A stretch of DNA of 53,091 nt, taken from the IMG/VR virus record IMGVR_UViG_3300021963_000167, positions 1 to 53,091 of that record; one strand, given 5' to 3'. The DNA is from a virus. The notes under the pieces were generated by a model. That model was given only the letters and a program-made list of their open reading frames with translations, had not been told where the DNA came from and did not search any database. The translations under genes and the position numbers were made by a program. Shown in pieces: positions 1-53,091 of this stretch; within the stretch, counting starts at the first letter, position 1; each line of letters begins with the position of its first letter.

Positions 1-1403
1 ACCATAAGTGGAGTTCCCGAGACTGTTGCATTTGTGAGTGAAAATGATGATGCATTTCCCAATTTTTCAAAAGTAGGTGATGTAGTATAGGTTGGTTCAA
101 GATATAAAAACACAACAGCAGGAGCACCACCAGTAACAGTAGCACCGCAAGTAAGTTTTTTAATTATAAGTTCTCTACTATTAATTTTATTGTTTGATGT
201 AAGGTTACTCTTGACTGAAATTAAGTGTGAAATAGTATCTGCTGGTATTGCAGTGCTTCTTATTGAATATGCTGCAAGTGGATAATCAGTTGGAGCAATA
301 TATCCTTCAATTGCACCCATAACTGATGCTCCACATATAGTCACACCAAGTCCAGAATTTCCTGATAGTTCTGCAGCGACATATCCAATTTTAAGTGATG
401 GATTATCTAAATGGACATCATCATTTTCATTACTATAATGATCGTGATGAATAAAAATCATATCTCCATTAGTTGGATTTTCTATCGCATAACGCATTTC
501 TCCGGCACCTAACCAACGGAAATTAATTTGAAACACATTTAACTTTTGTGGATTGAGAGTTACCAGAGATGGATTGGTTGTTCCACCAACACCAGTAAGA
601 TTATCTTCATTCCAATCTTCCTGATAGACCCAATTTTCTGTTTGATTAACTCCTATTTGCGCCGTTGATGATGTTGCAACAAGTGTTCCACTACTCGTCA
701 TAGAGAAGGTTCCACTCTTTGGTCCAAGACTATTTGAGAGGAATATTACCTCATTACTTTTATAATCTACCGTCCATCCCGAAAATGTATGAGTTCCAAT
801 TCCTGCAGCATTATCAAAAGTAGTTGATCCTGCACCAATACTTACTGTTGTAGCAGTTCCTGCAAGAGTAACAGTAATATTTTCTGTTCCTGATGCTTTG
901 GTGTTTATAGTAAATCTGTGAATGTGTGCCTTTCCACCATTTGCACGAACAATACCAAACTTACCATCAGTATTATATCCAACCTGAAGTGCTTGTTCTT
1001 GAGTAAAGAATCCTGCTCTTTGAGAATATCCAGTTCTTCCTTCATCAAATTTTGCAGTAAATCTTGCAAGAGCACCTTGACCTGGACGATACCTTACTGT
1101 TTTTTTAGAACGAACGACTCCATATCCATAAGCACCAGTTCCTGTTGATGCTTGAATTAAAGTATTAGAAGTTGTAATTCCCGTTCCAAAAGAATATCTT
1201 TCGATTTTATTTGAATCAAATCCATAAAGTCCATCAAACTGAACAACTGGTGTTGGACTAACTGTGAGTAATTCCCCAAAAGCACTTCTAGAAGATGCTC
1301 CATCATTTATAAGTTTCCCATATTGATCTGCACGAATATAAACTTCGTGAAGACTTCTTTCCTGATTTAGATAATCTTGTGTAGTCTTATTCCACTGGGC
1401 CAT
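1..1403 (-). CDS. Large virion-like protein, 3' end beyond window
   Basis: An ATG at 1401-1403 opens a frame of 467 codons with no stop before the window edge, so the C-terminus is missing. The N-terminus reads MAQWNKTTQDYLNQERSL. The rest is rich in Gly, Ser, Thr and Asn with many short beta-like segments (for example GTENITVTLAG and SGTFSMTSSGTLVA), no Cys cluster and no signal peptide, which is typical of phage head or tail surface proteins. It starts 3 nt after the stop of the 68-like gene, so it belongs to the late head operon. In T4 this place is held by gene 21, the prohead protease; I see no protease motif in the visible part. I do not recognise the family. A structural role is inferred from context and composition. 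Confidence 0.75.
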   Translation of the reverse strand, partial: MAQWNKTTQDYLNQERSLHEVYIRADQYGKLINDGASSRSAFGELLTVSPTPVVQFDGLYGFDSNKIERYSFGTGITTSNTLIQASTGTGAYGYGVVRSKKTVRYRPGQGALARFTAKFDEGRTGYSQRAGFFTQEQALQVGYNTDGKFGIVRANGGKAHIHRFTINTKASGTENITVTLAGTATTVSIGAGSTTFDNAAGIGTHTFSGWTVDYKSNEVIFLSNSLGPKSGTFSMTSSGTLVATSSTAQIGVNQTENWVYQEDWNEDNLTGVGGTTNPSLVTLNPQKLNVFQINFRWLGAGEMRYAIENPTNGDMIFIHHDHYSNENDDVHLDNPSLKIGYVAAELSGNSGLGVTICGASVMGAIEGYIAPTDYPLAAYSIRSTAIPADTISHLISVKSNLTSNNKINSRELIIKKLTCGATVTGGAPAVVFLYLEPTYTTSPTFEKLGNASSFSLTNATVSGTPLM

Positions 1404-1406
1404 TTA

Positions 1407-1727
1407 TCAATCAATCCATTCCAATTTTGATGGGTGATATCTTTGTGTGCTTTTAATATTTAAATTTTTTTCTACAACTGGATAAATTTGGTGAACAACA
1501 GCACCTGGATACTCAGATTGTAGTTGCTCACCAAGATCTCTTGGGGAAGGAATTCCAGTTTTTGTGACCATTTCTAAACGATATAAACTTCCATTCCAAA
1601 CCACATCAGCGATATATTCTTCGCCAACTTGTTGTGGATGTTCTGATTGTGAGTTGATATAAAGATTTCCTGTGAAATCACCGGCAATATTAACTGATTC
1701 TGAGATAAATTGCTCGAAAGATTTCAT
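1407..1727 (-). CDS. 68: Prohead core protein, gp68-like
   Basis: A 106-aa protein starting MKSFEQFISESVN. The place directly after portal and gene 67 is that of T4 gene 68, a minor scaffold-core protein of the prohead, and the N-terminus resembles gp68-type proteins. The centre carries a compact domain, VVWNGSLYRLE followed by a PSPRDLGEQL helix and EYPGAVVHQIYPV. The same domain pattern occurs in the 647-aa protein between the terminase genes (near residues 475-520 there). The start lies 1 nt beyond the stop of gene 67, suggesting translational coupling. Assignment rests on synteny more than on sequence; the shared domain has no function I know. Confidence 0.6.
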   Translation of the reverse strand: MKSFEQFISESVNIAGDFTGNLYINSQSEHPQQVGEEYIADVVWNGSLYRLEMVTKTGIPSPRDLGEQLQSEYPGAVVHQIYPVVEKNLNIKSTQRYHPSKLEWID

Positions 1728-1728
1728 A

Positions 1729-1890
1729 TCACTCCTCTTCTTGGTCCCCTTGATTAAACATAGAGTTTGCTACTACAGGACGAAAATCATCAATTTTTTC
1801 AGATGCTTTTGTAAAGAGTAACTCTTTAATCTTGTCGCTAATCTGAGATGGAGATTCATCCGTAGAAATCATGTCCATTAAATCATCCAT
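1729..1890 (-). CDS. 67: Prohead core protein gp67
   Basis: A 53-aa acidic protein, MDDLMDMISTDESP at the start and GDQEEE at the end. T4 gp67 has the same build: MEGLIEAIKSND at the N-terminus, a helical middle and a Glu/Asp-rich tail, although the T4 protein is longer (80 aa). It is a scaffold component inside the prohead that is cleaved during maturation. The gene lies between portal gene 20 and the 68-like gene exactly as in T4. A consensus late promoter at 1919-1926 is 29 nt upstream of the ATG. No Shine-Dalgarno sequence is evident. Confidence comes from position, size and the acidic tail. Confidence 0.65.
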   Translation of the reverse strand: MDDLMDMISTDESPSQISDKIKELLFTKASEKIDDFRPVVANSMFNQGDQEEE

Positions 1891-1918
1891 TTTTATAATC
1901 CAAGTTAATAGTCGCTTT

Positions 1919-1926
1919 TATTTATA
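1919..1926 (-). promoter_or_regulatory. Late promoter TATAAATA
   Basis: Exact T4-type late promoter octamer on the minus strand, 29 nt before gene 67. Its TAA is also the stop codon of gene 20 (1922-1924). In T4 this octamer is read by the gp55 sigma factor with gp33 and gp45. Confidence 0.7.
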
Positions 1927-3613
1927 TCTCTCCACCCTTGGGCATTTCTACTGCTTTAGTATCTACTTGTGTTACTTTTACATCTGATCTTAAATCGGGT
2001 TCCATTATTGGTTGCCCAAGATCCATTCCTGCAGTTTCTGGTTCTAAAGGCATACCTGTTGCAGGATCTACTGGAATACTTGGATCTGGAATAATACCAT
2101 CCTTAATTTCTTTTTCAATTAATGCATCCTGCTCAATAATTTCAACATCAGTTTGCCTTAAAATTTTACGTCTTACATAATCTTGAGAAAAATATTTACC
2201 AATATAAGGTTCGGCAACTTGAACCATATTCAATCTTTCATTTAATAATTCTGCATCCTTAAGTTCTGCAAAGTGATTATCATATAAGAAATCATATTGA
2301 ATATGCTCATCCATTTGCTGCCAATCTTCTGGCGTAATGATGTTCTTAAGAATGAGTTGAGTTCTCAGCATATCACTAAACATATATGAGAATCTCTTTC
2401 TCAGTCTAGAAACAAACTTACTGAACTTAACTTCATCCCGTAGAATTTCTGAAGAACGACCAAGATTAAAACCACCTTCTCCGTCCATTCTTGAGGGTGG
2501 AACATTCAGGGAACTGTAAAGTTTTTTCTTAAAGTATTCAATATCTGTAATTTCTCCAAGGTTTTGCCCACCCGGAAGAGTCGTAATTTCAGTTCCTCTA
2601 CCACCCTCACGACGAGGTAACCAAAAGTCTTCAAGCATAGACATAAACTTTTTATCATCACGAACCTCACCAGTATTTGCATCATATACTAGTTTGTTGC
2701 GATAACGCATCATTACATCACGGAGATATTGCTCAGCCTTTACCTTAGGAAGATTTCCAACATCAATATAGAAAATACGACGTTCTGGTGCGCGTGATAG
2801 TCTATAAATTACCAAAGAGTCTTCAATCATTCTAAGTTGATTGAGAGACTTAATTGCTTTATGTAAATATGAAAGTGATGATCCTTTATTTCTATCTACA
2901 AGACCGGAAGTACAATAAGTGATAGAATCCTTAGTCATACGAATTCCAGCATTTGATCCACCAAGACCACCTGGTGCTGGAGTTCCTGTTGGATATGTCA
3001 TTTTTGGTTCATATACAAAATATTCTTCAATCTCAGGAAACTCATAATCCATCGGATTATCGACCATTCGATTTGAAACTCTGTACTTATCACCTTCTTT
3101 TTTCTTTGCTTGGCGAACATAGCGCATTTTCATAGCGTCTATGTATCTCAGTTCCTGTATTCCTGCTTCAGGATTTTTAAAATCAATTACTTTGTGATAA
3201 TAAAGTCTACCATCAACATACCAATTTCTATAAATTTCGTGAGATTTTTTATCAAAATCTAAAAGTTCTAAAATATGCTTGAACTCTTGTCTGATTTTCT
3301 TTTTGATACCATCACTAGCGTTCAAATTATCCAAATCAATTTGAACAGGACTGTCATTAGTATCTGATACAATTGCTTCATTTACAATATCTTCAATAGC
3401 ACTATCACACTCTGGGTGAAGTGCCATTTCCCGATATCTTTTAATTAGATCAAATTCGGTTCTGTAAACACCTTCAATATCTACATACGAACCAAAAAAT
3501 CCACTACTTAAATAATGATCAACCCCGTCCTCCTTATTTGGAGGAACGGGGGAAACAACGCCGGATGATAATGGTTCATTATCTTCAATTGAAAAACCAA
3601 AAAGTTTCGCCAT
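1922..3613 (-). CDS. 20: Portal vertex protein gp20
   Basis: A 563-aa protein (T4 gp20 is 524 aa) that forms the dodecameric portal at the head vertex through which DNA is packaged and to which the neck binds. Recognisable portal stretches include YREMALHPECDSAIEDIVNE near residue 63, the YIDVGNLPK core near 280, NLGRSSEILRDEVKFSKF near 385 and FVSRLRKRFSYMF near 402, the g20 region widely used to survey cyanophages. It lies between tail tube gene 19 and gene 67 as in T4. The C-terminal 60 residues are Pro/Asp/Glu-rich and probably flexible. A late-like AATAAATA lies 30 nt upstream. Confidence 0.97.
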   Translation of the reverse strand: MAKLFGFSIEDNEPLSSGVVSPVPPNKEDGVDHYLSSGFFGSYVDIEGVYRTEFDLIKRYREMALHPECDSAIEDIVNEAIVSDTNDSPVQIDLDNLNASDGIKKKIRQEFKHILELLDFDKKSHEIYRNWYVDGRLYYHKVIDFKNPEAGIQELRYIDAMKMRYVRQAKKKEGDKYRVSNRMVDNPMDYEFPEIEEYFVYEPKMTYPTGTPAPGGLGGSNAGIRMTKDSITYCTSGLVDRNKGSSLSYLHKAIKSLNQLRMIEDSLVIYRLSRAPERRIFYIDVGNLPKVKAEQYLRDVMMRYRNKLVYDANTGEVRDDKKFMSMLEDFWLPRREGGRGTEITTLPGGQNLGEITDIEYFKKKLYSSLNVPPSRMDGEGGFNLGRSSEILRDEVKFSKFVSRLRKRFSYMFSDMLRTQLILKNIITPEDWQQMDEHIQYDFLYDNHFAELKDAELLNERLNMVQVAEPYIGKYFSQDYVRRKILRQTDVEIIEQDALIEKEIKDGIIPDPSIPVDPATGMPLEPETAGMDLGQPIMEPDLRSDVKVTQVDTKAVEMPKGGEI

Positions 3614-3642
3614 AATTTATTTTTTAACTTAATTCTTTAGAC

Positions 3643-3650
3643 TATTTATT
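3643..3650 (-). promoter_or_regulatory. Late promoter-like AATAAATA
   Basis: One mismatch to TATAAATA, overlapping the TAA stop of gene 19 (3649-3651), 29 nt before the start of gene 20. Confidence 0.45.
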
Positions 3651-4218
3651 ATGCTTCCTCAGTTGAAGGTGTCCAGTACTGAACTTGGAATTCAACAGTA
3701 AATTCTTCTATGGTGTCAGAAGAATCATAAGAAAGGTCAATTGCTGCGATATTAGTTGGAAAAATATCAAAGAATTTGTATGTTGCTGCAGTTTCTAAAC
3801 CAGTTCCTACAGCAGTATTCTTTCCTACTGCACTAACCCCTCTTCTAAATTGCTTAACAAAAGCATCGCACATATAATCATTGGGGTCAGTAAAACCACT
3901 TCCATCAGCATACTGTCCAATTGACTGCATCCACTGTTCCATTGCATCCCTAATAAGGAAATCTTGGTCGTTGATGATAGTTACAGTCCAAGTATCGAAT
4001 GTTCTGTCTCCTGCAACTTTAAAAATTCTTCCTCTAAAAGGAACATCAATAGACGCAATATTTGATGCAGGAAGTGCAGCTGATTTACACAACATTCTAA
4101 AAGTTGGTGTATTGATATTTATTCCTGCAGGTGGCGATGGAATACTTACCTCAAATAGATTGGGGCGGGCTCCACCCCCAATAAGTGCCGATTTAAAGTC
4201 TTGAATAGAGTGTGCCAT
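3649..4218 (-). CDS. 19: Tail tube protein gp19
   Basis: A 189-aa protein (T4 gp19 163 aa) that stacks as hexameric rings to form the inner tail tube. Typical features are the N-terminal RPNLFEVSIPSPP strand, the ALPASNIASIDVPFRGRIFKVAGDR segment (given here as ALPASNIASIDVPFRGR, near residues 49-65), FDTWTVTIINDQDF near 80 and a beta-rich C-terminus ending in EFTVEFQVQYW. It follows sheath gene 18 and precedes portal gene 20 as in T4. A strong Shine-Dalgarno sequence (AAGGAGGA) lies 12 nt before the ATG, unlike the small genes of the accessory block. Confidence 0.96.
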   Translation of the reverse strand: MAHSIQDFKSALIGGGARPNLFEVSIPSPPAGININTPTFRMLCKSAALPASNIASIDVPFRGRIFKVAGDRTFDTWTVTIINDQDFLIRDAMEQWMQSIGQYADGSGFTDPNDYMCDAFVKQFRRGVSAVGKNTAVGTGLETAATYKFFDIFPTNIAAIDLSYDSSDTIEEFTVEFQVQYWTPSTEEA

Positions 4219-4250
4219 TTTTTAAGTCCTCCTTATTTTTTGGTTTAGAA

Positions 4251-6848
4251 TCAAACAGTACCAGCAACTTCTTCAAAACTTACACCCGTTCTAGTTGCAA
4301 CGAATGTGAGTGTAACATAGTTAATAGATTTGGCAGGTTTTAGGTAGATGTCAGCTCTAAATTCATTGTTATCAATAACATCTGGAGTGTTATTTGATGA
4401 ATCACAAACAACTAAGAAACCATAAAGACCACGTTTTGCCTGAACATCACGGAGATATGGTTCAACAATATTTCTAAAGTTTGCTCTTGTTATCTCATCA
4501 TTTAATTCAAAGAGTTGAGCCTGGCCACTTCTTTCGAGTGCTTGTTCAACTGTGAGGAACAAGCGACGAACATTAATTCTATCGAATGCGGATGCATATC
4601 CAAGAGCAGTCTTATCGCCAAAGAGAAGAATACCAATACCAGGTTGTTGAACTATAGCGTTAATTCTTTGGGGATAAAGTTGATCTCTTTGTGCTTTATT
4701 TGGACTATATGCAAGTTTAATTGCATTATTTAAAATTCCTCTTTGCTGTCCTGCAGGCGAGAACCAAGGATAGGCTTGAATACTAGTTCTTACACAAAGT
4801 CCAGCAACATCTGGGTTAGTTGGAATGTATCTGAACTTATTATTAAATCTATCATAGGTGTACTTATATCCAGTATCAAATACTGCATATGAAGATGAAG
4901 GGAGGAAAGAGTAGAATGCAATAATATTATCTGTAATTTGATCTGTCGTTAAATACTGTTTAAGTCCAGTTCCAAATTCGGGTTCGGATACAACATCCCC
5001 TCTATGTGGCGAAAGAACCGCCATACAATCCTTTCTTTGCTCTGCAATTGATATCAGGTGCGCTGCTTTTGCTTGTGATTCAAATTTATCAGCAAGACCA
5101 GGACCCATAATTAAATAATCAATTTGAGTTTCATCTCTATTTGCAAAAAGGTCATAAGAATTGAGTAAATCGCCAAGAGTCGCAGTCATTGTTCCAGTTT
5201 CACCTGGTGTAGAATCTGGATCTCCATAATCCTTACCACCATGTAAAACATACTGAGCATTACCAATTGCACTGAATACTTTATCTTGGGCAGATTCATT
5301 CCATAATCCTTCGCCTACAGTATATGGTGTAAATAACTCAGAAAATCCTGTCTGGAAAACCTCTTCATTATTTTCTCCATCTGAAGGGTTATCTCCAGCA
5401 TAAAGATATTGCGAATACTGTGCAAGATATTCTTTATACCAAATTCTTGTACCAGGATTTACCGCAGAAACTGCGTCAACTGCCTTAGAAAGATTTAAGA
5501 ATTTTTCTAATAAATTACCTTGAATTCCAGTAACATCTCCAGTATCATCAATGACTACAACGTGAATACAATCATTTCTACCATTTCTATCTAAAACATA
5601 TCTGGTAGTTATTGGCTTAGGCGCAATAGATTTCCAATATATGTCAGCATTAACAAGATCAAGTTTTTGCTCATCATACCAATCCTTAACTTGCGACCCT
5701 CCAGTAGGAAGTGCATATGAAGTTACTAATCCAACAGACTCATCTATAAATCTAACAGTTGTTATTCCAGATGTTACAGTTGATGGTCTAATTGAAAATG
5801 CTCTGTTCTTTGCCTTATATGTAATATATTCATCTGCATCAGTACCAATTGCAACTCTAGAAATAATTTTTACATCAACAGAGTCATCTCTAACGCCAGT
5901 AACAATACCTTTGATATATCCAGTGAATGATGAATTTATTCCTGTTGAAAGTGTATATGTTACATTAGTTAAAGAAACTGTAACACCAAGACCAACTCCA
6001 TTATCAGATCTAGCTATAAGAGTATTGTAAGTTGTAGTATTGATACCAATTATTTGATCTGCTTTGTCGTCAATAATGCATACTTTAAGATTATTTGACC
6101 AAGAACCTGGATTTTTTGCAGTGAACATATATCCTGCAACATCATCAGCATAGTTTAACTGATAATCATCAAAGTTTTTAATTTTTAGCTCTGGTTCTCC
6201 AACAACAGAAGTACCATTAGTTGTGTAAATGTCTGTAATCGCAAAAGTAAATCCAATTCCAATTGTTGCTGTAGTAGCAACACCAACTACGCCTGTTCCT
6301 ATGCCAATTACATCATTTTCATTGAAACCATTACCACCATTATTAATTGCAACAGTAACAGTAGATCCTAAACCAGCGGTATCAGCTGCAACTGTAATTG
6401 TAAAAATGGCACCAGTGCCACCTGTGGGAGTTACGCTATAAGTAGAAATCCCTGTTGACGATACAACATAAGTTCCAGGACGCCTATTTGTATTAATTCC
6501 TATTGCTACTGTATCAAGATTGGTGTCAATTGCCTCACCACTTCTAATTCTTCTTGCATTAGCATTGATTAGAGAGTCCGAATCTGTTCTTACAATCTTC
6601 ATTACTCCGCCGTAGGAGAGGAAAGAAGATGCACTCATCCAATATTCATATTGTCCATCAAGAGACAGTGGTTTCCCAAAAACATTAATTAAGTCCTTTT
6701 CTGTCGGAATGTCGATAGGATCATCAACTGGACCTTGTGGAAATGGAGCTGCAATTACTCCAATATTGTCCAATACATTATCAGCTCTTCCTACTGTTAA
6801 ATCAACCTCTCTGATTAGTACACCAGGAGATAATTGAGGAGTCGCCAT
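4251..6848 (-). CDS. 18: Tail sheath protein gp18
   Basis: An 865-aa contractile sheath subunit (T4 gp18 659 aa). The N-terminus LSPGVLIREVDLT and C-terminus with INVRRLFLTVEQAL near residue 760 and LYGFLVVCDSSNN near 805 are sheath signatures. About 200 residues are inserted in the exposed N-terminal half. This insert contains a Gly/Val-rich stretch (near 135-210) with NNGGNGFNENDVIGIG, a repeat type also present in gp14, gp8, the 2625-aa and the 4070-aa proteins. An ACGGAGA Shine-Dalgarno sequence lies 7 nt before the ATG and a late-like AATAAATA at 6882-6889. Confidence 0.96.
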   Translation of the reverse strand: MATPQLSPGVLIREVDLTVGRADNVLDNIGVIAAPFPQGPVDDPIDIPTEKDLINVFGKPLSLDGQYEYWMSASSFLSYGGVMKIVRTDSDSLINANARRIRSGEAIDTNLDTVAIGINTNRRPGTYVVSSTGISTYSVTPTGGTGAIFTITVAADTAGLGSTVTVAINNGGNGFNENDVIGIGTGVVGVATTATIGIGFTFAITDIYTTNGTSVVGEPELKIKNFDDYQLNYADDVAGYMFTAKNPGSWSNNLKVCIIDDKADQIIGINTTTYNTLIARSDNGVGLGVTVSLTNVTYTLSTGINSSFTGYIKGIVTGVRDDSVDVKIISRVAIGTDADEYITYKAKNRAFSIRPSTVTSGITTVRFIDESVGLVTSYALPTGGSQVKDWYDEQKLDLVNADIYWKSIAPKPITTRYVLDRNGRNDCIHVVVIDDTGDVTGIQGNLLEKFLNLSKAVDAVSAVNPGTRIWYKEYLAQYSQYLYAGDNPSDGENNEEVFQTGFSELFTPYTVGEGLWNESAQDKVFSAIGNAQYVLHGGKDYGDPDSTPGETGTMTATLGDLLNSYDLFANRDETQIDYLIMGPGLADKFESQAKAAHLISIAEQRKDCMAVLSPHRGDVVSEPEFGTGLKQYLTTDQITDNIIAFYSFLPSSSYAVFDTGYKYTYDRFNNKFRYIPTNPDVAGLCVRTSIQAYPWFSPAGQQRGILNNAIKLAYSPNKAQRDQLYPQRINAIVQQPGIGILLFGDKTALGYASAFDRINVRRLFLTVEQALERSGQAQLFELNDEITRANFRNIVEPYLRDVQAKRGLYGFLVVCDSSNNTPDVIDNNEFRADIYLKPAKSINYVTLTFVATRTGVSFEEVAGTV

Positions 6849-6881
6849 TTTTTTCTCCGTAATCTCAGTTTAACTAAAAAT

Positions 6882-6889
6882 TATTTATT
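6882..6889 (-). promoter_or_regulatory. Late promoter-like AATAAATA
   Basis: One mismatch to the T4 late octamer, 33 nt before the sheath gene start; followed by the Shine-Dalgarno GGAGA. Confidence 0.5.
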
Positions 6890-6928
6890 AAAACAATACT
6901 TTACGTGGGGGAAATATGACGCGAATAT

Positions 6929-7159
6929 TTACCAATCGGGATATTCCCATTTGATATTGCATGATAGTCCTTTTTTTGAGGCAATAACTCTTTTTACTGT
7001 ACATTCTTTGCACTCATACGAAAATGAAGATGCAACCGGTCCCCTATCTTTGCGTGTTCTATAAAATCCATCTATTAAATTTTTTACTTCACAGCAAACT
7101 CTACATTCTCTATCTGTAAGTAACAAATGACCTAATTTAATTTGCTTATCTAAATCCAT
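6929..7159 (-). CDS. Small zinc-ribbon protein, endonuclease VII-like pattern
   Basis: A 76-aa protein if started at the ATG 7157-7159, which overlaps the TAA stop of gene 17 (TAATG), a coupled arrangement; a frame extending 5 codons further upstream lies inside gene 17 and is less likely. Two Cys pairs, RECRVC near residue 18 and ECKEC near 50, with a run of basic residues between them (YRTRKDRG), make a zinc ribbon. The C..C-F-C..C spacing recalls the zinc-binding end of phage recombination endonuclease VII or small HNH-type proteins, but the catalytic His-Asn part is not seen. It sits between terminase and sheath genes. Function unknown. Confidence 0.7.
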   Translation of the reverse strand: MDLDKQIKLGHLLLTDRECRVCCEVKNLIDGFYRTRKDRGPVASSFSYECKECTVKRVIASKKGLSCNIKWEYPDW

Positions 7160-8805
7160 TACATATATTCCCACATATAAGCACGATCTCCATATTCATC
7201 TAGATGCCATCTATCACCATCTTGATCAACAAAACTATCTTCATCTAAACCGTCAGAGACAAATCCAAATGGTGACATATCTTGTTCAATTTGATTCCTT
7301 TGCTCTTCGTACAATCTCTTTCTTACGTCTTGATCCGTAAGTTCTTTAAAGTAATCTTGTGCAACCAACCAAGCATAAATTACGAGACACATTGCTAAGT
7401 CATCGTTACATCCTTCTTCTGCTTCAAACGAATTGTGTTTTTGTATAAAGGTTGTAAGCTCACTAATAATCTCATAATCATTTAAGTATAGTTTATCCTC
7501 CTCAATCATTGTTTTTAGATTTAGACATCCAACTTTTTTTACTGTTTTGGACATCTTAACTCCCAATTGAGTCTTCTTTCCAGAAAACCCTTGCCCCACA
7601 ATTTGACCTGCTCTTCCTCTCATAGAGCACATAAGAAGATTATTATATTCCAAATCATATTGAAGAATGGAAGCCACTTGATCTCCAACATCATTAACTT
7701 CACATAAAATATAAGCATCATTATAACTTTTTGCTATATCGTAAATAATACTTGGAAATAACATTGGTTTTATTTCATTATTTCGATACTTAGCAACTAC
7801 TTTATGTGGGAACTCCGTAATATCTACCACAGCAAACGCAGAGTAATCACTTCCTACGCCTCTAGCAACGTCTACAGTGATTAAATAGTCGTGTTCCTCT
7901 ATAGGATCCACATAAACGTCTAGACCCGCGCTACGGGTCTTAGGGTGGTCATATACGAGAGTTCTGAGTTTGCTTGGAGCAATTAGAGTATCGACAGATC
8001 CTAGAAATTCACATTCAAACTCTACCTTAAACTGAGAGTCTGAAGTATTTGCAATTGTTTGCTTTTTCCACTCTTCATCCCTTCCAGGAACTTCACTCCA
8101 ATGAACATCTGTGAATACATATTCATTTTTACCCTTCTCGGCATCGTGCCACATTCGGTAAAAATGATTCATACCGTGTGGGGTAGAAACTATAATAACT
8201 TTAGTATTTTTTCCGGAAGTAATTGTAGGATAAACTGAAGCGAAGAAAGAATCTGCAATGTGATTTGGAACGAAAGCAAATTCATCCAAAAATAAGATAT
8301 TGAATGACATACCACGAACCGCAGAAGCAGAAGTAGAAGCAGCCAAGATCTTACTTCCATTCTCCAATTCAAGAGATCCTTTGTTCCAAGATATAATACC
8401 TTGCTGCATCCACTTGGGTAGATTTTCATATGCAGTTTGAAGTCTGTCTAAAAGTTCTCTAGCAGTAGCTGCTTTGTTTGCAAGAATACCAATATTTACA
8501 TTATCATTAAAGACTGCATAGTGAAGTAGAAAAGATACCACAGTGGTACTTTTTCCAGTTTGTCTGGGCATCTTACAGATATTGAATCTGTGATTATGGA
8601 AATTTCTAATTAATTTTTCTTGAAAATGATATGGTTTAAATGTCTGCAATCCATGATCAAGAGTTACAATCTTTACATAATTATTTGCAAAATAAACGGG
8701 ATCCTCTTGGCATCTAACAAACTCAAGAATTTGTTCTTGAGTAAATTCAATTGCAGTATTTGCCTTTTTTAATAAAGGATTACCAAGATAAACATCATTT
8801 GACAT
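7159..8805 (-). CDS. 17: Terminase large subunit gp17
   Basis: A 548-aa packaging motor and nuclease (T4 gp17 610 aa). The ATPase half shows Walker A MPRQTGKST (residues 79-87), Walker B ILFLDEF (170-176) and the coupling motif VSTPHG (206-211). The nuclease half shows the RNase H-like acidic residues in TVDVARG (Asp312), CEVND (Glu369) and NDDLAMC near 470. It pumps DNA through the portal and cuts concatemers at headful. In T4, 16 and 17 are adjacent; here a 647-aa gene separates them. The stop overlaps the start of the zinc-ribbon gene. Confidence 0.98.
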   Translation of the reverse strand: MSNDVYLGNPLLKKANTAIEFTQEQILEFVRCQEDPVYFANNYVKIVTLDHGLQTFKPYHFQEKLIRNFHNHRFNICKMPRQTGKSTTVVSFLLHYAVFNDNVNIGILANKAATARELLDRLQTAYENLPKWMQQGIISWNKGSLELENGSKILAASTSASAVRGMSFNILFLDEFAFVPNHIADSFFASVYPTITSGKNTKVIIVSTPHGMNHFYRMWHDAEKGKNEYVFTDVHWSEVPGRDEEWKKQTIANTSDSQFKVEFECEFLGSVDTLIAPSKLRTLVYDHPKTRSAGLDVYVDPIEEHDYLITVDVARGVGSDYSAFAVVDITEFPHKVVAKYRNNEIKPMLFPSIIYDIAKSYNDAYILCEVNDVGDQVASILQYDLEYNNLLMCSMRGRAGQIVGQGFSGKKTQLGVKMSKTVKKVGCLNLKTMIEEDKLYLNDYEIISELTTFIQKHNSFEAEEGCNDDLAMCLVIYAWLVAQDYFKELTDQDVRKRLYEEQRNQIEQDMSPFGFVSDGLDEDSFVDQDGDRWHLDEYGDRAYMWEYM

Positions 8806-8820
8806 AATAAAACCTATTTG

Positions 8821-10764
8821 TTAATTACAATTCCAACGACGGAGTGCTTTGTTGATATTACTATCGGGATCTCTTGCAGTCTTTGCTGAAGTAAGTTTAG
8901 ATTTCATTCCAGACATACGTCTACAAAAGGACTTGCGACGAGATGCTCTTTTTCCTGTTGGATTTTTCTCAGTTACTGCAGTTTGTAGTTTTGAACCTGG
9001 ATTTTCTCTACGATATGCCTTAACTGCATCTTGACTTAATCCATCAGTCCTATCCTTCCGATTAACTGCCTGCCAATCTTCTTCAATCTCAACTTCTTCC
9101 CCCATCGGTTTTACATAATTTTTATTTGATCCTGGTTTTGCTGCACTTCCTCCCTGAGGACCAAATGCTTGAATTAATGGTTGCCCTGGTTGAAGTTCAG
9201 AAACAGAATGATAGATTACATTACATCCAGGATAAACTTTTTGAAGTTCACCATTAATTTCTTTACGAGTAGGAAGTTTTACCTGAGGGAAAAATATTTT
9301 GAGTGAATAATATTTTCCTCTCCAAGAAAGAGTAACTGCAATAATATTTCCAGTTTGTGCTTGAAGTCTTGTTGCTTCATCTACTTGTGATTTGAACCCC
9401 CTAATTGGTTCTGGTTCAATCAAATCTATAACTTCTGCAAAGGTATTTCCATCTAAGTCTTCAATAGTTACGTCTTCCGTTTTTACACATCTATTGTATT
9501 TTTTACCAAAAAGTTTCTGAGTACCTTTCTTCTTATATCCAGGCCAACATTTCATCTCATCCATAATTTTATTAACCAATTTTTGTTCTTCCATCTCTCC
9601 ACTTGTAACATAATCAGAAGCAGTATCGATATAATCTGCTGCTTTTGTAATTTTTGACTGTACCCATGCTTCCAAATTACCTTCGCCTTGACCAACTTTA
9701 TTTTGCAATTTTTTTACCGCGTTCATAATTGTTGAAAGTTCTGAGCGAACCATCGAATATTCTTCGTCCTTCACAGAAACTTTATCCCATGCTTTTTCCC
9801 CATAAGAACATTGAGATTTTGTTTCTCTTTTGTCACATAAAGGACAGTATCTTTCTTCTTCGTGCATAGTTGCCTCCGATTTAGTTCCCCAGTTGTCTGC
9901 GCCAACTTTGCGACATTTAACAAGTGCTCCAGATGCATATGCACTCGGCCAAACATCATACCTAGACTTTACTTTATGGTAACAGGCATCTTTTTTGCCA
10001 CTACCTTTACCTGGTTTGTCTTTGACTTCTTGTAGGTCCATTTCTTCAGTTCTTACGTTAGTTGGTTTTGCACCACCAGTTTTTTGTGGTTGATTTGGAT
10101 CTTGAACATTTTTTCTACGTCTTGCTGCTTCCTCTTCATCTTTTGAAAGTACTCTTTTCATTTTAGAACTCCCACATTTTGGTGTAGAAGTTTGACCCTC
10201 TTGACGAGCACATGGTTTCCCTGCCCACTTTCCTCCAAGTTGAACCCATCCACTTTTACCATCAGAAGACTTAGATTTACCAAACCAATCACGAAGACCT
10301 TCATCACCAGATTTAGTTTCTTCTTTTAAATTATCAATCCAATCATCTGGAGTTTTGTCATTTTTATACACAAAAGCATTATGTAATTCTTTTGCAGTCA
10401 TATCATGTTTCTTCATAATACGACGCATCAATTTGTCAATAGAGTCATAAGAAGTATCTTTCAATTTTTTTAGTTGATCTTCAAGTTCTGCAACTGCAGT
10501 ATCTTCACATCCACAATGCTCTTTTACATCTTTGAATTTTTTATGATGCTTTTTAGCATCTGCTTCCATTCTTTTCAAACGAGTATAATAATCTGGAATT
10601 TCATCTAGATGTTGTAAAGCAATATATTTTGCTAAATCATGATTTTGTGTGTGTTCATGCTCAATAGGTTCTCCCATATCAAGTTGCCTTTGTATGAAAG
10701 AAACTTCTAGGCGATGCTTCTTTGCAATTTGTTCAACAGTTTTATGGGACTTAAATTTATTCAT
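8821..10764 (-). CDS. Multi-module protein (DUF5661/DUF5872/DUF6321-like)
   Basis: A 647-aa Lys-rich protein inserted between terminase genes 16 and 17. Visible modules, in order: residues 1-75 VEQIAKKHRLEV, EHEHTQNHDLAKYIALQHLDEIPDYYTRL (motif split here as EHEHTQNHDLAKYIALQH and EIPDYYTRL), resembling DUF5661; near 170-190 GWVQLGGKWAGKPCAR; near 265-300 YHKVKSRYDVWPSAYASG, resembling DUF5872; near 308-325 a CPLC...C cluster; near 475-520 LSWRGKYYSLK...YPGCNVIYHS, the same pattern as in the 68-like protein; and residues 605-647 SFCRRMSGMKSKLTSAK...NKALRRWNC, resembling DUF6321. These names are from memory. No catalytic motif is evident. The place suggests a role in packaging or in the capsid interior; that is inference. 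Confidence 0.85.
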   Translation of the reverse strand: MNKFKSHKTVEQIAKKHRLEVSFIQRQLDMGEPIEHEHTQNHDLAKYIALQHLDEIPDYYTRLKRMEADAKKHHKKFKDVKEHCGCEDTAVAELEDQLKKLKDTSYDSIDKLMRRIMKKHDMTAKELHNAFVYKNDKTPDDWIDNLKEETKSGDEGLRDWFGKSKSSDGKSGWVQLGGKWAGKPCARQEGQTSTPKCGSSKMKRVLSKDEEEAARRRKNVQDPNQPQKTGGAKPTNVRTEEMDLQEVKDKPGKGSGKKDACYHKVKSRYDVWPSAYASGALVKCRKVGADNWGTKSEATMHEEERYCPLCDKRETKSQCSYGEKAWDKVSVKDEEYSMVRSELSTIMNAVKKLQNKVGQGEGNLEAWVQSKITKAADYIDTASDYVTSGEMEEQKLVNKIMDEMKCWPGYKKKGTQKLFGKKYNRCVKTEDVTIEDLDGNTFAEVIDLIEPEPIRGFKSQVDEATRLQAQTGNIIAVTLSWRGKYYSLKIFFPQVKLPTRKEINGELQKVYPGCNVIYHSVSELQPGQPLIQAFGPQGGSAAKPGSNKNYVKPMGEEVEIEEDWQAVNRKDRTDGLSQDAVKAYRRENPGSKLQTAVTEKNPTGKRASRRKSFCRRMSGMKSKLTSAKTARDPDSNINKALRRWNCN

Positions 10765-10785
10765 TAGTTAAATGAACCCTTTATA

Positions 10786-10793
10786 TATTTATT
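10786..10793 (-). promoter_or_regulatory. Late promoter-like AATAAATA
   Basis: Overlaps the TAA stop of gene 16 (10789-10791), 21 nt before the start of the 647-aa gene. Confidence 0.45.
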
Positions 10794-11223
10794 GTTCGGA
10801 TTGATTTTGAGATTGTTGCTTTAACAATTTTGCAAGTTCTGTAGTAGACCCAACAAAAAGAGCATTATTGACCGTGGTTGGTCCCTTTACACTATCCTCC
10901 TCAACATCTTTTTTGATCTTATGTAATGCCATAAGTTTTTCTGCAATTTCACTTGTATTTTTAATCAATTGTCCAGCAACTTCATAAGCACGAGGCATCT
11001 CACTTTCTTGTGCTAATTCAAGAATTCCATTAATAGCTTCTTGCCCCTTTTCTACAAGAGAATATAAATTTCCTCTTGCATAATCATAATCTTTTTTAAT
11101 ATCATCTGCATCTGAGGCATATTTTTCTATTTTTTCGGATACCTTTTCTGCTTCAACTGGAACTATTTCTCCTTCAACATTAAAAGTTTCGTTTAACTTA
11201 TCAAACTTTTTAGTCATTTTCAT
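10789..11223 (-). CDS. 16: Terminase small subunit gp16
   Basis: A 144-aa mostly helical protein (T4 gp16 164 aa). It recognises DNA and stimulates the gp17 ATPase. The signature is a central coiled-coil region, DDIKKDYDYARGNLYSLVEK and SEMPRAYEVAGQLIKN near residues 85-100, with the Pro-Arg-X-X-Glu-Val pattern also found in T4 gp16 (SPRHMEVFATLM). The C-terminal NNALFVGSTTELAKLL matches the T4 NATVFMGSPTELMDEI. Two ATGs are near the start (MKMTKKF); the second may be the real one. It follows gene 15 by 6 nt. Confidence 0.93.
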   Translation of the reverse strand: MKMTKKFDKLNETFNVEGEIVPVEAEKVSEKIEKYASDADDIKKDYDYARGNLYSLVEKGQEAINGILELAQESEMPRAYEVAGQLIKNTSEIAEKLMALHKIKKDVEEDSVKGPTTVNNALFVGSTTELAKLLKQQSQNQSEQ

Positions 11224-11229
11224 ATCTTA

Positions 11230-12231
11230 TCAAAATACAGTTCCATTAAACCCAAAATCATCACCATCTTCAATTAGAGTATTATCTGTAGAAGTGATTG
11301 ATTTTATTTCAGCACCTGCTAAGTGTGAAGTGATTGTTGTATTATCCTTACCTCTTTCAACTGTAAGAACATTTCCAGACTTTGAGGTCACATAAACCTC
11401 TTCACCTTCTAGATCAAAATAACTATTAATTGCAATAGAACTTGCATCATTTACAGTTATTTTATTATCAGTTGTAGATATATCATTACTTAAGTTTGTG
11501 AGGACAATACCAGTATAATTTTGAATTGCTCTTGGTTCTACTGAATATACAACTTCTCTTGATGGAGTGGAAGTAAGATCTCCAGCAATATAATTGATAG
11601 TTGCCTTTTTGATAATATCTTTGGTTGCAGAAGAAACTGGACCAAATAGGTATGTTTTTGCAGTAAATCTTAAGGTGTAAATTAAAACTCTTCTAGTTGT
11701 AAAATCTCCTTCATAGTCGTCCTGCATAGTAATATTTTCTAGAATTACAGGAATATCTCTTTTTTCATTAATTGTTTCAACTAGGTCAACCGTCATAGTA
11801 TATGCTGGTTGAAAATATGGTAGAATTTGTTCTACGATTTGAAGAGCATCGTCGTTTAATTTGCACATAATACTCAACTCAAATTGCATATTATACGGAA
11901 CGGGTAAATATGCTTTTTTTGTTTCTCCACCGTCCTCAACAGACTTCGCAGTAAATGTTTGAGTTGTTGTCGATTTTCTTGATGCATCATAAGTTAAACC
12001 GGTAAATTCAAATGACATTCTTGGTAATGTAATTTGAATTGGTTTACTCAAATTTGGCGATTGATTCAGTCTTGCAAGAAATTTTTGAGTCGGTCCATAT
12101 GCAAGAGGAACTTTAATAACACTAACAACTTGTTCTGCATTATTTACGTGCTTGATTGTAATATCATTAAATAGAGAACCAAATGAAATTACGGTTTTTC
12201 TTAAAATTTCGTGATAAAAATATTCAAACAT
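11230..12231 (-). CDS. 15: Tail sheath stabilizer / completion protein gp15
   Basis: A 333-aa protein (T4 gp15 272 aa) that caps the tail and joins it to the neck. MFEYFYHEILRKTVISFGSLF at the start (first 20 residues) corresponds to the T4 MFGYFYNSSFRR, and VEQILPYFQPAYTMT near residue 135 is almost identical to the T4 VEQILPYFQPHF. The last 110 residues, not in T4, hold a small beta module with FDLEGEEVYVTS, a NVLTVERG strand and a HLAGAEIKSI ending. The same module recurs in the 4070-aa and 2625-aa proteins. It follows gene 14; a late-like CATAAATA is at 12254-12261. Confidence 0.95.
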   Translation of the reverse strand: MFEYFYHEILRKTVISFGSLFNDITIKHVNNAEQVVSVIKVPLAYGPTQKFLARLNQSPNLSKPIQITLPRMSFEFTGLTYDASRKSTTTQTFTAKSVEDGGETKKAYLPVPYNMQFELSIMCKLNDDALQIVEQILPYFQPAYTMTVDLVETINEKRDIPVILENITMQDDYEGDFTTRRVLIYTLRFTAKTYLFGPVSSATKDIIKKATINYIAGDLTSTPSREVVYSVEPRAIQNYTGIVLTNLSNDISTTDNKITVNDASSIAINSYFDLEGEEVYVTSKSGNVLTVERGKDNTTITSHLAGAEIKSITSTDNTLIEDGDDFGFNGTVF

Positions 12232-12253
12232 ATGATTGACTCAGATTAAATAG

Positions 12254-12261
12254 TATTTATG
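12254..12261 (-). promoter_or_regulatory. Late promoter-like CATAAATA
   Basis: Seven of eight bases of the T4 late octamer, 22 nt before gene 15, in the short gap after the stop of gene 14. Confidence 0.5.
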
Positions 12262-12262
12262 T

Positions 12263-13672
12263 TTATGGCATTCCAAATGGATTTGATTCGTCAAAATCAA
12301 TAATATCATCTGCTTCTTCCTCAATCTCATCATTGGCAGCATATCCATCTTTTTTGAGAGAATTAATGGAACGTAAGTAATGAGATGCACTTGATGCCGA
12401 ACCAACAATATTTTCTCCAGAAATAAAATTACCAGTTAATTGGAACACCTGAAGAATTTTTGTAGTTGAATTCCAAGATTTAACTCTTGCCGTTACGCCA
12501 CTTTGCGAACCCGTTACTAATTCATTAAAGATAAAGTTTCCACTAGAAGTTAAAAGAGGATTTCCAATTGTAATTATTGGTTCTGCAGTATATCCAAGCC
12601 CAGCGTTTGTAATATAAATCGCTGTGATTGATCCTGCTGTGGATACGACTGCCGTTGCAGCGGCTGATATTGTTGATATTCCCGCAAAGGTGATGCTTGG
12701 TGGTGTTATATATCCAGAACCAGAATTAGTAACAGTAATTATACCAACAATTCCATCCCCAATAGTAGCAGTCGCAGCTGCACCACTACCACCGCCACCA
12801 ATAAATCTTACTCCCGGAGTTGTAGAATATCCATATCCGGTATTAGTAAGTAAAACTCTTTGAACCGATTTTGCTTGTGGGTTTACATTATCATTACATA
12901 CAACAATTCCACCTATCATTTCGGCAACTGCAGTTGCTGTTTTACCTCCAGCTGGAGCAGATGAAATGCCAACAGTGGGTGGATTAATATAACCCCCACC
13001 ACGATTTGTAATCGTAATAAATCTTATACCGCCGTTTACAATTGAAGCAGTTGCTGTTGCAGTTATTCCAATACCTGCCATAGTAAGATTTACAAAATTT
13101 TCAATAGGTGTTTTTTCTGGATCAGATGAATCACTGCCTGATAGTAATTCATCAATTTCGCCAATACTTGTATCAATAAGTTCATCTTCATACCTAAAGA
13201 GTTCACATCTTAACTGATAAGTGTAACTTCCTTGAAGTTGATAAAATGGTTTTTCGTGTTCTACATATTTAATTTCAAATAATCTTCTACCCAAAGGAAA
13301 ATAAATTAGGTCTCCTTCTTTGGGTCTTGAAGATAACTTTATATTTGATTGATTTTGAATTAGGGGAGAAATATAAGTTTTAAATCTTTCTCTTGAAATA
13401 ATTAAAGTAATCTCATTGAGTGCTTGAATGCCAAATTTTGATAAAATTGTTGGATTATCTCCATATCCATCAAAACTATCAACATATGCCTCAATTGGAT
13501 ATGCGTTATTGAATTCTGACTCAATAACTTCTCTTATGACTGTTTTTTCTGTAATGTATTGCCTAGGAAGATAATGAACCTCAACACCATACATTCTCAA
13601 CTGTTCGTTGATTAGATCTTGAATAAGACCTTGTTCTGTTTTAGATCCTTGGAGAAAAAATGGATTAAGCAT
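12263..13672 (-). CDS. 14: Neck protein gp14 with C-terminal repeat extension
   Basis: A 469-aa neck protein (T4 gp14 256 aa). The first 170 residues match T4 gp14 region by region: EVHYLPRQYI, AYVDSFDGYGDNP, SKFGIQALNEITLIIS, RPKEGDLIYFPLGRRLFEI and EKPFYQLQG. From about residue 195 to 390 there are four copies of a Gly-rich repeat (ITNRGGGYINPPTV, LLTNTGYGYSTTPGV, VTNSGSGYITPPSI, ITNAGLGYTAEPII) separated by Ala/Thr-rich strands. The extension is absent from T4 and is probably a surface beta structure on the neck. A short acidic tail follows. Gene 13 ends 5 nt upstream. Confidence 0.93.
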   Translation of the reverse strand: MLNPFFLQGSKTEQGLIQDLINEQLRMYGVEVHYLPRQYITEKTVIREVIESEFNNAYPIEAYVDSFDGYGDNPTILSKFGIQALNEITLIISRERFKTYISPLIQNQSNIKLSSRPKEGDLIYFPLGRRLFEIKYVEHEKPFYQLQGSYTYQLRCELFRYEDELIDTSIGEIDELLSGSDSSDPEKTPIENFVNLTMAGIGITATATASIVNGGIRFITITNRGGGYINPPTVGISSAPAGGKTATAVAEMIGGIVVCNDNVNPQAKSVQRVLLTNTGYGYSTTPGVRFIGGGGSGAAATATIGDGIVGIITVTNSGSGYITPPSITFAGISTISAAATAVVSTAGSITAIYITNAGLGYTAEPIITIGNPLLTSSGNFIFNELVTGSQSGVTARVKSWNSTTKILQVFQLTGNFISGENIVGSASSASHYLRSINSLKKDGYAANDEIEEEADDIIDFDESNPFGMP

Positions 13673-13677
13673 ATTTC

Positions 13678-14526
13678 TTATCCGATCATATCATAAGGAG
13701 GAAGTTCATAAGTATTGGACATTTTCTCCATTAATATATCAATTTCTCTTTGTGCATCATCGTACATTTGTCTTCCATTTAATTCAACACCACCAGGAAG
13801 TTTAACTCCTGTAAATTTCATCATATTTTGCCCCCACTGCTTTTTGATAAGAGAAGTTAGATATGGTTTAATAAATGAATCATTCCACACTCGCGAATAA
13901 TCATTTGGGTCTAATGTTGAGTAACAATCTATGATAATATATTGATCTTTTCTTAAAGATGACCAGTCAACATCAAGATATAATCTATCTTGTCTTTTAT
14001 TAAAACGAATTTGTTTTTGTGTATTTAAAAGAAAATCCAAGTCCTCTAGATATGTTTTAACCATTGCGTAACTTAGGAGTTCAGTTGTTCCCCAATAATA
14101 AATATCATTTAAAAATAATTGATACTTAACACTAAACATATTATTAGTAATAGTATTTGCACCATCAAAAATAAAAATTTTATTCACTCCAATAACATTG
14201 GGTGGAACTTGTAAATAATTACTATTTTCTTCGTATGTAAAAGTTGTTGCAGTTCCTACAATATTAGTTGTAACAGTTGTAGTCACAATACCTACAGGAG
14301 AGGAAGATCCACCCCTAGATCTTCCCCTATCAATATCTTCTTGAGTTACTTTATACTTGTAAAAAGTTGGATACACTCCATCAAAATGTCTTTCTTGAAA
14401 AAACTGAATAGCATCATCTACTAAATCTTCAATTTGTTCATCTGCAACATTAATTTCCAAAACTGGAGCTCCCAGTTTTCTCTTACAGTAATCAATAAGT
14501 TCTTGTCGGGTAGATGGTTGTGCCAT
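13678..14526 (-). CDS. 13: Neck protein gp13
   Basis: A 282-aa head-completion/neck protein (T4 gp13 309 aa). Signatures are the N-terminal STRQELIDYCKRKLGAP, EDLVDDAIQFFQERHFDG near residue 47 and the C-terminal VKLPGGVELNGRQMYDDA near 248. It forms the ring under the portal together with gp14. Its ATG (14524-14526) overlaps the TAA of the 56-aa gene before it. Synteny with gene 14 confirms the call. Confidence 0.95.
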   Translation of the reverse strand: MAQPSTRQELIDYCKRKLGAPVLEINVADEQIEDLVDDAIQFFQERHFDGVYPTFYKYKVTQEDIDRGRSRGGSSSPVGIVTTTVTTNIVGTATTFTYEENSNYLQVPPNVIGVNKIFIFDGANTITNNMFSVKYQLFLNDIYYWGTTELLSYAMVKTYLEDLDFLLNTQKQIRFNKRQDRLYLDVDWSSLRKDQYIIIDCYSTLDPNDYSRVWNDSFIKPYLTSLIKKQWGQNMMKFTGVKLPGGVELNGRQMYDDAQREIDILMEKMSNTYELPPYDMIG

Positions 14527-14696
14527 TAGATTCTAAGACTTGCAATGACTTCTTGTTGACTGAGATATAATTTAATATGAGATTTTGCAAGGGTTCTCAA
14601 AGTTTCAATATCATCTATACTATCTATATCTCTTGAAAGTTTTTCATATTCAAACATCTTACTCATACTATTAAGAGAAATTTGATTAGGATCCAT
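14526..14696 (-). CDS. Small helical protein, 56 aa
   Basis: ATG at 14694-14696, TAA at 14526-14528, overlapping the start of gene 13 as TAATG. The product starts MDPNQISLNSMSKMFEYEKL and is predicted helical, with SIDDIETLRTLAKSHIKLYL in the middle. The start overlaps the end of the 74-aa gene by 11 nt, so three genes are linked by overlaps. I recall similar short proteins beside gene 13 in cyanophages but no function. Confidence 0.7.
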   Translation of the reverse strand: MDPNQISLNSMSKMFEYEKLSRDIDSIDDIETLRTLAKSHIKLYLSQQEVIASLRI

Positions 14697-14910
14697 TTGC
14701 TAAGTTCCTCAATAAGGTTTTAATTTCATTTAAATCATTTTTAATTTCACTCACATCAGTCTCAAGATTTTTAATTCTTTGCGTTTCATTGTATATTCTT
14801 TTATAGTTTTCTGTATATTGGTTATACCCATCTACATCAAAATTAACTATGCCGTTTGAATTTATATCTCTTACTAGATGATTTTTATCTTTAACTTTTA
14901 TGTAATCCAT
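14686..14910 (-). CDS. Coiled-coil small protein, 74 aa
   Basis: The product starts MDYIKVKDKNHLVRDINSNG and ends in a heptad-like stretch, LETDVSEIKNDLNEIKTLL, a probable coiled coil. It lies directly after the 2625-aa tail gene (2-nt gap) and overlaps the next gene. Position suggests a small virion or assembly factor for the tail; this is inference. Confidence 0.75.
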   Translation of the reverse strand: MDYIKVKDKNHLVRDINSNGIVNFDVDGYNQYTENYKRIYNETQRIKNLETDVSEIKNDLNEIKTLLRNLANGS

Positions 14911-14912
14911 AA

Positions 14913-17900
14913 TTAAACTCTAGGTCTAATGGTTGCAATTGCTCTTAATTGACTAATAGTTGGTGGAGTTGCCTGGTTGGTTCCTGCCATTACAATCTTA
15001 ATAGCAAAAGCGTTGAAATCAGGTAAATCATCCACAGAATATTCGTAATCTAAGAAACCAGTATCTGATGAAATCTGAACAAAACTATCAGATGATCCAT
15101 CATTTAAAGAAGGATCTATAACTCTTTTAATTCCCTGTCCATCTATTTGATAATTTGAATAACCTGGGAATAATTCAAAATTTTGTGATAACTTGGGAGA
15201 ATCATCTCTAAACAGTTGATAAAGAACTCTAATATCATTAGTTTCATTACGATTTGCTGATAATAAAACTTTAATGGAATTTGCGGGAATTTTAAGTCTT
15301 ACCGGTTTTGAAAGATAAATTGTTGCATGTTTGTCATCATATAAACTCCTTATGGTATCATCATTTGCATAATTGGAATTTTCATTTACTCCATATGGAC
15401 TATTGATAAGATTAGATGTTAAAATTGCATTAACTTGAATATCATCTATAACTGGAGAAATTCTAGAATCTTCTGTGGTCAATAAAAATTCCATACTAAA
15501 TGATTTATTTCCAGGAGATTCTGTAATATATCTTTCTTCATTAACATCAGAACAAATAATTCTGGGAGTATCAAAATAATAAGTATCATTTAAGGAAATT
15601 GTTGTAAATCCATCATCAACAAACGATTTTTCATTACCATTAATACTTGTTCCAGTAAAGGTTCTAATCTTACAAGAAATATTTGTTTTTGCTGGAATAA
15701 TATATGCAACATTTGGTGTAATAGCTTCAAATTGAATATTATTTGTCAATATTGTTCCGCTGTTTCCAGTCTGGATTGTTTCTTTAAAGTAAAGATCATT
15801 TGTACGATCAGAACCAATTCCAGCATTATCTGATGTATCAATTTTTATAAAATATGAATTAAGTTCAATTGGGTGAGTACTTACAACATCAGTAAAGTTA
15901 TGAACTTTATTAATTCTTCTCAAAGAAACACCGTTAAATTCATACTTATAAACTGGAACGGAAATACCAGCAACGCCGATTCCATAAGGTTGTGATTTAG
16001 TTCCATCAATTCCTCTAGTAACACCGGTCAATGAATTCCCAGAAATTCCAGTATATGAAATAACCTCCTCACCAATAATAGCATATCCTGGATTGATTGC
16101 ATTTACTTCAATTCCTTCAAAAATTTCAAATCCTAAAGATGATTCTAGAGGTATGGTAGTTTGTCCTGATGTGATTAAAGATGTTGTTGAGGAATTTACT
16201 TCAGACTGCAAAGGTCTAAATGAACTAATTCTTAAAAGATTTTCAGTGGAATGCATTCCGTGATTCATATGTAAAATCTTCATATGTAAACCATCATAAT
16301 ATGGATCTGGTGTAATTGTGTTTATAGTAACTCCAGCACCCGTTACTATTGTTGTTCCTGCTCCAGTTCTATAACTAACAGTTGTGAGTCCAACATTAAA
16401 TTCTCCTTGAACATTGTCAATGATAAATGCATTTCTTGACGCAATATTTTTAACAGTCAATCTCCCACCAAATCCAACATTTTGTCCCATTCCAGTTTCG
16501 GGAATCAGTAGCGAATCGCCAACTTGATAACCAAAACCACCATCAGTAATTGTAACGGTAGCAATTCCTATTACATTTCCGCTAGAAGTGGTTACAGTAG
16601 TAATACCAATTGTTGCCTTTGCTCCAATACCTGTTCCAGTTTCAGTTTCTAGGGAAATATTTGTAAATGTTCCTGCAGTATAACCAAATCCGGGATTTGC
16701 TATAGAAATTCCCAATCCAACACCTGAAGTAATACTTCCAGCAATACCTATTAATTTTCCAGTTGCTGATCCTTGAACTAAGGTTACTCCAGGAACAACA
16801 TTAGTAGTGTCATATCCTGTCGAACCCAGACCAACAATAATTTTTTTTGAAAGTGATAAGACTTGATTTTCTCCGGTTACTGTTAATTTTTCATTTCCCA
16901 AGTCAAGTTTTGGATTAAAGTATCTTACTGCACCTTCATTGGCAATAAAGTCTGCTCTATAAAGTCTATACTTCAAGTCTTCTAATTGTGCTGGAGACCA
17001 AGTTGAACTATTTTGTGACTTGAACAGACTTCCCAAAGTTGGTTGAACCGAAACTCTCACTCCGGTTCCATTATCTGGAGAATCTCCCGGCAATAAAGAC
17101 TTTTTACCTAATTCTGCAATAAAAACTCTATATTGTGGACTTCCTGAGAAAAGAACAACGGCAAATTGTGATGTTTGTTGACTTCCTATAGGAGATTGTC
17201 TAACTTCTAATTGTTGTGGACCTGGTAAATAAACAGGTGAAGAGAATATGAATTTAGTTGCAACTGTTCCATCCTTTGATACATTAACTTGATCTGGAGT
17301 TAGAGTAACTTCAGAAAATGGAACAACAACATTGCTTGGGACTCCAGCGATCAAAGGTCTAATTTGTAAAGATACTGGAAGACTATCATCTTTAGTTTCA
17401 AAAAATATTTCAACAGAGGTTAAAAATATTCCAGTACTTTCGGTAACAAAGAAAGATTGTGCTAGAGGATCTTTATATTCCCAAATCGCAACCTGATTTG
17501 GTTTTGCAGTTACTGTTTGAGTTGAATCAAATGTAGTCGTATTTGTAGTTGTATTTGTAGTTGTTTTAACAGTTAGATTGTAACTACTTAAAATTGTTAT
17601 AGTTCTAGTAGTTAGAATGTTAGTTTGTTCTACTTTATAAGTTCCTTTAGACGCAAATTCTGCCTCAGCTGAACTTTCATTAACTCTTGTATTTGAAATA
17701 AACTCTTTATAAATGTTTCCAGCATTTTGTAATGTTGGCGTGTCAATTAAAGTAAATGTATTTTGCCCATTAATCCACTTTGGATTGCTTGGAATATTGG
17801 GGTTTGGAATATATATAGATCCTAATAATCTTCCAGAATTATCAGAAATTAATCTAATATTAGTAATTTTAGCAACTGCACCAGACTTTTTACCAATCAA

Positions 17901-20900
17901 GGTCATATTCGGTCCTATCATTCCAAAAAATTGAGTTTCAGTAATACGTCCAAGAGATCTTGTATCTACATTTAAAAATGTAGAAGATTCTGTATAGATT
18001 TCTGGTATTGGTTGTTGTGTATATGGATTAAATTTAAAAACGTCTAAAACTGGCTTCAGATTGGGATTTACTGGTAATACTTGACCAGTTGTAAAATCTA
18101 CGATTGGAATTGGATTCACTATGAATCCTGGGTTTGAACCATTTGAAGGCCCAGATTTGTGATTTGGTTTGCACAATTTAAATGTTATTCTTTGAGCAGT
18201 AAAATGTGGATCAGTTTGTACGGTTTCACCAATTTCAAACTTACCAGAAATCATTTGGATTTCCAATAGTTTTGGAATTACATAATTAGACATATCAATA
18301 CCTTCAAAGAAAGGATAAAAACGAGTTAATGGTCTTAATCCTTTCGAATCAAATTCAATATTTCTACTTCTTAAATATTTTATTTCCTCATCATAATGAG
18401 AAATGCTAGAAGTTTTTGTGTCGGAAGTTACAATTCTGGGTGGAACTACAACAGTTTTAATATTTGTAGTTGATTCTGTAGTAGTAGTAATATTTGATCC
18501 TGTGACATTAGTTTCACTACTAGTTCCACCAATATCAAACCTAAGAAGTGCTTCATAATTGCCATTATTGGTTTCAATTGCAGTTATATAATTGTTTGCA
18601 ACATCAGGTGGAACAAGTTTTCTAATTAACTCTTTATCTGCTTGATTTACTCTAGATTTTACTAAATTGAAGTAAATAAAATTGTTTCCAATTACAGTTC
18701 CATCTCCAGATGCATTACTTCCAAATCTAACGACATCTCTTCCTGCTATATCTTTAATATCTTTTAAAATAATTCTTGCATTGGTAATCCAATCAAATCC
18801 GGGAATTCCGGTCTGAATTACTGTTGGTTGGTTGTAAACACTTTGATTTTTAGTAACATTATTTACTACTGTGAGATTTTGGTCTTCTCTTGTTACGTTA
18901 TTTTTAATTTCATTATAACTTGTAGTTTGTACTTTTTTTTCTTCCAACCAGGTATCAATTGGTGGATTTAATTCTACAATTCCCTGCCAATATCTTACCA
19001 AAAATGGAGTTATACTTTCAGTTTTAGTTGCATAAGGTTGTTCAAAATATTGCCTTTCTACATAATCTAATGTAATCAAATCTCCAGTTTTTCTGATATT
19101 TGGTGATCCCAAATCAGTAACATAACTTTGATCATCATTTGGGCTAAACGTTTTACCAATTCCTCTGATTATTTCAGACCCCAATTGCAAATCTATTGAT
19201 GTTGTATAATGCGTTGGTCTTAATGTATTAGTACTAGTGTCAATAGAGGATCTGAATATTCGATTTGATAATTGATGATATTCATGAGAACTAAAATTAT
19301 CTACGAAGAAACCACATTTGAATCTATCTAAACCAGTTTCTGCATCTTTAATATTAAAGTTCTCAGTTTTACTTTCTAACATTGAAAGTGTAGTAAATTT
19401 TTCAACTCTTTCAATCCTGTCCTCAAGTAAGGAAATGTCGGACATTCGATATCTCTTATGTTTGGACATATCGACAGAAACATTTTTTACATCATAAACA
19501 TATGGCGGAATAAGAATAGTTGCAATATCTAAAGAATTTGCTTTGAGTGCTGGTGGAAATGGAGATTCTGAAGGATTTCCTTGAACAACTTCAAAAGTAC
19601 CATCATTATTTACAAAAACTCTGTCAATTCTACCAACATAGTATGAATATGATAAAATTAAATTTTCTCCTGGGCATAGAGTATATTCTGAGTATTGACC
19701 ATCAGAAGCAAAATTTCTTGCAGAAAATTCAAATGGAGACAGCGAGGAAGGTGTATAAGGGGCAACTCTAGGTCTTATATCAATATAATCAGTTAGTCTT
19801 GAATTTTCGTATAAACTTACATCATGTTTAAAATTATCAGGATTATAACTATTTGCTGTAATAAATTCTCCAGTGTCTGAAGGATCGATTGTATAATTTT
19901 GAAATATAATCTTTATCCTTCTGGATGGTGGTTGAATATTGCCCCTTCTTATTATTCTAGAATAATCATAAAAAGTATCTCTTTGTCCATTATCAAATAT
20001 AAAGTTTTGTGTGATATTATTATCACCTAGTGTTTTTTCTGAGATAATTGCTTCTTCTGTTGATTGACTACCAATCACTAATTCGCCAACTGAAAATTGT
20101 ATCGTATTTAGATAAACATAATCCAGATAATTAACACCGGTTTTTTCAACTATAATTGCTACAGCACCAGAAGTTTTTCCTTCAATTTGCTCTCCTATTA
20201 CAAAATTTTGATTATTATTTACATTTCCAGAAATTCTTAATGATGGTACAGAAGGATCTAAACTATTAGTTGACTCATAAATAGCAAGAACTCTAACTAC
20301 ATCTGGAACATTTAAACTTATAATTTTATCCTGAACTCTAGTCCCATAAACATTACTATAAGTAAGTCCATCATTCAGAGTTGTAGTTCCTATTCCAGAG
20401 TTAGTAAGGGATGAATTTGATACAACTAAAGAAGAAACCTTATTAAACTTTTTAATCTTAGAACTTGGATTTATATTTTTTACAGTAGCTATAACAATTG
20501 CATTTGTGCCACTTTCTTTCGATAATCCATAAAAAGTTAATTCTTTTCCGCCATTAGGATTAATATTAAATTGATCTTGTCTTAGTGGTTCTATTGTGCC
20601 ATCGGAATAAGTAATTACAAATCTATCCTCATCAAAAGAATCAAAGAAAATATCTTTATCCCCAGGATCAATGCTAATTGTTATTAAATTACCACTAAAA
20701 TTATTAACATTATATGAACGTCTTTGAATTATTTCATTTTCAATAAAATTGACTTCGGATACATTATTATGATTAAGTTGTGTTAATAGTGAAGAATTCC
20801 TAGATTCTGTTTCTAGTTCAATTTTTATGATATTTGCGACTTCAAAAGATCCGGAAGGTAGTATTCCATTACAAATACCGCTAACGGTAGTAATACCTGC

Positions 20901-22790
20901 GATAGTAAATGAAGTTCCAGACAATCCTACAGATGTTACTTTATTATAAATTGGATCTCCAGTGAAAGTTGTACTGGCGTAAGAAATTATATCTCCAGAT
21001 TTTACTAGATTTATGAAATCGTTTCCCAAACCCGCAGATACAACTCCATTATTAATTCTAAATATAGTTCCTGGTTTGGAAATATAAGAGGCTTTAGATA
21101 GAACTACATCTGCATTGAAAGTATTAACTCCTACTTTAGAATAAATGGATTTTATGTCGGATAAAGAATAATCTGTTACTGAGTTAATTAATCTGCCATT
21201 ATCAATACCATTGATAATAATATACTCATTTTCTAAAAAGTTGCCAGATGTCTCATACAATGTTAACTCTCTATTATTTGCGGATATTGACTCTTTAAGA
21301 TAACCTGTGGCTCTACTTTTCTTACCTTCAATAAAACAAGGAGTTGAAAGACCAGAACCACCAAAAGAAGTCGTTAAACCTATTTTTGTATATGTTTGAA
21401 TATCAAATAATCTCAAATTAATTCTACTTTTATCATCTAAATATCCAGTTTCCGGAACACAATCGTATATTCTTGCAAGACCTATTGTAGATCCTGCAGC
21501 TACTGAAGAAGATTCTTCAATACGAGAATTCATCAAACTTACAGTAGTATTGGTTCCTAGACCAATTGAAGGAAACCCGTAAATGTTATTTACAGTAAAT
21601 GAAGTTCCTGCATTGAAAGGAATAACTTGGTTTGATATGGATTCTGTTGTTCTGGGTTTAGGTACATCTATAAGTGTAGGGGAAATAGTTTCTACATCAT
21701 ATCCTCTTACATATGCTTTGCCTGGCCCAATTTGATACACCATCAAATCTTCTTTTGGTGCATTTCCTTGTACGGTTTCTTGTTCTTTAAAATATATTCC
21801 TTCGTTTAAAACTCTATCATTTAAACTATCTCTAACAAATAAACTAAATGGACGAACAAAATAATCTCCTGACTCATCGTAAGTTCTTCTTGCTAATTCA
21901 TCTCTAATTAAATTATATTGAGAATTGACATTAAAAAATTGAGGTATTCCATTCCTCACTCTTAAAATTTCTATAAAATTATCTACTTGTGTATCATTTA
22001 CATCCTTTTTAGACAGTTCTAGTCTTATTCTAAATCTATCAGCTCCAGGAGCTGCATAATTAGAAAATCCCTGTGCATTGTCAAATAGACTATCATCCTC
22101 GTCTGAAGTTACGATTTCTTCAATAATATCAAAACCAACTCTATATGAAGGTCTGATAGAATATTGATCTAAAAGAATTCTTTGCTCATCTACTCTAGCA
22201 AATACCCCTCTTACAAAATAAATCGCCTGAGCAGCTAAAACGCTAGATCCTTCAGAAGTTGCATTTGTTGTTATTGTATTACATACACCTTGCCCAACTT
22301 GAATTGTAAAATTGCCATAAGTAAGAGGAGTTTCTAAAGTTAAAGTCTCTCCACTTTGAAAAATTTTGTTTGTAAAATTTTCTCCTCCACTTGTAATATA
22401 TTTTAAATAAAGAGTGTAATTTCCTCGATCAGAATCTGTGTTTTTTAAAAGATAAATTACCTCTGCTATAATTCCACTTATAGAACCTCTTAATTTTTTT
22501 CCTAAAAGTTCATCAAAGTATAAAGAGATTGGAGATCCATTGAAAGAATCCTCAATTTCTACTGCATATAATGGGTTTTCATATCTCAAATCTCCCGGAA
22601 TTACAACAGATCCTTCTTTAAAAATATGCTTTCCATATTGTTCGACTTGATTTTGGAGAATTGACTGTAAAGTAGTTAATTCTCTTGCTTGAATTGGATA
22701 ACCTGGTTTAAATAAGACTTTATAATAGTCTTTATTAGAATCAAAATCATCAAAATATGGAGAGACGTTGAGGTTAGTTTCCTGTGGCAT
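14913..22790 (-). CDS. Giant baseplate/tail-fibre protein, DUF4815-like N-terminus
   Basis: 2625 aa without interruption. Residues 1-60 contain LNVSPYFDDFDSNKDYYKVL and PGYPIQARELTTLQSILQNQ, the pattern I know as DUF4815 in tail proteins of T4-type marine phages. The next ~1000 residues are beta-rich with Asn/Ser/Ile bias. Two Gly-rich repeats occur near 2030 and 2085 (IANPGFGYTAG, ITDGGFGYQVG), and near 2200-2265 a module with GEEVISYTG and GVTRGIDGT resembles the C-terminus of gp15. The place between 8 and 13 is that of T4 genes 9-12, so it may replace the peripheral baseplate and short-fibre set. The starting ATG follows gene 8 by 6 nt. Confidence 0.85.
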   Translation of the reverse strand: MPQETNLNVSPYFDDFDSNKDYYKVLFKPGYPIQARELTTLQSILQNQVEQYGKHIFKEGSVVIPGDLRYENPLYAVEIEDSFNGSPISLYFDELLGKKLRGSISGIIAEVIYLLKNTDSDRGNYTLYLKYITSGGENFTNKIFQSGETLTLETPLTYGNFTIQVGQGVCNTITTNATSEGSSVLAAQAIYFVRGVFARVDEQRILLDQYSIRPSYRVGFDIIEEIVTSDEDDSLFDNAQGFSNYAAPGADRFRIRLELSKKDVNDTQVDNFIEILRVRNGIPQFFNVNSQYNLIRDELARRTYDESGDYFVRPFSLFVRDSLNDRVLNEGIYFKEQETVQGNAPKEDLMVYQIGPGKAYVRGYDVETISPTLIDVPKPRTTESISNQVIPFNAGTSFTVNNIYGFPSIGLGTNTTVSLMNSRIEESSSVAAGSTIGLARIYDCVPETGYLDDKSRINLRLFDIQTYTKIGLTTSFGGSGLSTPCFIEGKKSRATGYLKESISANNRELTLYETSGNFLENEYIIINGIDNGRLINSVTDYSLSDIKSIYSKVGVNTFNADVVLSKASYISKPGTIFRINNGVVSAGLGNDFINLVKSGDIISYASTTFTGDPIYNKVTSVGLSGTSFTIAGITTVSGICNGILPSGSFEVANIIKIELETESRNSSLLTQLNHNNVSEVNFIENEIIQRRSYNVNNFSGNLITISIDPGDKDIFFDSFDEDRFVITYSDGTIEPLRQDQFNINPNGGKELTFYGLSKESGTNAIVIATVKNINPSSKIKKFNKVSSLVVSNSSLTNSGIGTTTLNDGLTYSNVYGTRVQDKIISLNVPDVVRVLAIYESTNSLDPSVPSLRISGNVNNNQNFVIGEQIEGKTSGAVAIIVEKTGVNYLDYVYLNTIQFSVGELVIGSQSTEEAIISEKTLGDNNITQNFIFDNGQRDTFYDYSRIIRRGNIQPPSRRIKIIFQNYTIDPSDTGEFITANSYNPDNFKHDVSLYENSRLTDYIDIRPRVAPYTPSSLSPFEFSARNFASDGQYSEYTLCPGENLILSYSYYVGRIDRVFVNNDGTFEVVQGNPSESPFPPALKANSLDIATILIPPYVYDVKNVSVDMSKHKRYRMSDISLLEDRIERVEKFTTLSMLESKTENFNIKDAETGLDRFKCGFFVDNFSSHEYHQLSNRIFRSSIDTSTNTLRPTHYTTSIDLQLGSEIIRGIGKTFSPNDDQSYVTDLGSPNIRKTGDLITLDYVERQYFEQPYATKTESITPFLVRYWQGIVELNPPIDTWLEEKKVQTTSYNEIKNNVTREDQNLTVVNNVTKNQSVYNQPTVIQTGIPGFDWITNARIILKDIKDIAGRDVVRFGSNASGDGTVIGNNFIYFNLVKSRVNQADKELIRKLVPPDVANNYITAIETNNGNYEALLRFDIGGTSSETNVTGSNITTTTESTTNIKTVVVPPRIVTSDTKTSSISHYDEEIKYLRSRNIEFDSKGLRPLTRFYPFFEGIDMSNYVIPKLLEIQMISGKFEIGETVQTDPHFTAQRITFKLCKPNHKSGPSNGSNPGFIVNPIPIVDFTTGQVLPVNPNLKPVLDVFKFNPYTQQPIPEIYTESSTFLNVDTRSLGRITETQFFGMIGPNMTLIGKKSGAVAKITNIRLISDNSGRLLGSIYIPNPNIPSNPKWINGQNTFTLIDTPTLQNAGNIYKEFISNTRVNESSAEAEFASKGTYKVEQTNILTTRTITILSSYNLTVKTTTNTTTNTTTFDSTQTVTAKPNQVAIWEYKDPLAQSFFVTESTGIFLTSVEIFFETKDDSLPVSLQIRPLIAGVPSNVVVPFSEVTLTPDQVNVSKDGTVATKFIFSSPVYLPGPQQLEVRQSPIGSQQTSQFAVVLFSGSPQYRVFIAELGKKSLLPGDSPDNGTGVRVSVQPTLGSLFKSQNSSTWSPAQLEDLKYRLYRADFIANEGAVRYFNPKLDLGNEKLTVTGENQVLSLSKKIIVGLGSTGYDTTNVVPGVTLVQGSATGKLIGIAGSITSGVGLGISIANPGFGYTAGTFTNISLETETGTGIGAKATIGITTVTTSSGNVIGIATVTITDGGFGYQVGDSLLIPETGMGQNVGFGGRLTVKNIASRNAFIIDNVQGEFNVGLTTVSYRTGAGTTIVTGAGVTINTITPDPYYDGLHMKILHMNHGMHSTENLLRISSFRPLQSEVNSSTTSLITSGQTTIPLESSLGFEIFEGIEVNAINPGYAIIGEEVISYTGISGNSLTGVTRGIDGTKSQPYGIGVAGISVPVYKYEFNGVSLRRINKVHNFTDVVSTHPIELNSYFIKIDTSDNAGIGSDRTNDLYFKETIQTGNSGTILTNNIQFEAITPNVAYIIPAKTNISCKIRTFTGTSINGNEKSFVDDGFTTISLNDTYYFDTPRIICSDVNEERYITESPGNKSFSMEFLLTTEDSRISPVIDDIQVNAILTSNLINSPYGVNENSNYANDDTIRSLYDDKHATIYLSKPVRLKIPANSIKVLLSANRNETNDIRVLYQLFRDDSPKLSQNFELFPGYSNYQIDGQGIKRVIDPSLNDGSSDSFVQISSDTGFLDYEYSVDDLPDFNAFAIKIVMAGTNQATPPTISQLRAIATIRPRV

Positions 22791-22796
22791 AATTCT

Positions 22797-24347
22797 TTAA
22801 AATTGCAAAATAACTTTAATATCTTCTTTTTGGTTTGATGATCTAGTAATAGACGGTCTATTGTCAACATAAATTATATTTCCAGAATATTTTTTTACTT
22901 CTGGATTTGCTAGGCCACCAATAAAAAATTGACCAAGATTATATGTTCTACTATTTAGTGTAGTGGAGATACCAGTAAATGAAGTATCAATAGAAAGATT
23001 TGTTCCTGTTATAAAAGTTGTTCCACCGGTTCCCACAGAGTTTGTAAATCTATTTAAATTGAGTCCATAAGATGGAGATGAATTTTGAGACCCATTGGTA
23101 TTAAATCCTACAAGGCTTTTATCTTGCCAATACTTTAATACACCTGTGTTTTGATCATATGAGATGACTCTACCAACAGCGGTTGTTCCTGCACTAATAG
23201 TTTGTGTAACTATAGAATTTGCAATAAATGATGCCCTATCATATCCAACTCCGGTCAATTTTAACGCATAAACTGCGCTTGCTTTATCTAAATCTAGCAA
23301 TGAATTTGAGTCATACGCCTGAGGATTTTCTACAAGTCCAATTCTTGCTATTTTATTTCCGGTAATAAAATCTGGATTCTCAATATCATTTTCTATTCTA
23401 GAAAAAATAAGAACATTATATGCACCAAGTTCTTTATAAACGTCAAATCCATGTCCTCCTTTTGGTGGAATAATTACATCAAAAGTAGGGGTCACTGTAC
23501 CAACTGGAACATTGCCACCAATTAAATCGACAGTTCCATAGGTATATCCTGAACCACCAATAGAAACAGATATTGATTCTATCTTAGAATCATTATTAAC
23601 TATTATTGTTGCTTTGCCTCCAATCCCATCTCCCTTAATTGGAACATTTGTATAAGTTCTATTTGCTGTTCCCAATCCAACTCCACGATTTGTAATTGTA
23701 ATAATTTTAAGTTGATTGTTTTCTGCAGATGCATTATTTCTAATTGCAGCAGATTCGCTTGAAGATTCCCAATTTTTTGGAACAGGTATAAAATTAACAG
23801 TATCAAATTTTATAATCTCACTTGGTTTAATAGTGTAAAGATATTTCCAGATATACCCATCACCACTGTCGCCAGCTGCTTTTGGCTCTAAATCTGTAAA
23901 AGTTGGTTCATCTAATGAAGGCGTTCCGGATGGATTTTCTGGATCAGTTCCATTTTGAAGACAAATATAAACCCTAAAATCACTGTTAATTACATAATAA
24001 TTTGAAAAATATAAACTTGTGGCCCCCGATGGTTTTGATGTATTAGTCCTACTGATATCATGACGATACATATCATAAGTTGTTCCCGAAGACCAAGTAT
24101 TTTTTTTAACAACCTGGTTCATGTCACTTGCTTTAATTTTTTTTAAAGCAATCATAGTATCCCAATAATCATACTCATGTTCAAAACTGTCTTTGGGTGA
24201 AGGTGGGTTATTATCCCAATCTATAGCATAATCTGATGCATTTGATAATCCAACGAAAGAATAGTAAGAATTAGTAGAAGAAGTTGCCGTGGCGACAAAA
24301 TTCTTAGCATTCAAAATTCTTAATTGATCAGTTATAATTGCAGACAT
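22797..24347 (-). CDS. 8: Baseplate wedge protein gp8
   Basis: A 516-aa protein (T4 gp8 334 aa). The ends match T4: near residue 65 YWDTMIALKKIKASDMN, near 160-175 GDSGDGYIWKYLYTIKPSE (T4 EPGDGYVWEYLFEIPPD), and the C-terminus VDNRPSITRSSNQKEDIKVI (T4 MENRPPIIMAMDQTEEINI). The middle (about 215-310) is expanded with the Gly-rich repeat type, for example SIGGSGYTYGTVDLIGG. It is a dimeric wedge component that binds gp7 and gp6-type subunits in the baseplate. A late-like CATAAATA lies 18 nt before the start. Confidence 0.92.
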   Translation of the reverse strand: MSAIITDQLRILNAKNFVATATSSTNSYYSFVGLSNASDYAIDWDNNPPSPKDSFEHEYDYWDTMIALKKIKASDMNQVVKKNTWSSGTTYDMYRHDISRTNTSKPSGATSLYFSNYYVINSDFRVYICLQNGTDPENPSGTPSLDEPTFTDLEPKAAGDSGDGYIWKYLYTIKPSEIIKFDTVNFIPVPKNWESSSESAAIRNNASAENNQLKIITITNRGVGLGTANRTYTNVPIKGDGIGGKATIIVNNDSKIESISVSIGGSGYTYGTVDLIGGNVPVGTVTPTFDVIIPPKGGHGFDVYKELGAYNVLIFSRIENDIENPDFITGNKIARIGLVENPQAYDSNSLLDLDKASAVYALKLTGVGYDRASFIANSIVTQTISAGTTAVGRVISYDQNTGVLKYWQDKSLVGFNTNGSQNSSPSYGLNLNRFTNSVGTGGTTFITGTNLSIDTSFTGISTTLNSRTYNLGQFFIGGLANPEVKKYSGNIIYVDNRPSITRSSNQKEDIKVILQF

Positions 24348-24364
24348 CTTTGCGTTTTTTTATA

Positions 24365-24372
24365 TATTTATG
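24365..24372 (-). promoter_or_regulatory. Late promoter-like CATAAATA
   Basis: Overlaps the TAA stop of the 4070-aa gene (24368-24370), 17 nt before gene 8. Confidence 0.5.
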
Positions 24373-27300
24373 TAGTTGAATAACCAATATATTTCAAACG
24401 ATTAAATCTTTGAATAATTGGTGATGTCGAAATTCCACCAATATTTGCATATGTTCTAAATTCATGTGGTTCTTTACGGGTCGGAGTAGAGATTCTTCCC
24501 CAACTATATTCGCCATAGAAACTACTAAATCCAAATCCACTTAAATTGTTATATCCAGAAACACTTACAGTTACTTTAGCAACATATGTAATTCCGACTC
24601 CAGCAACAGCAGTCTGTGCAATTGAAACCGCAGCAACTTGATAGATATTATCAATGAAAGTAGTTCCAATACCAACTGTACTACCAGATGAATTTAATGA
24701 TGTGAGACCAAATCCAATATTTGATTTATTAACAACAAAATAATACCCAGTTTGAATTCCACTAATGCCAGTTGTTGCAATTCCAACCTTTACAGTTTTT
24801 CCATCTCTCAAAGGAGAATTTTGTGGAATATAAAAATCAAATATAATGCATGTAGATGCAACACCAATAGAAGTTGTTTTGATTCCAGTAATAATACCAA
24901 AATCTCCATTGTAAGAAATATTATCCACAATCTCATAGTTTGGTTGAGGTGGTTCAATTAATACTATCGGTGGATTTAAAGTTGTATATCCAGTTCCCGC
25001 GTTTGATATTGAAATAGATGAAACAGTTCCACCAACTGATAGTATAGAAGATGCCAATGCGGTGATACCTAAACCAATTTTAAATTCAATATTCTCATAA
25101 GATTCTGTATTTAAAGTTGTTGTTGAAATTCCAATAGTGCCAATTCCAATAAATGTCACGGTTGTCCCCGTAGAAACTGTATTAAGAGGTTCAAATATTT
25201 CATATCCAACAATAATATTTGAAGTATTAATACCTGTAATTAAATTTGTATTGACACCAACATTTCCTACAGTAGAAATAAGATAACCAATTGGTTTTTG
25301 TATTGAAATACTTGGTGAGGTTGTGTATCCAACTCCACCATCAGAAACTATAATTGAGGAAATAGTACCAGAAGTTGAAACAACAGCTGTTGCAGCAGCT
25401 GCTATCAAATTATCTTGAGATACAATTAAAATTTTATTCTGTGGTTTTTCTGTTGTTCCATTGTGAGTATATTCTTTTTCACTATCAAAAAATGTTCTAA
25501 CACTTTCTACGAAAATTTCAGTTGATGTAATTCCCACATTTTGAATAATATTTGAAACTGGTTGAATATATGGTTCATAAATTACTCTATTTTTCCCAAC
25601 AGATTGCCCATTTACAACCAAATCTTCAGTCTGTTTACACCAAATTACTGGTCTTAATAAATCTCTTTCTTGTGATATTCCTGGACCTGGATATAAATTT
25701 GTGTTGAGAGTATCTGAAGAAATAATTTCTGTTGCCAGTCTATCGTTTTGATTAAAAAGAATAGTTTCATCTTTAAGAGAAACTAAGTCACCTACTTTAA
25801 TAGTCTCTAAAATATCAATCGATTGAGTGTCCACACCACTAGTTCCCCTATAAAATAAAATTTTAGATTTATCACCTTCCTTTGGTGGTTCCGTAAATGT
25901 AATTGTACTTCCTCCATTAAAAATATATCCCTTACCTGGAACTTGTAGGACATCATTTATAAAAATTAACAGAGATGCTTCAAGTGCTTGTTGATCAATA
26001 ATAGATCCTTTTTTAGATCTAATTGTAGTTTGATTACCTTCGATTAGTATTGGAAATATTGTTCTATTTCCATCAAATAGATAATCTATAGGGTCAATTA
26101 CTTGAATGTTACCTATTGACCATGCACTAAAATTATCTGATTGGATAGAATCAACTACAATTTGGAATTCTGAAAAACTTGCCGATGAAGTTGTTTGAAT
26201 TCCAGATGTTCCACCAATAGAAACTGTTAATATTTCTTGTGGTTTATATCCATATCCAAGATTTTTTAACTCGAATGAAATTATACTTGATCCTTGGCCA
26301 ACAATAATATCTACATATGCACCTGTTCCAAATCCTGCCAGCGATTGCGAACTGTAAACCAATGGAAGGTTTGAATATGATAATGGATAATCAAATACAA
26401 CAATTGGTGGATTTGATGATGTATATCCAATTCCGGGATTTGTAATAGCGATGCTTACAACACTTCCATTAATGACTGCGGCCGTACCAATAAATTCAAT
26501 ATTAGAGTTTTCAGTCTTAACTCCAACATTAATGATATTTTGAATTCCAAGCCTATACCCAGAACCACTATTACCTATACTAATAGATTGAATTGTACCT
26601 GCAGAAGATACTAAGGCTGTCCCTCCCGCCGCCACAAGGGGTTGGTATCCAAATCCTTGAGTTGATCCTATTGAAAGGATAATTCCACCTCTGGGTATAT
26701 TTGCGGCGTTTACATCATAACTTGTGGAATTTGCAGTACCAGTAAATGAAATACTAGTTATACCTACATTTTCAATCAGATCATAATCACCCAAAATATT
26801 GGAAGAAACTGGGCCCTGAAAAATATTATTAATTAATACAATTGCATTGTCTGTAGATATTCCGGTTATATTTGATTCTTTTGATTTTAATGTAAATAAT
26901 TTTTGAGATCCATTGAATTTATCAGAGATATCATCAAAAATATAATTATTTTTATAGGATTCGTTTAAAGTGTCAGGTTCTCCAGATCTTAAAAATACTC
27001 TTCCACTAAAAGATGAATTTGTGGTAATTCCTGTATAATCGATTTCGTCTGGTCTATTTGATAAATTTTGAACAGATACTCCACCAAAAGGAGCTTCGGT
27101 AAAATAAAGAACATTATCAAGAATATTATAATTACCCAAAACTTTAGTAACTTGATTGGATAATGAGTGTGCCGATAGTTTGGTTCCCAACCAAGGTCTG
27201 ATAACTGATATTGCATTTGTACTTGCAACGCCAACTGCTGCAACTTTCATGATCTCATCATTAATTTGAATTAAAGATCCATTGTAAATTGAACTTATTT

Positions 27301-30300
27301 TGGAAACATAAATCTCAGAATCAAAAAGTGTTACATTCTTTGTAAGAATAGTTGTAGTTGATGTTGATACAATAGGTGATTGAATCAGATTATCAATTCC
27401 CAAAATGACTTTATTATTTTGATTTTTTGAATCTAAAATATGAGAATTTCCTATTCCAACTGAAGTTAGATTTAAAACGTTCGGAACGCTTTGAAGTGCC
27501 TCTGAAGCTGATGCCGCAACTTTAATATCAAGATCGTTAATTTTAACAACATAAAGAGATGTTGGTAATTTATTAGTAATTCCAATTCCACTAATAGACG
27601 TTGTTGCTATACTAATTGCTTGAGTTGTTCCTAATCCGGGATAGGAATATTGAATTTCCTCACCAGTTGTATAAAAATGATTTGGGATTCTAATTGTATC
27701 ATTATTATTGTTCACAATATCTGAACTACTTGCATCAAAATATCTTTTAAAAATCGGTATATTTTTATGGGTTAAATTAAATGATTTTTTAATATCATTT
27801 TCTGTTCCAGTATAACTACCATAACTGTAATTAACTGATCCATTTGTTAATGATATTTCCTCAGATCCTTCTTTTAGACCAAGGTCTACTTTAAATATCT
27901 TTATATCAACGTCAATATTTTCGGTAGGAGTAAAGTAGATATTTGTGCTTGATCCAGAAATTCCTGCAGTTACAATTCCAAGAGAAGAATTTGTTTCTAT
28001 TATTCCAAATTTTGTTGCATAGCAGGTTGAAGTTGAATTGTCAGTAAGTGTTAAAAACTCAAAGACTTCATACTCAGAATTAGTTGAGTCTTCAATACTA
28101 ACGATTGAATATGAAGCACTATATTCATCCGAATATGACGTAATTATATTTGCAATTGGGGCACTTGAAGATGCAATACCAACCGATGATGAATTAAGAG
28201 AACTGCCTTTAAGTATTTGTGTCCCAATTCCAGAAGAAATTGTATTGCCTAACGATACGTTAAAAGTATTAACAATATACTCAACATCCGTGGAATTATT
28301 AGGTATCAAATCAATTCGAACAACTGATCCTGAAAGGTAGGCATTGTAAGTTCCTATTCCCAAAGATGATTGTGAATTGAAAGTGTTAGTTGTAAGTTGG
28401 CCATAATCAATAAAATAGACATTAGTTCCATTATGAATATAGGTAATTTCTTCATATTCAAAGTAAGATGAATCAGTTGCCCCAATTTGCACAAGAACTT
28501 TTGCAGATCTATAGGTGGATGCAATTCCAACAATATTTGTTGCAGTTGAAGTTCCTATAGGAATAATTTCAGTATTTGTATCAATTTTTACAGAATCTCC
28601 TAAATTTATAGTTCCAATTCCTGAGTTAATATTATTTAAATTAAAGGAAAATAATTCTACATGGTAATTATTAATTTTTGATTTGGTTGGATAAAATAAT
28701 AAATTTCCTTCGTCTTCAAAAATACTAAAATCAAAAAATCCAATATCATCCGCAGAATTTATATTTCCATATTGATTTAAAAATCCAAAAGAATCGTTAT
28801 GGAGTAAAGTGATTACACTCAATTCAGATTGATTTGAAAATCTTTTATCAATAACAAACCCGATGTATTTTTTGGATCTAAAATTATCCAAATTAAAAGA
28901 ATCAACTACACTAAACTCTGTTGAACGGGGATTACTATTAAATTGATTGGAAATATCATCAATTACTAGTACTCTATTTCCAATCGATTCTACATAATCT
29001 TGAATAACTGCAGAATTAAATATTATTTGATTCGATTTAAATGATTTATCTATATTAAGAATATTTTCTTTTGCTAAATCAAAATCATTAATACAATTTA
29101 AATTGGCGACTGAAGATAGATCAGAAATTCCAACTAAATCACCTTGATTTTGATTCGTCGAAATCCCTACATTTAATTGATTGGATTCAATTACTAAATT
29201 ACTAAATTTTTTAAATCCTACGGTATGATTTAATGTGCTTACTGGATTATCCCAGGTGTTTAAATCTTTTTGAGATTTTAGTGCATAAGAAAAATATTGA
29301 TAATAATCACCATCATGAACTCTTTGGAAATCGTTATTTAAAAATCCAGTTTCCTGGTTCCACCCTCTTCTAACCTGAGAATATGCGTCAATTTTGTAAT
29401 CAGATTCAAAATTAATTATTTTTTTGATGATTCCCGCAGATCCGGAGGTTTTTCCTTTTATTTTTTGATTTACAGCAAAATCACTTATACTAGAAACTTT
29501 GAGATATTGATTGTCAGCATCCCAATACTCAACACTTCCACTTGCAGATAGCGAATAAATAACTTCCCCTTCATAAAAAGAACTTTTTTTAAGTATTGGA
29601 TTAAAAATTGGAAAATGAGACTCTGGAACTATTCTGCCTGAGGAATTGAAGATGTTAAAAGTTCCTGGAGTTTCTTCATTATTTAAATATGAAGAAAGGT
29701 TATAAGTGACGCTCGCTCCAATTCCGCCAAGGGCAGCAGTCACACTAGTTAATGTAAATAGAGAATAATCATAATTTGAAGAATTGTATCCATTCCCAGT
29801 AGATCCAACACCAACACTTATACCTTCAACTAAAACTTTGCTCCCAATTTCAAAAGGAAAATCTTCAGGATCACTAAAACTTGCACCCAATGTAACTATT
29901 ACATCTTTTGATGTGCTGTTAAATGTAATATTTTTAATTGGAATTCCATTAGAATTATTTGTTGGAATAATTTTTGGAATAGAATTACTTAGTTCTGCAG
30001 TATTTTCTTCAATAGTAACTCTTGAATCCCCAAAAGAATATGAAAGATTAACATTTGACATTATCTTATTTGATAAACCGTCAACTACAACGAGGGTTGG
30101 TATAGTATTATAATTCCTTCCAAATGATACAATTCCAATATAATCAAATGTTGATAATGTATCAAGAACTAAAATATCTGGATATTTTGCCTTAGGTCTA
30201 ATACTATAATCCGCAAAGTATTCAAAACCAATATCCTGTATCTCTACAGAAGTAATTTTTCCAATTGAATTACTTATTGGAGTAAGAACCGCACCAGAAC

Positions 30301-33300
30301 CAGAATTGGATAAAATTGAAGTAACAGAAGGTAAAGAATTATACCCCTTTCCTTTGTTTGTTATTGAAATTTTTTGAATCGCACCTTTAGGGCCAATAGA
30401 ATTAGTATAATATTCTATATTGTTTGAACTCGCATCAAGTGCTTCAAATTCAGGACTTTCTAAAATATTAAATTTAAATGAAGTTGGGGTAATTTCATTA
30501 ATAATATAATTTCCGTTATATCCACTTTCAACTATTGAAATTTTATTCGCAGAAATTACCTCATCATCAACAATGATTTCTTTCTTGACATCTAAATTTA
30601 AATTTAAATTTGTCGGTACTAATTTGTAATATAAATTATTTGGAGTTTCATCATTCACAATTAAGGTCACTCGTGCATCGGAATCAATACCAACTTTACC
30701 TGTTTTTACAACATCAAAAACAGGTAACGATTGACTAGTATCAAATTCTTCAATAAATTGACTATCTCTATAAATTCGAAGTTCAAATGCTGAATATGTT
30801 GCAACACCAGTGTTAGAAAAATAATTTAAAGAATCATCAGATAAATCAAAAGTTATTGGTTGATTTTTTACTACTTGGAGTGGTGGATTAATTGCAGAAA
30901 TAGTTCCTATAGAAGAAGATAAAATATCAACTATGTTTGGTGTGGCTTTGGTTGCACCATAATAACTATCAGATAGCATAATTGTATTTGAGTCTACAAC
31001 TATTACATAATAAAAATTTTGATTAACTAATCCACTTGCTGGGGTATTTGATGTATATAAAACTTTTTGGCCAGTATAGTATTTGTGATTATCGATTTGG
31101 ATAGTATTATTAGAAGTATTAATAAATGTGAATATTCTTGGGTTGACCAACATTCTTCGAGTATAATCACTGTATTTAATTACAAACGTTGTATTAATTC
31201 CTGGTTTTACGTTAAGAATTATATTATCAAGTAAAGAAAGACCGTGAGTTTCTGCAGTAGATACTGTAACTACATTTTTACTAATAGTTCCTGTCAGAGA
31301 ATTTTGATAATTAGTTTTAAAACTATGATAATTTTCAGTTCCAGTAGAGGTAAAGTATAAAATATTGCTCGGAGTAGAACCAACACCAACAAATGTACCT
31401 TCTGATCCCAATCCAACTTTAATAGTTGAAATTCCAATTAAGTTATTTGAAATTTTTGCAACATATACAATTGAGTTATTGTTGAGTTGGAAACTAGAAG
31501 TGCCGTTAGTAGAAACAGAAATTACTGTTCCACCATTTGAAGAATAAATTAAAGAATCTCCAGTAATTAAATTGTGATTTGGTAAATATATTGATTGTGT
31601 TGGAATTGTAAGTTGAGTAATTCCTACTCCCGGATTTGAAAAATAAATTGTACTAACAATACCAACTCCAGAAGTTGTTCCTAATCCAACTGATTCTACT
31701 GGATTAAAATAAAACTCCTTAGTAGGTCTAAAGTTATATGAAGTTGAAATTCCAAAGTTAATTGTGAATTTTTTTGTTTTTTCTGTAAGTGCAATGCCCG
31801 CACTATACGTTGCTAGCCCTAAAGTATTATTTTGATTGCGAAGTACTTTAATCCTTGAAGATTGTAAATCTATGTCTAAAACTTTTACTTGCTCCTCACC
31901 GATTTGATATATATCATTTTTTTCAATATTTGGATAATTAAGATTTCCTGCAACATTAAAATACGTTACTAATCCAGTATATTGTGTTGATCCAACACCA
32001 ACAGTTAAAGAAAGAATATTGTTATTTATTAAAATATTTGCTGTTTTTTTATAATCAAAGTTTCCAGTAAAGGTTATTAAATCATTATTAATGTAATTAT
32101 GAGGAACTGTACTAAATGCAATAAATTCATTTTTACTTGGATATAGAGTAACACCTTCGAGAGAATACTTTGTGACACTAACTTGTGAAACTTTTTTTCC
32201 CTTAATTAAAGAAACTTTTGCCTTTGCACTTGAAATAAAATTGCCTTTATTTTTAAATACTAAAGTGTCCTCAACTTGATAATCTTTACCTCCATTAATT
32301 ATTTCAATAGAGTCTATAGTTCCTGATGAAACATTTTTTACTACAGAATTTTGTACCTTAGTATCATTTGGGTTTGAAATATATTCATATAAACTTTTTT
32401 CATTTAAAAGATTGTATGGAGTTGTATTTCTTTTCCACCCAGTTTTATTGATATCAATATAATCTTGGTTTGAAAAATTATTAAAATTAAACTCATTTGG
32501 TTTGGACCTATATGCTGGCCCTATTACATAAGGAAAAATTGGTTTTTTATATTTTTCAAATAATCCGGTCGTTTCAACATTTCCACTATTGATTGTTGCA
32601 AAGTACGCATATATTCCATTTGGATATTCTGGAGTAACTCCGAATCTTCCATTATGCTCATCTAAATCCCCGTCACCAACATATTCATAATCATCAGTAA
32701 AAAAACCTGCAGAATAAATCGATTTACTTGGTCTGTTGGGTTTTAACTCCAATTTATAACCAGAATCTAAACTTTTAACAGATCCTCCAGTTTTTGATGA
32801 ATATCCATATGGTCCATAAATTGGATTTCCATCATATGCCCACCCAATAATTGGTGAATGAGCATATGACGTTAATACTTCTCTACCATCTAAAGTTTGA
32901 AGATCTGGTATATAAACTATTTTACCTTCAGTAAAACTAGTTGCTTGAACTATAGATCTTAACTGCCTTGGTGCATATGCGTGCGAATACTGCAATCCAT
33001 AATCACTATTTAATCCGGATGTTAATATTCCATCATCATTTGCAACGTTTAGAGTTTGGATGACTCTCTCTACTAGGTTAATTTTCCAAGATTTAATTTG
33101 TGCTTCAAATTTTGCACCGGACCCAGCTGGGATAACAATAATTGAAGTGTTATTGGGATTATATCCGATACCACCATAGATTACTTTAACGTCAATGAGA
33201 GATCCATTTGAAAAAATTGGAGTTAAAACCGCTCCAGTGCCATCACCAATAACTTTGAGGTCAGGTGAAGAGTTATAATTACTCCCAGAACTGTTAATTA

Positions 33301-36300
33301 ACACATCAACAATTTGTCCATCAGAAATAATTGGAGTGAGTTGAATTCCAGATCCACTATTCAAATCAAATAATGGTTGCCTATTGTAATTAATAATCTC
33401 TTCAGATCCATATTGAGATCCACCAGATGCAACAAATACTGATTGAATTTTCCCCCTAAAAATAGGTTGAATTACTGCATTAAAGTTTTGGTTTGTTAAA
33501 GTAGAAACTCCAATTTTACCTTCAACCAAAATTTTAATTTCTGGATAATTAAACTTATGATCTCCTGTTCCTGTTGAAGTTAAATTGACATATTGTTTTG
33601 TATCATAATAAAATGAGGTAGTAATTCCCAATGTACTAATTCCAATGGAAGATAATTTAAATTGATCATCATTTATTTTAGTAGCATAATAGGAAGTAGA
33701 TGATAATAATCCACCAATCGGACTTTGTGTGGAGTTATAAGTAATTATTTCTCCACTTTGATACCCATGATTTGAAATAGTAATAGTATTTGATGCAGTA
33801 TTAATTCCACTTGCGTTTGTTATGGTTAGTTTATTTTGATAATTAAACCCACCATTTTCAATTGTAATTGTTCCTATTTTTTTCTTTTTATTTTTGGACT
33901 TAAATGTGTGGTTTCCTATTCCATATGAAATTAATTTTATTGTGTTAATTCCAGATACTGCATCAAAGAAAGAATTGTGTAACTTTATTGTAAAAGAATC
34001 TTGAACTGATACGAAATAAGATGAATTTGTTGACAATCCACTTATTGGAATTGATTCTGAACCACCTATTGCAATTTGACTATCTGTAATATAGACTACC
34101 TCTTCAAAATCGCGAAACTTGTGATAACTGGAAAATCCAACAGTGTTTATTGGATCTAACTTTACCAATCCTGCAGAACTTTGCGAATTAAAGTAAACTT
34201 CATGATCAAAACTAATTAAATTTGCACGGGCAGCTGCGCCAAATCCATTTCCACCAAATATTTGTATTTTTGGTTCTTCCAAATAATCAAATCCCGGATC
34301 AATAATATCAATTCTCTCAAGACTACCATTTACAGAACAAATGGCAGTTGCACCAAAACCAATTGGATCAATAATTGTTAAAAATTGAGGGTTAATTACA
34401 TCGTAATTAAATCCTTGTACTATTGGAATAATTCTTTCAATGGGACCATAATAAACATTATCCTTTGACTTATAGTTTAGTAATTCTACACCATTAACAA
34501 AAATTCCAGTAAGGCCTGGATCAGTTTCATAAATCTTTCCATCAATTTCTGGTTCTGAAATTTTTCGAATTAATTTTTGAGACTCTAAAGATTGTGTACG
34601 TAAATCTCTGTAAGTAAATTCTGTTAATTCAAATTTTGCATCTACTACTGTTGCGTCTATAGAAATATAATTTTCCGTGAAAATATTACTTCTACTTCTC
34701 GATAGTTTTACTTCTGTTTCACTTACTTTCTTAATAAAGTAAACGCCGGTTGAAATACCTAAAGTATTTGATGGAGATGGTTTATATACTATAGAATCTC
34801 CAGTATAAAACCCATGCCTACCAATATTCAAACTCGTCCCACTAAAAGTACCACTAAAAGTTACTGATCGATCATTGATTTTGAGTGGTTGCTTTAAATA
34901 ATCTAAGTAAGTTGGCAGTGATGGAGTAGAAACATATAAAGATCCTTCTTTATCTTCATAATATACATTTTGAACATTTGATGTATATTGGTTGAGTGAA
35001 GGATAGTTTTCTGATGAGACTTTGGATAAATTCTTTTTAATAGAGTAAATTAAATTTACATCTAATAATGATTGATCCGATCCAAACTCAATACTAAAAG
35101 ATTTTTCGTTATTGAAAAAAGTTACATATCCAGATTGTTCAAATCCAGAAGAAAATATAGTTACAAAATCACCAACTCTTAATGAATGATTATCATAAAC
35201 GTTAATTTGATACGATCTATTAGAACTATCTAACAATCGAACAGATTTTACTTCATATTTTACTGGAATATTAAAAAACCAATTATTTGACTTATAATCT
35301 TTTAGGTCTATTCCTAAAGTTTTTATTTGTATTACATCATTTTTATCATAAAGAAGTGTTCCATCTGGTATTTTTAATTCAGATAAAACTCCCAAGATAC
35401 GAATTTTTACTTTCTGCCCATTCGAATATCCATAGGCATATAGATCACTTTTTATTTCTGCAGATTCTGGAATATCTTGGATAATTCCAGAACATTCTAA
35501 AAATTGATTTAAAGTTTTTGACCTATATGTAATATTTAAAGTGGTTCCGTTCTCCAAATCAATAATTAAATTTCCATCTCGATTTGGAAACGCCACGGTT
35601 GAATCAACTTCTATCGTAGTTGATCCAGAAGTTATATTGGAAAGTGTTTTTGTTTTGGGATGAATAATAAACTCTCCATATAGAGTTCCAACAGATGCAA
35701 TATCTTTATTATAATCAGAATCTAAACTTATTACATAATAATCTTTATTACCTCTTCTAATTTTTTCAACTTTTGTAATTGTTCCTTGTGCAGCATCCGT
35801 AAAATTAGTTTTGTCTTGATATAATGTTAGATTATTCAAATCTCCTGGATTTCCTTCAATTGCCTCTACAACTAAATCTAGTGTGATTCTATATTGAGCA
35901 TCTGATGGTTGAATTAAATAATCTCTGGGTCGAATAACATCCACATTTTGCCCATAGAGAGACTTAAATAAAATTTTAAAGGAACTATCAGTTCCCTTAG
36001 ATGAATAAAAATCAATAGATTGCTTAATAAAAATATTTTCATTCAATTGTGAGTATAATTCTCTATCTTCAAATCCAGGAGTAATTTGTTTTTTAACTTT
36101 ATTTAAAAATTCTTTAAGAAAAAGAACACTTAAGTTTGTAACCTTTGTACCAGAAATATGCTCTTCTGATTGACTATCTTCAAATGTTAATTCATCTTTT
36201 AGTTTGTATGAAGTAATCCCACTAAATCCACGAATACATCCTTCAAAAGTTGTAGAGGTTTTTGACGTATAAGTTATGATCTCAGAATCAATTAAAAGAA

Positions 36301-36580
36301 TCCCATAAGAATCTGGAAATCCTACAGTTGAAAGTACATTTATAGTCGAATCAAAAAAAGTTACATCTGCAGATAAATTTGTCAATTCAATTAAGTTTGT
36401 TAAATTGTCAACCTTAATATGTTGATCAATATTTTGAAGTATATCACTTGTTCCTCCTTGGTTTTCCAAGGAAGTATAATATTGGGATAAAAATTCAGAT
36501 ACTAAAGGAAATTCTTCTTTAACATACTGTGGAAGTTGATTTTCAATGATGGAACTAATTTTAATTCTGGTTTCTGTCAT
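24368..36580 (-). CDS. 7: Giant baseplate wedge protein at gene 7 position, YHYH domain
   Basis: 4070 aa in one frame, about four times T4 gp7 (1032 aa). It is assigned to gene 7 by its place between 6 and 8; sequence similarity to T4 gp7 is not obvious. The N-terminus (ENQLPQYVKEEFPLVSEFLS) is helical and followed by an SLYGQNVDVIRPRD segment near 210, which I recall in cyanophage gp7-like proteins. Near 1237-1355 lies a YHYH-type domain: HSPIIGWAYDGNPIYGPYG, then GDLDEHNGRFGVTPEYPNG. About a dozen Gly-rich repeats (for example ITNKGKGYNSLPSV, VSDGGVGYTTSPSI) are spread from about 760 to 3870. Beta modules with an acidic strand and an RG..G turn occur near 55-130 and 3070-3150. The start is 4 nt after the stop of gene 6. 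Confidence 0.85.
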   Translation of the reverse strand: MTETRIKISSIIENQLPQYVKEEFPLVSEFLSQYYTSLENQGGTSDILQNIDQHIKVDNLTNLIELTNLSADVTFFDSTINVLSTVGFPDSYGILLIDSEIITYTSKTSTTFEGCIRGFSGITSYKLKDELTFEDSQSEEHISGTKVTNLSVLFLKEFLNKVKKQITPGFEDRELYSQLNENIFIKQSIDFYSSKGTDSSFKILFKSLYGQNVDVIRPRDYLIQPSDAQYRITLDLVVEAIEGNPGDLNNLTLYQDKTNFTDAAQGTITKVEKIRRGNKDYYVISLDSDYNKDIASVGTLYGEFIIHPKTKTLSNITSGSTTIEVDSTVAFPNRDGNLIIDLENGTTLNITYRSKTLNQFLECSGIIQDIPESAEIKSDLYAYGYSNGQKVKIRILGVLSELKIPDGTLLYDKNDVIQIKTLGIDLKDYKSNNWFFNIPVKYEVKSVRLLDSSNRSYQINVYDNHSLRVGDFVTIFSSGFEQSGYVTFFNNEKSFSIEFGSDQSLLDVNLIYSIKKNLSKVSSENYPSLNQYTSNVQNVYYEDKEGSLYVSTPSLPTYLDYLKQPLKINDRSVTFSGTFSGTSLNIGRHGFYTGDSIVYKPSPSNTLGISTGVYFIKKVSETEVKLSRSRSNIFTENYISIDATVVDAKFELTEFTYRDLRTQSLESQKLIRKISEPEIDGKIYETDPGLTGIFVNGVELLNYKSKDNVYYGPIERIIPIVQGFNYDVINPQFLTIIDPIGFGATAICSVNGSLERIDIIDPGFDYLEEPKIQIFGGNGFGAAARANLISFDHEVYFNSQSSAGLVKLDPINTVGFSSYHKFRDFEEVVYITDSQIAIGGSESIPISGLSTNSSYFVSVQDSFTIKLHNSFFDAVSGINTIKLISYGIGNHTFKSKNKKKKIGTITIENGGFNYQNKLTITNASGINTASNTITISNHGYQSGEIITYNSTQSPIGGLLSSTSYYATKINDDQFKLSSIGISTLGITTSFYYDTKQYVNLTSTGTGDHKFNYPEIKILVEGKIGVSTLTNQNFNAVIQPIFRGKIQSVFVASGGSQYGSEEIINYNRQPLFDLNSGSGIQLTPIISDGQIVDVLINSSGSNYNSSPDLKVIGDGTGAVLTPIFSNGSLIDVKVIYGGIGYNPNNTSIIVIPAGSGAKFEAQIKSWKINLVERVIQTLNVANDDGILTSGLNSDYGLQYSHAYAPRQLRSIVQATSFTEGKIVYIPDLQTLDGREVLTSYAHSPIIGWAYDGNPIYGPYGYSSKTGGSVKSLDSGYKLELKPNRPSKSIYSAGFFTDDYEYVGDGDLDEHNGRFGVTPEYPNGIYAYFATINSGNVETTGLFEKYKKPIFPYVIGPAYRSKPNEFNFNNFSNQDYIDINKTGWKRNTTPYNLLNEKSLYEYISNPNDTKVQNSVVKNVSSGTIDSIEIINGGKDYQVEDTLVFKNKGNFISSAKAKVSLIKGKKVSQVSVTKYSLEGVTLYPSKNEFIAFSTVPHNYINNDLITFTGNFDYKKTANILINNNILSLTVGVGSTQYTGLVTYFNVAGNLNYPNIEKNDIYQIGEEQVKVLDIDLQSSRIKVLRNQNNTLGLATYSAGIALTEKTKKFTINFGISTSYNFRPTKEFYFNPVESVGLGTTSGVGIVSTIYFSNPGVGITQLTIPTQSIYLPNHNLITGDSLIYSSNGGTVISVSTNGTSSFQLNNNSIVYVAKISNNLIGISTIKVGLGSEGTFVGVGSTPSNILYFTSTGTENYHSFKTNYQNSLTGTISKNVVTVSTAETHGLSLLDNIILNVKPGINTTFVIKYSDYTRRMLVNPRIFTFINTSNNTIQIDNHKYYTGQKVLYTSNTPASGLVNQNFYYVIVVDSNTIMLSDSYYGATKATPNIVDILSSSIGTISAINPPLQVVKNQPITFDLSDDSLNYFSNTGVATYSAFELRIYRDSQFIEEFDTSQSLPVFDVVKTGKVGIDSDARVTLIVNDETPNNLYYKLVPTNLNLNLDVKKEIIVDDEVISANKISIVESGYNGNYIINEITPTSFKFNILESPEFEALDASSNNIEYYTNSIGPKGAIQKISITNKGKGYNSLPSVTSILSNSGSGAVLTPISNSIGKITSVEIQDIGFEYFADYSIRPKAKYPDILVLDTLSTFDYIGIVSFGRNYNTIPTLVVVDGLSNKIMSNVNLSYSFGDSRVTIEENTAELSNSIPKIIPTNNSNGIPIKNITFNSTSKDVIVTLGASFSDPEDFPFEIGSKVLVEGISVGVGSTGNGYNSSNYDYSLFTLTSVTAALGGIGASVTYNLSSYLNNEETPGTFNIFNSSGRIVPESHFPIFNPILKKSSFYEGEVIYSLSASGSVEYWDADNQYLKVSSISDFAVNQKIKGKTSGSAGIIKKIINFESDYKIDAYSQVRRGWNQETGFLNNDFQRVHDGDYYQYFSYALKSQKDLNTWDNPVSTLNHTVGFKKFSNLVIESNQLNVGISTNQNQGDLVGISDLSSVANLNCINDFDLAKENILNIDKSFKSNQIIFNSAVIQDYVESIGNRVLVIDDISNQFNSNPRSTEFSVVDSFNLDNFRSKKYIGFVIDKRFSNQSELSVITLLHNDSFGFLNQYGNINSADDIGFFDFSIFEDEGNLLFYPTKSKINNYHVELFSFNLNNINSGIGTINLGDSVKIDTNTEIIPIGTSTATNIVGIASTYRSAKVLVQIGATDSSYFEYEEITYIHNGTNVYFIDYGQLTTNTFNSQSSLGIGTYNAYLSGSVVRIDLIPNNSTDVEYIVNTFNVSLGNTISSGIGTQILKGSSLNSSSVGIASSSAPIANIITSYSDEYSASYSIVSIEDSTNSEYEVFEFLTLTDNSTSTCYATKFGIIETNSSLGIVTAGISGSSTNIYFTPTENIDVDIKIFKVDLGLKEGSEEISLTNGSVNYSYGSYTGTENDIKKSFNLTHKNIPIFKRYFDASSSDIVNNNNDTIRIPNHFYTTGEEIQYSYPGLGTTQAISIATTSISGIGITNKLPTSLYVVKINDLDIKVAASASEALQSVPNVLNLTSVGIGNSHILDSKNQNNKVILGIDNLIQSPIVSTSTTTILTKNVTLFDSEIYVSKISSIYNGSLIQINDEIMKVAAVGVASTNAISVIRPWLGTKLSAHSLSNQVTKVLGNYNILDNVLYFTEAPFGGVSVQNLSNRPDEIDYTGITTNSSFSGRVFLRSGEPDTLNESYKNNYIFDDISDKFNGSQKLFTLKSKESNITGISTDNAIVLINNIFQGPVSSNILGDYDLIENVGITSISFTGTANSTSYDVNAANIPRGGIILSIGSTQGFGYQPLVAAGGTALVSSAGTIQSISIGNSGSGYRLGIQNIINVGVKTENSNIEFIGTAAVINGSVVSIAITNPGIGYTSSNPPIVVFDYPLSYSNLPLVYSSQSLAGFGTGAYVDIIVGQGSSIISFELKNLGYGYKPQEILTVSIGGTSGIQTTSSASFSEFQIVVDSIQSDNFSAWSIGNIQVIDPIDYLFDGNRTIFPILIEGNQTTIRSKKGSIIDQQALEASLLIFINDVLQVPGKGYIFNGGSTITFTEPPKEGDKSKILFYRGTSGVDTQSIDILETIKVGDLVSLKDETILFNQNDRLATEIISSDTLNTNLYPGPGISQERDLLRPVIWCKQTEDLVVNGQSVGKNRVIYEPYIQPVSNIIQNVGITSTEIFVESVRTFFDSEKEYTHNGTTEKPQNKILIVSQDNLIAAAATAVVSTSGTISSIIVSDGGVGYTTSPSISIQKPIGYLISTVGNVGVNTNLITGINTSNIIVGYEIFEPLNTVSTGTTVTFIGIGTIGISTTTLNTESYENIEFKIGLGITALASSILSVGGTVSSISISNAGTGYTTLNPPIVLIEPPQPNYEIVDNISYNGDFGIITGIKTTSIGVASTCIIFDFYIPQNSPLRDGKTVKVGIATTGISGIQTGYYFVVNKSNIGFGLTSLNSSGSTVGIGTTFIDNIYQVAAVSIAQTAVAGVGITYVAKVTVSVSGYNNLSGFGFSSFYGEYSWGRISTPTRKEPHEFRTYANIGGISTSPIIQRFNRLKYIGYSTT

Positions 36581-36584
36581 TTGA

Positions 36585-38495
36585 TTATATTCTTACGAGG
36601 TTCCCGTTTGTGTAACTTGATGTAAATTTATATGTCGATCCAGATATATCTGAACCGGAAGAAATCTCATCGGATAATATATTTAACACACTATTGTTAA
36701 TGTCTAGTTGCAAATATAAATCTTGCAACCCAATCACATCATTAGACTTTGGAACTACTGAAATTTCGATAATAGGTTGATTGAAAGATGTTTTTAAAGT
36801 TGAATTTATATTAATTGGAAATAATCGTATTTCACCTTTTACATAATCGATTGTTCCAACATTTTTTCTCACAACAACTGGTTGCGTGGAAGATGGTAAT
36901 CTAAAGAGGAAAATACTTCCAGTTAAACCATCTGAATTGGGAAGATCTGAAAAGTAAAGAACACTATCAATTCCTGCAATTTTAAATCCAGATGATTTGA
37001 CATTATATCCATTTAAATTTTTAACATAAAATTCATTACCATAACAAATTTCATAATCAGCAAACTTATTTAACTCAACTCTCAAATCTCGTCTCATTAC
37101 AATTTTAGTAATGTTGGAAGTTACTGCAATATCAGAATCGTCAATTACTTTGAGATATTTACTGTATTTAAATCTAGCACCATACTTATTCATCTCATTT
37201 GAATCTGAATATCTTCTAATATTAAAAAATATTGTATCTTTAATAAAATTTGGATCAGATGTAAAATTGGAGTTATAATATGCAGTTGTATCAGTTTCAA
37301 TATACAAATACTTTAGATCAATAATTTCTGGTACAATTCCAGCAACTGAATATCTTCTTAAAGAACTTTCAATATTATTTTTAACTTGGTTTGAAACAAA
37401 TGGGCCATTAATTGGTTTAATACTAATAAAAACTCTTCCATATTTTGGTGGGTTCAAGTCTTCTCCACCAAAAACCGAAATGGATTCTGCTTCTGGATAA
37501 ATGGTAGGTATAATAGTCTCATAGTCTGTCGCAGTGACTGCACGATTTTGGGATGAATATTTTCTAGGTGCATACTTTTTAATTGACTCTACAGATTCAA
37601 TCTCTCTTCCATTTTGAGATTGAGAATTTGTTGATATCAAAGAAATTCCTGTTGTAACTACTCTCCCATTATTATCGACTATACGTCCATTAAAATTAAA
37701 TGAAGAGATACCATTTCCTGATTCTCCGTTTGTTATATTATAAGAAACCTCAATATAATTTAAATTTTCAAGTTTTTGCCCAAAAATTCCATCACCAAAA
37801 ATTAATTCATATCTTTGGTCTTCAATTTCTTGAATAAAGAAAATTTTTGAATCAGAATTAATCTCAAAAAGATTTTTGGATAATTTAAAAGTTCTTCTGA
37901 TGGTACTTGATTGAGTGTCTCTTACGAAGACATTAATCGAATCTATATCAATATTTGCATTATCTAAAATAAATCTTTGATTTGGATTATTTGCATCTAC
38001 AGTAAAATTATTAACAATAAATGTCCCTTCATAGATATCAACATTTTCGAATAGGGCAATTCCATTTACTACAGGAACTGTAATGTCCTGGGCAATAATA
38101 AATGAAAAATTTTGATTACCAAACGAAGTACTTGTAGTGCAAACAACACCACTTTTAAGTGTTAGGGTAATTGGACTTGTTGTAAATGCTGTTGTGTCTA
38201 CAAAAAATGAAATATTTGCTCTCGATGCTGATCGTGAGTGTGGAACATAACCAATATTTCTTGCTAACGATACTACATTTTCTCTTAACGTGGCACTATC
38301 AATAAAAACCTCATTGCTAATCATATTAGCATTGTATGAGGAAATATACGTGTTATAAGCCAACACATCAATCAATGTCGAAAGATTAGATCCTTCAAAA
38401 TCATAATCTGTAAAGTTTGAATTCGCTCTAAGGTACTCGCGAATTGAACTTTTTATTTGATCGAAATCTAAATTTGTAAAATTAACTAATGCCAT
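36585..38495 (-). CDS. 6: Baseplate wedge protein gp6
   Basis: A 636-aa protein (T4 gp6 660 aa). It forms the ring dimer that ties baseplate wedges together. Signatures are DFDQIKSSIREYLRANSNFT near residue 9 (19 shown fully), DYDFEGSNLSTLIDVLAYNT near 30, NEVFIDSATLRENVVSLARN near 61, GYVPHSRSAS near 82, and the conserved APRKYSSQNRAVTATDYETI near 313 characteristic of baseplate J-like proteins. Its ATG overlaps the stop of gene 25 by 1 nt (TAATG). Confidence 0.97.
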   Translation of the reverse strand: MALVNFTNLDFDQIKSSIREYLRANSNFTDYDFEGSNLSTLIDVLAYNTYISSYNANMISNEVFIDSATLRENVVSLARNIGYVPHSRSASRANISFFVDTTAFTTSPITLTLKSGVVCTTSTSFGNQNFSFIIAQDITVPVVNGIALFENVDIYEGTFIVNNFTVDANNPNQRFILDNANIDIDSINVFVRDTQSSTIRRTFKLSKNLFEINSDSKIFFIQEIEDQRYELIFGDGIFGQKLENLNYIEVSYNITNGESGNGISSFNFNGRIVDNNGRVVTTGISLISTNSQSQNGREIESVESIKKYAPRKYSSQNRAVTATDYETIIPTIYPEAESISVFGGEDLNPPKYGRVFISIKPINGPFVSNQVKNNIESSLRRYSVAGIVPEIIDLKYLYIETDTTAYYNSNFTSDPNFIKDTIFFNIRRYSDSNEMNKYGARFKYSKYLKVIDDSDIAVTSNITKIVMRRDLRVELNKFADYEICYGNEFYVKNLNGYNVKSSGFKIAGIDSVLYFSDLPNSDGLTGSIFLFRLPSSTQPVVVRKNVGTIDYVKGEIRLFPININSTLKTSFNQPIIEISVVPKSNDVIGLQDLYLQLDINNSVLNILSDEISSGSDISGSTYKFTSSYTNGNLVRI

Positions 38496-38896
38496 TATCG
38501 TGTTGGCTGAAGGGCAAATGATAATTGTTGTGGAAGAACATCAATTCCCACAATACGATAGTTTATTGTAACGTTAAATTCATTATCATCATAATTTGGC
38601 GAAACTTCTACATTAATTAAATTTACTCTAGGTTCATAATTTCGAATAGTATTTTCAATTTCATCTTTAATGATTGATGCAGAAATTTCATCCATGTTCT
38701 CAAAAAGAGATCTACTCACTCTTGAACCTAGATTTTCATTAAAAAATTTTTCTCCAGGATATGTAAACACTAAATTGCGAATAGAACGGGCAATAGATGT
38801 CTCATTCTTTAATGCAATCAAATCATAGTTGATTGGATTTATCTGAAAAGACATACTTAAGTCTTTAAATCCCTTACTTACCCGTTCTACAGGCAT
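38495..38896 (-). CDS. 25: Baseplate wedge protein gp25
   Basis: A 133-aa protein (T4 gp25 132 aa) of the gpW/gp25 lysozyme-like baseplate family. Key stretches are IARSIRNLVFTYPGEKFFNE near residue 33, LGSRVSRSLFENMDEISAS near 55 and IENTIRNYEPRVNLINVEV near 80 (20 residues each). It joins sheath to baseplate with gp53. A late-like promoter lies at 38918-38925, overlapping the stop of the gene before. Overlap with gene 6 suggests coupled translation. Confidence 0.97.
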   Translation of the reverse strand: MPVERVSKGFKDLSMSFQINPINYDLIALKNETSIARSIRNLVFTYPGEKFFNENLGSRVSRSLFENMDEISASIIKDEIENTIRNYEPRVNLINVEVSPNYDDNEFNVTINYRIVGIDVLPQQLSFALQPTR

Positions 38897-38916
38897 AAAA
38901 TGCTACAAAATCTGTA

Positions 38917-39177
38917 TTATTTATTCGGATTTTTAAACTCATAAAGTGGTTCTGTACCATATTCCCAATCATCATAGTCATTATCATTACGAATTTTTGA
39001 ATGAATCTCATTTTGAATCGCAAAATCATGTTTTTTTGGCGTTAAATCATCATTTGAAATCTCGCGAAGCATTTTTTTCTTTTCAATTTGAGACTCCCAA
39101 CCATATTCGCTTGACAAATATTCAGTTGCCCACTCATTTCTCATAAAATTTTGATTTTTATCGACTTTTTTAGTCAT
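38917..39177 (-). CDS. Hypothetical charged protein, 86 aa
   Basis: The product starts MTKKVDKNQNFMRNEWATEY and is rich in charged and aromatic residues, ending in DWEYGTEPLYEFKNPNK. No domain recognised. A Shine-Dalgarno AGGAG lies 9 nt before the ATG, as in the late genes, and a short hairpin (CTGATTT/AAATCAG) sits at 39190-39207, overlapping that ribosome binding site. Its place before gene 25 suggests a small tail or assembly protein; unknown. Confidence 0.75.
   Translation of the reverse strand: MTKKVDKNQNFMRNEWATEYLSSEYGWESQIEKKKMLREISNDDLTPKKHDFAIQNEIHSKIRNDNDYDDWEYGTEPLYEFKNPNK
38918..38925 (-). promoter_or_regulatory. Late promoter-like AATAAATA
   Basis: Overlaps the TAA of the 86-aa gene (38917-38919), 21 nt before gene 25. 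Confidence 0.45.
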
Positions 39178-39221
39178 TTTTAGCTCCTGATTTGTGTAAA
39201 TCAGAACTTTTTACGGGGTTG

Positions 39222-39500
39222 CTATCCCGTTTTAATCATATCGTAGTCATCTTCGAGTATTTCTTTTAGATATTCATCATCCCACATATCATAATATGAT
39301 GTTTTAGCAAGATTTTTTCTAAATTTTTTTAATTTATCAGTTGGTTGGGACAAAATTAAATTGTATTTGCCGTTGCACTCTATGATTTTAAATTTTGAAT
39401 TTGATGCAAAGGGGCAAATAGCAAATCCATTTAGTTCTTCTCTAACTTGAGAAACTTCTTTAATCCAATTGAGTATATGAATTTCTTTATCTGAAAACAT
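39222..39500 (-). CDS. Hypothetical protein, 92 aa (start corrected)
   Basis: The frame is open to 39650, but the upstream part crosses both a terminator hairpin (39501-39534) and the 47-aa gene, so I place the start at the ATG 39498-39500. The product starts MFSDKEIHILNWIKEVSQV and contains LNGFAICPFASNSKFKII, a CPFA motif I recall from cyanophage proteins of unknown function. It ends in an acidic stretch, EILEDDYDMIKTG. No Shine-Dalgarno sequence is visible because the U-run of the terminator abuts the ATG; expression by readthrough would be needed. Confidence 0.6.
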   Translation of the reverse strand: MFSDKEIHILNWIKEVSQVREELNGFAICPFASNSKFKIIECNGKYNLILSQPTDKLKKFRKNLAKTSYYDMWDDEYLKEILEDDYDMIKTG

Positions 39501-39534
39501 AAAAAAAGAGTGCTTATTTCTATTTAAGCACTCT
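39501..39534 (-). terminator. Rho-independent terminator after the 47-aa gene
   Basis: On the minus strand AGAGTGCTTA (39525-39534) pairs perfectly with TAAGCACTCT (39507-39516), an 8-nt loop between them, followed by a run of seven T. It lies 6 nt beyond the stop of the 47-aa gene and directly before the ATG of the 92-aa gene. Confidence 0.85.
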
Positions 39535-39540
39535 AAAATA

Positions 39541-39684
39541 TTATTTACCTTGTCCCCGATACTTTTTCTTTCTTCCATTACGAGAAGTTGCTGAAAGAAG
39601 AGTGCGAGCAGACCGCCCCTGACGAGTCTTCTTTGGTGCTCCTGCTTCAAACACCGTTTTATTCATTCCACCTTTAGATGCCAT
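39541..39684 (-). CDS. Small basic protein, 47 aa
   Basis: ATG 39682-39684, TAA 39541-39543. The product contains GGMNKTVFEAGAPKKTRQG, then SARTLLSATSRNGRKKKYRG; about a third of the residues are Lys or Arg. I recall nearly identical short proteins beside the glycosyltransferase gene in cyanophages. Being very basic, it could bind nucleic acid, but this is inference. A clear terminator follows it. Confidence 0.8.
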   Translation of the reverse strand: MASKGGMNKTVFEAGAPKKTRQGRSARTLLSATSRNGRKKKYRGQGK

Positions 39685-39696
39685 AAGTTACCTCCA

Positions 39697-40464
39697 TCAA
39701 ATTACGCGAGTTTTTTCATGTCCTACTCTGATACGAGGATCGCACCAGATTTGATATCCTTGCTCAATTGCATCAAGACAGAATGAGACATCTTCGCCAC
39801 ACATATCTTGAACTGCACCAGACTCAAAGACTTGCATCTTTGGAGCAAACCAAGGATACTCAAGATTCTCAAAGACTCCGTGCTTAATCAGAACCCAACC
39901 AAAGCCAGTGTAGTCAACTGTGAAAGGCTTTCTACGCTTGGAGATTGACTCCACAGTTTCATGATTCATCACACCACCGTTCTTACGGAAATCATCTTCT
40001 TCCAACCAGTGTGCGACAGAGGTTGTGTGTCCATCTTCAGTTGCATACCATCCTGCAACAATTTCACGCTCTTCTCCTTCTTCTGAAAGAGCAACATCAC
40101 AGAGTTGCCAGAACTTGTTAGAATCAAAAACAATATCACTATCAATCCAGAGTTGATAATCATATTGAAGTTTACCGTCCCAAGGAATCTGCTTCGGACC
40201 TCGGAGTACATTTGCTCCAAGTACCTTACAACGTGCGAAGTTAACCATCGATGAGTAATCTTGAGAAATCTGAATACTCATTCCATTTTGAACTAGATCA
40301 AAGCAAAGTTGTACAAATGCTTTGAGAAAAATAAAAGAACATCCTCTTCCAGGTAAACAGAAGATAATACTCTTTCCTCTCATTCTTTCTTTAATTGCAT
40401 CAAAATCCCATTCTTGTTCTTTGGGTTTTGGTGTTGCGGCTTTAACAGTAAATCCTTTTGCCAT
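39697..40464 (-). CDS. Glycosyltransferase (GT-A fold)
   Basis: A 255-aa protein. Residues 31-45 SIIFCLPGRGCSF form the first strand and loop. LWIDSDIVFD near 106 carries the DXD motif that binds the metal and nucleotide sugar. CGEDVSFCLDAIEQGY near 220 has the ED pair typical of the catalytic region, followed by IWCDPRIRVGHEKTRVI. The fold predicts transfer of a sugar from an activated donor; the acceptor is unknown and could be virion protein, host surface glycan or DNA. It stands before the small basic gene, 12 nt apart. Similar genes near gene 25 occur in many cyanophages. Confidence 0.85.
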   Translation of the reverse strand: MAKGFTVKAATPKPKEQEWDFDAIKERMRGKSIIFCLPGRGCSFIFLKAFVQLCFDLVQNGMSIQISQDYSSMVNFARCKVLGANVLRGPKQIPWDGKLQYDYQLWIDSDIVFDSNKFWQLCDVALSEEGEEREIVAGWYATEDGHTTSVAHWLEEDDFRKNGGVMNHETVESISKRRKPFTVDYTGFGWVLIKHGVFENLEYPWFAPKMQVFESGAVQDMCGEDVSFCLDAIEQGYQIWCDPRIRVGHEKTRVI

Positions 40465-40513
40465 AAGTAAAAAATAACCTTCAGATCAATTTTATCAGTT
40501 TATTTAGTATCTG

Positions 40514-40705
40514 TCAATATGAAGAGTTTAATGGTATGAGTTTATTCACATACATCATTTCATATTGTAAGTCTTCCTTTGAAATATCAGCATCAAGTAA
40601 ATCAATCATTCTGTGTAGCATCTCCCAGATTTCAGAAAATTTTTCCTCTGAAAGATTGTGATACACACACCGATTCTTTGCATATATGTGATATATTTTT
40701 TCCAT
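40514..40705 (-). CDS. Hypothetical protein, 63 aa
   Basis: Starts MEKIYHIYAKNRCVYHNLSE and contains FSEIWEMLHRMIDLLDA. A common type of short cyanophage protein by recollection, function unknown. Between its start and the gene before it lies an AT-rich 39-nt gap with the self-complementary TTTTTCCGGAAAAATTTT (around 40710-40730). Confidence 0.75.
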   Translation of the reverse strand: MEKIYHIYAKNRCVYHNLSEEKFSEIWEMLHRMIDLLDADISKEDLQYEMMYVNKLIPLNSSY

Positions 40706-40744
40706 AAAATTTTTCCGGAAAATTTTTATTATTTTGTCAACGCA

Positions 40745-40936
40745 TTATATATCATCACTATGAGTATTCCAAGGGGGATTCCAATGAATCTGAACATCTT
40801 TCCAGGATAGCGTATCATCCATCCTGCAAAGACTACCTTCCAGAAATTCCAATAGGGCGTTCTTTGTGGGGTTCTGCGACTTATCATAGTTCCGGAAAAA
40901 TTTTAAGAGGTTGATATTTAGAGGTCGATTTGTCAC
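40745..40936 (-). CDS. Hypothetical protein, 63 aa, GTG start
   Basis: The only start that keeps the full frame is GTG at 40934-40936; an in-frame TAA lies 9 nt upstream. The product contains NLLKFFRNYDKSQNPTKNA and DTLSWKDVQIHWNPPWN. No domain recognised. An AGAG just before the GTG is a weak ribosome binding site. A second internal Met (MDDT, residue 39) would leave too little protein. Confidence 0.6.
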   Translation of the reverse strand: MTNRPLNINLLKFFRNYDKSQNPTKNALLEFLEGSLCRMDDTLSWKDVQIHWNPPWNTHSDDI

Positions 40937-41081
40937 CTCTGTAGGTTAGGAGGGACCCAAAAAATAATATACGGGACAACGCCGCGTCGCGACAACAACA
41001 AACGCCCATAAAACACTGTCGAATCACTATAATAACACTGGTGCCCCCCAGCGTCAACTAGAGGGCACACAGTCAGTTACA

Positions 41082-41204
41082 TCAGAACTCTACATCTGCC
41101 TCCACACTATCATCAGCATCGGCTGCAATACTATCAAGAATCTGCAGAATTTCGTTGCCGTTGTTACCTTGTGCAAGAAGAGAAAGAAGAACTTGCTTAG
41201 ACAT
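41082..41204 (-). CDS. Small conserved protein, 40 aa
   Basis: ATG 41202-41204, TGA 41082-41084. The product MSKQVLLSLLAQGNNGNEIL followed by QILDSIAADADD is a type I recall from many cyanophages (LLAQGNxGNEIL). Function unknown. The leader carries the AACACTTTTCTCC motif shared with other small genes and has no Shine-Dalgarno sequence. A hairpin GTGCCC/GGGCAC (41041-41068) 13 nt after the stop may end transcription, though it has no U-run. The remaining gap down to 40937 holds nothing I can name. Confidence 0.8.
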   Translation of the reverse strand: MSKQVLLSLLAQGNNGNEILQILDSIAADADDSVEADVEF

Positions 41205-41277
41205 AATAAAGGAGAAAAGTGTTAGAAACTGTGTGTGAATTGAGTGTCTTTATAGAGGCGCATCTCATTCCTCTTGA

Positions 41278-41520
41278 TCATACCTTACTCTCTAGGACCT
41301 CACGATACATCTCAACGTTGAAAGGTTCGGGATAGGCAGTACAGAACTTGTCCACAGTGTCGATCATTTCGTAGGCAGCAACATTTGCATCCTCATCATA
41401 ATCATCTGTCTGTGTGCATTCTTGATAGTAACTGGTGTTCTTGGCGACATAGATCAGATCACGCAGTATCTTATATTCACTGTCGGTCAGAGTGAGAGTG
41501 ATCTTGGTGGAGATTTTCAT
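41278..41520 (-). CDS. Hypothetical protein, 80 aa
   Basis: Starts MKISTKITLTLTDSEYKILR and has an acidic centre (QTDDYDEDANVAAYEMIDTV). No domain recognised. The leader CACAGTTTCTTACACTTTC lies 6 nt before the ATG and closely matches the leader of the 40-aa gene. Confidence 0.75.
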   Translation of the reverse strand: MKISTKITLTLTDSEYKILRDLIYVAKNTSYYQECTQTDDYDEDANVAAYEMIDTVDKFCTAYPEPFNVEMYREVLESKV

Positions 41521-41598
41521 TAAGAAAGTGTAAGAAACTGTGAGACTGGGAAGAGTATATTTAATGACCCCTCTGCCTAATGGGTCAGTATACCTTAC

Positions 41599-41757
41599 TC
41601 AGGCAGCGATAAGTTCACGATACTCTTCGAATTGCAGAAGTTCGCTATAGAAACTGTCATCGTTCGGAGTGCTCATCGTAGGAATGCGATTGATAGCATC
41701 ATAGCATTGCTGAACGATCTCATCAAAAGTATACTGAGAAGAAGGAACGTAGCGCAT
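41599..41757 (-). CDS. Hypothetical protein, 52 aa
   Basis: ATG 41755-41757, TGA 41599-41601. The product starts MRYVPSSQYTFDEIVQQCYD and ends QFEEYRELIAA. A hairpin GTGGGAT/ATCCCAC (41815-41840) lies upstream, between this gene and the one before. Leader contains CACACTTTAACAC. Function unknown. Confidence 0.65.
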   Translation of the reverse strand: MRYVPSSQYTFDEIVQQCYDAINRIPTMSTPNDDSFYSELLQFEEYRELIAA

Positions 41758-41856
41758 GAGAGTGTGTGTTAAAGTGTGCTGTGAGAGATACAGTGTTGCC
41801 CCTGTGGCTGCCTTGTGGGATGTACTCTTAGCAATCCCACTGTCTGATACTAATTC

Positions 41857-42111
41857 CTAGAAATCGAACACATCAGAGTTAAGTTGAATCACGTTAACTT
41901 TCGGATCATCAAACCTCACACCGTCCTTAGTTTCCTTCACGCCATACTCTTCATAAAGACGATTTACCAGGGTTTCGTAATCACCACACTCAGCAGCAAG
42001 ATGATACAAACCCTCATCATTGTTGATCCACAGTGCAACGTTCCAGGTCTCATAATTCTCCCAACCATTATAGGAAACGTCGAGAGCATTACGTTGGAAA
42101 GTGGTAGTCAT
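41857..42111 (-). CDS. NYETWNVALW-domain protein, 84 aa
   Basis: I start it at ATG 42109-42111; the frame continues 26 codons upstream through the neighbouring gene and leader and that part is unlikely to be translated. The core YNGWENYETWNVALWINNDE (residues 13-32) is a domain I recall from many phages and plasmids, of unknown function, in the DUF7249-like group. Two copies of the ACACTTT leader motif precede the ATG. Confidence 0.75.
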   Translation of the reverse strand: MTTTFQRNALDVSYNGWENYETWNVALWINNDEGLYHLAAECGDYETLVNRLYEEYGVKETKDGVRFDDPKVNVIQLNSDVFDF

Positions 42112-42145
42112 TTTAGGAAAAGTGTGATGGTAAAGTGTAACGGAA

Positions 42146-42328
42146 TCAGGCGAACTTTTGCTCTTGAATACGCTCCCAGAGTTCCTCAATCTGTTTGTAG
42201 GTAAGCGTCACTTTCCCATCAAAATCCAGAAAGTCGTCTTCAGTTTTGCCGCACCAATCTTCAATACAATGCATCAGAAATTCTGCTTCTTCGAAGGTAA
42301 CGGAAACGGCAGGAGTTGCGGTGATCAT
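42146..42328 (-). CDS. Hypothetical protein, 60 aa
   Basis: Starts MITATPAVSVTFEEAEFLMH and contains CIEDWCGKTEDDFLDF and a KQIEELWERIQEQ helix. Acidic, probably helical. Leader TTACACTTTTCTCC, 3 nt before the ATG, is the best example of the shared leader motif. Function unknown. Confidence 0.7.
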   Translation of the reverse strand: MITATPAVSVTFEEAEFLMHCIEDWCGKTEDDFLDFDGKVTLTYKQIEELWERIQEQKFA

Positions 42329-42349
42329 TTGGAGAAAAGTGTAAGGAAT

Positions 42350-42526
42350 TCAGTTAGAAGTGAGACGGAAGATTGTGTTGATTTTTGCATCAATCGAATC
42401 TGCAATCTCAGACTCTTCATCACCATAATCGGCATAATCTTTCAGTGCGGAACTGATAGCGTCCCACTCTGCATCTGTGAAGAGTTGGCGATAGATGGAA
42501 GCGGAGAGGTTTTGGTTGGTGTTCAT
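42350..42526 (-). CDS. Hypothetical protein, 58 aa, linker-led
   Basis: ATG 42524-42526 directly abuts linker copy 1; TGA 42350-42352. The product starts MNTNQNLSASIYRQLFTDAE and is acidic and helical (DYADYGDEESEIADSIDAK). No Shine-Dalgarno sequence, as with all linker-led genes. Confidence 0.7.
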   Translation of the reverse strand: MNTNQNLSASIYRQLFTDAEWDAISSALKDYADYGDEESEIADSIDAKINTIFRLTSN

Positions 42527-42554
42527 ACTACTGATGCACTTTCAGGGGCCCAGT
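42527..42554 (-). repeat. 28-nt intergenic linker, copy 1
   Basis: Exact consensus copy. On the minus strand it starts ACTGGGCCCC, has GAAAGTG in the middle and ends CAGTAGT directly before the ATG of the 58-aa gene. Flanks make a perfect 7-bp stem ACTACTG/CAGTAGT here. Confidence 0.95.
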
Positions 42555-42558
42555 AGTG

Positions 42559-42735
42559 TTAACTCAGACGGTCTTCGATATCATTGAGAACTGCAGCTAT
42601 GACCTCTGTGCTATCCTCACCGTTCTCCTCTAGTTGTTGCATTACGTCTTGCAACTGTGGTAGAATTGCGGTGACGATTTCAGGCACCCGAATCATCACT
42701 CCACTGCCCAAATTCTTATACTTTAGGGGTCTCAT
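42559..42735 (-). CDS. Hypothetical protein, 58 aa, behind a 17-bp inverted repeat
   Basis: ATG 42733-42735, TAA 42559-42561. The product starts MRPLKYKNLGSGVMIRVPEI and contains QLQDVMQQLEENGEDSTEVI, a likely helix. Not related to homing endonucleases. The ATG stands with no spacing after a perfect 17-bp inverted repeat whose loop holds a late-like promoter, so translation from longer transcripts could be blocked. Function unknown. Confidence 0.7.
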   Translation of the reverse strand: MRPLKYKNLGSGVMIRVPEIVTAILPQLQDVMQQLEENGEDSTEVIAAVLNDIEDRLS

Positions 42736-42787
42736 AGTTTTGATAGCATAACTGGGGGTATTTATGGGGGGTTATGCTATCAAAACT
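42736..42787 (-). promoter_or_regulatory. 17-bp inverted repeat with late-like promoter in loop
   Basis: AGTTTTGATAGCATAAC (minus strand 42787-42771) is perfectly complementary to the arm 42752-42736, with an 18-nt loop CCCCCATAAATACCCCCA. The loop holds CATAAATA, seven of eight late-promoter bases. The second arm ends exactly at the ATG of the 58-aa gene. Confidence 0.8.
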
Positions 42788-42799
42788 CAAAGTGCTGTT

Positions 42800-42973
42800 T
42801 TACCACCTTTCAGGGCAACTTAGGTCTTCGACATAAGCATCCACACGCTCAGCTGGTTCCAGTTGAAATAGTTTCTCCCAGTCAATCTGATGCGGGTCGA
42901 AGTCTGGAAACGCTGAAATATCCAAGGTCACTCTATAACGTACCTTCTGTGCTTGTTGAAATGCAACCGACAT
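42800..42973 (-). CDS. Hypothetical protein, 57 aa
   Basis: ATG 42971-42973, TAA 42800-42802. Starts MSVAFQQAQKVRYRVTLDIS and contains QIDWEKLFQLEPAERVDAYV. This is one of the few accessory genes with a Shine-Dalgarno sequence (AGGAG, 8 nt before the ATG). A late-like promoter lies at 43043-43050. Function unknown. Confidence 0.7.
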   Translation of the reverse strand: MSVAFQQAQKVRYRVTLDISAFPDFDPHQIDWEKLFQLEPAERVDAYVEDLSCPERW

Positions 42974-43036
42974 AAGTGTGCTCCTGAACGTGTTATCAGA
43001 CCACTATAAGTCTTCTGGGGCAGAAAGTCAAGGTCT

Positions 43037-43050
43037 TGGGGGTATTTATG
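43037..43050 (-). promoter_or_regulatory. Late-like promoter CATAAATACCCCCA
   Basis: Identical over 14 bases to the sequence in the loop of the 17-bp inverted repeat (42753-42766). It stands 64 nt before the 57-aa gene that ends at 42800. Confidence 0.45.
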
Positions 43051-43203
43051 ATGGCGTGGGTGTATTTTTGAGGGGTGTGTGAGGGTTTATGAACGTCCGG
43101 AGCGGGATTATACTTGACGGAATCGCGTTTCTGTGTTAGCGTCGCCTAAGATAACGAGCCCCAGAGACATTTAAAGAGCACAAGTTCTCCACCATTTTAA
43201 CAG

Positions 43204-43246
43204 TTTTCCACACCTTTTTCCACACTTTTATTATACTTTTTCCACA
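43204..43246 (+). other. Cluster of three DnaA-box-like 9-mers
   Basis: TTTTCCACA occurs exactly at 43204-43212, 43216-43224 and 43238-43246, and an inverted copy with two mismatches at 43251-43259. TTTTCCACA is the DnaA-box consensus reported for Synechococcus oriC. The stretch is AT-rich. It may be a replication start site or a titration site for host DnaA. Confidence 0.5.
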
Positions 43247-43257
43247 GGGCTGTGGAA

Positions 43258-43293
43258 TACTTAAGTCAGAAAATGCACACTTAAGTATAAATA
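43258..43293 (+). promoter_or_regulatory. Inverted repeat overlapping a late promoter, before GIY-YIG gene
   Basis: TACTTAAGT (43258-43266) pairs with ACTTAAGTA (43279-43287); the second arm runs into TATAAATA (43286-43293), an exact late octamer on the plus strand, 26 nt before the GIY-YIG ATG. Confidence 0.65.
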
Positions 43294-43319
43294 ACACAGG
43301 TATATTTTTTACGTTTTTG

Positions 43320-44336
43320 ATGGCATATATTTACTCAATCACCAACCTTGAAAGTAACAAACTCTATGTGGGTAAGACTAGCAAACCTAACCCCTATGAT
43401 AGATGGAAACAACATCTACAATTAGCAAGGAGTTTCAATAACTTACAAGAAAACAATTCTGCTCTCTCTATGCCTATACTTCGTGCTATCAGTAAATACG
43501 GAGCAGACAACTTTAAGTTTAGAGTGATTGAAGAATGTGATGATGATAAAGTAAATGAACGTGAAATGTATTGGATACAAAAACTAGAAGCAAATGGTAA
43601 GAATGGTTATAACATAACATTAGGTGGTGAAGGTATAAAGAAACCAAAAAAGTATTGGTCTAATCATCCTCATTCCAAAGCAGTAAGTTGTTATACATTA
43701 GAAGGTGAATGGATTAAAGACTATGAGAGTATAGGATTAGCAGTAGATGATGTAAGTGAAAAGAAAAAAGGTGGTCCCATTCGTGCTTGCATTAAGGGTA
43801 CAACATTTCAAGCATTTGGTTATAGGTGGAGTTGGAAAGGTGAGGAACTTAAGTTAATTGAAAAAAGAGTAAATGTTCGTGGTAATGTATATGGTATCAA
43901 TCCAACATTAGGACAAAAAAAGATGTGGAAGTCGATGGCAGATGCAGCAGAAGAAATAACTGGAAATCGTAAGAATAATGCAACTATTTCATACTCTTTA
44001 TGCAGTCCCAATCATAACAAATACCACGCTTATGATTGGTATTTTTTTAGAACAAAACCTACAAAATGGAAGGCAGCGGAGCATAAAGGATTTACAACTG
44101 AAAGTGCAAAGAAAGCAGGTAAAATAAGTGCAGAAAAAACTAAAAAACCTGTCTATGGAGTAAGTATTACAACGGGTGAAATTGTAGAGTTTGATAGCAT
44201 ATTAGCAGCTTCATATTTTATTAAAGGTGATGGAAATAAAAACGGAGTTGCTAACATTTGGAGTAACATTCAACGTATAAAGAACGGGCAAACTTGGTGT
44301 TATGCTTTTGGTTACAGATGGTATGAGAAGCAATAA
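43320..44336 (+). CDS. GIY-YIG homing endonuclease with C-terminal repeats
   Basis: 338 aa from ATG 43320-43322; a TTG three bases upstream is in frame but not needed. The N-terminal GIY-YIG nuclease shows AYIYSITN, KLYVGKTS, the Arg in YDRWKQHL and the Glu in NEREMYWIQKLEANG near residue 80. The rest holds three related DNA-binding-type units of NUMOD1 appearance: CYTLEGEWIKDYESIGLAV...FGYRWSW near 123-175 (first 19 shown), NVYGINPTLGQ near 190, and VYGVSITTGEIVEFDSILAA...FGYRWYEK near 279-337. Such free-standing genes cut sites in related genomes lacking them and spread by repair. It runs against the surrounding genes. Late promoter and inverted repeat precede it. Confidence 0.9.
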   Translation: MAYIYSITNLESNKLYVGKTSKPNPYDRWKQHLQLARSFNNLQENNSALSMPILRAISKYGADNFKFRVIEECDDDKVNEREMYWIQKLEANGKNGYNITLGGEGIKKPKKYWSNHPHSKAVSCYTLEGEWIKDYESIGLAVDDVSEKKKGGPIRACIKGTTFQAFGYRWSWKGEELKLIEKRVNVRGNVYGINPTLGQKKMWKSMADAAEEITGNRKNNATISYSLCSPNHNKYHAYDWYFFRTKPTKWKAAEHKGFTTESAKKAGKISAEKTKKPVYGVSITTGEIVEFDSILAASYFIKGDGNKNGVANIWSNIQRIKNGQTWCYAFGYRWYEKQ

Positions 44337-44365
44337 AAAAGCAGAGAATTACCAGTCCTCTGCTT
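44333..44365 (-). terminator. Rho-independent terminator for the minus-strand cluster
   Basis: On the minus strand AAGCAGAG (44365-44358) pairs with CTCTGCTT (44346-44339), loop 11 nt, followed by a T-run (44339-44334). It overlaps the stop of the rightward GIY-YIG gene, so it ends transcription of the small genes coming from the right; the plus-strand side lacks a T-run. Confidence 0.7.
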
Positions 44366-44391
44366 ATACACCCAACCACCATTTGATTGAA

Positions 44392-44451
44392 TTATCTATA
44401 CTCTACGATGTAACTTTGTTGTATAGCAGAGGCAAACATCTTCCTCTTCAT
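44392..44451 (-). CDS. Possible 19-aa peptide
   Basis: ATG 44449-44451, TAA 44392-44394, encoding MKRKMFASAIQQSYIVEYR. It starts 3 nt after the stop of the 45-aa gene; an AAGGAGG lies 13 nt upstream of the ATG, inside that gene. Very short, so it may be chance. Confidence 0.25.
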   Translation of the reverse strand: MKRKMFASAIQQSYIVEYR

Positions 44452-44454
44452 CTA

Positions 44455-44592
44455 TTAGACTTGTCCTCCTTGAATCAGTTGAATTGCATCACAGATTGAA
44501 CTTGTTTGACTATAACATTCACCTGTAGTTACATTGCATACAGCATACATGAGTTCACGAGAATGAATGTCGAAAGTATAACGAATGGTCAT
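44455..44592 (-). CDS. Hypothetical protein, 45 aa
   Basis: ATG 44590-44592, TAA 44455-44457. Starts MTIRYTFDIHSRELMYAVCN and contains TTGECYSQTSSICDAIQLIQ. Its ATG overlaps the TGA of the gene before (ATGA). No domain recognised. Confidence 0.65.
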   Translation of the reverse strand: MTIRYTFDIHSRELMYAVCNVTTGECYSQTSSICDAIQLIQGGQV

Positions 44593-44732
44593 TGGATTTG
44601 AGAATTAGGAACTTCTTGAATTGTTTCTTGAATTGTGATAATTTGATTCGTTTGAGTAAGGTATTCAGTTTGCATTACATTCGGACCAATGATAGATTGA
44701 CCGACAATAGTTGCGACTAGGAGTTCAATCAT
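44589..44732 (-). CDS. Small protein with hydrophobic N-terminus, 47 aa
   Basis: ATG 44730-44732, TGA 44589-44591. The first 16 residues MIELLVATIVGQSIIG are hydrophobic and could be a membrane segment or uncleaved signal; the rest is Gln/Thr/Ile-rich (QTNQIITIQETIQEVP). Both ends overlap neighbours as ATGA, so four genes at 44455-45002 are probably translated as a coupled series. Confidence 0.6.
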   Translation of the reverse strand: MIELLVATIVGQSIIGPNVMQTEYLTQTNQIITIQETIQEVPNSQIQ

Positions 44733-44905
44733 TGTGCGTTTTCAGAATAAAGAATGTCGTTCACTATTTGGCGAAACTTATCAGCATCAGTCACACATTC
44801 ATGAGATAATTGTGAATCTTCGATGTCGTATTGTTTCATCTCTAGCGTGTGAATCACGTCATTCATGATTTCAGTCAATGCGAAAAGTTTGTCTGCGTCA
44901 GTCAT
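44729..44905 (-). CDS. Hypothetical acidic protein, 58 aa
   Basis: ATG 44903-44905, TGA 44729-44731. Starts MTDADKLFALTEIMNDVIHT; acidic and helical. The leader has CTACACTTTTTC, 2 nt before the ATG, inside the end of the 34-aa gene. Function unknown. Confidence 0.65.
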   Translation of the reverse strand: MTDADKLFALTEIMNDVIHTLEMKQYDIEDSQLSHECVTDADKFRQIVNDILYSENAQ

Positions 44906-45002
44906 TGAAAAAGTGTAGAATTAAAAGTGCAATTTGTTGATCACTGAATACATCTAACTCATCATCAGTGAATGTACTTAACAGAGAGAGAACTTGCGTC
45001 AT
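44898..45002 (-). CDS. Hypothetical protein, 34 aa
   Basis: ATG 45000-45002, TGA 44898-44900. The product starts MTQVLSLLSTFTDDELDVFS and ends ALLILHFFND. It overlaps the following gene by 8 nt and starts 6 nt after the gene before, so spacing supports a real gene despite its size. Confidence 0.5.
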   Translation of the reverse strand: MTQVLSLLSTFTDDELDVFSDQQIALLILHFFND

Positions 45003-45008
45003 TAGGAT

Positions 45009-45320
45009 TCAGTCGAGTTTGATACCATTGTTGAAAGGAACATCACCATTGGATGTTGATACAAACCATTGATAGTTCTTTTGATAGACATACTCTCCAG
45101 ATCCATGAGTTTGGAGAATAGCATTGAGACGGGACTTTGTGGTGTTTGATTGATACCCGCCATCGAACAATTCAAGGAAAGTATCAGCAACCATTGCAAT
45201 CAGATTGTTATACAGATAAACGAAACTTACGCCTTCGATGTTAATGACTTTCGTATTGTCGCATTTCCAATCCTTTTCATTCAGGATTGCATCATTCATT
45301 TGTGATTCGATCTTACGCAT
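45009..45320 (-). CDS. Conserved cyanophage hypothetical protein, 103 aa
   Basis: Contains INIEGVSFVYLYNNLIAMVA near residue 27, LFDGGYQSNTTKSRLNAILQ near 50 and VYQKNYQWFVSTSNG near 78. I recall this arrangement from several T4-type cyanophages, without a function. A second Met (MNDAIL, residue 8) is a possible start. Leader contains TTACACTTCCC. No Shine-Dalgarno sequence. Confidence 0.75.
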   Translation of the reverse strand: MRKIESQMNDAILNEKDWKCDNTKVINIEGVSFVYLYNNLIAMVADTFLELFDGGYQSNTTKSRLNAILQTHGSGEYVYQKNYQWFVSTSNGDVPFNNGIKLD

Positions 45321-45363
45321 TTGTGGTTTGGGAAGTGTAATAAAGTGAGAAAGAGTTTGTGTA

Positions 45364-45570
45364 TCAGACCTTCATTTTTGCAAGGTCTTTCATACAGGAA
45401 GGCATCATCTCCTGAACGTACTCATAGAAGTAAGAGTTATTCATCGAAGATAATTGCTGACGCTCTGCTTCTTCACTTCCATCAACAAACTCTGACTCAG
45501 TATCAATCAGGCAGTCAATGTACCAGTCGATTAAGATTTGGCGTTGTGCTTTGGTGAGAAAGGTAGTCAT
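45364..45570 (-). CDS. Hypothetical protein, 68 aa, linker-led
   Basis: ATG 45568-45570 lies 22 nt after linker copy 2, where the linker-end ATG is replaced by ATC. Starts MTTFLTKAQRQILIDWYIDC, acidic, helical, with two Cys and a Met-rich end. Function unknown. Confidence 0.7.
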   Translation of the reverse strand: MTTFLTKAQRQILIDWYIDCLIDTESEFVDGSEEAERQQLSSMNNSYFYEYVQEMMPSCMKDLAKMKV

Positions 45571-45592
45571 TTTGTTTTGGTTGAGTGGTGAT

Positions 45593-45620
45593 ACTACTGA
45601 TGCACTTTCAGGGGCCCAGT
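45593..45620 (-). repeat. 28-nt intergenic linker, copy 2
   Basis: Exact consensus core. Flanks give a perfect 7-bp stem TGATACT/AGTATCA that includes the TGA stop of the 53-aa gene before it. Followed by ATC rather than ATG. Confidence 0.95.
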
Positions 45621-45621
45621 A

Positions 45622-45783
45622 TCAGTAACGTTGGCGATCATGAATTGACTCATTCCATCCGTTACGATAGTATTCACGAGCATCATAATCTTCTGCGGTG
45701 AAATGATCATCGTGCTCGGGTTCTTCATAGTAAGCATCAAACTTAGAATACGATTCTCCTTTATAGAAACTGGTGGTAGTCAT
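45622..45783 (-). CDS. Hypothetical Tyr/Asp-rich protein, 53 aa
   Basis: ATG 45781-45783, TGA 45622-45624. Starts MTTTSFYKGESYSKFDAYYE and contains DYDAREYYRNGWNES. No domain recognised. The stop codon is part of the stem around linker copy 2, and the start overlaps the gene before as ATGA. Confidence 0.65.
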   Translation of the reverse strand: MTTTSFYKGESYSKFDAYYEEPEHDDHFTAEDYDAREYYRNGWNESIHDRQRY

Positions 45784-45941
45784 TTGTGATTCTGAAAGTT
45801 GTTTGCGTTGTTTGTTTGAACTGCATTGATTGTCTGGTTCTGAACAAACCTAACTCCGTTGTCCAGAATAGGTGCAAGACCGTTAAAGCCTACCGTTCCG
45901 ACTGAAATACCAAGAACGGTTCCAAGTATAAAGGATTTCAT
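45780..45941 (-). CDS. Small membrane or exported protein, 53 aa
   Basis: I start at ATG 45939-45941 rather than at a TTG further upstream at 45972-45974. MKSFILGTVLGISVGTVGFN is a Lys-led hydrophobic Gly-rich segment (signal or membrane anchor with glycine-zipper look), followed by Asn/Gln-rich residues (NQTINAVQTNNANNFQ). Stop overlaps the next start. Function unknown. Confidence 0.6.
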   Translation of the reverse strand: MKSFILGTVLGISVGTVGFNGLAPILDNGVRFVQNQTINAVQTNNANNFQNHK

Positions 45942-45970
45942 TCTGCAATGTTGTAGTTTGAGATTAGAAA

Positions 45971-46243
45971 TCAAGCAAGAATTGGAGATTTGATGTTCAG
46001 AAATAGCATACGAATTGGTTGCTCTTGAATGTAAAAGAACACAGCATAATCGTCATCCAGTTCGATGTCTCCATCTACCTGTGAGAGATCAACATAATCA
46101 TTCCCATCATTGTCTGCGATGTAAGGATTATCGTCCGTATCATACCCTACAAAGTATAGCGTATCATTCGCACACACAGCATAAGCATTAGCAAGCAAAT
46201 TATGAAACTGATCGAGAGTAATTGTTTGAGTAGTTTGAGTCAT
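45971..46243 (-). CDS. Hypothetical acidic protein, 90 aa
   Basis: Starts MTQTTQTITLDQFHNLLANA and has a very acidic centre, YDTDDNPYIADNDGNDYVDL and DGDIELDDDYAVFF, ending hydrophobic. I recall similar sequences from cyanophages. The Asp-rich strand pattern could bind cations, but this is only an impression. Confidence 0.7.
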   Translation of the reverse strand: MTQTTQTITLDQFHNLLANAYAVCANDTLYFVGYDTDDNPYIADNDGNDYVDLSQVDGDIELDDDYAVFFYIQEQPIRMLFLNIKSPILA

Positions 46244-46281
46244 TTTGTGTGATTGTAGTTTGTGTTAAGTATAAAGGAGAA

Positions 46282-46626
46282 TCAAACTCCCAGGTCAACA
46301 AGTTTCAGGAAAACATTCTTGAGTGCAACTACCTTACCGTTCACAGTGTAAGAGTAACGAACTCCACCCTTTACAGTAGGTGAGCAACGGCAATAGAGTT
46401 TGACCTCGTTAATTTTATCACCTTGCTGATTGTGCAGAGGAAAGTAATAAGAACACTCACCAGCAATATATGAAGCTTTGGAGCGAGAATCAACAACAAC
46501 GGTAGAGTTCAGGCGGTCAATAATACCATTGCGAGCATCATAATTATCGCGGGCAAGTTTGGATGCAAGATTGATGCTATCTTGAATGTCGTTGATGGTC
46601 ATTTGGGAGATTTGGGTGTTGCTCAT
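46282..46626 (-). CDS. Hypothetical protein, 114 aa, linker-led
   Basis: ATG 46624-46626 abuts linker copy 3. A second ATG at codon 9 (QMTINDIQ) fits the AAATGAC start pattern of the genes where the linker lacks ATG, so the real start could be there. Contains LARDNYDARNGIIDRLNST near 24 and VKLYCRCSPTVKGGVRYSYT near 75. Function unknown. Confidence 0.7.
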   Translation of the reverse strand: MSNTQISQMTINDIQDSINLASKLARDNYDARNGIIDRLNSTVVVDSRSKASYIAGECSYYFPLHNQQGDKINEVKLYCRCSPTVKGGVRYSYTVNGKVVALKNVFLKLVDLGV

Positions 46627-46654
46627 ACTACTGATGCACTTTCAGGGGCCCAAT
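46627..46654 (-). repeat. 28-nt intergenic linker, copy 3
   Basis: One change from consensus (starts ATTGGG instead of ACTGGG on the minus strand). It abuts the TGA of the 43-aa gene and the ATG of the 114-aa gene, filling the whole gap. Confidence 0.95.
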
Positions 46655-46786
46655 TCAATAATTGGGAACAACTGCGAGATGATACTCTGGGTGAACAAGT
46701 GAGAGATCAAAAGCATAACGATCTGCTTCAGATTTAGTGAAGAAACATACTATTGCGACAGATGCAAGATAGAGAGTGTAAGTCAT
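46655..46786 (-). CDS. Small protein with hydrophobic N-terminus, 43 aa
   Basis: ATG 46784-46786, TGA 46655-46657. Starts MTYTLYLASVAIVCFFTKSE, a likely membrane segment, followed by DRYAFDLSLVHPEYHLAVVP. It is framed by linker copies 4 and 3 on both sides, so it is a complete one-gene cassette. ATG lies 22 nt after copy 4. Confidence 0.65.
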   Translation of the reverse strand: MTYTLYLASVAIVCFFTKSEADRYAFDLSLVHPEYHLAVVPNY

Positions 46787-46808
46787 TTTAGTTTGAATCA
46801 GTGGTGAT

Positions 46809-46836
46809 ACTACTGATGCACTTTCAGGGGCCCAGT
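46809..46836 (-). repeat. 28-nt intergenic linker, copy 4
   Basis: Exact core; same TGATACT/AGTATCA flanking stem as copy 2 and the same AGTGG just beyond it, so copies 2 and 4 share about 42 bases. Followed by ATC. Confidence 0.95.
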
Positions 46837-46837
46837 A

Positions 46838-47005
46838 TCAGTTACTTACTGAAACCCAGTTGTTACCATCATACTCAACCATCTCTCCATCGACTATACA
46901 AAACTCCATCAAATAATAATCAAGATTTACGCCAAGTTCATCAGCTTCGGATTTGAGTTCAGTAAATTGTTGAACGTCAAGAATAAAGAAATTAGTTTCA
47001 ATCAT
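46838..47005 (-). CDS. Hypothetical protein, 55 aa
   Basis: ATG 47003-47005, TGA 46838-46840. Starts MIETNFFILDVQQFTELKSE and ends DGEMVEYDGNNWVSVSN. Starts 1 nt after the stop of the gene before. Stop lies in the stem around linker copy 4. Function unknown. Confidence 0.65.
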   Translation of the reverse strand: MIETNFFILDVQQFTELKSEADELGVNLDYYLMEFCIVDGEMVEYDGNNWVSVSN

Positions 47006-47006
47006 C

Positions 47007-47168
47007 TTACCAATTAATGAGTGTAGCTGTGTTGCCTAGTTGATTTTGTTCGTTAATGATTTCCTCTGCGTGTGCATAAGTTTTAACTGTGATGTATCGT
47101 GCTTTGCCTCTTGTTTCAGGAAACAAATTGAGACGGTCAATGATACGAACTGTGTTAGAATGTTTCAT
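47007..47168 (-). CDS. Hypothetical protein, 53 aa
   Basis: ATG 47166-47168, TAA 47007-47009. Starts MKHSNTVRIIDRLNLFPETR and contains KARYITVKTYAHAEEIINEQ. Overlaps the gene before by 1 nt (TGATG). Function unknown. Confidence 0.65.
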   Translation of the reverse strand: MKHSNTVRIIDRLNLFPETRGKARYITVKTYAHAEEIINEQNQLGNTATLINW

Positions 47169-47404
47169 CAGTGAGTGTTAAGAACGTGACGATAATTGAG
47201 AGAAACTACACACCATTCAGCATAATCTGTAACCTCTTCAACTAAAACATCTGCAATTTCATCATCATCATTTGGATTGAGAACTTCAACCTCAAAGACA
47301 TTACCAACGACAGAATCTACAACTTCTTGTTGTTGCTCTTCAGTGAAATCTTCATCATCAAAATCAAACAAAACTTCGGTGACTTGGAGTGTAAGAGTTC
47401 TCAT
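47168..47404 (-). CDS. Hypothetical acidic protein, 78 aa
   Basis: Starts MRTLTLQVTEVLFDFDDEDF, very acidic, and ends VTDYAEWCVVSLNYRHVLNT. No domain recognised. Starts 2 nt after the stop of the gene before. Confidence 0.7.
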   Translation of the reverse strand: MRTLTLQVTEVLFDFDDEDFTEEQQQEVVDSVVGNVFEVEVLNPNDDDEIADVLVEEVTDYAEWCVVSLNYRHVLNTH

Positions 47405-47406
47405 AA

Positions 47407-47556
47407 TCAGTTCAGTTGGTTAAAGTTATCAACGACAATTTGGCAGGCAAGAGACTTAACTTCATCCAGGTAATCTACCTCACCAAATTGAGATTCAAGA
47501 AGACAAATTAGATCCTCTTGGAGTTGTTCGCGGACAGAGAGTAGTTGAGTGTTCAT
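47407..47556 (-). CDS. Hypothetical protein, 49 aa
   Basis: ATG 47554-47556, TGA 47407-47409. Starts MNTQLLSVREQLQEDLICLL and contains DYLDEVKSLACQIVVDNF; helical. Start is 3 nt after the stop of the gene before. Confidence 0.65.
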   Translation of the reverse strand: MNTQLLSVREQLQEDLICLLESQFGEVDYLDEVKSLACQIVVDNFNQLN

Positions 47557-47559
47557 AAT

Positions 47560-47730
47560 TCAGACAGTAGCAGGAGAGAGGGAAACTTCGACTCGTTTGA
47601 GATTCAAACCTTGCAGTTGTTCATTCACACGTTTGCAGATAGCTTCAGTTGGATTCTTGAGTTTGGACTTTTCGTACCAAATAGTACGACAACCGTCATT
47701 AGTTTCGACTTGAATACGAATAGTTTTCAT
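47560..47730 (-). CDS. Hypothetical basic protein, 56 aa
   Basis: ATG 47728-47730 (a second ATG at 47731-47733 adds one Met), TGA 47560-47562. Starts MKTIRIQVETNDGCRTIWYE and contains NPTEAICKRVNEQLQGLNLK. No domain recognised. Confidence 0.65.
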   Translation of the reverse strand: MKTIRIQVETNDGCRTIWYEKSKLKNPTEAICKRVNEQLQGLNLKRVEVSLSPATV

Positions 47731-47736
47731 CATCAA

Positions 47737-47904
47737 TCAGATAACAGAGTAACAAGCAACAGAGGAAGGAATACCAGATAATGCTAAAGAACCGTTGCGA
47801 TCATCAGCATAATCGTAGGCATCATCTTCGCTGTAGAAAGGTCCAATAAACTCAGGAGAATCGAGAGCGTTGGAATCGAATCGGACGGTGTAGGTGGTGT
47901 TCAT
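47737..47904 (-). CDS. Hypothetical protein, 55 aa, linker-led
   Basis: ATG 47902-47904 abuts linker copy 5, TGA 47737-47739. Starts MNTTYTVRFDSNALDSPEFI and contains GPFYSEDDAYDYADDRNGS. Function unknown. Confidence 0.65.
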   Translation of the reverse strand: MNTTYTVRFDSNALDSPEFIGPFYSEDDAYDYADDRNGSLALSGIPSSVACYSVI

Positions 47905-47932
47905 ACTACTGATGCACTTTCAGGGGCCCAGT
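47905..47932 (-). repeat. 28-nt intergenic linker, copy 5
   Basis: Exact consensus core between the TGA of the 59-aa gene (47938-47940) and the ATG of the 55-aa gene. Confidence 0.95.
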
Positions 47933-47937
47933 TGTTA

Positions 47938-48117
47938 TCAAAGACCGTTGATAAAGTCAGCGAGTGCCTCATCATACTCCTCTTGAGTGTTGTAAATACG
48001 ACCGTAAATGTTGAGAGGAAACTGTTTCTTAAGACCAGCAGCTGCAACAGTTTGACAGTCTTTCTCATCATAACCCATTTCGATGAGATTCTGAACGTAG
48101 GGATTGAAGTGTGTCAT
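47938..48117 (-). CDS. Hypothetical protein, 59 aa, linker-led
   Basis: ATG 48115-48117 abuts linker copy 6, TGA 47938-47940. Starts MTHFNPYVQNLIEMGYDEKD. The first 30 residues (LIEMGYDEKDCQTVAAAG) look like a three-helix UBA-type fold by pattern (MGY/F...A...AL), but this is a weak impression. Linkers on both sides make it a cassette. Confidence 0.65.
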   Translation of the reverse strand: MTHFNPYVQNLIEMGYDEKDCQTVAAAGLKKQFPLNIYGRIYNTQEEYDEALADFINGL

Positions 48118-48145
48118 ACTACTGATGCACTTTCAGGGGCCCAGT
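48118..48145 (-). repeat. 28-nt intergenic linker, copy 6
   Basis: Exact consensus core, 21 nt after the stop of the 63-aa gene and directly before the ATG of the 59-aa gene. Confidence 0.95.
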
Positions 48146-48166
48146 TGTGATTAACTTGCAGAAAAC

Positions 48167-48358
48167 TTATAGAGTTTGAAATGCCTCTGCACGGGTGTTT
48201 TCATACTTTTTCTTGAGATACTTTTGTGTGATACTATCAATCACAGGATACCACTGTTCTTTATTGGAAAGGTAGCTAATACCTCGTGCATCGTTGAGAA
48301 GAAAGATGATACAGTTCTCCTCATCTTGAGTGAGATTCAGTCGATTGAGAATAGTCAT
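48167..48358 (-). CDS. Hypothetical protein, 63 aa
   Basis: I start at ATG 48356-48358 (MTILNRLNLTQDEENCIIFL); a longer frame begins with TTG inside the gene before. Contains LSNKEQWYPVIDSITQKYLK. Start overlaps the TGA of the 25-aa gene as ATGA. Function unknown. Confidence 0.65.
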   Translation of the reverse strand: MTILNRLNLTQDEENCIIFLLNDARGISYLSNKEQWYPVIDSITQKYLKKKYENTRAEAFQTL

Positions 48359-48432
48359 TTTTTGTAGTTGTAAGGTTGTGCAATCCAAACAATTTGTTTA
48401 GTTTTAAGGTCAGAAGCCATGTTGTAAATCAT
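48355..48432 (-). CDS. Possible 25-aa protein
   Basis: ATG 48430-48432, TGA 48355-48357. Encodes MIYNMASDLKTKQIVWIAQP and five more residues. It fits tightly between two genes (2-nt gap upstream, ATGA overlap downstream), which supports it despite its size. Confidence 0.45.
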   Translation of the reverse strand: MIYNMASDLKTKQIVWIAQPYNYKK

Positions 48433-48434
48433 AA

Positions 48435-48593
48435 TCAATCGTCTCCAAAATTGTTTACAAGAAAGTCCTCAAGTTCTGTGAATTGGTCTTCATTCAAGTT
48501 GAGAACATACTCGTTAATAATTGTATTCACAAGGTCAACATCTTGAAGGCATTTTTCTTCAAGAATCTCAATCATTTCCTGTCGTGAAGTCAT
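48435..48593 (-). CDS. Hypothetical acidic protein, 52 aa
   Basis: ATG 48591-48593, TGA 48435-48437. Starts MTSRQEMIEILEEKCLQDVD and ends TELEDFLVNNFGDD; all helical by composition. Function unknown. Confidence 0.65.
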   Translation of the reverse strand: MTSRQEMIEILEEKCLQDVDLVNTIINEYVLNLNEDQFTELEDFLVNNFGDD

Positions 48594-48595
48594 AA

Positions 48596-48877
48596 TCAAA
48601 CTAGATTAAGTTCAGGAGCAGGTTCAACCTTAAAGTTACCAAATCGACCACAAGAGATAGAAACAGCGTGAGAAGGTGCGCCGAGTTCATCAACAACATC
48701 CCAGAAATCTTCACCTTCTTCGATTACAACATAACCGAAAGTTCCAGCATTAGAAAGTTGGTCAAGTCCGCAACGTTCAGCAGCACGTTGAGTGGAAAAT
48801 CGCTCTTTACGATTCCACCAACCGTTTCGTGCTACATCTTCACTTGGACCGAAAGTGATGCAAATAAAATCAGACAT
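48596..48877 (-). CDS. Hypothetical protein, 93 aa
   Basis: I start at ATG 48875-48877 (MSDFICITFGPSEDVARNGW); a frame extending to 48955 runs through the interrupted gene before it and is not needed. Contains WNRKERFSTQRAAERCGLDQ, a CGLDQLSNAGTFGYVVIEEG stretch and a C-terminal beta part. I recall similar cyanophage proteins of unknown function. Confidence 0.7.
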   Translation of the reverse strand: MSDFICITFGPSEDVARNGWWNRKERFSTQRAAERCGLDQLSNAGTFGYVVIEEGEDFWDVVDELGAPSHAVSISCGRFGNFKVEPAPELNLV

Positions 48878-48878
48878 T

Positions 48879-49007
48879 TTAGTAGTTTTCTTTGGTGTTT
48901 TGTTGACGTTGAGAATCTTTATCTTCCTTGAATGGTTTATACTCAGGATGAGCATTTTCCTATTTGATTAGTTCATCAATCCAGGAAGAGTTTTGATTAG
49001 TTTTCAT
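48879..49007 (-). pseudogene. Small gene interrupted by in-frame TAG
   Basis: ATG 49005-49007 opens MKTNQNSSWIDELIK, then TAG at 48960-48962, then 26 further codons in the same frame (ENAHPEYKPFKEDKDSQRQQ and six more) ending in TAA at 48879-48881, 1 nt before the next ATG. The tail has protein-like composition and the usual tight spacing for this block. A single change of CAG to TAG (Gln16) would explain it. It could also be a readthrough product or a 15-aa peptide. Confidence 0.55.
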
Positions 49008-49014
49008 AATCCTA

Positions 49015-49272
49015 TCAGGCAACTTGAATAGCGCGGGAACCGAAGGTTTTGTTTAGCATTTGTTGGAAAGCTTGTTTGCCTCCATTCTCCCAACGTTGAT
49101 CCATTTCAACTTTGAGAGCATCACGGAATTGCAGAGTTTGCTCTACAGTCAGACCAGGATAGTTGGTATTGTGCTGAATACGCTTAGTCACAATGTTCCA
49201 CTGATGATCTAATCCAGCATCGCTAGCTTCTTGGACAAAAGAGAAATCGTAGGTCATTTGGGTTGTGCTCAT
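49015..49272 (-). CDS. Hypothetical protein, 85 aa, linker-led
   Basis: ATG 49270-49272 abuts linker copy 7; codon 6 is also ATG in an AAATGAC context (MSTTQMTYDF), so the real start may be residue 6. Contains GLDHQWNIVTKRIQHNTNYP and LQFRDALKVEMDQRWENGG. Function unknown. Confidence 0.7.
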   Translation of the reverse strand: MSTTQMTYDFSFVQEASDAGLDHQWNIVTKRIQHNTNYPGLTVEQTLQFRDALKVEMDQRWENGGKQAFQQMLNKTFGSRAIQVA

Positions 49273-49300
49273 ACTACTGATGCACTTTCAGGGGCCCAGT
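49273..49300 (-). repeat. 28-nt intergenic linker, copy 7
   Basis: Exact consensus core, 5 nt after the TGA of the exported-protein gene and directly before the ATG of the 85-aa gene. Confidence 0.95.
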
Positions 49301-49305
49301 AACTA

Positions 49306-49758
49306 TCAGCAACTGAACATAAGTGCTCCGATACCTGCTCCAAAAATACCCCACGAATTACTTCTTTTGTTTCCATAAGAATAATTGTAACTACCAGAGT
49401 TACGATTGCGAGTATAGTTAGAATTGTAGTTGTATCCTGTTTGACCTGAGAGTGCAGTTGCTAAACCATAACCAACCGCAGCACCTGCGGTAGGATTACA
49501 AACTCGCTGACGATAGTATGGTTGTTGATTGTAGTATGGTTGAGGATTTACAACCACATTATCACCACAAGGAACACGATTGCGAGCACGATTTACATAA
49601 CCAGGAATGTATCTACCATAAGCATCATAATACCCAGGAACGTATTGTTCTACATTTGTATAACAATAGCTTTCACCATAAACATTCACTTGTTGTGCCT
49701 GAGTTGGTGCAACAAATGCAAATGGAAGTAAGAGTGAAAGAGTGAGTAGATGTTTCAT
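49306..49758 (-). CDS. Exported Tyr/Asn-rich protein, 150 aa
   Basis: Residues 1-21 are a classical signal peptide: MKH, then LLTLSLLLPFAFVAPTQA with cleavage after AQA expected. The mature part has QYVPGYYDAYGRYIPGYVNR, a Tyr/Gln stretch (NPQPYYNQQPYYRQR), a Gly/Ala segment AGAAVGYGLATALSG that resembles a glycine-zipper, many Asn/Tyr/Ser residues and a hydrophobic end GIFGAGIGALMFSC. Three or more Cys could form disulfides outside the cytoplasm. Periplasm or outer membrane of the host is the inferred place. It is not a known lysis protein; I recall no family. Confidence 0.75.
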   Translation of the reverse strand: MKHLLTLSLLLPFAFVAPTQAQQVNVYGESYCYTNVEQYVPGYYDAYGRYIPGYVNRARNRVPCGDNVVVNPQPYYNQQPYYRQRVCNPTAGAAVGYGLATALSGQTGYNYNSNYTRNRNSGSYNYSYGNKRSNSWGIFGAGIGALMFSC

Positions 49759-50022
49759 TTACCAAGTACCATTTTGGATGTGGATCTTTTTGATTTCAGT
49801 ATAAAGAAACTGACGAAGTTTAGTGTCTGTGGTGTTATCAAAAGCATAATAGAGGCGATTGAGGTATTCTTTCTGTGTGGTGCATTTGACTACTTTTGCA
49901 TCAGTTACACCAATACCATTTAGGGGAGAACCTGCTTTAGATTTTGGAACACCAAAGTTACCCGTAATGTTACCCTTTGTCCTAAACTGAGTTTTAATCT
50001 TGGAGAGATTAGAGTAAGTCAT
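49759..50022 (-). CDS. Hypothetical basic protein, 87 aa
   Basis: Starts MTYSNLSKIKTQFRTKGNIT and contains SKAGSPLNGIGVTDAKVVKC and LRQFLYTEIKKIHIQNGTW. Basic. The start overlaps the stop of the gene before (ATGA), and its stop abuts the ATG of the exported-protein gene. Function unknown. Confidence 0.7.
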   Translation of the reverse strand: MTYSNLSKIKTQFRTKGNITGNFGVPKSKAGSPLNGIGVTDAKVVKCTTQKEYLNRLYYAFDNTTDTKLRQFLYTEIKKIHIQNGTW

Positions 50023-50228
50023 CGTGGAAACACAAGATTGTATTTGGAGATTAGCAAATCACGCACACATTCACGATCAATACTATCACCAGCAAACTCA
50101 TCTCCTTTCAGTTTAAGTATCTTGAGATGCGTAGAAGTTGCTTGTTTGATGAGTTTCAGAGTTGCACCCATAGGATACAATCCATCGGGACCATAGAAAG
50201 AGAGAACATAATCGTAAAAGTCAGTCAT
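50019..50228 (-). CDS. Hypothetical protein, 69 aa
   Basis: I start at ATG 50226-50228 (MTDFYDYVLSFYGPDGLYPM), 1 nt after the stop of the gene before; longer starts lie inside that gene. Contains ATLKLIKQATSTHLKILKLK and RECVRDLLISKYNLVF. I recall similar cyanophage sequences. Function unknown. Confidence 0.7.
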   Translation of the reverse strand: MTDFYDYVLSFYGPDGLYPMGATLKLIKQATSTHLKILKLKGDEFAGDSIDRECVRDLLISKYNLVFPR

Positions 50229-50229
50229 T

Positions 50230-50436
50230 TCAGTTACAATCATAGTTGTTGAGAATGTTACGGGCAAACTTCATAAAATCGTATGCAGTTACACCACCTT
50301 TGTGATTATCAACAGCATAACCATCAAGCATGTCTGTCTGGTTGTAGGTATTCACAATCAGCAAACAAGCATCATAAAGTGCTGCCTGATGTTCTTCTTC
50401 AGAGTGAAAAGAGATTGCGTTGTGGGAGGGAAGCAT
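50230..50436 (-). CDS. Hypothetical protein, 68 aa
   Basis: Starts MLPSHNAISFHSEEEHQAAL and contains YNQTDMLDGYAVDNHKGGVT. Helical N-terminal half, no domain recognised. Start 5 nt after the stop of the gene before. Confidence 0.7.
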   Translation of the reverse strand: MLPSHNAISFHSEEEHQAALYDACLLIVNTYNQTDMLDGYAVDNHKGGVTAYDFMKFARNILNNYDCN

Positions 50437-50441
50437 AATAA

Positions 50442-50600
50442 TCAGTTGGTAGGTTCAGTAATCCAAATTGCACGATCAGTTCCCATAGTAAACTGATTGT
50501 CCCAAATGAAATGAGTTGCTTGCTGATTGCTCATCTGAAACTCACTCATCAGAAAGTTGAGTGCCTCTTTGAAACTTTGGAAGCGGTGTGTGGTTCTCAT
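50442..50600 (-). CDS. Hypothetical protein, 52 aa, linker-led
   Basis: ATG 50598-50600 abuts linker copy 8, TGA 50442-50444. Starts MRTTHRFQSFKEALNFLMSE and ends TDRAIWITEPTN. Function unknown. Confidence 0.65.
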   Translation of the reverse strand: MRTTHRFQSFKEALNFLMSEFQMSNQQATHFIWDNQFTMGTDRAIWITEPTN

Positions 50601-50628
50601 ACTACTGATGCACTTTGAGGGGCCCAGT
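50601..50628 (-). repeat. 28-nt intergenic linker, copy 8
   Basis: One change from consensus (CTCAAAG instead of CTGAAAG in the middle, shared with copy 10). It abuts the TGA of the 70-aa gene and the ATG of the 52-aa gene, filling the whole gap. Confidence 0.95.
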
Positions 50629-50841
50629 TCAATTCATAGCAAGAACAAGATTAGCAACACGATTTTCAGGCACGAAATCCTGAAGTTTATCATAAATCAG
50701 TTGAAATTGATCTACCATATTTTCATAATAAACTGCAAGATGTGGATCAGAAACCATTTGTGCCTTAAGTTGGAGACTATCCATAATGTCCAGGATTTCG
50801 CCAGAGGTGAATGAAATTTGCGTCATTTCAGTTGTGCTCAT
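50629..50841 (-). CDS. Hypothetical protein, 70 aa, linker-led
   Basis: ATG 50839-50841 abuts linker copy 9; codon 6 is ATG in an AAATGAC context (MSTTEMTQIS), as in the 85-aa gene, so either start may be used. Contains SGEILDIMDSLQLKAQMVSD and LIYDKLQDFVPENRVANLV. Linkers on both sides make it a cassette. Confidence 0.7.
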   Translation of the reverse strand: MSTTEMTQISFTSGEILDIMDSLQLKAQMVSDPHLAVYYENMVDQFQLIYDKLQDFVPENRVANLVLAMN

Positions 50842-50869
50842 ACTATAGGGACACTTTCAGGGGCCCAAT
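50842..50869 (-). repeat. 28-nt intergenic linker, copy 9 (divergent)
   Basis: The most changed copy: six differences, clustered in the CTGATG part (TATAGGGA instead) and one at the outer end. GGGCCCC and GAAAGTG are kept. It is the only copy next to a homing endonuclease gene 3' end. Confidence 0.9.
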
Positions 50870-50877
50870 TTCAATCA

Positions 50878-51378
50878 TTAACGAATAAGACGATAACCTT
50901 TACAAGGCATCTGTGGATTTCTCAAGGATCTTAACATATTTCCTGATGATTTAAGACCTAAAACTTCACGACACCATTTTGTAAGATTTGTAACTTCAAT
51001 GGTTTCTCCCGTTGGTGTTTCAATAAGTCGCGTTTTTGCTTGTGAATATGCTACATTATCAGCATTACTCATCCATTCCAAGTTCTCAACCCTGTTATCA
51101 GTTTTATCCTCATTGATGTGATTAACTGTATCATAGTTGTGAGGATTTGGAATGTAAGTTTCTGCTACTAATCTATGAATACTTGTACTTTTCATTCTAT
51201 CGGTATTTTGTTCCAGAATGATTGTTAAATAACCTTTACGATTTGGTTGTGGTTTTAGTTCTCTTTTGTATGAATAATCAAGAACTTTTCCTTTACCATT
51301 TCCTCCAGATTTTTTGTGTGAGAATACTCTACCATCAGGTGTGATGGAGTATTCGGGATAGTTTGGAATGAGTTTCAT
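50878..51378 (-). CDS. HNH homing endonuclease (NUMOD4-HNH)
   Basis: 166 aa. Residues 3-20 PNYPEYSITPDGRVFSHKK match the NUMOD4 element. The HNH part shows HRLVAETYIPNP (first His near 69), VNHINEDKTDNRVENLEW (His and Asn near 85-100). A C-terminal unit TPTGETIEVTNLTKWCREVL and MPCKGYRLIR resembles a NUMOD1-type DNA-binding helix. Free-standing genes of this type cut related DNA and spread. A late promoter inside a 12-bp inverted repeat stands directly upstream. Confidence 0.92.
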   Translation of the reverse strand: MKLIPNYPEYSITPDGRVFSHKKSGGNGKGKVLDYSYKRELKPQPNRKGYLTIILEQNTDRMKSTSIHRLVAETYIPNPHNYDTVNHINEDKTDNRVENLEWMSNADNVAYSQAKTRLIETPTGETIEVTNLTKWCREVLGLKSSGNMLRSLRNPQMPCKGYRLIR

Positions 51379-51381
51379 AAC

Positions 51382-51429
51382 TGATTGGAAGTGATTTATC
51401 TCTATTTATAAGTATAACACTTCCAATCA
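51382..51429 (-). promoter_or_regulatory. 12-bp inverted repeat enclosing a late promoter
   Basis: TGATTGGAAGTG (minus 51429-51418) pairs perfectly with CACTTCCAATCA (51393-51382). The exact late octamer TATAAATA lies in the loop at 51403-51410. The second arm ends 3 nt before the ATG of the HNH gene. Confidence 0.85.
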
Positions 51430-51435
51430 CATTAG

Positions 51436-51879
51436 TCAACGTTTGTATAAGTATCCTCCACACCAAGTTGCATTTTCCAGCAACCATTCACGATCTTTGA
51501 TCAATCGCAGATCATAACGAACACCTTTCGCAGGAGATTTCCACGATGCAGACTTATACACTTCTCCAGTATTCTTATCCACAAAAGCGTGAACGGAACG
51601 GGCAATGTGACGCTCAGGACCATTATCAATCACCATAATGATTTTGTGATACTTTTTACCACTTTCAATCACATAAGAATAGTTACATTCACCATTCTTC
51701 AGTTTAGCAATACAATTCTCGTGATAATCTGTATTGTCTCCATTAGACAGAGAACGATAATGAGACTTGATGATATAATCAATAAAGTTTTGACGAAGTG
51801 CTTCACATAGTGCTTGCGTATGACGCAGAACACTATCACAAATTGTTTCTTGTGCTTGTTGTTGAAGAGTTGCAGTCAT
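51436..51879 (-). CDS. Hypothetical protein, 147 aa, linker-led
   Basis: ATG 51877-51879 lies 15 nt after linker copy 10 (ATC variant). Starts MTATLQQQAQETICDSVLRH; the middle IESGKKYHKIIMVIDNGPER is followed by HIARSVHAFVDKNTGEVYKS and ASWKSPAKGVRYDLRL. The pattern of strands with a conserved HAFVDKNTG.VYK is one I recall from cyanophages, of unknown function. Confidence 0.75.
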   Translation of the reverse strand: MTATLQQQAQETICDSVLRHTQALCEALRQNFIDYIIKSHYRSLSNGDNTDYHENCIAKLKNGECNYSYVIESGKKYHKIIMVIDNGPERHIARSVHAFVDKNTGEVYKSASWKSPAKGVRYDLRLIKDREWLLENATWCGGYLYKR

Positions 51880-51894
51880 TTTCTTTGTTCTGAT

Positions 51895-51922
51895 ACTACT
51901 GATGCACTTTGAGGGGCCCAGT
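51895..51922 (-). repeat. 28-nt intergenic linker, copy 10
   Basis: Same single change as copy 8. Flanks allow ACTG/CAGT plus TGATA/TATCA pairing. Followed by ATC rather than ATG. Confidence 0.95.
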
Positions 51923-51947
51923 TATCAACCCCAACTAAATAATGTGC

Positions 51948-52023
51948 CTAAGTGGGTGGTACTTCTCAGGCGGGGACACTAGAAATAGTGTCCCTTATAA
52001 ATAATACTACCACCCAAACTTAG
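51948..52023 (+). promoter_or_regulatory. Nested inverted repeats with a late promoter, before GIY-YIG gene
   Basis: Outer arms CTAAG-TGGGTGGTA (51948-51961) and TACCACCCA-aa-CTTAG (52008-52023) enclose a perfect hairpin GGGACACTA-gaaa-TAGTGTCCC (51973-51994) and the exact late octamer TATAAATA (51996-52003). The outer arm ends 9 nt before the ATG of the GIY-YIG gene. Confidence 0.85.
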
Positions 52024-52032
52024 AGTAGAACT

Positions 52033-52653
52033 ATGACGAACCTTAACAGGTTTTATACTTACGCTTACTTGCGTGAAGATAGGACACCTTACTATATTGG
52101 TAAGGGAACCAGAGATAGAATATTTGCTAATAATAGAGTGACTAAGAAACCAAAAGATAAATCTAAAATAATCTTCCTTAAACAAAATCTAACTGAAGAT
52201 GAGGCATTTAAGCACGAAATCTATATGATTGATGTCTTTGGTAGAAAAGATTTAGGAACTGGTATTCTTCACAATAGAACTAATGGTGGTGAGGGTAGTT
52301 CTGGTTTTACACATAGTGAAGAAACTAAGAATAAAATGAGTCAAACTCGTAAGGGTAAAGTTCCATCTGAGGAAACAAGAAACAAAATAGGAGAACGACA
52401 GAAAGGTAAAGTTATACCAGAATATCAAAAAAATAAAATAAGTCAATCACACAAAGGAAAAAAACACTCCGAAGAAACAAAAAAGAAAATGAGCGAGATG
52501 CGTAAAGGAAGAACCTTATCAGATGAACATAAGAAGAAATTAAGCGAAAGTCGTAAAGGAATACAATACTCCGAGGAAACTAAAAAGAAAATGAGTGAAG
52601 CAAGAAAAGGAAAAACTCCCTGGAATAAAGGAAAATCTATGCCCAAGATTTAG
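52033..52653 (+). CDS. GIY-YIG homing endonuclease with NUMOD3 repeats
   Basis: 206 aa. The nuclease domain shows FYTYAYLRED, PYYIGKGTRDRIF with its Arg, and the Glu in KHEIYMIDVFG near residue 62, then NRTNGGEGSSG. Residues 95-206 carry six NUMOD3-type units, each about 17 residues (for example HSEETKKKMSEMRKG, SDEHKKKLSESRKG), then TPWNKGK. The repeats bind DNA in the minor groove in Seg/Hef-type endonucleases. It runs against its neighbours and overlaps the next minus-strand gene by 17 bases at the 3' end. Confidence 0.93.
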   Translation: MTNLNRFYTYAYLREDRTPYYIGKGTRDRIFANNRVTKKPKDKSKIIFLKQNLTEDEAFKHEIYMIDVFGRKDLGTGILHNRTNGGEGSSGFTHSEETKNKMSQTRKGKVPSEETRNKIGERQKGKVIPEYQKNKISQSHKGKKHSEETKKKMSEMRKGRTLSDEHKKKLSESRKGIQYSEETKKKMSEARKGKTPWNKGKSMPKI

Positions 52654-53091
52654 TATTATTAAAGTTTGCAACGGAAAATTGTTCCCTCTTGACTAACTTC
52701 ATAATGGTACTATCATTTTTCAACACAAACCCTTCGCCTACGATTTGCTCACCATTCAGATAGGATTTTGGGGCATCCGTCACAATCATCATTTCCATTA
52801 AATCTTCTTTGATTTCCATCATCGTGAGGTAAAGATGTGCAAGATATTTACAACCAAATATCTCAGTTAAGTTCCACCAGTTTAGTTCTTTTTCTTGTTT
52901 CAGAATAGCATTGATTTGCTTCTTAGCTTCTGCTGCTTCCTTATCAGTCAGAAACTTTACACCAGTTACATCAAGGTCGGGCATCTGTGGATGAATAAAG
53001 TCTACACAAGGTTGCACAAACTTGACGCTCTCAGTATCATCAAAGAACGGTGTAGTTCCAGACACATAAGCATCCTTCAGTTCACCATCAG
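52637..53091 (-). CDS. 5'-truncated protein with ligase-like C-terminal motifs
   Basis: The frame is open to the window edge (begins DGELKDAYVSGTTPFF), so the N-terminus is missing; a GTG at 53063-53065 is only an internal codon. The last 45 residues hold VGEGFVLKNDSTIMKLVKRE, which resembles motifs IV (EG-hydrophobic-V) and V (K-L-V-K) of nucleotidyltransferase-type RNA or DNA ligases. The middle is helical and acidic (CVDFIHPQMPDLDVTG, LYLTMMEIKEDLMEMM). Whether the catalytic Lys motif I exists lies outside the window. Ligase is a suggestion, not a firm call. Confidence 0.6.
   Translation of the reverse strand, partial: DGELKDAYVSGTTPFFDDTESVKFVQPCVDFIHPQMPDLDVTGVKFLTDKEAAEAKKQINAILKQEKELNWWNLTEIFGCKYLAHLYLTMMEIKEDLMEMMIVTDAPKSYLNGEQIVGEGFVLKNDSTIMKLVKREQFSVANFNNTKSWA

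Follow-up and report, generated by a model that had tools for sequence, protein, structure and literature searches.

A 17-bp inverted repeat with a late promoter in its loop precedes a stand-alone gene for a probable DNA-binding protein of 58 amino acids in the window, by which we mean the whole 53-kb virus record analysed here, from a T4-like cyanophage. We lean towards the interpretation that this control region works in two ways, namely by gating translation at the RNA level and by offering its two arms as an operator at which the protein represses its own gene. There is good support for the anatomy of the cassette, its conservation and its family relation. The existence of the RNA gate is likely in view of known precedents, and the putative operator role of the arms is supported by an unusually specific covariation between arm sequence and protein. 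Features are listed in Table 1.

Table 1 Features of the cassette and related elements in the window. Positions refer to the whole window.
Feature	Position	Strand	Remark
25-bp element GGGCCCCTGAAAGTGCATCAGTAGT	42527-42551	-	right boundary of the cassette exchanged with G001
Gene 'B' in its stand-alone form, 58 aa, probable DNA-binding protein	42559-42735	-	same as the C-terminal domain in HNH-B endonucleases of relatives
Codons 11-14 (SGVM), proposed recognition residues	42694-42705	-	xGxM with G[AC]TA[GT]C; [ED]MxI with GTTAAC
3' stem arm	42736-42752	-	GTTATGCTATCAAAACT, directly before ATG
Second proposed operator half-site, inverted	42738-42751	-	within 3' arm
Predicted transcript start	~42752-42754	-	at 3' arm; inferred from promoter motif position
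Loop, 18 nt	42753-42770	-	minus strand reads CCCCCATAAATACCCCCA
Late-promoter motif CATAAATAC	42758-42766	-	in loop
5' stem arm, 17 bp	42771-42787	-	AGTTTTGATAGCATAAC on minus strand
Proposed operator half-site TTTTGATAGCATAA	42772-42785	-	within 5' arm
Gene A, 57 aa, phrog_12516	42800-42973	-	in relatives, invariably next to the cassette on its upstream side
Further GGGCCCCTGAAAGTGCATCAGTAGT copies	45593-45617, 46627-46651, 46809-46833, 47905-47929, 48118-48142	-	
Further GGGCCCCTGAAAGTGCATCAGTAGT copies	49273-49297, 50601-50625, 51895-51919	-	variant at 50842-50866
HNH/NUMOD4 homing-type gene	50878-51378	-	same layout as 58-aa gene
Inverted repeat of HNH/NUMOD4 gene	51382-51398/51413-51429	-	15/17 arms, TATAAATA in loop, ATG 3 nt on
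Nested stem with TTATAAATAA	51952-52016	+	before GIY-YIG/NUMOD3 gene 52033-52653

The arms are complementary at 17 of 17 positions, the loop holds a motif that agrees with the late promoter of cyanophages, NATAAATA (PMC2984593), and the 58-aa ORF begins with its ATG 0 nt from the stem. Rechecking of the coordinates confirmed each of these elements as originally described. The repeat at 42736-42787 is the only perfect one with arms of at least 14 bp in the window, and 100 dinucleotide shuffles of the window yielded on average 0.05 repeats of this size and none with 17 bp, so that a chance repeat is not expected here. Folded as minus-strand RNA, the hairpin reaches -29.1 kcal/mol (z = -4.5 compared to shuffles). 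An intrinsic terminator was rejected as there is no T-run past either arm on either strand. The 3' arm contains no Shine-Dalgarno sequence, and in most forms of the cassette the ATG stands beside the stem rather than within it.

To place the gene among its relatives, viral contigs were scanned with the 58-aa protein, which gave 40 loci, and with gene A, which gave 80. Around 60 of the latter carry no such cassette behind gene A, so that it is present at this one site in some loci and absent in others. The other gene A loci carry B alone (solo B), a distant 55-aa relative that is 25-30% identical to the window protein (solo B'), or B or B' as the C-terminus of an HNH endonuclease some 140 aa long. 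Removal of duplicates left 57 distinct cassettes (32 solo B, 13 solo B', 10 HNH-B and 2 HNH-B'). The 12 distinct fused relatives occupy the same gene position and possess the same kind of hairpin, and identity of the window protein to the C-terminal domain of a fused form reaches 82%. While the 58-aa protein lacks the HNH catalytic motif, fused relatives carry an HNH domain (PF01844; E 6e-5 for L135 and about 3e-3 for two others). The HNH gene and the 58-aa gene are thus allelic forms of a single cassette that occupies one site, and the window gene is the form without the nuclease. The solo protein was found neither in the cultured phages of the collection (E <= 1) nor in the sequenced bacteria and archaea scanned. 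One HNH-B gene (L164:3001-3420, in G005) runs about ten residues beyond the usual stop (SNRNSGALKVSL), which suggests a recent change at the downstream junction.

A near relative with a 219-kb genome (G001), 87% identical to the window over 32 kb, displays a clean exchange of B for B' at the cassette. Near-identity of the two sequences extends up to and including the TTTTG of the 5' arm and resumes at the dispersed GGGCCCC element past the gene. G001 also lacks the GIY-YIG homing gene at 43317-44336 (+) and has a short stretch in its place; this gene is a recent mobile insertion.

The original prediction regarded the repeat and gene as possible remains of a lost mobile gene. Kinship with a mobile gene was borne out, as relatives have the same 58 residues joined to an HNH nuclease at this site. 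The solo gene, however, is complete, common and subject to purifying selection. All 45 distinct solos are intact, and median pairwise dN/dS values of 0.26 (solo B), 0.25 (fused B) and 0.14 (solo B') indicate that the solo protein is maintained. The term is too simple for a further reason. The HNH modules of B and B' fusions share 78-89% DNA identity, compared to 55-58% for their C-domains, which implies at least one exchange of the nuclease module, or of the C-domain, between the two types. On the C-domain tree, solo forms are intermixed with fused ones, and the solo/fused label needs 9 changes for 10 fused rows, compatible with either loss or gain of the nuclease.

The hairpin is present in 57 of 57 distinct cassettes and ends -3 to 6 nt from the ATG. 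Absence of the repeat from relatives with the same gene order had been named as evidence against the idea; every locus with the gene also has the repeat, and the many gene A loci without the cassette lack gene and repeat together. Solo stems comprise 13-20 bp and are nearly always perfect, and in 43 of the 45 solos the end of a TANATA motif in the loop lies 22-25 nt upstream of the ATG. Stem variation is limited to two positions, which change on both sides: the cores of solo B stems are GATAGC, GTTAAC, GCTAGC or GATATC, and B' stems contain GTCCC instead. Across 14 distinct B rows, 99.2% of cells were paired and 12 cells showed two-sided compensation, compared to 4.0 in shuffles and 0-1 in slid controls. 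Such covariation alone does not separate an RNA hairpin from a DNA dyad, and mismatches were too few for the asymmetry between G-U and A-C, which would distinguish selection on RNA from selection on DNA, to decide. The 3' arm also contains a mini-ORF (ATG CTA TCA AAA CTA TGA, 42732-42749, minus strand), the stop of which overlaps the ATG of the 58-aa gene (ATGA). Mini-ORFs of 4-5 codons start with ATG in 28 of the 32 solo B cassettes and with TTG in two, and do not occur in B'. The predicted late RNA would start just upstream of the mini-ORF, which may provide coupling or be a by-product of the arm sequence.

What points beyond a hairpin is the relation of the stem core to the protein. Residues 11-14 of solo B fall into two types, xGxM (19) and [ED]MxI (13), and the type agrees with the core in 32 of 32 cases: G[AC]TA[GT]C accompanies xGxM and GTTAAC accompanies [ED]MxI. 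All 13 solo B' have GTCCC arms. Since close linkage could explain this agreement, the association was tested site by site in the 28 solos that align without a shift. Cramer's V for association with the type was 1.0 at the two variable 3'-arm positions and at sites in codons 12 and 14, compared to 0.01-0.44 at the intervening sites in codons 3-10. A 19-nt loop, located between the two arms, is identical in cassettes of either type (L181, L060 and L049 versus L210, L029 and L030). In one natural swap (L045/L031), four of only 6 differences in 100 upstream bases are paired core changes, and the genes differ chiefly in codons 11-14 (PGSM to EMSI). On a tree of codons 19-58 the recognition type changed at least six times, and each time core and type changed together. 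Fused HNH forms match more loosely (e.g. L169, L076 and L135) and their arms are often imperfect, so that the claim is weaker for them. Both the conservation and covariation of the stem and the identity of the 58-aa protein with the HNH C-terminal domain go beyond the original prediction.

These observations bear on a rather unlikely alternative, in which the repeat gates RNA only. It would be a T4-style hairpin kept from the parent endonuclease gene, and the match between arms and protein would reflect shared descent or block recombination. Precedents exist in T4 (I-TevI, segB, gene e and soc), whole cassettes are swapped between sister phages at one site, which links the arms to the protein, and just two of the six independent type changes lie on well-supported branches. 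However, the loop and codons 3-10, which lie inside the putative block, do not follow the type, and the pair L045/L031 changes both arms and codons 11-14 while the loop remains constant. Moreover, stem compensation would not limit variation to two positions that track protein residues.

The form of the arms also fits a protein site. Each arm is near-palindromic (TTTTG..CAWAA), as expected for a dimer site, and in the 205- and 284-kb genomes with B and the 219-kb genome with B' no copy of the exact motif exists outside the two arms, which suggests that the protein regulates itself and not a regulon. It is by covariation that an operator-like site matching the protein type and overlapping the late promoter is recognised here. 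The quasi-palindromic form and the tracking of the protein might suggest that the arms are repressor sites flanking a late promoter and that the RNA hairpin is incidental. We consider such a pure DNA operator unlikely: endonuclease genes that are unrelated and lack such a domain share the layout of hairpin and loop promoter with other arm sequences, the arm end is held at the start codon even in a subgroup in which the arm is shifted relative to the ATG (L026), and asymmetric cores (GATAGC) are always inverted and never direct.

In the combined mechanism that we favour, early read-through RNA from upstream, where gene A directly precedes the cassette on the same strand, would fold the 17-bp stem abutting the start codon, and no translation would take place. 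Late transcription would start at the border of loop and 3' arm, which is where the usual spacing of T4 late promoters places the start. The resulting RNA would lack the 5' arm, carry a leader of about 17 nt before the ATG that is unable to fold, and be translated. Each arm (TTTTG-NTAN-CATAA; TTTTGTCCCAAAA in B') would in addition bind the gene's own protein, which could then shut off its late promoter as I-TevI does via its DNA-binding domain.

The AF2 model of B consists of helices after an N-terminal coil (pLDDT 73), and that of B' shows a strand-strand-helix-helix order (pLDDT 84). Foldseek searches of PDB and viral libraries gave no significant match, to a known DNA-binding fold or otherwise (best E about 1; CopG 1ea4 at E 3.9), which weighs against the combined mechanism, a Pfam search of the protein found no match, and a sequence search of solved structures returned chance-like matches only, mostly to helical segments. 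Size, quasi-palindromic sites and the strand-helix-helix in the B' model (E11-15, H20-35, H40-53) resemble Arc/MetJ/CopG ribbon-helix-helix repressors, although the sequence and fold match is below significance and this is a resemblance only. From size, order of elements and form of the site, our guess would be a ribbon-helix-helix-like dimer.

The closest known parallel is I-TevI of the T4 td intron, in which a late promoter lies inside a hairpin and the DNA-binding domain acts as autorepressor (PMC2988022). This analogy, drawn in the original prediction, was upheld at the level of anatomy: the loop carries the late motif, transcription is predicted to begin at the 3' arm, and the ATG adjoins the stem base. 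Shared features are the hairpin over the start region, a predicted late RNA without 5' arm, an endonuclease-type DNA-binding domain and a putative operator at the late promoter. In contrast to I-TevI, the window gene has neither a nuclease nor a sequestered Shine-Dalgarno sequence, its proposed operator consists of both hairpin arms, and specificity types vary with the arm sequence. A free-standing gene with an RNA hairpin at its start is also found in mobE (HNH, Aeh1) and segB (GIY-YIG, T4). In addition, mobE has an HNH nuclease together with a distinct C-terminal region. The window gene differs in retaining a C-terminal region only, and it is the HNH-B fusions of the relatives that truly correspond to these endonucleases. 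In T4, gene e (lysozyme) and soc are hairpin-gated late genes that do not encode endonucleases, and upstream late promoters of gene e give RNA without the 5' strand (PMC3014915). A hairpin before a non-endonuclease gene is therefore not new in kind, but gene e and soc are ordinary phage genes, whereas the window gene is endonuclease-related and its stem varies with the protein. Compared to T4-type hairpin-gated late genes in general, the stable repeat at the start and the promoter placement agree, but the Shine-Dalgarno sequence is not sequestered; the cassette would thus work like T4 gating without being a strict copy of it.

If the proposal is correct, selection acts doubly on a single 17-bp stem, as RNA gate and as protein operator, and matched swaps such as L045/L031 make the recognition code directly testable. 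It would also describe a route by which the DNA-binding half of a homing endonuclease persists as a small regulator while the nuclease module comes and goes, and give a name and a proposed mechanism to a family of 'hypothetical' cyanophage micro-genes. It may further be speculated that solo cassettes are interchangeable specificity types (GATAGC, GTTAAC, GTCCC), similar to heteroimmunity in temperate phages, and that the orphan domain, bound to operator or homing sites, blocks incoming HNH cassettes of the same type. In a lytic phage, this would amount to an immunity against homing that stems from the homing endonuclease itself. We regard this extension as distinctly improbable.

The same layout had been reported before the homing genes of the window. 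This applies to the HNH/NUMOD4 gene and, in a nested form, to the GIY-YIG/NUMOD3 gene. The resemblance is weak in the case of the GIY-YIG gene at 43317, whose TATAAATA lies across the end of the 3' arm. Five near-complete relatives (~1.0 Mb) and the window were scanned for hairpins that enclose the late motif in their loop and are followed by a start codon, and matches with a score of at least 12 as well as clear endonuclease cases were trusted. The total of 18, compared to 7 and 13 with control motifs, is not persuasive by itself, and the conclusion on a general switch rests on the strong matches. Hairpins scoring at least 12 precede solo B or B', HNH-B and other HNH genes, apart from two non-canonical exceptions with long loops (G001:153006 and G006:102747), and the weaker clear cases are again HNH genes. 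The suggestion of a general late-gating switch was not supported for these phages, as strong hairpins stand almost only before endonuclease genes and the B/B' family. Although solos lack a nuclease domain and hairpins do precede homing genes, it is highly improbable that the repeat is a functionless relic of an endonuclease gene since deleted, or a general switch independent of the gene, given the intact solos with their low dN/dS, the near-perfect stems with neither broken frames nor drifting unpaired stems in close relatives, and ordinary late genes without canonical stems of such strength in 1.0 Mb.

Stems with TAAATA-type loops were seen before three HNH genes and a possible endonuclease gene (G005:153487): G001:115243(-), G002:158370(-), G005:89542(+) and G005:153487(+). 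Control by hairpin and late promoter seems common for endonuclease genes of these cyanophages. A search of the scanned genomes for a second hairpin-gated ordinary gene yielded only weak or non-canonical matches. A 53-aa non-endonuclease gene (G001:96027(-)) lies behind a weaker stem of 9 pairs with TAAATA in the loop and is a possible second non-endonuclease case. In the window, a second late-promoter motif, CATAAATACCCCC, lies upstream of gene A (43042-43050, minus strand) and has no hairpin.

The 25-bp element at the right boundary of the cassette occurs 10 times in the window (0 expected) and often immediately precedes the ATG of a small gene. It is possibly an early promoter or leader, or a recombination hot spot, and variants such as CTTCAAAGTGGACCTATAGTGTAAGG are present in relatives.

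Follow-up and report, generated by a model that had tools for sequence, protein, structure and literature searches.

A leader ahead of a cyanophage homing endonuclease gene, one copy of a widespread RNA cassette, appears to hold the nuclease off until late in infection

Homing endonucleases need to avoid damage to their own genome, and the locus described here raises the question of how the 76 nucleotides ahead of one such gene might control it. The window, by which we mean the whole stretch of DNA analysed (53,091 nucleotides, IMG/VR record IMGVR_UViG_3300021963_000167), belongs to a T4-like cyanophage, in which portal, tail sheath, terminase and baseplate genes were recognised. The late promoter of cyanomyoviruses has been described, with the consensus NATAAATA in S-PM2 (PMC2984593). 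In the window, NATAAATA motifs lie 17 to 33 nt ahead of the portal, sheath, baseplate and other structural genes, which indicates that this phage has T4-like late promoters. The gene behind the leader encodes a nuclease with NUMOD repeats, as expected of a homing endonuclease: the 206-aa protein matches NUMOD3 (1.9e-25) and a PHROG homing endonuclease family (6.9e-23). Empty insertion sites were seen at the loci of relatives only, not for the window copy. The features of the locus are the following.

51934-51941 (+): P_up, a late-promoter-like motif, ACTAAATA; predicted RNA start at about 51946-51947
51946-51949 (+): 5' strand of stem S1, GCCT
51948-51952 (+): outer part of the 5' arm of stem S2, CTAAG, pairing with CTTAG at 52019-52023
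51953-51961 (+): 5' arm of S2, TGGGTGGTA, forming 9 bp with TACCACCCA
51968-51971 (+): 3' strand of S1, AGGC, pairing with GCCT
51973-51994 (+): inner hairpin of 9 bp with the loop GAAA, GGGACACTA (51973-51981) and TAGTGTCCC (51986-51994)
51996-52003 (+): P_down, a late promoter octamer, TATAAATA; predicted +1 at about 52009
52008-52016 (+): 3' arm of S2, TACCACCCA, beginning where the late mRNA is predicted to start
52019-52023 (+): outer part of the 3' arm of S2, CTTAG, entering the presumed weak ribosome-binding region (TTAGAGTAG)
52033-52653 (+): GIY-YIG-like homing endonuclease gene with NUMOD3 motifs, 206 aa

The first-pass annotation had described nested inverted repeats around a late octamer, with an outer stem of 9 + 5 bp that ends 9 nt before the ATG. 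Every one of these elements is exact and lies where it was placed: TGGGTGGTA and TACCACCCA form the 9 bp, CTAAG and CTTAG the other 5, and the structure ends at 52023 with the ATG at 52033. P_up and both strands of S1 had been missed. P_up is recognised because NATAAATA or NCTAAATA stands at the same offset ahead of S1 in 174 relatives. The leader (51948-52023) has a minimum free energy of -33.6 kcal/mol (z -5.47), and none of 200 shuffled sequences folded as well. The octamer alone is not significant, with 4 copies in the window against 8 expected by chance, but the combination of an octamer, exact 9-bp arms around it and an ATG shortly downstream is found 3 times against 0.05 expected in order-1 Markov simulations. 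Three of the four copies of TATAAATA in the window lie ahead of homing endonucleases. Neither the window nor any of about 20 relatives gave a relevant match to the Rfam 15 covariance models. As the 5' strand of S1 overlaps the outer end of the 5' arm of S2, the two stems compete, and together they form either an H-type pseudoknot or a two-state switch.

It had also been suggested that the GAAA hairpin acts as a barrier between converging transcription units. The hairpin is strong (9-10 bp, rich in G+C) and T runs are present in its relatives, which would suit such a role. However, the genes that flank it diverge: the left neighbour starts at 51879 on the minus strand and the nuclease gene at 52033 on the plus strand, and the convergent junction lies instead at the 3' end of the nuclease gene, where it meets its right neighbour (52653/52637). 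In addition, only TT follows the hairpin in the window, whereas a run of at least four T's is found in 142 of the 174 relatives, so the window copy is no canonical terminator. The barrier was rejected on gene order, and we find it hardly credible.

A search for the leader in other phages, which the first-pass annotation had proposed, yielded 174 full relatives with a conserved layout, here called class A. Eighty viral loci were collected with the nuclease as query and more with leader DNA patterns, and a descriptor scan in which P_up was not required returned 230 distinct modules, including the 174 of class A. Their order is P_up, S1, the 5' arm of S2, the inner hairpin (usually with its T run), P_down, the 3' arm of S2 and the start codon. 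P_up in class A is NATAAATA or NCTAAATA, with A or C always as the second base, and the only modules of the descriptor scan that lacked it were class B forms, two near-variants and spurious hits; as the loci were partly collected with patterns containing the promoters, the frequencies of P_up and P_down hold for this class rather than for nucleases in general. In most relatives the 3' arm of S2 starts 4-5 nt past the octamer and therefore at the expected start of a T4-type late RNA. The MAFFT alignment is poor over the inner hairpin. A pattern made of the two promoters only found about 100 cassettes in 64 whole records, and the reversed pattern only a handful. Among 29 such promoter-only hits, 24 have a helix of at least 8 bp (4.3% by chance), and nearly all lie ahead of nuclease-like ORFs. 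Our literature search found no description of this arrangement. The leader is one copy of a widespread, apparently undescribed regulatory cassette. The class B leaders (GGGCAGCAACT...AGTTGCGTAAGTCCC; loci L036, L034, L053, L083, L190 and others) have a loop that pairs with a sequence ending at the start codon. They have no P_up, and in some copies a TATAAT overlaps the late motif.

The proteins encoded after class A leaders include NUMOD3 and GIY-YIG nucleases, several HNH types, endonuclease VII-like proteins and families without a Pfam match. Two of the latter (families MTSQSPRIYTYKITFEE... and KEYHYVYYSYEEYGRGYIGSR..., at L277:3488-4270, L191:6559-7344 and relatives) are probably unrecognised GIY-YIG-like nucleases. 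Several NUMOD3 nucleases are labelled 'translation initiation factor 2' (MW015081.1 at 62515, 51291 and 192466; MN695335.1 at 41542; PV340852.1 at 156271). The cultured phage S-SRM01 has six cassettes, all ahead of nuclease or unannotated genes, and two of its annotated gene starts lie inside the leader. Empty sites were located for 25 cassettes, and in 21 of the 25 there is no TAAATA at the junction, which indicates that P_up arrived with the element; for these 21 cases the idea that the insertion site itself had supplied P_up was rejected. Among the insertions with a clear neighbour, 123 of 143 are between codirectional genes, and the TAA of TAAATA is often reused as the stop codon of the preceding gene. 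At the level of sequence, these comparisons establish the anatomy of the cassette, its conservation, its association with nucleases and the position of P_up within the insert.

The covariation of the arms, likewise read from the alignments, indicates that they pair as RNA. In an alignment of 44 leaders, the covariation of S2 was 0.503 against 0.169 for shuffled pairings (0 of 500 as high), and pairings slid along the alignment reached at most 0.155. The helix is present in 217 of 228 leaders picked by the two promoter motifs alone, and about 70 distinct arm types have remained complementary. When an S2 helix has a single internal pair that is not Watson-Crick, this pair is G-U in 38 distinct helices and A-C in none; many of the G-U cases share one position (CUG against UAG beside the ribosome site) and are therefore not all independent. 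Even so, the complete absence of A-C points to pairing as RNA, on the sense strand. S1 covaries as well, scoring 7.03 with its own strands against 5.53 with swapped strands and 5.85 for the best of 500 shuffles. Moreover, the 5' strand of S1 is complementary to the ribosome-site region (own 3.49, swapped 2.60, shuffle maximum 2.84), which suggests that S1 and an extended S2 are the two states of a switch.

These results bear on two other explanations of the arms. The inverted repeat could function as DNA, as an operator through which the nuclease represses itself, as a cruciform or as part of the homing site. There is a precedent, as I-TevI binds an operator that overlaps its own late promoter (PMC2988022), and here too the promoter is flanked by the arms. 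A repeat acting as DNA would not be expected to show the G-U over A-C signature, and on this result it was rejected. Its arms are also about 45-60 nt apart, and one arm type is found before unrelated nucleases while related nucleases have different arms. We consider a function as DNA distinctly unlikely. Alternatively, the pairing of the arms could be incidental, the element simply bringing a late promoter that serves it and the following gene, together with a terminator against read-through. Most copies do have a terminator-like hairpin and two late promoters, and the prevalence of insertions between codirectional genes fits this. It would leave unexplained why so many arm types stay complementary, why the exceptions are G-U but never A-C and why covariation is about three times that of shuffled pairings. 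This explanation is already disfavoured, and we regard it as very unlikely.

We propose a late-only switch, in which the leader would form the left-hand control region of a homing endonuclease element that is mobile and free-standing. In an RNA that contains the 5' arm, either by read-through or because it started at P_up, this arm would pair with its 3' partner, which lies directly ahead of the start codon, and ribosomes would be unable to load. Late in infection, the late sigma system of the phage would initiate at P_down, so that the RNA starts precisely with the 3' arm; this mRNA, lacking the 5' arm, would be translated. Since S1 and the extended arm share a strand, the leader may refold as RNA polymerase advances, and where a T run follows the inner hairpin, as in most relatives, RNA coming from the left may also be halted. 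P_down lies between the arms, and the predicted late RNA lacks the 5' arm, as in switches of the T4 type. We infer the activity of the promoters, their timing and the block in translation from this arrangement.

Computed energies agree with this proposal. The first-pass annotation held that transcripts reading in from the left would fold the whole leader and that late transcripts would start past the hairpin. For the window leader, the computed cost of opening the ribosome site is 6.3 kcal/mol in the long RNA and 1.4 kcal/mol in the late RNA. Together with the conserved compensatory changes, this supports the view that the ribosome site would be hidden in long transcripts and accessible in late ones. 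In 93 relatives the median cost is 12.2 kcal/mol in the P_up RNA against 3.0 in the P_down RNA and 4.9 with a shuffled upstream part, and the long RNA exceeds the short one by at least 2 kcal/mol in 91 of the 93; the S2 arms of these relatives were picked by complementarity, so the comparison gives an effect size and is not independent evidence of pairing. The weight for pairing rests on the covariation and on the G-U results. Some observations speak against the late switch. The ribosome-binding sequence of the window copy is weak and lies only partly inside the helix, and the difference of 4.9 kcal/mol in opening cost is below the family median. In addition, there is no plus-strand gene directly to the left that would feed RNA into the leader, which leaves the cassette's own P_up as the obvious source of left-hand RNA. 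Finally, the homing endonuclease gene at 43317-44336 (+) has TATAAATA ahead of it yet no sequestration of its ribosome site (3.9 vs 4.6). Taken together, the sequence of the leader suggests that the nuclease is held silent until late in infection, and we consider the late-only switch as a whole to be a likely explanation.

The window contains a simpler version of the switch on the other strand.

51418-51429 (-): 5' arm of the HNH leader, TGATTGGAAGTG
51403-51410 (-): late octamer of the HNH leader, TATAAATA, between the arms
51382-51393 (-): 3' arm of the HNH leader, CACTTCCAATCA, ending 3 nt before the HNH ATG
50878-51378 (-): HNH/NUMOD4 homing endonuclease gene, 166 aa

Here, a 12-bp arm pair surrounds TATAAATA and the opening cost is 15.0 vs 3.5 kcal/mol. 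The same design of a late promoter in a hairpin is seen at 42733-42790 (-), where a perfect inverted repeat (17 bp by scan) around CCCCCATAAATACCCCC lies immediately ahead of the ATG of a 58-aa ORF that is not nuclease-like. At 43260-43336 (+), ahead of the homing endonuclease gene at 43317-44336, the TATAAATA copy at 43286 is overlapped by a 10-bp repeat, ATACTTAAGT/ACTTAAGTAT. Another leader, GGGCCCCTCAAAGTGCATCAGTAGTATG, recurs before small minus-strand genes, near 50596-50630, 50838-50870, 51888-51921 and 42520-42560 (-).

It is possible that the cassette goes one step further and that the P_up RNA, terminated at about 50 nt, also works in trans, as an antisense RNA directed at the late mRNA. 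In IS10, a short hairpin RNA, RNA-OUT, which is transcribed from the opposite strand, has a loop complementary to the 5' end of the mRNA for the mobile element's nuclease. The cassette could, as its main product, make a comparable RNA that limits the nuclease. This RNA would consist of the S1 hairpin, whose loop displays the S2 arm, followed by the terminator hairpin, and would pair with the P_down mRNA at its 5' end. Both the complementarity and the P_up motif are present in the sequence; an antisense arrangement on the opposite strand is not found, since P_up and the arm lie upstream on the same strand. P_up is nearly invariant in class A, has a fixed spacing to S1 and is part of the insert, and S1 covaries although sequestration in cis has no need of it. 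The T run before P_down in most relatives would end an RNA with a predicted median length of 56 nt, and the duplex of this RNA with its mRNA is computed at -21.2 kcal/mol against about -12 for swapped pairs. In the window, P_up is also the obvious source of left-hand RNA. On the other hand, sequestration in cis uses the identical pairing, class B and the simple forms have no P_up, and the window copy has only TT after its hairpin. Trans action would also predict arms that are orthogonal within a genome, but the arms are no more different than expected: 2 of 106 pairs within genomes are identical against 1.4 expected (1.3% between genomes). That an antisense RNA is the main product of the leader is a tentative prediction, to which we give somewhat less than even chances. 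The same holds for the wider prediction that each mobile nuclease carries, beyond the cis switch, a same-strand, sequence-matched RNA repressor, with about 70 pairing types.

The matched changes in the arms point to selection on pairing. Whereas the solutions in T4 look individual, cyanophages have one portable RNA control unit common to unrelated nuclease families. The cassette may serve as a sequence tag for spotting uncharacterised mobile nucleases. The natural pairing types are a ready set, and S-SRM01, which is cultured, could be the phage in which to look for a nuclease-borne antisense RNA.

The core logic of the late-only switch is already known; the architecture and the mobility are new. 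In the leaders of T4 I-TevI, I-TevII, I-TevIII and segB, a late promoter lies inside an RNA structure that sequesters the ribosome-binding site (PMC2988022, PMC3014915). Like I-TevI, the cassette precedes a homing endonuclease gene, its long RNA is predicted to hide the ribosome site and its late RNA would lack the 5' arm. Unlike I-TevI, it adds a second late promoter upstream, a competing stem and a terminator-like hairpin in the loop, and it is portable between unrelated nucleases that are mostly free-standing. The mobE gene of Aeromonas phage Aeh1 (Gibb and Edgell), which we know through reviews, encodes a free-standing HNH homing endonuclease with an RNA that sequesters the ribosome-binding site (PMC2988022). 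The HNH gene of the window (50878-51378) resembles this simple form, and the unit of P_up, S1 and terminator is not described for mobE in these reviews. In the T4 gene e (lysozyme) and soc leaders, too, a late promoter is flanked by the two arms of an inhibitory hairpin (PMC3014915), as in the cassette, but these are genes of the host phage and not mobile elements. In IS10, RNA-IN and RNA-OUT provide antisense control of the transposase (PMC5006887); unlike RNA-OUT, the complementary RNA predicted for the cassette would come from the same strand, upstream. The CfrI antisense RNA of cyanophage S-PM2, about 225 nt long, is a true antisense over psbA and a nuclease gene (PMC2984593), so that there, too, a T4-like cyanophage links RNA regulation with a homing endonuclease, although the layout differs. 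By analogy with these systems, the cassette is the strategy of T4 I-TevI and mobE in a more elaborate and portable form.
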